The position numbers were made by a program, and so were the translations under genes. The notes beneath the pieces were generated by a model that was given only the letters and a program-made list of their open reading frames with translations, did not search any database and had not been told where the DNA came from. From an uncultured Verrucomicrobia subdivision 3 bacterium (GTDB taxonomy: Bacteria > Verrucomicrobiota > Verrucomicrobiia > Limisphaerales > UBA11358), in NCBI GenBank assembly GCA_903865745.1, contig CAIPKV010000020.1:1-34210 (forward strand): a stretch of 34,210 nucleotides of DNA, in the 5' to 3' direction. Positions 1 to 34,210 of the stretch are shown here, piece after piece. Position 1 is the stretch's first letter, and each line of letters opens with the position of its first letter.

Positions 1-71
1 CTCTGCCCGCTGGTCTCCGCCTCCCGCAGGATGCGGATGATTTGCTCCGTCGTATGATGTGTCTTCTTCAT
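1..71 (-). CDS. IS3-family transposase OrfA, N-terminal fragment (continues outside window)
   Basis: Only the first 23 codons are visible. They read MKKTHHTTEQIIRILREAE followed by TSGQ, the start of the helix-turn-helix of IS3-family OrfA proteins, which commonly open with a basic stretch then (T/S)xEQIIxxLxEAE. The ATG is at 71-69 on the minus strand, 68 bases inside the element's end at 139, a normal distance for this family. OrfA binds the terminal repeats; the DDE catalytic domain would be in OrfB, to the left of the window. No strong Shine-Dalgarno sequence precedes the ATG. Confidence 0.7.
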   Translation of the reverse strand, partial: MKKTHHTTEQIIRILREAETSGQ

Positions 72-139
72 GATGGTTTTCTTTTCGTTACCCGAAAACC
101 ATCCCATCCTCAATGGCCTAGTTCAGAGGGGCCCAATCA
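1..139 (-). mobile_element. Left (5') end of an IS3-family insertion sequence, cut by the window edge
   Basis: On the minus strand the element begins at base 139 with TGATTGGGCCCCTCTGAAC, that is with the 5'-TG terminus typical of IS3-family ends, and reaches an orfA start codon at 71-69. The plus-strand sequence turns into good aminotransferase coding sequence at exactly base 140, so 139/140 is read as the insertion junction. The other end and any target duplication lie outside the window, so completeness cannot be judged. Assignment to IS3 rests on the terminus and on the N-terminus of orfA. Confidence 0.7.
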
Positions 140-1237
140 ATGAAAGCGGCCGGCGAAGACGTGGTCGGCTTCGGCGCCGGCGAACCGGATTTCGACACGC
201 CCCAGCACATCAAGGACGCCTGCGCCAAGGCCCTCGCCGCCGGGTTCACCAAATACACGCCCAGCAGCGGCATCCCGGAATTGCGCGAGGCCATCGCCGC
301 CAAGTTCCAGCGCGAAAACGGCCTCACCTACAAGCCGTCCCAGATCATCGTCTCCTGCGGCGGCAAACACTCCTGCTACAACGTCATCCTCGCCACGTGC
401 GAGGCGGGCGACGAGGTCATCATCCCCGCGCCGTATTGGCTAAGCTATCCGGAAATGGTCAAGCTCGCCGGCGCCAAGCCGGTCATCATCCAGACGACCG
501 ACAAGACAGAGTTCAAGGTCACGCCCGCGCAACTCCGCGCCGCCATCACGCCGAACACGCGGCTGTTCGTCCTCAATTCGCCGAGCAACCCCACCGGCAG
601 CGTTTACACGCCGGAAGAAACCAAGGCGCTCGGCGACATCTGCGTGGAGAAAAACGTCCTCATCATGAGCGACGAGATTTACGAGCACCTGCTTTACGAC
701 GGCGCGAAAGTGAAGAGCGTGGCCAGCTTCTCGCCCGCGCACTACGACCACACCATCATCGTCCACGGCCTCGCGAAAGCGTACTCCATGACCGGCTGGC
801 GCTTGGGTTTCCTCGCCGCGCCGGAGCCGATTGCCAAGGCCATTGACGCCGTACAGAGCCACAGCACCAGCAACCCCACCTCGTTCGCCCAGAAAGGCGG
901 CGTGGCCGCGTTGAACGGGCCGCAGGATCACCTGCCCGTCTGGCTGGCGGAATACGACAAGCGCCGCCGCTACGCCCACGCCAAGCTGAACGCCATGCCC
1001 GGCATCACCTGCGTCAATGCCAAGGGCGCGTTTTACCTGTTCCCGAACATATCCAAGACCGGCCTCAAATCCGCCGAGTTCTGCGCCAAGCTGCTGGAGC
1101 AGGAAAAAGTCGCCGCCGTCCCCGGCATCGCCTTTGGTGCGGATGATTACATCCGCCTGAGCTACGCCACGAGCCTCGCGAACATCGAGAAGGGGCTGGA
1201 CCGCATGGACCGCTTCGTCCGCACGCTGGTAAAATAG
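140..1237 (+). CDS. aspC: Aspartate/aromatic-type aminotransferase (class I/II, PLP), 5'-truncated by IS3
   Basis: A fold-type I PLP aminotransferase that would transfer amino groups between an L-amino acid such as aspartate and 2-oxoglutarate in the cytoplasm. Visible hallmarks are GAGEPDFDTP near the start, SNPTGS (about residue 150), SDEIYEHL (about 178), the PLP-lysine region LAKAYSMTGWRLGF (about 215) and a C-terminal RLSYATS containing the carboxylate-binding Arg. Family members are about 390-400 residues. Here only 365 remain, and the first in-frame ATG falls at what is normally about residue 27, directly at the IS3 junction, so the N-terminal arm and native start are lost. It is probably non-functional or altered unless expressed from the IS end. 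The last 78 bp are duplicated at 1990-2067, with the MntA/HepT pair in between. Family assignment is confident; substrate and activity are inference. Confidence 0.85.
   Translation: MKAAGEDVVGFGAGEPDFDTPQHIKDACAKALAAGFTKYTPSSGIPELREAIAAKFQRENGLTYKPSQIIVSCGGKHSCYNVILATCEAGDEVIIPAPYWLSYPEMVKLAGAKPVIIQTTDKTEFKVTPAQLRAAITPNTRLFVLNSPSNPTGSVYTPEETKALGDICVEKNVLIMSDEIYEHLLYDGAKVKSVASFSPAHYDHTIIVHGLAKAYSMTGWRLGFLAAPEPIAKAIDAVQSHSTSNPTSFAQKGGVAALNGPQDHLPVWLAEYDKRRRYAHAKLNAMPGITCVNAKGAFYLFPNISKTGLKSAEFCAKLLEQEKVAAVPGIAFGADDYIRLSYATSLANIEKGLDRMDRFVRTLVK
1153..1237 (+). repeat. Direct repeat copy 1: 3' end of the aminotransferase gene
   Basis: Bases 1153-1230 are identical to 1990-2067 (78 bp). Beyond that both copies keep reading Val-Lys-stop but with different synonymous bases: gta-aaa-tag here, gtg-aaa-taa in copy 2. 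The repeat therefore spans the last 28 codons of the aminotransferase gene including its stop. The short matches upstream (tgattac-tcc in both copies) suggest that the homology once reached slightly further. Confidence 0.95.
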
Positions 1238-1298
1238 ATTACCGGCGAAATCGGCGGGGTGCGCTTCGCGAGTTCCCAATCTACCGGCATTGCCTGCT

Positions 1299-1334
1299 TT
1301 GACAGCGATGGTTGAAAATGCTAATACATAACCG
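1299..1334 (+). promoter_or_regulatory. Sigma70-like promoter for mntA-hepT, giving an apparently leaderless start
   Basis: A perfect TTGACA at 1299-1304, a 17-bp spacer and an extended -10 (TG-n-TAATAC, hexamer at 1322-1327). The usual start distance puts the first transcribed base at or next to the GTG start codon of mntA at 1334. No Shine-Dalgarno sequence fits between them. Confidence 0.5.
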
Positions 1335-1642
1335 TGAAGCTGAATTTCAATCCTGAACGATTAGGCCGGTTCTGCCGCGAGCGCGGCATCGCCCGGCTGG
1401 AATTGTTTGGCTCGGCTTTGCGTGACGACTTTCAGGATGAAAGCGACGTGGACTTGCTGGCGACACTGCGGATTGACGCACATCCCACCTTGCTCGATTG
1501 GGTGGAAATGCAGGAGAAGCTGGCGGAATTGTTTGGCCGTCCGGTGGACTTGGTGAGCCGACGCGCCATTGAAAACAGCCGCAATCGCTATCGCAAACAT
1601 TCCATCCTCACCACCGCGACCCAAATTTATGCGGAAGGATAA
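1334..1642 (+). CDS. mntA: MntA-type minimal nucleotidyltransferase, antitoxin of a HEPN/MNT system
   Basis: Minimal nucleotidyltransferase (MNT) of 102 residues with the signature [17 protein letters not shown] at residues 26-42: the GSxxR turn followed by the SDxDL metal-binding carboxylates. In characterised MntA/HepT pairs this enzyme neutralises the HEPN toxin by adding AMP units to a tyrosine of its active-site motif; that role is taken from the family. The start is the GTG at 1334, the only plausible initiator before the conserved region, and it lies just 7 bases after a good -10 box. It overlaps the next gene by 14 bp (1629-1642), the usual compact arrangement. The module lies between two copies of the aminotransferase 3' end, which suggests acquisition by insertion there. 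Confidence 0.85.
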
Positions 1643-1979
1643 CGCCTATCTGGAGGACATTCTGGAAGCTGCCAAGTCGATCCAGCGTTTCACCGGCGGA
1701 GTTTCGTTGGAAGCTTTCAAGACGAACGAGGAGAAATACGAGGCCGTGAACCGCAAGTTTGAAATCATCGGCGAGGCCGCCCGCCGCCTGTCTCCTGAAG
1801 CGCGCAATCTGTTTCCCGAAATCCCGTGGCGTCTGCTCACGGCGATGCGGAACATCCTCATCCACGATTACGACGACGTGGATTTGAATGTGGTTTGGGA
1901 TACCATAGCGCGCGACCTGCCGCCGTTGGTTTCCCATTTGGAAAAGCACCTTGCCGCCAATCCGCCGCCGACCTCCTGA
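1629..1979 (+). CDS. hepT: HepT-like HEPN (DUF86) ribonuclease toxin
   Basis: HEPN-domain protein of 116 residues, the toxin half of the MntA/HepT pair. The catalytic RX4HXY motif is visible as RNILIHDY at about residues 75-82, with upstream helices typical of DUF86 ([15 protein letters not shown], about residues 40-54). HEPN toxins of this type cleave RNA as dimers, and the motif tyrosine is the site modified by the cognate nucleotidyltransferase. I use the ATG at 1629, overlapping mntA by 14 bp, because homologues begin with a similar basic/acidic helix ([15 protein letters not shown]). An in-frame ATG at 1569 would add 20 residues inside mntA and is less likely. The stop at 1977-1979 is followed within 10 bases by the second copy of the aminotransferase 3' end. 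Confidence 0.85.
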
Positions 1980-1989
1980 TTACGTCCAG

Positions 1990-2074
1990 CCGCCTGAGCT
2001 ACGCCACGAGCCTCGCGAACATCGAGAAGGGGCTGGACCGCATGGACCGCTTCGTCCGCACGCTGGTGAAATAA
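1990..2074 (+). repeat. Direct repeat copy 2: detached 3' end of the aminotransferase gene
   Basis: Bases 1990-2067 duplicate 1153-1230 exactly, and translation in frame continues through VRTLVK to a stop at 2072-2074. No start or upstream part of the gene is attached, so this is a remnant and not a gene. The arrangement gene / insert / duplicated 3' end is what site-specific or homologous insertion at a gene's 3' end leaves behind. Confidence 0.95.
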
Positions 2075-2093
2075 GTTTCCAACCGCCATTCTT

Positions 2094-2164
2094 GTTCCGC
2101 AAAGCGAGCGCATTGCGGAACGGTAAATAAACGACCAAGACTCCGGCCGGGCTTCAAGAAGCCC
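2094..2164 (+). terminator. Two hairpins after the aminotransferase 3' end; terminator-like
   Basis: GTTCCGCA (2094-2101) pairs with TGCGGAAC (2114-2121), and GGGCTT (2149-2154) pairs with AAGCCC (2159-2164) around a CAAG loop. Neither is followed by a long T run, so intrinsic termination is only plausible. Bases 2165-2306 are AT-richer than their surroundings and I see no gene there. Confidence 0.35.
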
Positions 2165-2306
2165 AACCAATCTTACTTCTAGTCATTTTGTCTCACGACA
2201 AATGTGAAACTAAACATCATTGTGAACATCTTGAAAACTCAATTTGGTGATTGTCAACTCGTGGCATATAATACCATTTAACAATGAAATTCTGTATTAA
2301 CTGGAT

Positions 2307-2970
2307 TTACGAAGCGTTTGCTTGAGTGTGCATCCAGCCGAACACGAGGAAGAGCGCACGCTGGTTGTCCTCATAGAAAGGTCGCAAAGCCTCGGTCAGG
2401 GCGTGCTCCAGATCCTCCAGCGTGGGAAACACCCGGTTGCACAGGCAATCCTTCACTTGATCCCATAAACCCTCCACGGGATTTAGCTCGGGACTTTAGG
2501 CCGGCAGGGTCAGGACATGAATGCGTGCGGGTAATGGGGTGGTGGCCCCGGTGGGATGGAATCCCGCCCCGTCCCAAATAACCACATGCTCGGCCGCCGG
2601 ATCGCTATTGGCGATTTGCTCCAGAAAACCGCCGCTCAAATCCAGCCCCACCGTGGGCATGAACTGAAATTGGGTTCCGCCCTCCACTACTTCCACCGCG
2701 CCATAGACAAATTCCCATTAGTAACACTGTTGCCGGGGCATCACCACCCACTGACCGCGCAGCGACCAGCAGCGGCGAGTGATCGTGTGCAAGCCCACCC
2801 GGCATTCATCGGCCACCCAGACCTTAATCGGCTTGCCGGCAGGCATGGGCAGAACTTCATTTTCTCCAAAAGGTGCGCTTTAAACTCGGCTTGGGCCGCC
2901 GGGTCTTGTTCGGAATGCGCGGGACGCGGCACCTTGAGCGTCCTGCCGACTTTTCCCAGCCAGTAATACA
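2307..2970 (-). pseudogene. Decayed IS630-family transposase (DDE superfamily endonuclease)
   Basis: Reading the minus strand in pieces gives the catalytic half of an IS630/Tc1-mariner type transposase: a region with KVWVADECRVGLHT, then EHVVIWDGAGFHP (second catalytic Asp, about 2580), then LPA-stop-SPELNPVEGLW (catalytic Glu region, about 2480), then a C-terminal tail ending GWMHTQANAS at a stop at 2307-2309. It is broken at least three times: a one-base frame change around 2850, an in-frame stop near 2720, and a nonsense codon where the family has Tyr in LPAYSPELNP (about 2497). The N-terminal DNA-binding part is not recognisable. Both DDE motifs can be read, so the family call is firm, but terminal repeats and exact ends were not found. 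Confidence 0.75.
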
Positions 2971-3067
2971 GGGATCATGGGAGCAACATTATCAAATTAC
3001 CGCTGGCTTGGCGTTTGATTTTTGATGCTGTCGTTTATTTGAACAGCCATTAGGCCACGTATGCCCT

Positions 3068-3089
3068 CCGCGCGCCCAAAGGCGCGCGG
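3068..3089 (-). terminator. GC-rich hairpin just after the giant gene's stop codon
   Basis: CCGCGCGCC (3068-3076) and GGCGCGCGG (3081-3089) form a perfect 9-bp stem with a CAAA loop, 27 bases beyond the stop of the minus-strand giant gene. There is no T run on the minus strand after it, so it may protect the mRNA 3' end or terminate inefficiently. The rest of 2971-3115 holds nothing I recognise. Confidence 0.45.
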
Positions 3090-3115
3090 GGAGCACCTTC
3101 CACCCCCATGCAAAC

Positions 3116-6100
3116 CTAATTCTGCTGCAACCGGTAGAAGGCCTTCGTTCCAGTCACCGATCCGGTCCAGCGCATCTTGGTGGCATCATTCGGATCCACC
3201 ACCGGGACCGGATTGGTCACGAGTGTCCAATTGGCTCCCGGCCCTAAAACCGGCGTTGTGCAGAGGCTGAATCCCGTCGCGGCCAACGGCCATTGCAGGA
3301 CCAGCTGGCCGGTGGTCGGTTGGAGGCTTAACACGGGAGCCAAGCCCGGCAAGTCAATTTGCAACTGAGCTCCGTCCAGAATTGCGAACCCGCCCGTTCC
3401 CGGTGCCACGCTGGCCAGCAACTGGCCGTTTGTGATGGTGCCGGTGAATATTTGATAGGCATGGCCCACCCCGGTGGTGATATTCCGGCTGTCGCCCGCC
3501 ACGGTCAGCGTCTGCCCGTTCACCGTGACCACCGAACCTTGGGGCGGGTTATTGCCCGCGGCATACACCACCAAGGTGTAGCCGTCCCCGTTAAACGCCG
3601 ACAAATTGTTGTAGGTGCCCGTAATGGTTCCGCCGTTGAGATAAGCATAGTCATACATCAAATTCAACGGGTTGGGACCGGCATTTGCGTCGCCATAGAA
3701 CGTGCTGGTGCCCGCCACGGTGAACGTCATGCCCGCCGCGCTGCTTCCCGCCGAATTGGGCACCGCATTGGCCGTCCCCAAATTGTTGACGGTCGCCCAT
3801 TGATCGCCGCTACTCCCCAAAACCGCCGCTCCGCCCATCGGGTGTGAACCCGTGTTATCCACGTTGACGTTAAACAATTGTTGGCTGGCCAGCGGCACGC
3901 TCACCGTCAGGATGGCGGTGGCGCTGGTGACCGTGCCATAGGCGTTGCTGATCACGACGCTATAGCCGCCGGCGTTGCCGGTCTGAACATTGTTTAGCGT
4001 CAACGAGCCATTGGTCGCCCCGCCCAGGTTTGCGCCATTGAACAGCCATTGATACGTCACCGGCACGGGACTGGCGGTCGCCACATTGAAGGTCACCGGG
4101 GAACCCGCCACGACCGTCTGACTGGCTGGCTGCGAAGTAATGCCGGAATTAACCGTGATCGTACCGCCGTTCAAAACCCAGTTCTGGTTGGTGGGGTTGA
4201 GCAAACTGGGTGCCTGATTGTTCGTTCCGATCTGAAACGCCACCGCCGTGAACGAATACGCCGGCACAGTCAACACGAAGTTGGTCGAAGCATTGGTAAT
4301 CACCCAGTCCACCGGCAAGACATGGTTTGGCTGCGCAGCCGTATTCACATCCGTCAGCGCGCCAGAGGTCATCGTCGTCGCAAACGCCATCGGCAGAACA
4401 CTGGCCACGCCGCCGATGTTGAGGGTCGTCCGGCAAGGCAGCGAGTCCAGATTCACCAGCTTGAGCGCCATGACGCTGCCGGAGTCATCCACCGTTGCGC
4501 TCATGGACAACGAGTTGGCGGAGTAGTTCGCGCCGGAACTGGCCGGCACGTTGATTTGGTTGCTGCAAACGATGCTGGAGTAAACCAGGTTGGTTTCCAG
4601 ATAACGCAACCGCGTGGCAAACGCCTGCGCCGGCGGCTGCAACCAGACCGAGGAATTATTGAAAAAGATCAACCCCTGGTCCCAGCCATTGTCCACCGCG
4701 CCATCGGCTTCCAGCGCACTGCAAATATCCACCGTCCGAACGAAATCCGAATTGGCCTCAGCCACGTTCATGATGGCGGAGTCTGTCAGGGCGCGGAAGA
4801 AATCGTGCCGGCCGGAATTGATCTCCTGCACATACAGTCCCAGCGGCGAAATGTTGGGGCGAAGATAGGTGATCAGCGCCGTAAAATCCGCGGGGTCGCC
4901 CCACGAGGAGTCATACGGAAACACCGACAGCGAATCAACATAACCCGGCAGCGCCGCCTGCGAGGCGTTTAACGAACTGGCCGGGGCGAGGTCGGCAAGC
5001 GCCCAGCCCACGGTGCCGGTGAATAAAGTGACCGACGGATCCACGGCATGGACGGCAGCTCCCGCCTGCTGGCAATAGCTGTCGCTGGGCTTGCCGTTAC
5101 CGAGCTGGATATACTTCAAGTTGTAGGGGGCGGGATGGCCGTTGGTGGCGCGCGTCCAACCCCAGGTCGTATTGGTCGCGCCGTTGCAATACTGCACGAA
5201 ATCAGCGATGTCCTGCGGCGTCTCATAAGGGCTTAAGGTCGGGATGGCGGTGAAGCCCGCCGCCGAGCAGAACTGCATGAATTCCTCGATGCTCCAACCC
5301 TTGCTTTCAAAGGCATACCAAGGAAAATCGTAAATACTGCGTTGATCCGGGTTGCCGATGCAGGTTTTCCAACGGTAGTTGGGAATTTCCGACATGTCGC
5401 CGCCCAGCCGCAGCGAATGCACGCCCATTTTTATCAGCGCGTTGGCAATGTCCGCCCGGACGGGCAGGCCCTGGAACAGGTTGGTGCCGGTGGGCATCAG
5501 CACCGCCTGATCCACCCAGACCGCGCCGGGTTGGTTGATCCATACCGCAAATCGGGCGTTCGTGCTGCTGGCGCTGGAAGTGAGCGTGAACGGAAACTCC
5601 GCCCAGTTCGCGCCCAGGCCGGTCAGGCTGGCCGAGGCATAAGTCGCCGCCCCATTCGAGCTTTGCAAGGCCACCGTGACCGCGCCGGCATAGTTGGTCG
5701 TGCGCAAATAGATCCGACCTTGGTAAGTGGCGCCGGCCTGCACGTTAAGTCCGAAATAATGCAACCCCTGATTGAACAATCCCACCGCACCGGTGCCGTT
5801 GGTCAGGGCCAGGCACTGGGAACGAAAAGTATTGTAAGGATTATTCGTGTCCCACAGAAAGTAACCTGCCGCAGTGCCGGTGAACAGCGGACTCCACCAT
5901 TGGCTCACCGGGCCGGGATAATTGGTCGCCCGCGGCATGATCAGGCCCAACACGGTTCCCACGCCGAGGGAGTTGGTGAGGGCGAGGTTTTTGATGCTGC
6001 CGCGTGCGCCCTGGGCGTCAAAGCCCACCCAACTACCCGTCAGGGGCGAACCATCGGTGTAATTGATCACCGGCACCAGCGCCGCGTTGTTGCTGCCGGC

Positions 6101-9100
6101 ATACACCTGGATGGTCCCGTTGGTCAGGGCGACGCGCAAATGCTGCCAGCCGTCCGCGCCCACGGTCGCGCTGCCGCCGACCAGTTGCGTGCCGCTGGTC
6201 TGGGCGTATTTCCACAGGGAAATCTGGCTGTCGCCGGCGGCCAGCACATAACAGGTGCCGGCGACACTGTCGTAGTTGAACACCAGCCCCGGTTGCCCGT
6301 CGTTCCCACTGCCCAAGTCCATGAGGTCGCAATCAATGGTTCCGTTGGTTGCCACCTGATTGGTGCAGACAATCCGCTGCGCACGAAAGCCCACCAACGA
6401 CAGCACGTTGTTTTCCGTCCACCATTGCCCCTGCCAAACGGGTTGGGGGTCAATCCCCAGAGCGTATTGCCAGTTGGGCAGGAGAGATTTCTCGGGCCCT
6501 TCCTCGAAGCTCTCGCCGTAAATCATCTGCGCGTATAGCCCGCCGTATAACTCGTGATTCAGGTCTTCCATCGCCGCCCCGTTGATGAACGGCCCCACCT
6601 TTCTCACCGGCGCCGTGGGCCAGAGCGTGATCGTGGCAACGTCATTCGTCGCCGGCACCGTCCGGTTGACCGTGATGGCATAGGCCGTTCCCTGGTTGTT
6701 TTCCAACCACTGCTGATCGCTGGCCGCAAGATCTGAAGCGAACATCAGGAGTTCGGAAATGTTCCCCGTTAAAGACCAACTCCCGTTATAGGCTGAACCG
6801 ACAAACATCGTCTGCGACCCGCTGATCAGGTTGGCCGGCGCACTGTTGGTGGCGACTAATGAACCGTCCCGATACAAACTGGAGCCGGCGGACGGAAACT
6901 TTATCGCCGTCCATATGTGCAAGGCCCCGTCCGACGCCACCGTGTAATAGCTGTCGTCGCCCCAGTTACCTAAATCCAGCGTGGAGGAGCTTCCGTTGAA
7001 CATCAGCCAGCCTGCGGTGTTAAAACTGACCATGGCATCGTATGTTCCGCCGGTGTTGAACGGCGTCACCTGGCCCAAAATCGAATAGGTATAAGGCGTG
7101 TTCTGCTCCCATGACTGGTTGGCGAGGCTCAAAAACTGCGAACCGTTGAAATTCAAGGCCGGCTGGCCATTGACGGTGTTGACCGACCCGCCGCTCACCA
7201 GCAAGGGCTGGTTGGTCGCCGTGCCCTGCGTCACATTCCGGCCGTTGCCCGACTGGTCGTACCAGATCGTCACATACCCGTTGCCGGCGCCGACGAAGTT
7301 CAACAGCGAGGGCGTGTCCAGATACCCGCCGGCCGTGAACCCGATGTTCGTGGTCGTGTTGTCCGAACTCCGCCGCACTTGCAGAACTTTGCCGGTGTAG
7401 TTGGTCCGCAATAACCTTAAAGAGTAGACCGCCTGCGCCGCCGCGCTCAGGGTGTTGAGCGGTGCCGGCAGCACGGTGAGCGTCGCATTGTTGCTGGCCA
7501 TGCCGAAGTTATTCGACACCCTGACCGTATAGATTCCCGCCGAATTTGATGTGCAGTTGGCCACCGTGAGAGTCTGGCTGGTCTGGCCGTTAACCGGCGC
7601 GCCATTGAGGAACCACACATAGCTGAATGGCGGCGTGCCATTGGTCACAACCGTGAAGGTGGCGGCGTAGCCCGCCAGCACCTGTGCGCTGGAGGGCAAA
7701 ACGCTCACCACCGGCGGAAAGCCCAGCAACACGTTGATTTGCGCCGGGCTACTGACCACGCCGCCATAGGCATTGGTGACGGCCACGGCATAAGCGCCCG
7801 ACTGGTTGGTGGTGACGTTATTCAGGGTCAGGGTCGAATTGGTCTGGCCGGCCAGATTCGTGCCGTTGAACTGCCACTGATACGCCAGCGGTCCCGGTCC
7901 GTAGGCGGTGGCGGTCAACACCACGGTGCTGTTGGTCAGAACCGTCCGGCTCGCCAGCGGTGCCACCGCGGGCCAGTAATAATCCCGCCACTGGCTCGTC
8001 GCCAGCGTGTCCAGATCCGGCCCGCTCAAATTGGAGTCAAATAGAATCATTTCGGGAATGTTTCCGACATAGGACCAAGCCCCCCCGGCGGCGGTGCCGA
8101 CATACAAGGTTGACGCGGAGGACATCAGGTTGTTGGGTGTGCTGTTGCTCGCCACCAGGGAATCGTCCACATACAGGGTCGAGCCGGGCGTCGGCCATTT
8201 TAGTGCGGTCAACACATGCAGGGCCTGGTCCGAGGGCACGGTGTAATAACTGTCATCGCCCCAGTTGCCCAGATCCACCGTCGTGGAACCTCCGCTGAAC
8301 ATCAGCCAGCCCGCGGTATCAAAGCTGACCAAAGCGTGCAGGGCATCGCTGAAGGTCGGTTGCTGGCACACCACCGAGTAGGTGTAGGGAATATTATTCT
8401 CCCAGGATTGTGAGCCGGCGCTCAAGTATTGCGACCCGTTGAAAGCGAGGGCGGGATAACCGTTGAGCAGGTTGACCGCGCCGGCAGTCACCAACTGCGG
8501 CTGGTTGGTCGCAACGCCCTGCGAAACATTGATGCCATTTCCGCTCTGGTCATACCACACTGTCACATAGCCGTTCGCCGCCCCGACAAAATTCAGCAGC
8601 GTATTGGTGTCCAGCAGCCCGGCGGCAGTGAAACCGATGTTCAGGGTTGCATTGTCGGAACTCCGCCGAACCTGCACGGCATACCCGGGATAATTTGTCG
8701 TGAGCAGCTTCAAAGAATACGCCGCCACCGCCTGTCCCTGCAGCAGCTTGTCCAGCGTGGTGGGGGCCGAGGACACGGCCGGCACCGCCGTAACCGTGGC
8801 CGACGCCCCGCTCTGTCCGCCGGCATTGTTGGCCACGACGCAATACACATAACTTGTTCCCTCGCTCACTGTGTTATCCACGTAGTTGGTGGTGCCGACG
8901 ATGGCGATTAGATTCGTCGCGCCGCCCGCACTCAACGCCCGATAGATGCCATAGCTGGTGGCCCCCGGGACCGCGACCCAAGCCAGAAGAACCCGGGTTC
9001 GATCCACCCGGAAACTGAGGCCTGATGGGGTGGCCGGCGCACCCGGTGCCGTAGCATTGAGCAGCCAGCGGTTGGCCGGAACGATTTCCGTCTCCGGCTG

Positions 9101-11710
9101 GCTCGGACACACCCAGCTCAACTGCGCCAAACCGTTCCCCGCGCTTCCGCCGCACTCCAGCCGCACGCGCGCCGGCTGTCCCGCCCACAGCGCCGCCGTG
9201 CAGGTGTTCGTCATCGGCCCGCCCGCGTTCCAGTTGCTGATCACCAACTGATTATCCAGCCACAACCTCACGCCCCCGCCGCTGACCACCGTCAGCGTAT
9301 AAGTATCCGACAAACCCGGCACCACCCAACCCGTCCACCGCGCGCTCCACGGCGCATTGCTGGTCATCAACGGGTCCGGACTACCAGCGCCCCAGTTGAA
9401 ATTCACCGCCGCATCCGGGCGCACCAAGGCCAGGTTCGTGAAATTGTTGTCGCGGTAATACTCGCCCTGCAATCCGTAACCCCGCGCCGGCGAGACGCTG
9501 CCCGCCGGGATCAACTGCGGCGGCTGGCTGGCGCTGCTCCAATACAGCGCCACTTGCGCCTGCGTCTGCGGCGAAGTCTTTGCCATCTCCAGCCGGATCG
9601 CCGCCGGGTCATTGGCCGTCAGCGCCAGACTCGCGGTGTTCGTCGGGCCGCCCGCCGCCGGCCAGTTGTTGACCGCCAACTGCCCGTTGACCCACAGCCG
9701 CACCGAGTTGCTGCTGACCACGGTCAACGTGTAAGTTTGCGAATACTGCGGCACGATGCTCCCCGTCCACCGTGCGCTGAAATTGTTTGTCGTGATGCTG
9801 GAGTCGGGCGTGCCTGGACCCCAATTAAAATTCACTTGTCCATCCGTCCGCGTCAACGCCGGATTGTCCACGTTCGGATTGCTACAATACTCCGCCATGA
9901 ACCCGTTGGGGCCACCGCTCCGATAATCCACCACCACTCCGTTGACCAACATCTGGCTCCCGCTGTAACTCACCGTCCCGCCCGGCGGCGCGCAAACCAG
10001 CACCATCGCCTGATCCGGCCCCATCGTGATGCTTTGGGTCCCGCTCACGCTCCGCATGAGAAACACGCCGCTCACTGCGTCATACAAATCGAAGTTGGTG
10101 CTGCCGAAATTGAAATTCACGTTAGTCGCCGTCGTGAAGGGATTGCAAACCAGGTAGCTTGGATAAGCCGCCGGATGATAGTAATCGCTGCCCAACAAAT
10201 CCCATGCGGGAATCGCCGCCACATCGGTGGAGTTCCAAACCAGCCCCAGGAACCCGACATGGTTGCCGGAGTATGGCGCGATGTTCTGCGAATCCGCACT
10301 GAAATGGATCGGCGGATTTGCCTTTTGGTAATAATAATTTGTTCCCGTGCCAAAGGTCCCGTAATCATCCCCCGTATCGTAGGGACTGTAATAAACGCCC
10401 CCCCCATCGGCGTTGGCGGACGTTGAAGACAATTTCTCCGAGGGCCACAGGTAGCCGGCGCCCTGGTACGGCAGCGCGTTCGTGTACCAAGCGGGATTGG
10501 GCAGGGCATCCCGCCAGTCTTTATGGTCCTGATGATACCAGTCCAAATCTATTCCACGCAAAAATCGCGCGCTGTTGGCCAAGTTCAACAGGGTGCGACC
10601 AATGCTGTGCGCAAACCGCTGATCATAGCGCGCCACCGGCGCCAGCCACGCCGCGTTCTGAAACGTGCCCATCGAAAAGGCGTTCCACCCCACAGCCGCC
10701 TGCCGGTCGGCTGACCTGTCGCAATCCAGCCCGTCGGCGTCCAGGCCGCCGGGACTGGCATTCACCGTCAATCCCCACCATGGTTTGGACCACGCCGGCG
10801 CGCGATTGCCATCCCCGTAGAAGCTGTCCATCATCCTCGCCAGATCCAAATTGTAGCCATACTGGGCATCCAGCCGCGCCACCGCGAGCGGCCCGTGCTG
10901 CACCACGCTTTCATACCGCGCGGGGTGGTCCAACTGCCATTGCAGCATCGCCTGCGCGCACGCCAGATATTGGGTGTTCCCGGTCCATTGATACCCCATC
11001 AGCAACTGCCAGCCGAAATTGGCCGCCGCGCCCATCGCCGCCGTCTGCTCCGTGGTTGCCGGCACCAGCTGGCGCAGCCCGATGTCGTAACTGATATCCG
11101 GGTTAAAATTCAAATGGTTCGGCGCCCCATAGAGTTCGGCGATGTTCAACACCACCGCGGACTGCGAAAGCATCTGGCTGCGGATCACCGGGTCGGCGCT
11201 GTGCAGACTCCCGTACATATAGCCGAGCGCCATCGGCCAGATTCCATAAATGCCGCCGTTCAACTGCCCGGCCGACTGGCTCGGCCGCAACACATACATC
11301 CCCGCGCTGCTACTGAACCAGTTCGCACCCATTAGATCCCAATTGAACCCGTAAAGGCTCTTCATGTTTAGCCCCAACAGTTCCGCCCCGACCAGCGCCC
11401 CCAGGTTGTTCTCCGCTTCGCCGTTGATCTCTGGCGCGTTGGTTACCAGATAGCCATTGATGCCAAACGCCGTGCCGTTGCTGGATACAGCCACCGCCGG
11501 CAGATTGCGGCCCACGGCGTGCGGGTCGAACAGCATCCGGTAGTAATCCGCCGAGTTCTGTTTCCAATTGACCATGTCCAGCGGATTCGGCAGCGGATGC
11601 ATCGGCTCCGCCACCGGCACCGCCACCGGCGGTTCGGCCGCGAAAACCAGCCCGGCAGCGAGCCCGATTAATCCTGCCACCAGAACCCCGCATTGGAAGC
11701 CTTTTTTCAT
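3116..11710 (-). CDS. Giant secreted multidomain protein (PA14 x2, FN3, LamG-like x2, Ig x3, GH51-like)
   Basis: A 2864-residue exported protein. Approximate order: signal peptide 1-25 (MKKGFQCGVLVAGLIGLAAG); an unrecognised domain rich in Trp/Tyr to about 595; PA14-type domains at 603-733 and 748-882; fibronectin III at 888-978; LamG-like domain with WYDQSGNG at 985-1245; Ig-like domains at 1247-1327 and 1330-1415; a second LamG-like copy at 1418-1677; a GH51 alpha-L-arabinofuranosidase-like region at 1682-2495 (INGAAMEDLNHELYGGLYAQ, then RWKTCIG, then QLGNG); an Ig-like domain at 2523-2603; a domain shared with the 911-aa protein at 2610-2787; and a C-terminal module to 2864. The Glu of the GH51 motif GNE is Gly (codon 5093-5095), while a candidate nucleophile Glu in YVQEINS (4823-4825) remains. 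I prefer the ATG at 11710, two bases after the upstream stub's stop; a GTG at 11716 is possible. Probably binds and processes an extracellular arabinose-containing glycan (inference). Confidence 0.9.
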   Translation of the reverse strand: MKKGFQCGVLVAGLIGLAAGLVFAAEPPVAVPVAEPMHPLPNPLDMVNWKQNSADYYRMLFDPHAVGRNLPAVAVSSNGTAFGINGYLVTNAPEINGEAENNLGALVGAELLGLNMKSLYGFNWDLMGANWFSSSAGMYVLRPSQSAGQLNGGIYGIWPMALGYMYGSLHSADPVIRSQMLSQSAVVLNIAELYGAPNHLNFNPDISYDIGLRQLVPATTEQTAAMGAAANFGWQLLMGYQWTGNTQYLACAQAMLQWQLDHPARYESVVQHGPLAVARLDAQYGYNLDLARMMDSFYGDGNRAPAWSKPWWGLTVNASPGGLDADGLDCDRSADRQAAVGWNAFSMGTFQNAAWLAPVARYDQRFAHSIGRTLLNLANSARFLRGIDLDWYHQDHKDWRDALPNPAWYTNALPYQGAGYLWPSEKLSSTSANADGGGVYYSPYDTGDDYGTFGTGTNYYYQKANPPIHFSADSQNIAPYSGNHVGFLGLVWNSTDVAAIPAWDLLGSDYYHPAAYPSYLVCNPFTTATNVNFNFGSTNFDLYDAVSGVFLMRSVSGTQSITMGPDQAMVLVCAPPGGTVSYSGSQMLVNGVVVDYRSGGPNGFMAEYCSNPNVDNPALTRTDGQVNFNWGPGTPDSSITTNNFSARWTGSIVPQYSQTYTLTVVSSNSVRLWVNGQLAVNNWPAAGGPTNTASLALTANDPAAIRLEMAKTSPQTQAQVALYWSSASQPPQLIPAGSVSPARGYGLQGEYYRDNNFTNLALVRPDAAVNFNWGAGSPDPLMTSNAPWSARWTGWVVPGLSDTYTLTVVSGGGVRLWLDNQLVISNWNAGGPMTNTCTAALWAGQPARVRLECGGSAGNGLAQLSWVCPSQPETEIVPANRWLLNATAPGAPATPSGLSFRVDRTRVLLAWVAVPGATSYGIYRALSAGGATNLIAIVGTTNYVDNTVSEGTSYVYCVVANNAGGQSGASATVTAVPAVSSAPTTLDKLLQGQAVAAYSLKLLTTNYPGYAVQVRRSSDNATLNIGFTAAGLLDTNTLLNFVGAANGYVTVWYDQSGNGINVSQGVATNQPQLVTAGAVNLLNGYPALAFNGSQYLSAGSQSWENNIPYTYSVVCQQPTFSDALHALVSFDTAGWLMFSGGSTTVDLGNWGDDSYYTVPSDQALHVLTALKWPTPGSTLYVDDSLVASNSTPNNLMSSASTLYVGTAAGGAWSYVGNIPEMILFDSNLSGPDLDTLATSQWRDYYWPAVAPLASRTVLTNSTVVLTATAYGPGPLAYQWQFNGTNLAGQTNSTLTLNNVTTNQSGAYAVAVTNAYGGVVSSPAQINVLLGFPPVVSVLPSSAQVLAGYAATFTVVTNGTPPFSYVWFLNGAPVNGQTSQTLTVANCTSNSAGIYTVRVSNNFGMASNNATLTVLPAPLNTLSAAAQAVYSLRLLRTNYTGKVLQVRRSSDNTTTNIGFTAGGYLDTPSLLNFVGAGNGYVTIWYDQSGNGRNVTQGTATNQPLLVSGGSVNTVNGQPALNFNGSQFLSLANQSWEQNTPYTYSILGQVTPFNTGGTYDAMVSFNTAGWLMFNGSSSTLDLGNWGDDSYYTVASDGALHIWTAIKFPSAGSSLYRDGSLVATNSAPANLISGSQTMFVGSAYNGSWSLTGNISELLMFASDLAASDQQWLENNQGTAYAITVNRTVPATNDVATITLWPTAPVRKVGPFINGAAMEDLNHELYGGLYAQMIYGESFEEGPEKSLLPNWQYALGIDPQPVWQGQWWTENNVLSLVGFRAQRIVCTNQVATNGTIDCDLMDLGSGNDGQPGLVFNYDSVAGTCYVLAAGDSQISLWKYAQTSGTQLVGGSATVGADGWQHLRVALTNGTIQVYAGSNNAALVPVINYTDGSPLTGSWVGFDAQGARGSIKNLALTNSLGVGTVLGLIMPRATNYPGPVSQWWSPLFTGTAAGYFLWDTNNPYNTFRSQCLALTNGTGAVGLFNQGLHYFGLNVQAGATYQGRIYLRTTNYAGAVTVALQSSNGAATYASASLTGLGANWAEFPFTLTSSASSTNARFAVWINQPGAVWVDQAVLMPTGTNLFQGLPVRADIANALIKMGVHSLRLGGDMSEIPNYRWKTCIGNPDQRSIYDFPWYAFESKGWSIEEFMQFCSAAGFTAIPTLSPYETPQDIADFVQYCNGATNTTWGWTRATNGHPAPYNLKYIQLGNGKPSDSYCQQAGAAVHAVDPSVTLFTGTVGWALADLAPASSLNASQAALPGYVDSLSVFPYDSSWGDPADFTALITYLRPNISPLGLYVQEINSGRHDFFRALTDSAIMNVAEANSDFVRTVDICSALEADGAVDNGWDQGLIFFNNSSVWLQPPAQAFATRLRYLETNLVYSSIVCSNQINVPASSGANYSANSLSMSATVDDSGSVMALKLVNLDSLPCRTTLNIGGVASVLPMAFATTMTSGALTDVNTAAQPNHVLPVDWVITNASTNFVLTVPAYSFTAVAFQIGTNNQAPSLLNPTNQNWVLNGGTITVNSGITSQPASQTVVAGSPVTFNVATASPVPVTYQWLFNGANLGGATNGSLTLNNVQTGNAGGYSVVISNAYGTVTSATAILTVSVPLASQQLFNVNVDNTGSHPMGGAAVLGSSGDQWATVNNLGTANAVPNSAGSSAAGMTFTVAGTSTFYGDANAGPNPLNLMYDYAYLNGGTITGTYNNLSAFNGDGYTLVVYAAGNNPPQGSVVTVNGQTLTVAGDSRNITTGVGHAYQIFTGTITNGQLLASVAPGTGGFAILDGAQLQIDLPGLAPVLSLQPTTGQLVLQWPLAATGFSLCTTPVLGPGANWTLVTNPVPVVDPNDATKMRWTGSVTGTKAFYRLQQN

Positions 11711-11712
11711 AG

Positions 11713-12048
11713 TCACAATAAGTTATAGATGCCGCCGATGCGCGTGAAATGACCATCCGGCGCGAACGGCACGCAGCCCGCGCCGATGCCGCCCAGCGGC
11801 ATACCAAGCGGGCCAGGTTGGTCCTTCGCGGTCATGAAATTATATTTGTCGCCTCCAACTGTGTCGCGCGCGCGTAAACAGGCATTGGCGGCATCCGCCC
11901 CCACCCAGGACTCAGCATGGAGGCAGGATGCAGCCAGAAACAGAACCGAGCAACCCATCAGGGTAACCAACACAATGTAGTCCAGTAAACCGGGTTTGGA
12001 GGTCCAAGGGATGATGGTCGTACGACGTTTTAGCGCGTTCGAAGGCAT
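11713..12048 (-). pseudogene. GH116 N-terminal stub (signal peptide plus first motif only)
   Basis: A 111-codon ORF with a hydrophobic export segment (about residues 22-44) followed by PGPLGMPLGGIGAGC and FAPDGHFTRI, the opening of GH116 glucosylceramidase-type enzymes. The intact paralogue in this window has GPSGVPLGGIGVGCFDYAPDGRFTRI at the same place. The ORF ends eight residues later, where the family continues for about 800 more, so it is a remnant. Its TGA stop (11715-11713) is 2 bases before the ATG of the giant gene, so translation of the stub could still feed ribosomes to that gene. It might be kept as a secreted short peptide, but nothing supports that. Confidence 0.7.
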
Positions 12049-12123
12049 GGCGACTTACCCAGTTTTGGCTTTCCATTCACGTTTAAGATTTCAGATCTCT
12101 TTCTCATTCTGTTGAAAACAGAC

Positions 12124-12160
12124 GCGGACGGCTGACACCAACCCGAGGGCAGCCGCCCGC
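12124..12160 (-). terminator. Hairpin terminator candidate after the 911-aa gene
   Basis: On the minus strand GCGGGCGGCTG and CAGCCGTCCGC pair over 11 bp (one G-U) with a 15-base loop, then GTCTGTTTTC follows. It lies about 25 bases after the stop of the 911-aa gene and before the GH116 stub, so it would separate the two transcripts. Confidence 0.5.
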
Positions 12161-12184
12161 TCTGCTCTTGTTCATCTACCGCGT

Positions 12185-14920
12185 CTATTGCAACCGGTAG
12201 AAGGCTTTCGTTCCCGTCACGGGTCCGGTCCATTTCATTTTGCTGGAATCATTCGGATCCACCACCGGCGCCGGACTGGTCACTTTCGTCCAAGTGGCGC
12301 CCGCTCCCAGCAAAGGTGAAGTGTAGAGGCTCCCCGTTGCCGCCACCGGCCAGCGAATCACCATTTGCCCGCCCGCCAAGGTCGCCTGCAATGTGGGTAC
12401 CAGCACCAGTTGCACATCCACCGAGTTGGTGTCCACGCCCGACGGCGGATTCCAAGGATTGCCCGGATTGTTGGTTCCACCCATGAAACACTGTGAGTTG
12501 TAGTTATTGTAAACCAGCAGCGGCTCGCTCCCAAACTTATACCCCGGCCCCACCGCCGCCAACAGCTTGCCACCGGGCTGCTGGTTGGTGGCAACATCAG
12601 CGGCGACGTCCGCCCAAGCAATGGCGACCTCAATCACGCGATTATGGTTGTTAAAGTTTCCGGATGTGGCAATCCGCGCATTGGCCAGCCCTGCCAAATC
12701 CATATTGGCGTTGTTATTGGCTCGCGCGTAAAACAAGTTCGTCAAACCCAGTGAACTGAATCCAAACCACGGTTGAAAATCACCGGCCCCTTTGACGACC
12801 AGCGTGCCATTGATGGTGGTGCCGGCCGTGTTGTTCAGATCCATCCAGAAGGCGATGCTGTCAAAGGAATAGGGAGTCGCCTGGTAGTTTGTCTCAGTAA
12901 GCGATTCCTGCTGGCTGCCCGCCGTCACAAAGTTGGTGTCTTCCCGCACCAAAATATACAGGTTCGTGTAATCCCACGCATACTGCATGGTCACACCCAA
13001 GTCGCCCGGCGGCCGGGGCGTCCCATTGGTGAACCCTCGAGTGTCCATATAAACCGACGAGGCTCCCAAGCCGGCCCAGTGCGCCGGATTGGCGTCCACC
13101 GGCAGGCCCGGCGCGTAAGGCGCGTTCAACACCTGCGCCAGCGACGGCGTCACCATCAGCGTGACATTCGCCGTGTCCACGGTGACATAACCATCATTGA
13201 CCGCCGCGTAATAGCTGGTAGCCGTTTGATTGGTGGTCACGCCGCTCAGCATCAGTGTGGCGTTCGTCTGGCCAGTCAGGCTGCCTACCCCCACCTGATA
13301 CCATTGGTAGGCATAGGTTCCACTGCCACCGGTGGCGATCGCTCCAAGGGTCACCGTTGATCCCGCCACGACCGCCGCATTGTTCGGGGAGACGGTCGCG
13401 GTTAGCGGCGACGGAGGGATTACAACCTGCAATTGCGCCCCATCTAATATCGCAAAGCCCCCGGGTCCCGGAGCCACGCTGATTGCCAACTGGCCGTTCG
13501 TAATGGTCCCGGAGAAGGTTTGATACGCATGGCCCATCCCGGCGGAGATGTCGCGGCTGTCACCCGCCACCGTCAACGTCTGACCGTTCACAGTGACGAT
13601 TGACCCTTGCGCGAGGTTCTCGCCCGACGCATACACAATCAGGTTGTAGCCGCACCCATTATAAGCCGATAGATTGGCGTAGGTGCCCGCAATGGATCCG
13701 CCTTGAAGATAAGCAAAGTCATACATCAAACTCAACGGGTTGGGATTGTTATTGGCGTCCCCATAACACAAAGTCGTTCCGGTCACCTCGAAGGTCACCC
13801 CAGCCACGCTGTTTCCCGACGCATCGGGCACCGCAATTACGCTTCCCAAAACATTGATGGTCGCCCACTGATCGCCGCTGGCTCCCAACACCGCCGCCCC
13901 GGTCATCGTGTGTGAACCAGTGTCATCCACATTGACGTTGAACAACTTGGCTGTGCCTACTGTCAATTCGACCGAACCACTGGTGACGTTGGTCGAGCCG
14001 TCGCTGACTTCGACGGCGTAGGTATAGCCATTCATATTCAGCGTCACGCTGCTCAAGATCAGTGAACTGCCGGTCTGGCCCACCAGGTTGGTCCCGTTTT
14101 GATACCATTGGTAGGTATAGGGTTCACTACCGTAATTGGCCACGGCATTAATTGTTACTGTTGAGCCGGCGACCGCGGCGGGGCTCGCTGGCTGAACAGA
14201 TACAGCAAGGGGAGATATATCTCGGACTTGGACGGCCCCGGGCGGGAAGGCGTAGCCGTTGGCCTGGCAAATCATGTAAATGACCTGGTTCGTGCCGTCC
14301 GCCGTAAACTTGCCGGCAACAAACTGGCCCGTCGAGGCACCTTGTTGGTTTAAGGTGACGTTGTTACCGTTAGTGTCGCCGTAGATTGTTGTCCAATTGG
14401 CGCCCCAAGCCTGGGACCAGATTTGCACCTCGTATTGGTGGCCGATGGTAAGACCCAACAGGTAAATTCCAGCCGGGCTTGTGCCGGCAGACCCCGAGAA
14501 AAACATGGTCCCCATGCTGCTGCCGGCGTAAAGGTCCGTATAGTATGAACTAGGAGTGTTGCCAATGCCCCCGGAAACATCAAAAGTGATGTTGTTGAAT
14601 ATGAGATAATAGCTTTGCCCCACTTTTCCGGGTGTCCCGTAACTCCCTTTGTAACCGGTAAAGGTCATCCCAGCGGTGGTGATATCGCCCTGATATGCGG
14701 CCGAACCGACCAGTGTGCCGCTGGTCACGACATCGGAAGGCCCGGAAACATCGGTGGGCGTTCCCCAACTTATACTGGCTGCTCGTCCGTTCCAGCTTGT
14801 GGCCAGTAGGACCAATACGAGCGGGAATATTGTCAATCTGAGCCAGCCCCTGCCACCCAGGGGCAGTCTTTTCGGTTGCTTGCCGACTGGCAGTTTGGTT
14901 GTTATTATGGTATTTTTCAT
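12185..14920 (-). CDS. Secreted CBM9/Ig-domain carbohydrate-binding protein
   Basis: A 911-residue exported protein with no catalytic domain that I recognise. Order: signal peptide about 1-48 with hydrophobic core LTIFPLVLVLLATSW; an unassigned beta-rich domain to about 230; Ig-like (about 235-320, ending in a TYQW-containing fold); a domain starting LFNVNVDDTGSH shared with the giant protein (about 323-497); a second Ig-like domain (about 500-590); a CBM9/DOMON-like domain (about 608-837; WDYTNLYILVREDTN, FDSIAFWMDLN); and the C-terminal module ending GTKAFYRLQ. The ATG at 14920 is chosen because the signal peptide follows directly; longer in-frame sequence upstream comes from the adjacent IS4 element. 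That IS4 copy lies 26 bases before the start and separates the gene from its original upstream DNA. Probably anchors or presents glycans to partner enzymes (inference). Confidence 0.85.
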   Translation of the reverse strand: MKNTIITTKLPVGKQPKRLPLGGRGWLRLTIFPLVLVLLATSWNGRAASISWGTPTDVSGPSDVVTSGTLVGSAAYQGDITTAGMTFTGYKGSYGTPGKVGQSYYLIFNNITFDVSGGIGNTPSSYYTDLYAGSSMGTMFFSGSAGTSPAGIYLLGLTIGHQYEVQIWSQAWGANWTTIYGDTNGNNVTLNQQGASTGQFVAGKFTADGTNQVIYMICQANGYAFPPGAVQVRDISPLAVSVQPASPAAVAGSTVTINAVANYGSEPYTYQWYQNGTNLVGQTGSSLILSSVTLNMNGYTYAVEVSDGSTNVTSGSVELTVGTAKLFNVNVDDTGSHTMTGAAVLGASGDQWATINVLGSVIAVPDASGNSVAGVTFEVTGTTLCYGDANNNPNPLSLMYDFAYLQGGSIAGTYANLSAYNGCGYNLIVYASGENLAQGSIVTVNGQTLTVAGDSRDISAGMGHAYQTFSGTITNGQLAISVAPGPGGFAILDGAQLQVVIPPSPLTATVSPNNAAVVAGSTVTLGAIATGGSGTYAYQWYQVGVGSLTGQTNATLMLSGVTTNQTATSYYAAVNDGYVTVDTANVTLMVTPSLAQVLNAPYAPGLPVDANPAHWAGLGASSVYMDTRGFTNGTPRPPGDLGVTMQYAWDYTNLYILVREDTNFVTAGSQQESLTETNYQATPYSFDSIAFWMDLNNTAGTTINGTLVVKGAGDFQPWFGFSSLGLTNLFYARANNNANMDLAGLANARIATSGNFNNHNRVIEVAIAWADVAADVATNQQPGGKLLAAVGPGYKFGSEPLLVYNNYNSQCFMGGTNNPGNPWNPPSGVDTNSVDVQLVLVPTLQATLAGGQMVIRWPVAATGSLYTSPLLGAGATWTKVTSPAPVVDPNDSSKMKWTGPVTGTKAFYRLQ

Positions 14921-14946
14921 AACTATTTGTTTTAGATGGTTGCTTT

Positions 14947-16273
14947 CACTGCTGTCCGGTTTAGTTTTTGCTGACTGCGATTTTACCATTGTAAAAACTG
15001 GATAAAACCGCAGTCCGGTCATTTTTCGATTTCAATTCTGCGACGATTCCTTGAGGGTGGCTCCCCGCATTCCTGCGGTTTTCCACCTTATGAACGAAGG
15101 TCGCACCGTCTTCGCCCAACTCCTCGACTTCCTCCCCAAATACGAGTTCGACAAGTGTGTCGCCCGTTACCACGGCAACCGCCGCGTCCGCAAACTCCCC
15201 GCTTATGAACAGTTCCTCGTGCTGGCGTTTGCCCAACTGACTTGGCGCGAAAGTCTGCGCGACATCGAAACCTGCCTGGCGTCCTTCGGCCCGAAACTCT
15301 ACCACGCCGGCATCCGCCAACCCACCGCCCGCAGCACGCTGGCCGATGCTAATGAAAATCGTGACTGGCGCATCTTTGCCGATTTCGCCCAAGTCCTCAT
15401 CCGGCAAGCCACCGCGCTTTACGCCGATGAGCCGTTCCGTTTTGAACTCCAAGCCGCCGCCTATGCGCTGGACTCCACCACCATTGACCTCTGTCTCTCG
15501 CTGTTTCCGTGGGCCACGTTTCGACAGCACAAAGCCGCCATCAAACTCCACACCCTGCTGACGCTCCAAGGTGACTTTCCCACCGTCATCATTGTCTCCA
15601 CTGGCAGTGTCCATGACGTCAACATCCTCGACCAGCTCGTCTGGGAAGCCGGCTCGTTCTACATCATGGATCGCGGCTATCTCGACTTCGCTCGCTGGCA
15701 TCGCCTCCACCAATGCGGCGCTTTCTTTGTCACCCGCGCCAAACAAAACTTCCGTTGCGCCCGCCGTTACTCCCAGCCCGTGGATAAAACCACCGGTTTG
15801 CGCTTCGATCAGACCGTCGTGATGACCGGCCTGAAAGCCCAACACGATTATCCCGCCCCGCTGCGGCGCATCGGTTATCGCGATCCCGAAACCGGCAAGG
15901 TGCTGGTCTTCCTGACTAACAACTTTACCGTCCCGGCGCTGACCATCGCCCAACTCTATCGCGGCCGCTGGCAGATCGAACTGTTCTTCAAATGGATCAA
16001 GCAACATTTGCGCATCAAAGCCTTTTACGGCACCTCGCCCAACGCGGTGCGCGTCCAAATTTGGACGGCCATCGCCGTCTATCTGCTCGTCGCCATTTTG
16101 AAAAAACGTCTGCATCTGGAGGCCAGCCTCTACACTATTTTACAGATTTTGAGCCTCACGCTTTTTGAGAAAATGCCCATTTTACAGGCTCTGACTCAAC
16201 TTTCACTCACTTCCCCATCACCAGACACCGATAATCATCAATGTTTACTGGGTTTCTAAACCGGACAGTAGTG
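14947..16273 (+). mobile_element. Complete IS4-family insertion sequence with 9-bp target duplication
   Basis: A 1327-bp element bounded by 18-bp terminal inverted repeats, CACTGCTGTCCGGTTTAG at 14947-14964 and the reverse complement of CACTACTGTCCGGTTTAG at 16256-16273 (one mismatch). The 9-mer GGTTGCTTT flanks it on both sides (14938-14946 and 16274-16282), a target duplication of the size expected for IS4 elements. It carries one intact transposase, so insertion may be recent. It has separated the 911-aa gene from its former upstream region. Confidence 0.95.
15090..16259 (+). CDS. IS4-family DDE transposase, intact
   Basis: A 389-residue transposase that would cut and rejoin the element's ends. 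N-terminal DUF4372-like part (LLDFLPKYEFDKCVARY, then LAFAQLTWRESLRDIE), first catalytic Asp in ALDSTTIDL (about residue 132), second in IMDRGYLDF (about 194), and the Glu in YRGRWQIELFFKWIKQ (about 290-305), which fits the IS4 signature Y-2-R-3-E-6-K exactly. I choose the ATG at 15090 because relatives begin MN-x-G-(K/R)-T-(L/V)-FAQL; an in-frame start at 15051 adds 13 unlike residues. The stop codon lies inside the right inverted repeat. No frameshift or stop interrupts it. Confidence 0.93.
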   Translation: MNEGRTVFAQLLDFLPKYEFDKCVARYHGNRRVRKLPAYEQFLVLAFAQLTWRESLRDIETCLASFGPKLYHAGIRQPTARSTLADANENRDWRIFADFAQVLIRQATALYADEPFRFELQAAAYALDSTTIDLCLSLFPWATFRQHKAAIKLHTLLTLQGDFPTVIIVSTGSVHDVNILDQLVWEAGSFYIMDRGYLDFARWHRLHQCGAFFVTRAKQNFRCARRYSQPVDKTTGLRFDQTVVMTGLKAQHDYPAPLRRIGYRDPETGKVLVFLTNNFTVPALTIAQLYRGRWQIELFFKWIKQHLRIKAFYGTSPNAVRVQIWTAIAVYLLVAILKKRLHLEASLYTILQILSLTLFEKMPILQALTQLSLTSPSPDTDNHQCLLGF

Positions 16274-16366
16274 GGTTGCTTTATGTTATTGCATTTGGCC
16301 TGTGATGATAGTTTTTTGCTACTTCTGCTCTGCTTAAAATGTAATTTGGTAAATCCTTTGCACCGT

Positions 16367-17195
<829 letters not shown>

Positions 17196-17209
<14 letters not shown>

Positions 17210-18218
17210 GTTTCTCAAGTTCCGGGAGGCACTTTAAAATATCATCGCCACCCGAGCTATTTTCAAATGGATACAAGGGGTCCGGCAGCCGGACATAACC
17301 CGCTTCCGCGTCACTCAACCCCGCATAAAGACAGGCCGTGCCGTCGCCATGACGTACCAATCCGCCGCTGAACATCACATCCGCCAAGTCAGACCGCTTG
17401 GCGGGGCCGACGGGAAAATCGCTTCGACGGGAAATGATTTCAGGAGCAGTGGCCTTACCGGAGCGCGGATCTACACAAAATACCATCGGGTAATAATGGC
17501 GATGCTCGTTCCGGTCAAAATAAGCAATGTGCCCAAGCACCCCGACTAGGCCGTTGCCGAGCAAATGGGCTTCATTGGCCCCAACCCATTCCTCATCCCG
17601 GCATTGGCCATGGAACAACGGAGCTGTCTCCAGGTTTGAGACGGTGATGGCTTCCAGATTGTCCGCCACAAAAAAGCCGATTTTACCCCGGCCACCCTTT
17701 TCGCCTTGCGGGCGGGTGAACACGCCCACCCGCTCATCCGACAATTCCACGAGCCGGATGTCCTTCATTTTGTCCGGACCGACAAAAAACAAATCCAAGT
17801 CATTCAGAGAAGCGCCCCGGTAAAACTCCATCCGCCAGATCACGCTACCGTCCGCCAACTGGACTGGAAACCGAACCCCGCCCATGATCAGTTCGCCCCC
17901 GATAAAAGTGATGCAGGGGTCTTGCAGGCCGGGAAAAGTCCTGGCTCCGGGAATTGGCTGCCACATGCCACCGGCTTCGGAGAAAAAAACAGTTTCGGAA
18001 AGTTCAACCTCGCGGCTCTCCACCCGGCCGCCGATCACCGTTTGCCCGTTGATGTTAAAGGGCGCAGTAATATTATAAACGTCCCGTTGGCCAATCCCTT
18101 GAAACGTCAGCTTGTTGGCGCTGATTTGTTTACCCCCCCGCTGCAAACGGGCAAGCAAATTGAGACAGGATTCGGGCGTTTGTGCTCGCAAAGCGGCTTT
18201 CATAGTGTTCGCAAGCAT
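17196..18218 (-). CDS. DUF1861 family protein (GH130-like five-bladed propeller)
   Basis: About 340 residues without signal peptide, so cytoplasmic. The sequence has repeated short beta-blade segments such as [23 protein letters not shown] (shown in part as DPCITFIGG), [17 protein letters not shown] and [11 protein letters not shown], which I match to DUF1861, a family related in fold to GH130 beta-mannoside phosphorylases/hydrolases. The DP-C-ITF blade resembles the EDPRI blade of GH130. Candidate ATG starts are 18218 and 18203; a TTG at 18233 is also open. It precedes the pseudopilin with overlapping ends and diverges from the AraC gene. Probably processes a short sugar product imported into the cell, but no activity can be claimed. 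The assignment is from memory of the family pattern. Confidence 0.65.
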
Positions 18219-18334
18219 CGTAGCCCATTGCAACGCCTGGAGCGTTCGATTTTAGCCACTTGTTTTTTTTAAACATGAGAGGGGCTTGCGTTACGGGATC
18301 AGGTCATTACACTGGAACCAACATCACCCGAAAA
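18219..18334. promoter_or_regulatory. Divergent intergenic region between DUF1861 and araC-type gene
   Basis: 116 bases between divergent starts, holding a small inverted repeat AACGC-ctgga-GCGTT (18232-18246) and a T8 run (18263-18270). It must carry the promoters for both genes and is the likeliest binding region for the AraC-type regulator. No clear -35/-10 pair stands out. Confidence 0.4.
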
Positions 18335-19420
18335 ATGAAATTGCCGATTGATCCCGGCCCGTGGGCCATGTCCACCGGAAGGCGCGGTTATTTGCGCGAA
18401 ACTTACGAGGGTCCCACCCAGTTGTTGTCGGAGTTGGATATTTTTGGCTGGCTGCGTTTCCACACCACACTGCCCGGCGCACTGAAACCAGATCGTCACC
18501 CCGATGCCTTTGAAATACATTACATGGTTCGCGGCCACCTGCGCTGGTGGGTGGGCAAAGAAACGGAGCAACACGATTTCAGCACCGGAAAAGTATTTGT
18601 GATCCAACCCAATGAACTGCACGGGGGCGATGAAGGTTCGATCCAACCCTGCGAACATTACTGGTTCCGCATCCGCTTTCCGGATGCTGGATCGCTGCCA
18701 ACCTTGACCAAGCCGGAGACCAAGGCATTGCGGGAGGCTTACCGGCAACTGACTTACCGGACCTTTGCCGCCTCGCCGGAAGTAAAGGAATTTTTTGAAC
18801 GCCTGCTGGAAGAACATCGCCACGGTCAGTCAGAAGATTCGCTGCTGATGGCGCGCTCGATGTTGCACGCCTTGTTGATCACGATCTTGCGCGACCACAA
18901 ACACTATTGCCAGGCCGCAAAGCCGCAACCGCTGGTCACCTGGCATGTCCGGCGCACGCTCGAATGGCTGGAGGGAAAATTATTCCAGCCCGAAGCCAAT
19001 TTGGAATCGGTGGCTGAAAATGTGGGTTTAAGCCCCGCCGGACTCCGCACCCGGTTCCAGGCAGAAACCGGTTACACCCTGCACGAATACATCATTCATC
19101 GCCGCATCGAGGAGGCCCGGCGGCGCCTGTCCGACACGAAGGATGACATCACCGACATCGCCCACGATCTGGGGTTCTCGTCCAGCCAGTATTTTGCCAC
19201 CGTTTTCCGCCGGTCAACCGGCGTCACTCCCGGCGAATACCGCGACTCGCATCAGCCGCGGCAGCCGGCCGGGCAAAAAAGCAAACGACCCGCAGTTGGG
19301 CGTCAGGGAATCCGGCGGCCTAGGGCAGCTTCCCAAAGAGCATACCAATCTTCGCGTTCGAGAATGATCTCGGCGTATTTTTACTGCCCTCTTGACCAGA
19401 TCTTCGAGGGTTTCCTTTAG
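18335..19420 (+). CDS. AraC-family transcriptional regulator
   Basis: A 361-residue regulator. N-terminal cupin-like sensor (about residues 20-125; HPDAFEIHYMVRGHLRWW, then VIQPNELHGG) would bind a sugar. The C-terminal AraC double helix-turn-helix covers about 215-310: NLESVAENVGLSPAGLRTRF for the first and DITDIAHDLGFSSSQYFATVF for the second, closing with the usual TGVTPGEYR. About 50 further basic, low-complexity residues follow the domain, longer than usual, and may be a tail or weakly conserved read-through. The start is uncertain: ATG codons at 18260, 18335 and 18371 are open, and 18335 is taken because earlier residues look non-coding. It stands alone on the plus strand inside the island and probably activates the flanking minus-strand operons. 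Confidence 0.85.
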   Translation: MKLPIDPGPWAMSTGRRGYLRETYEGPTQLLSELDIFGWLRFHTTLPGALKPDRHPDAFEIHYMVRGHLRWWVGKETEQHDFSTGKVFVIQPNELHGGDEGSIQPCEHYWFRIRFPDAGSLPTLTKPETKALREAYRQLTYRTFAASPEVKEFFERLLEEHRHGQSEDSLLMARSMLHALLITILRDHKHYCQAAKPQPLVTWHVRRTLEWLEGKLFQPEANLESVAENVGLSPAGLRTRFQAETGYTLHEYIIHRRIEEARRRLSDTKDDITDIAHDLGFSSSQYFATVFRRSTGVTPGEYRDSHQPRQPAGQKSKRPAVGRQGIRRPRAASQRAYQSSRSRMISAYFYCPLDQIFEGFL

Positions 19421-19462
19421 CTTCAACGAGGTAAAGTTACGGCTGACATTTAAAAGGATCAA

Positions 19463-19475
19463 ATCCCGTTGGGAT
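19463..19475. terminator. Small bidirectional hairpin between convergent genes
   Basis: ATCCC-gtt-GGGAT with A7 on one side and AAA on the other lies between the ends of the AraC gene and the GH2 gene. In the minus direction it is followed by only TTTGATCC and in the plus direction by A7, so it is a weak candidate. Confidence 0.3.
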
Positions 19476-19523
19476 AAAAAAATCGAGCTTCCCCCAATGA
19501 ATCGTAATACGGAGGCATGGAAA

Positions 19524-22500
19524 TCACCAATGGGAACCGGGTGAATGGGTTTTTGTATTCAATGCGTTGTAGATCATGCGTTCTGCGGTCAAGGGGTGAA
19601 AATCATGCCACTCGCCTGTCGCGAAGGACTGCACTAACCCGGGGATGCAAAAAAGGACGATCTCGCCCTTGCCGTATTTGACGATCGCGGCGCCCGATCC
19701 AATATGAAGCGTGTGGTCTCTGCCATAGCCAATCGCCGCTTCAACTCCCGGGCCTGAGATCATGAAACCGTTGGCAGTATTTCCGTTATTCTGGAAGGGC
19801 CAATCCAAGACGCTGCCCGACGGAAGCCCATCCAGCAGCCAATGTTTCTTAGAAAAATACCAGGTTCCTTTCCAGGATGCCCCTTGGTTGGAGCCAACCA
19901 TCCCCGAGTAGTTAAAAACCTGCCGATTGGCCAGGCTCGCGAGGGCCTCCTCGGTATCGCCGTTGCCGCCGGTGAGCAGCACCAATCGGGTTCCGTCGTT
20001 CTGAACGCGGCGCAAAACATCCGGAAGGATTCCTTCCCAATCAATGCCGGCGTATTTAACCGGATTCCATGTCTTCCCATCAGGATCTGTATACGGATCT
20101 TTTCGAAACACCTCGCGGATGATTTTGCCTTTAGCGTCGGTGATTTTTATGGCCGCAATCATGAAATGATCCTTGTTGGGAGGCTCATTGGAGAGCCGCA
20201 GGGAGCCATCTTTGACATCCACATCCATCGTCTTGACGACCGGCAGATTCGGGCCTCCGGCCTCTTTGCAAGGATCGAAGTTCTCGAGGACGGTCCTGCC
20301 ATTCAATCCGACGTTAAAAACACGCTGGCCCTGCTCCTTGAAGAATGTCTCGGCAAAGTGAAGCTCAACATGTGCGACTCCGTTGGCGATCCCGCAGTAG
20401 GAAGTGATGACTCCCGGCTCTCCCCAAGCTTCGCTTTTGTAAAGGCCCGGCAGCGATTTGGCATCGTCTCCCGCCTCGACATGACCCCATGAAAATGCGG
20501 GGCCATCGGTGGAATCGGCCACAATCACGTCAACCGGCCCGCGGGCATCGGCTAGCGGTAGCGGGTCAATCCCGAGTCGATCATGCAGAGCATTTTGAAG
20601 GCGCTTGGTGGCCCCTGCGACGGCAATGGTTTCGTGAATCGGCGCTGGATTTACGTCCACGATCCACACCGGCTCGCTGCGCGTCAGGACGGGAGACAGT
20701 CTCGAATTTGAGATCGAGGCAGTGATGGCCACGAGCCCTTCTTTGTTTGCCGTGAAAGTGTTGTTGTCCTTGAGCAACTGCGCGAAAATCTCGCTTCCTT
20801 TTAATTCGACTGGAACGGAGGCTTTGAAAAGAGAAACGCCATCAGATCCGGTCGCTTCGAGATTCAAAATATACGCCCCTTTGCGATCCGCTTCGTTGAC
20901 CGCGTAAACATCGAAGACCACGGTTCCACCCTTGGCGACGACATAGCGCCGGGGCCGGATCACCAGCAATTCCTTCCCGCACGCGCGCTTTAACTCGGAA
21001 GGATCCGCTTTGAGATCCCGAAGTTCATCAACGAGGCCCGAATGGTTATCGACCGTCGTGCTTTCCCAGCCTGAAAGGGTCAGAAAGTCGTTTGCGTCGC
21101 AAATGCGGCCATTTTCCATGATGCGGGCGGCGCCAAAATAGTGTTTTTGGCCGATCTCGCGCTCAAGAACGGCCGGCGTTGGATACGAGGAAAGGAAGCC
21201 TTCGTCTTTCAGAAATTTCTCGTAAGTCTGGAGAATGGCCTCATGCGCGGCCCGATCGTATCCGGGCACGTTGTGCGTCCGGTACCACTCGGCTGCCTTG
21301 GTGTCATTATCAGACGAAGCGCCCGTGGCCATTTCACCCCAACCCACAATTTCTTTGGTAATATCGGTCCGGTACATGAAGTCGGCCGGGGATTTGTACA
21401 TCGTGTCGGTCCAAACGCCGGGGTAGCCATCGCACGTGTGCGTATCCCGCCAGCCGGAGTAACCGGTCATATCATCGTATTGGAAGTCTGTGGAATAGGG
21501 CTTCAACCACGCTTCACCAACTGAAGGATAGCCCGACTTGAGCAGCACCGTGCGCGAAGGGTCGGCTTCGCGCATTTTTCGCAAGACATAATAGATTTTA
21601 GGATTATGCAGATCCCGGTAAGTTTCGTTGTGCAACGTCCAGACCGTCACACATGGGTGCGAGCGGTCGGCCTTGATCATGCCCAGAATCTTTGCCAGTT
21701 CGTATCGATTTTTAAAACTGTCGGGCGCACCGCCGTTTCCAGTGGTGTCTGTCACCGGAGTTTTTGGTGATCCTCCAAAGTACATGGGTTTGCTGTCGTC
21801 AATAGCGTTGTCTCCGGCCCCAGGTTCGCAGTACCGCAGCAGCCCGGCTTGGTCGAAACCCTCCAGAACAAGTGGCTTGGGCATGTGGCGGTGGCTGTTA
21901 AGGCCATCCAGCTCAATGGCGCGGACTGCGGCAATCTCACGGTTCACCGCATTTTGGTCCGGGAAGAGGCCGTCGGGCGCCCAGTAACCCCAGGAGATCG
22001 CGGAACGCACCACGATTCGGCGTCCGTTGAGGCGGAGCTTGGCATCCTGCCCGATCCCCTCCGGGGTAAACCAGCGAAAACCGAACGTTTGCGCACGGTC
22101 AGAGTGATCAATCCCAGCCAACTGAGCCGAGGCCTGGTAGAGAACCGGATGGCCGACATCCCAAAGTTCCGCCCCATCCGCCGTGGCGTTTTGACTCACC
22201 GAGACCGTTCCATTTGCCGGAACCGTGGCATGAACAGAACCCGACCAAACCCGATTGCCTTCTCGTGTGATCGCTAGGGCGACCGGGCCATCGTACGCCG
22301 GACCAGTTGAGTGGATTTCTGCAATGAGAGTGACCGTCCTGGGATCGGGGTTATTAAGAGTCGCCAAGTCGCTTACGCACACCGGCCCGCGAACGGTCAT
22401 GGTAATTCCGCCATCGAGGCCGCCGAACCCGTGAGAATCCGGTATGTTGTACTTACCCCACGGAAATGCCCCGCCGTCTCCCCATTCGAAGTTACCACCG

Positions 22501-23072
22501 GGGTTGGTGATGCGAACCGCCAGCAGATTTTCCGAACCTTCTCGAAGAGCTGGAGTGGCGTCAGCGGTGAAAGGAAGTTCGGTGATGAGATTATAGCCGG
22601 CCAGGCGGCCATTCACATACACCTCCGCCCGCAGGCGCGCGCCCCTGAATGACAATTCCAACTTTTCCCCCTCCTTGAGTTTTGGCGCGCTGAATTTGCG
22701 GTACCACCAGGAGACGCCCTTGTAGGGGCTCCGAACTTCGACCACGTCCGAGGGCTTGTCCGAGGGGCTGACCTCGCATGGCTGCCGTCCCCAGTAATAC
22801 TGTTCTACGGTGGCGGGCAGCGTCACCGGGATGCCCGCATGATCGTCAAGGACGCCCCAGCCACCGGTCGGCGGGTTGGTTGGAAGTTTATCAATCTGCA
22901 CTTCGCCGGGAAGATAGAGCCTATCATCTTGCCATGCTGCTTTCGGATCCAGCCACAAGCGCCAGCCCGCGTCGAGCGGGGCGGAAAAAAGGGCGGAAAT
23001 GCCCATCATCCAACCGAGCAGAACCAAGATGCTGACTTTTAACGCGGATTTTCGATTTGGGTTATTGTTCAT
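19524..23072 (-). CDS. Secreted GH2 glycoside hydrolase with malectin domain nested in a C-terminal Rossmann-like domain
   Basis: An exported enzyme of 1182 residues. Signal peptide about 1-31 (ALKVSILVLLGWMMGISAL); GH2 sugar-binding jelly roll (GVSWWYRKF, FRGARLRAEVYVNGRLAGYN, about 105-150); immunoglobulin-like middle domain; TIM barrel with VTVWTLHNE carrying the acid/base Glu (about residue 483) and a candidate nucleophile Glu in GWGEMATG (about 580). After the barrel come beta-rich segments, then DVIVADS (about 852), a malectin-type domain (about 867-987; FAETFFKEQGQRVFNVGLNG), then GILPDVLRRVQNDGTRLVLLTGG (shown in part as TRLVLLTGG, about 1005 on), resembling the amidotransferase-like domain of related GH2 proteins. 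GH2 includes beta-galactosidases, beta-mannosidases and glucuronidases; which one is not decidable. The ATG at 23072 is chosen for its signal peptide, 44 bases after the sulfatase remnant. Confidence 0.88.
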   Translation of the reverse strand: MNNNPNRKSALKVSILVLLGWMMGISALFSAPLDAGWRLWLDPKAAWQDDRLYLPGEVQIDKLPTNPPTGGWGVLDDHAGIPVTLPATVEQYYWGRQPCEVSPSDKPSDVVEVRSPYKGVSWWYRKFSAPKLKEGEKLELSFRGARLRAEVYVNGRLAGYNLITELPFTADATPALREGSENLLAVRITNPGGNFEWGDGGAFPWGKYNIPDSHGFGGLDGGITMTVRGPVCVSDLATLNNPDPRTVTLIAEIHSTGPAYDGPVALAITREGNRVWSGSVHATVPANGTVSVSQNATADGAELWDVGHPVLYQASAQLAGIDHSDRAQTFGFRWFTPEGIGQDAKLRLNGRRIVVRSAISWGYWAPDGLFPDQNAVNREIAAVRAIELDGLNSHRHMPKPLVLEGFDQAGLLRYCEPGAGDNAIDDSKPMYFGGSPKTPVTDTTGNGGAPDSFKNRYELAKILGMIKADRSHPCVTVWTLHNETYRDLHNPKIYYVLRKMREADPSRTVLLKSGYPSVGEAWLKPYSTDFQYDDMTGYSGWRDTHTCDGYPGVWTDTMYKSPADFMYRTDITKEIVGWGEMATGASSDNDTKAAEWYRTHNVPGYDRAAHEAILQTYEKFLKDEGFLSSYPTPAVLEREIGQKHYFGAARIMENGRICDANDFLTLSGWESTTVDNHSGLVDELRDLKADPSELKRACGKELLVIRPRRYVVAKGGTVVFDVYAVNEADRKGAYILNLEATGSDGVSLFKASVPVELKGSEIFAQLLKDNNTFTANKEGLVAITASISNSRLSPVLTRSEPVWIVDVNPAPIHETIAVAGATKRLQNALHDRLGIDPLPLADARGPVDVIVADSTDGPAFSWGHVEAGDDAKSLPGLYKSEAWGEPGVITSYCGIANGVAHVELHFAETFFKEQGQRVFNVGLNGRTVLENFDPCKEAGGPNLPVVKTMDVDVKDGSLRLSNEPPNKDHFMIAAIKITDAKGKIIREVFRKDPYTDPDGKTWNPVKYAGIDWEGILPDVLRRVQNDGTRLVLLTGGNGDTEEALASLANRQVFNYSGMVGSNQGASWKGTWYFSKKHWLLDGLPSGSVLDWPFQNNGNTANGFMISGPGVEAAIGYGRDHTLHIGSGAAIVKYGKGEIVLFCIPGLVQSFATGEWHDFHPLTAERMIYNALNTKTHSPGSHW

Positions 23073-23116
23073 GAGGGGGTGTTTTTGCGATTTTCTTTCC
23101 CGGCAGGCGTGAAAGC

Positions 23117-23602
23117 TCAGGCCCATCGGCATTCAGTTTCAATCGTTGCATATTCTGGGTCATAATGAGGGAAGAAGCAGAGATCTCGATCCCTGACACT
23201 CGCCGGCGTATTCCCCAGCAGGGTTGGAAACTGGTTTAGACCGTCAAATTTCTGGTCCGGAAATGGCTTCACCCCCAGCGCCGCGAGCAGAGTCGGATAG
23301 AAATCCTCACAACTAAAGATGGCGTCGGTGCGCGTGCGGGATGGCGTACACATGGGATAGGCATAAGCTTGCGAAAACCGCAATCCGCGTTGGGCCAACC
23401 GTTCAATGTTAGGCGTCTCGTAAAACCGGGTGGTTCCATAAAGTGTGGTGTCACTCCAGCCGCAATCGTCGGTGAGAATAAACAAGATGTTGGGACGCTT
23501 GAGATCCTCAGCCGGCAACGCCAAAAAGGGTGTAACGAGCGCGGCAATGGCGATAAAAAGGCCAGACAGCTTGCTGGAACGCGGTTGAATCCGAATGCTC
23601 AT
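23117..23602 (-). pseudogene. Sulfatase remnant: in-frame internal deletion and lost C-terminus
   Basis: A 161-codon ORF starting as a secreted arylsulfatase: signal peptide, then [16 protein letters not shown] with the metal-binding Asp pair, [19 protein letters not shown], and the formylglycine site CTPSR. Directly after CTPSRT the sequence jumps to [20 protein letters not shown], which in full-length enzymes lies some 200 or more residues later, and it ends at CRWA, where the family continues RWKLI. Roughly two thirds of a 450-500 residue enzyme is missing. The junction lies near 23326-23340 at a repeated CGCAC, consistent with deletion between short repeats. The ATG overlaps the GH130 stop (ATGA), showing the former operon layout. 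Activity is very unlikely, since the substrate-binding middle is gone. Confidence 0.85.
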
Positions 23603-24672
23603 AACCCCCACTTAGAGTCCCTTAGGGTCGAAAGTATTTCAATGATGGAAAAGCGCGCCCCGCAAATGACACTATCGGCGGCTCCGTAATAAATCGTGAC
23701 GGCATCACCATCCACCACATGACCGTTGGTGAAAACGACATTGCCAAAGAAGCCGGTTTTTTCATAAGGCGCAGTTGGCTCCATGATGGGTTCTTTTGAA
23801 CGGGCGATCACCTTCCAAGGTTGCTCCAAGTCCAGCAGCAGAGCGCCGAGGCAGTAGCGGTTTTTTTCGTTGGCCCCGTGATAGATTTCCAGCCAGCCGG
23901 CGGGAGTTTTAATCGGCGCGGCCCCGGCACCGACGCGCACACTGTCCCACGCACCGGGTCGGGTTTGTGCGATGCAATGGTGTCTGCCCCAGTGTTGCAG
24001 ATCAGATGACTCGGCAAGCCAGATGTAATTGCCGCCAATCTCCGGGCTGGAAGGACGGTGCAGGGCAAAATAGTGCCCACTGATCTTCTCATCGAACAAC
24101 GCGCAATCCTTGTTGTGCGGCGGAAAGATGAGGCCATGTTCCTGAAAATGTTTCCAATCCCGCGTGGAGCGCATACCCACCGTGACCCCGTTCGGGGAAA
24201 CCGCCGTGTAGGTCAGATGATATTCGCCGTCCCATTGTGAAACCCGGCAGTCCTCGATGCCGAAAGTTTCATAAATTCCATGGCCATGAAGCGGCGGAAA
24301 GGATTTGTCTTCGCTGAAATGAATCCCGTCATCACTTGTGAGGATTCGCAGATGCGAGAGCGTGGTAAGATAGTGCACCCCAGCGTAACGCAAAACGCGT
24401 GGGTCGGAAATGTCCAGTCGTGGATCATTCCGATTGAATTCCAAAACCTGTGCCTCGCCTGATTCGGAGAGGATGGGAAAGGAAACAAAGCCTGCACGCG
24501 GCACGGGGCGTTCCGCCACGCGCACGAGCAGGCAAATTTTCCCGTTGAACCGGAACACGCCCGGATTTAACAAACACTCGACTTGCCAGTCGGGCCGGCT
24601 GGGTTGAATGTCAGCCGCTCGGAGCAAAGGATTTTGCGGAAAACGGTGGGATAGATCACTCGTTTTGTTCAT
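23599..24672 (-). CDS. GH130 family beta-mannoside phosphorylase or mannosidase
   Basis: A 357-residue five-bladed propeller enzyme without signal peptide, so cytoplasmic. GH130 marks: [16 protein letters not shown] (about 37-52), [15 protein letters not shown] (about 136-150, the family GxEDPR blade with the catalytic Asp kept and Pro replaced by Cys), [20 protein letters not shown] (about 245-265), and [16 protein letters not shown] near the end. GH130 enzymes phosphorolyse or hydrolyse beta-1,4- or beta-1,2-linked mannosides; I cannot decide the subgroup because the phosphate-binding residues cannot be aligned by eye. It follows GH116 by about 50 bases and overlaps the sulfatase remnant by 4 (ATGA). 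It probably acts on a disaccharide imported by the GPH transporter (inference). Confidence 0.88.
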
Positions 24673-24723
24673 GACATTGTTTCAAGATTGCTCACGTCAT
24701 TACATCACAATCCTAAGCCGGTT

Positions 24724-27531
24724 CTAGTGTGCAAGTGTATCGGCAATTGACGGCAGCACGGGTGGCTGATATTCACCGGCCATTATTTCATCCCAATGAC
24801 TGGACAAGTCCAGCACCCGGCCCGGATGAACCTTGAACGGCGGAATCGCAAACGAATGACCTTGAGATGAAGCCATGCCAGCCGACTGGCTGACGACATG
24901 ACGCAAGGTGATCGGCGGACCGTCGAACTCTTTCGTGACCGTGAAAGTCAATTTGCGGGTTGCGCGGTCGGCGGTGACAACACCCCAGAAGCGCGGGAAG
25001 TAAACCGGCAAAACTGCCCGAATTTCATCCGGCGCCAACACCGGGGCGAGCGCCATCGTATCGGCGGGCAAATTGAGGCTGCTGCCAGCCAGAACATCGG
25101 TAATAAACCACGTCACGGGCGCGGTCATGTAAGTCAGTTCGCCCGGCCGCCAGAGGTTTTGCGTCCACGTCCAGCCGTTGCGCAAATTGACCAGTTGAAT
25201 ATGCCGCAGAATGTTTAGGCCATCGGCGATATGGCCAGCCTGAATGGCCGCCATCGCGGTGTAGCTTTCCTCGTAAAATGGCCAGCAGGTTGAATCGGCA
25301 TTGGGATCATCGGGACGGCGCGGATCCATCATCGCCTTGTTTTCCTTGAGCGACCAGACTTTCGGCGCGTAGAAATCCGGCGAACGGGCGATGTTGGATT
25401 GCAACTGCGCCAGCACGGAAGACTGAACATCCGGCATCGGATACACGTCGCCCCAACCCAGATACCGGCTCAAAAACTGGCCGGCGAGCTGACCGCTGAA
25501 CATGATGTCGTCGCGGCGATGCGCGCCGTCCAGATCCGCGCCGTAGGCGAAGAAGCGTCCGTTCCATAACGCGCGCTTGGCATCGGCGGCGGAAGCCACC
25601 GCCTGAATTCGGCATGTTGCCGCCTCGTTCGTCTGGCCCAAGGCTTCCAGCAAAACTGCGCCAGCCCGCAGAAAGGCCGGATAAGTGCTGGCGTTGTAGG
25701 CATAAATTTCCGGATGCCAGAAATCGTCATAAGTCGTGGCGCCGGTGATGATCTGGAATTGTTTGCTTTCGACGCGGGCGCGCAGAAAGGCGAGGCTGCG
25801 GTGAATCTGGGCGTCAAACGGCTTGATCCACGCCACGTCACCGGATTGTTCGGCACATTCGGCCATTTGCAGGAGCCAGCCGCCGGTATTGTCCAACATG
25901 CAATTTTCAGGCACCGGCGTCCGCCCATCGCGCGTGTCCAGCCCGAAAAAGTAATGACCGTCAAAATGTAAAATCTGCCCGTCACGTCCTGGGTTAAGCC
26001 CGAACAATTCAAGGTTGGCGCGTTCGAGCTGGGGGAAAAATTTGAAGTAAAACGGATGCGCGCTGATCTGCTGGTCCATCGTGCCGGCCAGCCCACCCAT
26101 CCCCCCCTCCATCATGGTGTATTCGCCGGCCCGGTTAAGAATTGAGCTGGCGTAAATCGGGTAGGCGCTGTTGATGACCTTGAACTTGAGCCAGTCGGGA
26201 TAAGTGCTGTCCAAAATCGGTTTTTGCCAGGCCAGCGTGCCGTCATGAATGTGTTCGCGCTCGCGGGCGGCATAACTCACCAGATCCGAGACCGTGGCAA
26301 AGTAATTTTGATAAAACCGGCCATGGTCGGCATTGCCAAAATAAGTTCCGGGATCGTCCTGGGCCGGATCAATTTTCAATTCCGGCTGGAACCACGCCAC
26401 GGCAAACCGCACCACCCGTTTTTCCCCCGGCTTGAGCGTCACCCGCACCGCCACCGCGCTGGCCATTTCGTGTTTTGCGAACGGATCGTAAAGTGCAATA
26501 GCGCCGGCGGCGCTGGAAAATTCCCCGGCCTTGCGGAAGTCCGCCCATGCCGCAGTCGCGTCGTCCACGCGGTAGGCCGGCAGCACGGAGATTTCCGCGC
26601 CGCTGGATTTTTCGGCGAGCAGAACAATTTCGTTGTTGTAGTTTTGGTAAGTTTTCAGGACTGGCTGCAACGGCGCGCTGAACTGCCGGATGCCGGCCAA
26701 GTTCCCCACTTTGAATGGCTCGGCCTGGGTCGGCACCCGGTTCAGCACTCCCCATCCGGTGATTCCTTGCTTCCAAGCCTTGTTGAACGCCTCTTCCTTG
26801 CCCCAGACCGTCGGACTGGCCCGCAGCAAATCCAGATTGGTCACCTCCACGATGTCCCGCCCGATCACGTCCTGCCAGGAAAAGGCCACCGCGACCGGCT
26901 GTTTCGTGTTTGTGGGATTTTTCAATTCCACTTCGATCCACGCCAGCGGCAGGCTGGAATCTTTCACGTCGTGCGGCACCAAACCGGACCAAGCGCGGAC
27001 CACGGTATCAGCATCCACCTGGCAATTTGCCGTGGGAAACAATCCCTGATAAATCGTCTCTTTGGCCGCTGTCATACCGGCAAAATCCGCGCCGCGCTGA
27101 AGCAATCCGGCCTGGCCATCGCGCCAGACGGCCAGAAATGTGCCGGGCGCCTGCTCAATGACCGGCGACTGGTCGGCGGCGTGCCAGTTGTTGATGCAAA
27201 TCCGGGTGAACCGGCCATCCGGTGCGTAATCAAAACAGCCCACGCCAATGCCGCCGAGCGGCACGCCGCTGGGACCGTGGTGGTTTTTCAACGCGAGATA
27301 GTCAAAGCTGTCCGCGCCGCCCAGCTTCGTGCCGGGCGTGGCGGCCATGGAATTGACCTTGGCCGCGCCATAATCAATTGCATTTTCGGCTATTGCGGCC
27401 GCGAACCTAAACATCGGTTGCGTTACGAGCAGCCAAACCAAAAATGTTTTCCGCCACATCCGGCCCTTGAGCAACTTTTTGGGGGTTAATTGGGACGTAA
27501 TCAGACAACGGGGTTGGGGTGGATTATTCAT
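24724..27531 (-). CDS. Secreted GH116 glycoside hydrolase
   Basis: A 935-residue exported enzyme of the GBA2/glucosylceramidase-like family, whose members cleave beta-glucosides, beta-xylosides or N-acetylglucosaminides. A signal segment is at about 25-48. N-terminal beta-sandwich motif PSGVPLGGIGVGCFDYAPDG at about 87-106; (alpha/alpha)6 barrel with MMEGGMGGLAGTMDQQ (about 470-486, likely containing the nucleophile Glu) and RRDDIMFSGQLAGQF (about 672-686, likely containing the acid/base Asp); near the end RPGELTYMTAPVTWF. Length is normal for bacterial GH116. The ATG at 27531 overlaps the stop of the (alpha/alpha)6 gene by 8 bp (ATGAATAA), so the two are translationally linked. A stub of a second GH116 gene lies at 11713-12048. 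Confidence 0.9.
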   Translation of the reverse strand: MNNPPQPRCLITSQLTPKKLLKGRMWRKTFLVWLLVTQPMFRFAAAIAENAIDYGAAKVNSMAATPGTKLGGADSFDYLALKNHHGPSGVPLGGIGVGCFDYAPDGRFTRICINNWHAADQSPVIEQAPGTFLAVWRDGQAGLLQRGADFAGMTAAKETIYQGLFPTANCQVDADTVVRAWSGLVPHDVKDSSLPLAWIEVELKNPTNTKQPVAVAFSWQDVIGRDIVEVTNLDLLRASPTVWGKEEAFNKAWKQGITGWGVLNRVPTQAEPFKVGNLAGIRQFSAPLQPVLKTYQNYNNEIVLLAEKSSGAEISVLPAYRVDDATAAWADFRKAGEFSSAAGAIALYDPFAKHEMASAVAVRVTLKPGEKRVVRFAVAWFQPELKIDPAQDDPGTYFGNADHGRFYQNYFATVSDLVSYAAREREHIHDGTLAWQKPILDSTYPDWLKFKVINSAYPIYASSILNRAGEYTMMEGGMGGLAGTMDQQISAHPFYFKFFPQLERANLELFGLNPGRDGQILHFDGHYFFGLDTRDGRTPVPENCMLDNTGGWLLQMAECAEQSGDVAWIKPFDAQIHRSLAFLRARVESKQFQIITGATTYDDFWHPEIYAYNASTYPAFLRAGAVLLEALGQTNEAATCRIQAVASAADAKRALWNGRFFAYGADLDGAHRRDDIMFSGQLAGQFLSRYLGWGDVYPMPDVQSSVLAQLQSNIARSPDFYAPKVWSLKENKAMMDPRRPDDPNADSTCWPFYEESYTAMAAIQAGHIADGLNILRHIQLVNLRNGWTWTQNLWRPGELTYMTAPVTWFITDVLAGSSLNLPADTMALAPVLAPDEIRAVLPVYFPRFWGVVTADRATRKLTFTVTKEFDGPPITLRHVVSQSAGMASSQGHSFAIPPFKVHPGRVLDLSSHWDEIMAGEYQPPVLPSIADTLAH

Positions 27532-28699
27532 GGTTTTTTAGAGATTCAAGACTGCAACGGGCAATGAAATACATGATGGTGGATTCGCCGCCTTCATTCG
27601 GATTGGCTCCGGCGATCGTCAGGCCGTCGCGGCAACCGCCGGAAACGGAATCGTAAATCGCCGCCCCTTTGACATTGTTTCCCAGAAACCAGGCGAAAGC
27701 CTTCCCGGCGCAGGCGGTATATTTTTTCTCGCCGGTAATCCTGTAGGCGGCGACGCAGGCTTCCACAATCGAAGCGGCATCAATCGGCTGCTGGTCGAAT
27801 AACGCGGGCGTTCCGCCTCGGGGATACCAACCCTGGTTACCAACCGGGCGAAGCTGTTTGCCGTCTGATGTAAAACAAGCCTTTAACAAGAAATCCAAAC
27901 TTTCAAGACCCGCCTGGCGGCATTCAGCTTCCCCTGTCGCTTCATAGGCGAGCAATAGCGCCAAAGGCAATCGACCGGTGTCATAAGTCATTTTGGCTTC
28001 AAACCATTTCCAATCCAAGCTTTGACGGCGGCGGTAAGCCGCGAGATTTTGTTTCACCAGTTCTTCCAAGGCGGCTTGCGGAGCACCGCCGGGATATTTG
28101 CGGACATAAGCGGTCAATCCTTGGATGGCACAGGCCTTGGCAATTACATAGCCTTTTAGTTTTCCATTATAGCCTGACAAAATCTGCAAGAACAACGTGG
28201 CCGCCGGGCCGGCGATTTCTGGATCTGGATGCCCGGCCGCCGCATAACCCAGCCCCCATAAAACCCGGCCATAGGAATCGCCACTGGTCAGCATCCGCCC
28301 CGGTCGGTTCCAAAGCTGATCATCCGCGCGCAGACTGTTTTGCAGGTAACGCAAATAGATTTTGGCCAGCGGGCGCGCATTCGTGTTGCCGGTGACGTTT
28401 TCAAATTGTGTGACCGCGGCGAGCGCCCGCGCCACATCCTCGGCGCAATACCCGTTTTCGTGCCAGGGATTGGTTCCCCGTGCGAATTCGTGGATGCCGT
28501 TCGTATCGGTGAGCGTTTGCAGATGGTGAAGCGAAAGGGGAGGCAGCTTGGCCGTGATCTGGTCGACCCCGACTGGTTCGACGGGAAGACCCGACTCCGC
28601 AAACCCCGCCATGGGTGCCATCAGAACGAAAAACAAAATAGCGAGCCAGGGAGATGAAAGCTCCCGCATGAGCGATTGCATTAGCATTTTATGTTGCAA
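27524..28699 (-). CDS. Exported (alpha/alpha)6-toroid protein of GH130 gene clusters
   Basis: A 391-residue protein beginning with a signal peptide (core SPWLAILFFVLMAPMAGFA, residues about 15-34; in-frame ATGs at 28699, 28684 and 28669). Segments such as TDTNGIHEFARGT, ENGYCAEDVARALAAV and a C-terminal NEGGESTIMYFIARCSLE are typical of a helical-toroid family found beside GH130 mannoside enzymes and mannosyl-transfer genes (compare HGYCIDDNARAL and the GAEST tail). The biochemical role is not settled to my knowledge; a glycan-cleaving or glycan-binding function fits. It is the first gene of the minus-strand operon and overlaps GH116 by 8 bp. Distinguishing an enzyme from a binding protein is not possible here. 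Confidence 0.75.
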   Translation of the reverse strand: MQHKMLMQSLMRELSSPWLAILFFVLMAPMAGFAESGLPVEPVGVDQITAKLPPLSLHHLQTLTDTNGIHEFARGTNPWHENGYCAEDVARALAAVTQFENVTGNTNARPLAKIYLRYLQNSLRADDQLWNRPGRMLTSGDSYGRVLWGLGYAAAGHPDPEIAGPAATLFLQILSGYNGKLKGYVIAKACAIQGLTAYVRKYPGGAPQAALEELVKQNLAAYRRRQSLDWKWFEAKMTYDTGRLPLALLLAYEATGEAECRQAGLESLDFLLKACFTSDGKQLRPVGNQGWYPRGGTPALFDQQPIDAASIVEACVAAYRITGEKKYTACAGKAFAWFLGNNVKGAAIYDSVSGGCRDGLTIAGANPNEGGESTIMYFIARCSLESLKNHE

Positions 28700-28725
28700 A
28701 CCTTAAACCATGCCGGTCGCGGCGG

Positions 28726-28758
28726 CGTTCAATTTATGTCAATGTCATGAATTGAACG
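28726..28758. promoter_or_regulatory. 9-15-9 palindrome in the divergent promoter region (candidate operator)
   Basis: CGTTCAATT (28726-28734) and AATTGAACG (28750-28758) are perfect inverted repeats separated by 15 bases, centred between the operon start (28699) and the transporter start (28833). The spacing puts both halves on about the same DNA face. A dimeric regulator could repress or activate both directions; which regulator is unknown. No unambiguous -35/-10 pair was found in 28700-28832. Confidence 0.5.
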
Positions 28759-28832
28759 ATTGCTAGGGACCATTCGCATATCCTAGAATTCATGACCACA
28801 CAATTGACCGGCTTCAAGTCATCATTTTCAAA

Positions 28833-30335
28833 ATGAAACCGCCGCGTTCATCATCCGAGCCGGTGATCGAAAGTCATTTTCATCTGCAAGACCGACATGA
28901 AACGCCGGCAACCAGCCGGGTTTCTGCTTGGAGCAAAGCGGCCTACGGCTGCGGCGGTCTGACTGATTTCTTCTTTCTTAACGTGATTCTCGGGCTGGCC
29001 ATTCCAATTTACACCGTCGGCTTGAAAATGGATCCCGCCCTGCTGGGTATTGCGCTGGCCCTGCCGCGCATCATCGGGGCCATTGCCGACGCCATCGTCG
29101 GAACCCGCTCCGATAATTCCCATTCAGCTTTGGGCCGGCGGCGCCCATACCTCCTTCTCGGCGGACTGGTGGGCGGCGTGCTGCTTCCGTTGATGTGGTG
29201 TCCGCCCGTTCAAACGCAATGGGGCATGTTTGCCTGGGTGGTGGCCATGCTATCCGTGTTTTCCATTTTCTACTCGGTGTTCACCATCCCCTACAACGCC
29301 TTGGGTTATGAATTGTCCACCGATTACGACGAACGCACGAGCGTATTTGCCTGGAAAAATTATTTTCAGCTCTTTGGCACCTTGAGCGCCGCCTGGTTCT
29401 ACTGGTTTTGCCTGCGGCCCATGTTCGCCAACGAAGTCGTGGGGGCGCGCTGGTTGAGCCTGCTGGTGGGCATCATCATGATCGGGGCAACCCTATTGAC
29501 TTTTTTCCTATGTCGCGAACGACGCCTGGAAAAACGCCAGCCCTCGATTCCCATCGGGGAAGCCCTCAAACTCACCATCAAGAATCGTCCGTTCATGCTG
29601 CTGCAAGGCGCGCAGCAGATGCTGGCCCTGGGAATGGGCATCACCGGGACGCTGGGCGTTTACATTCACATTTACTATGTTTGTTCAGGGAGCAAAACGA
29701 CCGCTTCCTGGCTCAGCGGTTGGGGCGGTTCATTGACCATCTTCACCAGCATGGCGGCGATCTTCTTCGGCACCTGGCTCTCGCGCCGACTGGGCAAACG
29801 CGACGCCTGCCTGGCCGCCATCGGCATCGTGCTATCCAGCATTTGTCTGCTGCCCGTTTTGCTCACGCCCCAACACCCGGCATTGACCGTGTTGGCCTGG
29901 CTCATTACGGCACTGGGCATGCCCTGCACTTCGCTCATGTTCAGTTCGATGATCGCCGATGTGTGCGACGAGGACGAACTGGCGACCGGGATGCGTCGCG
30001 AAGGCGCTTACAGCGCCGTCAACAGCGTGGCCAACCGAATGATGCAAATTGGCCTGGTGCTCGTCGGCGGTTTTCTGCCCCGCCTCGCCGGTTATGTGAA
30101 TACCAGCGCCCCGTTGACACCCGAATTGCTGGAGCGGATGAAATGGATGCTTATTGGCGTGCAATTCATCACCGTGACTGGTGCAGCGGTCGTCCTCTGG
30201 TTCTTTCCCATCACCCGTGATCGCGCTGAAAAGACCCGTCAGGTTTTGGATGAACGAAAAAGTCAGATTCGTCCGGTAGATGCCGGGGGGCACTCCGACA
30301 AGAGTTTGCCGGTTACCACAACGCAAGTTGCCTGA
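28833..30335 (+). CDS. GPH-family sugar:cation symporter (major facilitator superfamily)
   Basis: A 500-residue integral membrane transporter with about 12 hydrophobic helices. The GPH (glycoside-pentoside-hexuronide:cation) pattern is visible: AYGCGGLTDFFFLNVILG in helix 1, then IADAIVGTRSDNSHSALGRRRPYLLLGG, matching the family DPxxGxxSDRTxxxxGRRRP segment, and in the second half SMIADVCDEDELATGMRREG, the conserved ADxxDxDExxTGxRxEG stretch. These carriers bring in di- or oligosaccharides or uronides with H+ or Na+. It is divergent from the degradation operon across a shared promoter region, so it is likely co-regulated and imports its product. About 30 N-terminal residues precede helix 1. 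The exact substrate cannot be read. Confidence 0.9.
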   Translation: MKPPRSSSEPVIESHFHLQDRHETPATSRVSAWSKAAYGCGGLTDFFFLNVILGLAIPIYTVGLKMDPALLGIALALPRIIGAIADAIVGTRSDNSHSALGRRRPYLLLGGLVGGVLLPLMWCPPVQTQWGMFAWVVAMLSVFSIFYSVFTIPYNALGYELSTDYDERTSVFAWKNYFQLFGTLSAAWFYWFCLRPMFANEVVGARWLSLLVGIIMIGATLLTFFLCRERRLEKRQPSIPIGEALKLTIKNRPFMLLQGAQQMLALGMGITGTLGVYIHIYYVCSGSKTTASWLSGWGGSLTIFTSMAAIFFGTWLSRRLGKRDACLAAIGIVLSSICLLPVLLTPQHPALTVLAWLITALGMPCTSLMFSSMIADVCDEDELATGMRREGAYSAVNSVANRMMQIGLVLVGGFLPRLAGYVNTSAPLTPELLERMKWMLIGVQFITVTGAAVVLWFFPITRDRAEKTRQVLDERKSQIRPVDAGGHSDKSLPVTTTQVA

Positions 30336-30836
30336 AACAATGCATCGACGCCCCCTGATTCATGATTTTGCGCTGGCCTAATGACTCACTTGACTGAGTT
30401 CGCAAGGTGTTTAGCCGGACGTCCCATCGTCCGCGCTGCGAATTGAAATTAAGCCGGAGAGGTTCGTTTGGGGGGACGTTAATCGGGAAAGAATACTTTT
30501 CCGACAGGAATGCTTTTTTATCTATTGACCTATCGGGCTTGATAGGGGTTAGGTGGCGTTAATATCTCTCTTCTCATACCTCGCTCCGATCTTCTGGCAA
30601 AAATCCGAAACCTGCTGCCCGGAAAAAGTCTCCGACAACAACAGCGGCAAGTCCATAAAATCGTGACACTGCAAAAGAACCGTGCTGCCTTGATAAACGT
30701 GCAAATGGTCACCGGGGCTGGGGGTGCGGAGTCCGTTGGATGGGTGAGGCGTGGAGAAAAACGAAGATTGACGATGGATGATTGAGGGCAGGGGAATGGG
30801 CAGAATGAGGAATGAGGATTGGGACATGTTGGGAAC

Positions 30837-30920
30837 ATTCAACGTTCAACATTCAACATTCAACGTTCAACGTTCAACGTTCAACATTCAACATCGAACA
30901 CAGAACATCGAACACAGAAA
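30837..30920. repeat. Heptanucleotide tandem array (RTTCAAC, 12 units)
   Basis: Units in order: attcaac, gttcaac, attcaac x2, gttcaac x3, attcaac, then the variants atcgaac, acagaac, atcgaac, acagaaa. Upstream, 30766-30836 continues in the same 7-base register with purine-rich words such as gattgac, gatggat, gattgag, aggaatg and aggattg. The class resembles short tandemly repeated heptamers (STRR) known from cyanobacteria; no function is evident. Confidence 0.9.
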
Positions 30921-31010
30921 TCTTTACAAAACCAGGCTCTTTTTAATAGTCTTTTTATTTAGAGACTCCTCACGTCGTCTCCCACATTCGGCCCGGCGCG
31001 CGCCAGCGTG

Positions 31011-31145
31011 TCTTGGATGCGGAGGCAAGCGCCGCGCGACCCCGCTTTCGCAAGTGCAAGCCGCCATCGGAATTTACCAGCCCCTCCGCGATCCAAAAGC
31101 GCCGTCGCCGCTTCGCTCTGCCGGCGCAGTCCAAAAGCGTTCACG
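31011..31145. repeat. Candidate interspersed GC-rich repeat with inverted arms
   Basis: TTGGATGCGGAGG (31013-31025) pairs with CCTCCGCGATCCAA (31083-31096) with one bulged base, and TCCAAAAGCG occurs twice (31092-31101 and 31130-31139) around a gccgtcgccgcttcgctctg core. From memory, similar GC-rich words recur in intergenic DNA of Verrucomicrobiota; dispersal in this genome cannot be tested from one window. Confidence 0.4.
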
Positions 31146-31244
31146 CCAAACGGCCACCCAGCCGCACGGGCACCAAATGGGACTTTGCCGGGGAGCGCGA
31201 CGGTTCCGGCGGCCTTTTTGGGGGTCAAAATCGGCAAAAAAGGG

Positions 31245-33021
31245 ATGGCAAGAATCGGGCGGATGGATGAATATGGCCGCATGTCATTGGCGCAAGACAA
31301 CACGATCGCTTTGGCTTCGGTGGAAAAAGTCCAGCGCGAATGGTTTGACCTGACGCTGCGGGTGGCGCAGGCCGAGACCGAGCGCGCGGCGCTGGAACAG
31401 GAAAACAAGGCGCTGCGGGCGCTGCTGGAGCGCGTCATCGAGCACCGCCAGAAATCCCACGGCGAACTTGTCAACCTCATCACCACGCTGGTCAGCAAGC
31501 TGCCGCTCAACGACGTGGCGGTCCTCGTCGCCCGCCTGGTGGAACACAACCAGCATGTGAACGAGGTCAGCGCCAGCCTGCTGAAAGGGCGGCTGGAGGA
31601 TTGCGTGCTCCAACCGGCGCTCCTCAAGAATCTCGACCGCACCAAGCGCGACCTCGCGGCGGCGGCCACGGCGGAGCTGGAGAATCTGCTCAAGCTGGAC
31701 ACGCCGTTCGAGAAGGAAATGCTGCAGGCGCTGCTCGCGCATCCGGACAATTTTTTTCTCCCCGGCCGTGGCCCGCGCCAACCGCGGATTCGTCAAGGGC
31801 CAGGTGCCGCGCGAGCGCATCGTCAAGGAGTTCGGCGCGGAGGCGCTGGTTTTTTTCAAGGACGTAACGACGGACGTGAAATTCAATCCGCGCCCCAAGC
31901 CGCAGGAGATCATGCTGGCGTTCAAAACGGATTTCGCCGAATTGCTTCAGCAAAACCCAGCGGTGGCCGCCGAGCGGCGCGCGGAAATCCAGGCGTTGCA
32001 CCAGAAAATCCGCCTCAGCCGCGAAAACACCGAGGCGGCCCGCGCCCAGAAGACCTCGTTCCTGCGGCTTTCCTTTTTTCTCGAACTGCTGCATTACTAC
32101 GAGAACCAGAGCACGGAATCGCCGGACGTGGTGTTCGCCCAGCGCCTGCCGCCGGTCATCGAGCAACTCGTCGTCACCGGCGAAGATGGCGCCCTGGATG
32201 AAGCCAAGCTGCTGGCGGCGGAGGCGTTGCTGGCGTTGATCATCAACCCCGACCATCGCAAGGCGGTGATCAACAACATCGGCAAGGCCGGCGGCCTCGC
32301 CCGCACGCTACGCTACACGCTCGCGTTCCGCGTGGAAAAGCTTCCCGACCACGACCCGCTGACGATCGAATGCGTCAAGCATTTGATCCCGCTGGGCCAG
32401 TCGCCAACGGCCGCCGCGCTGGCCGCCGTGCTGCGGCTGTTCAACCCGCACATGCAGCAGTCGTGCATCCGCGCCATCGCCGCCACGGACCGGCTGCGCA
32501 AGGAGGACGCGGAAAAGCTGGGCCAGGCCGTCGCGCAGCAGCTGGGCTTGAAGGAGGTCCTTGAGCGGATGACCGAGCAATCCACGCACTCGCCGGAACG
32601 CGAACGCCAGCTCGCCTGGGATCACATCAAGGACCTCATCGGCACGCGCGCCGCGCCCGGTGAAATCCTCGCCGCCATCCGCAAACGGATGCATGGCCGC
32701 TACGACGCCGACGAGGTGAAAGCCTGCTGGCTCGTCCTCACCGAGGCCGACCCGATGATTTTTGTCCGCGTCTTCTGCCTGTTCCCCTATCTGCCCAACG
32801 GCCAGACGGATCCCCTCGCCCGCCCCATCCTGGAAACCTTCGTCACGCGGCTGACCCACGAAAAATACGCCGCGATTTACGCCAAAACGATTCACGCCCT
32901 GCGGAATCTATTCAAAGTCAAGGCGGACAGCCCCGCGCTGGTCAACTTCATCGCCCTGGTGAAATGGGTGGACAATGTGGCCGCGGAAAAGATTTCGAAG
33001 GATGTCGGCAAGTCAGCGTAG
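31245..33021 (+). pseudogene. Coiled-coil protein of unknown function, split by a +1 in a T7 run
   Basis: Two frames together read as one protein of about 590 residues. The first part (possible ATGs 31245, 31263, 31281) has a strong heptad coiled coil (QAETERAALEQENKALRALL, about residues 40-60) and then helices. It fails at 31751-31757, where TTTTTTT follows gacaa. With six Ts the reading would be DNFFSPAVARANRGFVKG and continue without stop to 33021. As written, the first frame runs on by chance to 32201, and the second is open with an ATG at 31768. The C-terminal part is all-helical, with segments like AEALLALIINPDHRKAVINN and LIPLGQSPTAAALAAVLRLF suggesting repeat-type helices. No family recognised. 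It could be a true mutation, a sequencing error or slippage at the T run. Confidence 0.65.
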
Positions 33022-33174
33022 AAAGTCCCGCTGCAAAATCGTCATCAGGTCGTTCACCGCCAGCATCAGTTTACCGTGCCGTTCCGCGGCGCCCTCATCC
33101 GCCAAATCAATCGGCGCGCTCATCGCCGCGGCGTAGCGATGGGTCAATGCGGTCGGTTCGTGGCGCTGGCCCAT
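33013..33174 (-). CDS. Small hypothetical protein (53 aa)
   Basis: A short minus-strand ORF from ATG 33174 to stop 33013, with a helical, acidic-to-hydrophobic C-terminus (KLMLAVNDLMTILQRDFLR). It overlaps the end of the coiled-coil gene tail to tail by 9 bp and overlaps the preceding tiny ORF (stop 33144) by 31 bp. An in-frame TTG lies 4 codons upstream. Family unknown; support comes only from position after the sigma-like gene and from the clean ORF end. Confidence 0.4.
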   Translation of the reverse strand: MGQRHEPTALTHRYAAAMSAPIDLADEGAAERHGKLMLAVNDLMTILQRDFLR

Positions 33175-33293
33175 TGAGCGCAGCAAGGGACAGGTGATGA
33201 CTCGGTCTTGGGTTTGTTCGGCCGTAGTAGCAGTAGCGCCGTCAGGGTGGCTCCGCCGGTGATGAGGATGGGAGTGAGATGATGGGTTTCGAT
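33144..33293 (-). CDS. Tiny membrane-peptide ORF lacking a canonical start (ATC)
   Basis: After a strong SD (GAAAGGAG, minus strand 33307-33300) and 6 bases comes ATC, then ETHHLTPILITGGATLTALL and LLRPNKPKTE before a stop at 33144: 49 codons with one hydrophobic helix followed by basic residues. No ATG, GTG or TTG lies at the spacing where translation should begin, so initiation would need AUC, or the ATG has mutated. The SD, spacing and helix make it look like a real or recently real peptide gene. Low confidence. Confidence 0.25.
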   Translation of the reverse strand: METHHLTPILITGGATLTALLLLRPNKPKTESSPVPCCAQWASATNRPH

Positions 33294-33316
33294 AAGAGGC
33301 TCCTTTCGTGGAAAGC

Positions 33317-33338
33317 AAAAACCCCGGCGAAGCCAGGG
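33317..33338 (-). terminator. Intrinsic terminator (hairpin plus T5), minus strand
   Basis: On the minus strand CCCTGGC pairs with GCCGGGG (one G-U) around a 3-base loop, followed at once by TTTTT. It lies after the sigma-like gene and just before the SD of the tiny ORF, so it could end the first transcript or act as an attenuator of the small ORFs. Confidence 0.65.
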
Positions 33339-33356
33339 CTTTCGTTGAGGTGGTGA

Positions 33357-33382
33357 GGCCGGGGCTCACGCGAGCCCCGGCC
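33357..33382. terminator. Perfect 11-bp GC hairpin after the sigma-like gene
   Basis: GGCCGGGGCTC and GAGCCCCGGCC pair perfectly around ACGC, 13 bases past the stop of the minus-strand sigma-like gene. A T-rich stretch (attgattttgtttt) follows only on the plus strand, so it could also block plus-strand transcription coming from the coiled-coil gene. Confidence 0.55.
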
Positions 33383-33394
33383 ATTGATTTTGTT

Positions 33395-34084
33395 TTACGC
33401 CGCGCACGCGCGCCGATCATTCCGACATGCCTGCGCCTCGCGTTCGCAGTCCAGGGTGATCCGCCAGCCGGGCAGCCGACCGATGTCGGCCAGCACGTCC
33501 GCCCCCATGAACTCCAGGATCTTCTGGGCGATCTTCCGCCGATACGTCTGCATCGTGGAGTCACTGACGCCCACCTTGCGTGACACATCCCGGAGCGTCT
33601 TGCCGGCGCACAGGAACTCCACGACCAGCTTTTCAATGCGTGACAGCTGAGCCAGGAAGCTGTCCCAGTCCAGGTTGCGCGCGGCGATCGTCGCCGGATC
33701 CTCGTGCCCGTCGGCAATCACGTCCTGCAGCTCGAAGATGTCGGCACCGCCTTCGTCTTCGCCCGCCACTTCATTGAGCGAAAGCACGGCGGTTTTTCCC
33801 CTGAGCTGGGCGGCGCTGCCCATGACGTCAACGCTGTTGGTGCCCATGGCGCGGCGGCCGGCCTTGCAATGCTGCAGCGTGTAATACGCGAAGTTGCCGG
33901 GCGTGATCTTGCCCAGCTTGCCCAGGCTTTCAGCCCGGATGATCATGCGGGCGGCAATGACGGTGGCGTCCTGGATGAGTTCCTCGGCATCCTCGGCGCC
34001 GACGCAGCGGACGGCGCGCGGGATGGAGGACCGGAGACGGGGGATGACTTCTTCCTGCAATATCCAACCTGCTTGTGGGGACAT
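33395..34084 (-). CDS. Sigma-70-like / HTH transcription factor
   Basis: A 229-residue protein resembling a small sigma factor: AEDAEELIQDATVIAARMI (about 30-48) is like region 2, and LSRIEKLVVEFLCAGKTLRDVSRKVGVSDSTMQTYRRKIAQKI (in part LRDVSRKVGVSDSTMQTYRR, about 163-182) is a region 4-type helix-turn-helix. The region 2/4 linker is long and acidic (EDEGGADIFELQDVIADGHED). It might steer RNA polymerase to a private set of promoters, or be a phage- or element-type regulator; no partner or anti-sigma gene is visible. The start at 34084 is supported by the SD AAAGGA 6-7 bases upstream. That SD can be covered by an upstream complement. Two hairpins close the gene downstream. Confidence 0.65.
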   Translation of the reverse strand: MSPQAGWILQEEVIPRLRSSIPRAVRCVGAEDAEELIQDATVIAARMIIRAESLGKLGKITPGNFAYYTLQHCKAGRRAMGTNSVDVMGSAAQLRGKTAVLSLNEVAGEDEGGADIFELQDVIADGHEDPATIAARNLDWDSFLAQLSRIEKLVVEFLCAGKTLRDVSRKVGVSDSTMQTYRRKIAQKILEFMGADVLADIGRLPGWRITLDCEREAQACRNDRRACAA

Positions 34085-34090
34085 ATTGAT

Positions 34091-34159
34091 TCCTTTCAGT
34101 GGAGTTGTTGATGGAAACGAAAAATCCCCGGCACTGAAAAGCGCCGGGGACTGAAAGGA
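34091..34159 (-). promoter_or_regulatory. 5' leader that can hide the SD of the sigma-like gene
   Basis: In the minus-strand mRNA, TCCTTTCAGT (34159-34150) is perfectly complementary to ACTGAAAGGA (34100-34091), which contains the SD. Between them is a CCCCGGC/GCCGGGG hairpin (34149-34126) followed by ATTTTT. The folded state would block ribosome loading, and the inner hairpin is terminator-like. Bases 34160-34210 hold a possible -10 (TATAAA on the minus strand, near 34180). Confidence 0.5.
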
Positions 34160-34210
34160 GACATACGTCCCTATTCAACATTTATAGCACAAAAAGAGGG
34201 GCTATCGCAG

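Follow-up and report, generated by a model that had tools for sequence, protein, structure and literature searches.

The giant protein encoded in the window (the whole stretch of 34,210 nucleotides analyzed here) contains a module of the GH51 fold that is devoid of the acid/base Glu and retains the nucleophile as well as several residues of the sugar pocket. Judged from its sequence, this acid/base-less module with its kept pocket is, on balance, most likely a binding pseudoenzyme.

A GH51-fold module within a giant protein

The open reading frame of the giant lies on the minus strand at 3116..11716 and encodes 2866 amino acids from a GTG codon, or 2864 from an ATG two codons on. The protein begins with a signal-like sequence (judged by eye) followed by an unassigned domain of ~560 amino acids, and matches to Pfam and PDB then delineate two PA14 domains, an Fn3-like domain, partial GH54-like stretches, an Ig domain, the GH51-like domain, another Ig domain, and a C-terminal part. 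GH54 (PF09206) scored 61.9 bits (cut-off, 25) on two stretches, the best of which, residues 1430-1502, covers just positions 16-89 of the 315 in the profile. On the first ~560 amino acids (9917-11599, minus strand), no Pfam family scored above its cut-off. Of the other 48 genomes in the genus, a single one (G006) had relatives of this part at E ≤ 1e-20, and the contig in question also has GH130 frames 58-80% identical, in the aligned pieces, to the GH130 of the window. Folding of the N-terminal 561 amino acids without an alignment gave a pLDDT of 31.6, and that model was left out.

The GH51-like domain spans residues 1684-2497 (4226..6667, minus strand), an assignment supported by Pfam, an AlphaFold model, and structural matches. 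Two Pfam GH51 families scored above their cut-offs, namely PF22848 with 40.3 bits (cut-off, 22.2; best stretch, profile positions 108-149 of 239) and PF06964 with 32.6 bits (cut-off, 27; positions 19-165 of 165), and the domain reached 50.3 bits with NCBIfam ArfA (NF051901), which is below the 625-bit cut-off of that family. The mean pLDDT of the AlphaFold model is 81, although block means fall to 50-66 around residues 2234-2273. The first 23 entries of the VIA structural list were all alpha-L-arabinofuranosidases (Z, 34.2-38.3), followed by an Acidobacterium beta-glucuronidase with a Z of 28.1, and the best Foldseek match of the model was 6zps (E, 5.6e-37). When a profile built from the domain together with 39 relatives was run against the PDB sequences, MgGH51 was the top match (E, 2e-44). 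Within the domain, a beta-sandwich insert is located at 5939..6475 (minus strand; limits approximate) by its levanase profile match, in which profile positions 64-228 match levanase chains 4azz, 4b1l, and 4b1m; the levanase binding module that it resembles is presumably CBM66.

A Gly at the acid/base position and a conserved nucleophile

An excerpt of PMC7604909 gives Glu351 as the general acid/base and Glu429 as the nucleophile of MgGH51. In the profile alignment to this enzyme (6zps), the Glu of its GNE motif, which is Glu351 when numbered from the ends of the PDB row in the alignment, falls on the column of Gly2208 of the giant (5093..5095, minus strand), and the alignment to homologues likewise turns GNE into GNG here. 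This residue sits within NGHPAPYNLKYIQLGNGKPSDSY. The earlier note had proposed a GH51-type domain without its acid/base Glu, to be checked by alignment to GH51 and a structure model, and both bear the proposal out, with Gly filling the acid/base column and the modelled fold being that of GH51. It had also stated that Glu to Gly needs two base changes at this codon, and GGC is indeed two changes away from GAA and likewise from GAG. We also asked whether a frameshift could have produced the GNG loop and rejected this, since the other two frames, read by eye, hold no GNE-like text.

The candidate nucleophile that had been pointed out in YVQEINS is retained as Glu2298 (4823..4825, minus strand), and its column holds E in 75/75 full rows, those of the window and of a second GNG protein, L112, included. 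In the AlphaFold model, GNG directly follows a strand ending at residue 2205, and residues 2293-2300 form a later strand that includes Glu2298. In clan A, the acid/base follows beta-4 and the nucleophile lies at beta-7, and the modelled strand positions of GNG and Glu2298 would fit this layout, as expected.

Pocket residues and lost invariants

In the profile alignment, Glu1717 (6566..6568, minus strand) is aligned with Glu23 of MgGH51 and Asn2207 (5096..5098, minus strand) with Asn350, and both are retained; the pocket contacts of MgGH51 run from Glu23 to O3 and from Asn350 to O2, with Tyr402 as a further contact (PMC7604909, excerpt). Five residues, Glu1717, Asn2207, Glu2298, Trp2345, and Gln2347, are kept in the window as well as in L112. 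As far as sequence can tell, the retained pocket residues favor at least binding.

The two GNG proteins also share residues that set them apart from their GNE relatives. Asp2107 of the GGD motif (5396..5398, minus strand), aligned with the pocket residue Asn231 of MgGH51, is D in both, versus S/C/T in 73/73 rows of the GNE clade (over all 84 clade rows, S/C/T in 81, L in 1, and a gap in 2). GGD also occurs in L141, a GNE protein of another GH51 branch (versus GGN, GGS, and GGC elsewhere), and Asp2107 is thus no proof of a moved acid. Pro2210 of GNG-K-P (5087..5089, minus strand) is Pro in L112, too, and in 0/73 GNE rows. At F2266-P-Y2268 (4913..4921, minus strand), where the alignment is less sure, F2266 occupies the position of the His in the D-x-H motif found in 80/84 clade rows, so that the window is without this His and has a Tyr two residues on. 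Tyr2268 matches Tyr402 of MgGH51 only if the beta-6 alignment is right, as this MgGH51 stretch lies outside the profile alignment. L112 probably retains the beta-6 His (VLGSHLL), which, together with its loss of 21/62 invariants (see below), indicates that the two pockets differ.

The invariants were counted after rows of ≤600 residues and rows without the anchor residues had been dropped, which left 70 full rows with 62 invariant columns. Of these columns, 12 are lost in the window, the highest fraction among 71 rows; the next-highest losses were in L104 (11/71) and L100 (10/69), both of which are GNE proteins and less diverged, so many losses alone are no sign of a lost acid. Losses in the window were concentrated from residue 2206 on (8/19, versus 4/43 before it; Fisher p, 0.005), a cut that was picked after the loss list had been seen and with two of the 8 falling in the unsure beta-6 stretch. 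With the beta-6 losses left out, the window lost 11 of the 62 invariants and L112 lost 21, including 8 lost by both (hypergeometric p, 0.005). Still, 50/62 invariants are retained at a mean identity of ~31%, which argues against plain drift.

Another GNG protein, from a distant genome

L112 comes from genome G769, which was found in the phylum sample and belongs to the same phylum as the window and to a different family. It is a free-standing, open frame of 882 residues with a signal-like start (by eye), and it shares 32% identity with the window domain across 839 columns. The site reads KPYGIKYLMYGNGQPDT in L112 versus APYNLKYIQLGNGKPSD in the window; GNG-x-Pro, GGD, and the nucleophile Glu are common to both, and in both the Gly codon is GGC, two changes from either Glu codon. 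The earlier note judged a sequencing slip unlikely for the two base changes needed, and this is strengthened by the neighboring residues, which differ as well, and by the GNG-x-Pro of L112. It also took GNE in homologues as a pointer to a recent mutation. Every other homologue read across the site does have GNE, but L112 carries GNG in a distant genome, which argues against a recent mutation private to the window. Gly2208 is thus unlikely to be a private mutation or a sequencing slip, and the loss of the acid/base looks like a kept trait.

In a tree built without the catalytic columns, the window and L112 paired with a support of 80, a pairing that joins two long branches of the kind that the tree program warns may be false. 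Without L112, the window fell beside L033, L037, and L108, all GNE proteins, on an end branch of 2.88 changes per column versus a median of 0.41. Departures from conserved columns (rows of ≤600 residues dropped) were identical between the window and L112 at 25 columns and between the window and L033 at 15, the most among GNE rows. With 119 departing columns in L112 and 63 in L033, the window-shared departures amount to 0.21 and 0.24 of the partner's total, respectively (median, 0.11). The fraction for L112 is not above that for L033, so two separate losses are possible. The window and L112 likely form one subfamily, and one loss of the acid/base Glu or two are both possible.

Survey of homologues at the site

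The query of the survey ended six residues before Gly2208 and was hence blind to the site. A scan of the genome-contig collection yielded 148 relatives, the best 80 of which were kept as 79 loci (L033-L111) from Planctomycetota, Verrucomicrobiota, Armatimonadota, Bacteroidota, Bacillota, and others. One short L047 frame was left out of the alignment. In the homologous rows, the site is E in 81/84 and a gap in 3/84, the gaps belonging to L084, which is truncated where its contig stops, and to the leading fragments of the interrupted frames L075 and L096; a row with E is present in 78/79 loci, L084 being the exception. A second, overlapping set of 91 loci (85 from the genus of the window), assembled from the loci returned by searches and 60 places fetched by hand from the genus listing, has E in 90/91 and G in 1/91, the latter being L112. 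Because L033-L111 and L007-L032 have contigs in common, the two counts depend on each other, and a row does not always represent a distinct gene. The stretches L034, L042, and L099 each carry two GNE frames of this GH51-like clade.

The window and L112 are thus the only two GNG members found by searches whose thresholds weaker members may have escaped, and since the peptide patterns of the scan would not match L112 (QMLYGESF), other GNG proteins could have been missed. A single-sequence scan of the genome-contig collection returned no relative. Among the 49 genomes of the genus, no close orthologue was found, the best other matches (E ≤ 1e-60) being 31-42% identical. At the order level (E ≤ 1e-80), 10/320 genomes matched, the window's own included, with identities of 32-40% besides the window itself; in the class sample (E ≤ 1e-85), 2/384 matched (its own and G013), and in the phylum sample (E ≤ 1e-88), 2/387 (its own and G769). 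With L112 as the query, G769 alone matched in its order (161 genomes; E ≤ 1e-85) and in its class sample (193 genomes; E ≤ 1e-78). Matches were also present in 57 plasmid records, and the 10 matches listed are 22-27% identical.

A GH116 gene shared by the two GNG loci

The window locus encodes MFS_2, GH127-like, GH116, GH130, a sulfatase-like fragment, GH2 with malectin, DUF1861, a pilin-like protein, and an Ig protein, and the L112 contig encodes BacA, GH29, GH31, GH116, and a PATR-repeat protein. When 13 frames of the window were compared with 6 of the L112 contig (E ≤ 1e-4), the GNG proteins and GH116 were the only matches. The GH116 protein of the window (24724..27531, minus strand) is 55.8% identical over 901 amino acids to that of the L112 contig, and the distance between the gene and the GNG protein is 13 kb in the window (to the giant) and 2.7 kb on the other contig (to L112). 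Within the genus, 1/49 genomes had this GH116 at E ≤ 1e-60, namely that of the window; in the phylum sample, 2/337 had it at E ≤ 1e-120, and these are exactly the two GNG genomes. GH116 was absent near the GNE homologues in all 79 loci within flanks of up to ~4 kb, a yardstick that the window itself (13 kb) would fail. Near 10 GNE loci, it was also absent from 19 stretches of up to ~17 kb per side where contigs allow, a control that is partly redundant with the absence of GH116 from the window's genus, to which 8 of the 10 belong.

The window GH116 also has a weak match to the exo-beta-D-arabinofuranosidase 8ic6 (E, 1.9e-6), which makes D-arabinan a conceivable substrate. The sulfatase-like frame (23117-23611, minus strand) seems to be a truncated sulfatase, its best stretch covering positions 1-54 of the 301 of PF00884; it shares 16 bases with the beginning of the GH2 frame. 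At the second GNG locus, GH116 is adjoined by a 1067-amino-acid protein with a PATR (passenger-associated-transport) repeat (L180, 11354-14557, minus strand). Rfam at gathering thresholds gave no match in the window.

A probable binding module or, less likely, an enzyme with another proton donor

We propose that the window module and L112 have abandoned normal double-displacement hydrolysis but still have the -1 pocket. The pocket residues suggest that the module would bind a terminal, arabinofuranose-like furanoside and thereby hold the giant on its glycan, on which the other enzymes of the locus (GH116, GH2, GH127-like, and GH130) could then act. The signal-like start would be consistent with secretion, and the gene context with a partnership with GH116. 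A natural loss of the acid/base combined with a kept pocket most simply points to a binding module, and an acid/base mutant of the GH51 enzyme AbfA has been crystallized with two substrates (PMC7604909, excerpt). The kept nucleophile, which a lectin does not strictly need, counts against this reading. The same residue would be put to use in a rewired active enzyme, with Glu2298 as the nucleophile and the proton coming from Asp2107, the substrate, or a co-substrate, a possibility that on the sequence we hold to be real, if less than probable. In plant myrosinase, the proton is supplied by the co-substrate. Such an enzyme would account for the nucleophile and pocket residues kept in two proteins that are only 32% identical, and for the Asp that both have at 2107, versus S/C/T in 73/73 GNE rows; at six positions, both GNG proteins are acidic and at most 1/10 of the GNE rows are, Asp2107 being the only one of the six placed in the pocket via MgGH51. 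Yet the GNE protein L141 has Asp at this place as well, the window has also lost other invariants on the catalytic side, and, in the excerpted accounts of MgGH51 and TxGH51, the conserved contact here is made by the backbone, so that the side chain may miss the glycosidic oxygen. That the two proteins represent a GH51-type lineage with the nucleophile kept and the proton donor moved, acting as a transferase or as a slow hydrolase that is selective for the leaving group and coupled with GH116, appears unlikely.

The domain might also be an inactive relic that drifts inside an otherwise working giant, which we regard as quite improbable. The long end branch of the window (2.88 versus 0.41) and its top fraction of lost invariants would be expected of a relic, but most invariants have persisted at low identity, the 8.6-kb frame is open, and the free-standing L112 keeps the pocket residues in another genome. 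Errors of assembly or sequencing are scarcely credible, as is a recent mutation private to the window: the genome is a draft of 87 contigs, but such an event would have to produce two base changes and altered neighboring residues, and also the GNG-x-Pro that L112 carries identically.

Comparison with known systems

A family-level annotation would label the domain an arabinofuranosidase. A natural GH51 lineage in which the acid/base is lost and the nucleophile kept would instead represent a sugar-binding module derived from an enzyme, or else offer a test case of how a retaining glycosidase manages without its usual acid, and the shared GH116 is a concrete candidate partner. Among the papers and abstracts listed in literature searches, there was no natural GH51 protein devoid of the acid/base.

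The GH51 arabinofuranosidases MgGH51 (6zps), Thermotoga (3ug3), TxAbf (2vrk), and AbfA (1pz3) have a fold like that of the domain (Z, 36-38), and the window keeps their nucleophile Glu and the aligned pocket Glu and Asn; unlike them, it is without the acid/base Glu, has a levanase-like insert, and is part of a 2866-amino-acid protein. The GNE clade (L033-L111; Planctomycetota, Verrucomicrobiota, and others) is built like the window domain, at 28-36% identity over 39 aligned rows, and the profile of the set shows the levanase-like insert, too. It differs in having GNE (81/84 rows, with 3 gaps), D-x-H (80/84), and S/C/T at 2107.

Among laboratory GH51 mutants, we take E173 of Ara51 (R67A/E173A; 5o81) and the residue changed in TxAbf 2vrq to be the acid/base. 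The catalytic site is changed in these and in the AbfA acid/base mutant, and substrate is bound in the latter (PMC7604909, excerpt) and in 2vrq (by its title). These mutants are man-made, whereas the window and L112 are natural and are changed at further positions. Heparanase 2, a relative of heparanase 1 and presumably a GH79 member, belongs to another family than the window domain and is likened to it by description, not by residues. Like the module as we read it, heparanase 2 is described, in an excerpt of PMC12406646, as a natural glycosidase relative without activity.
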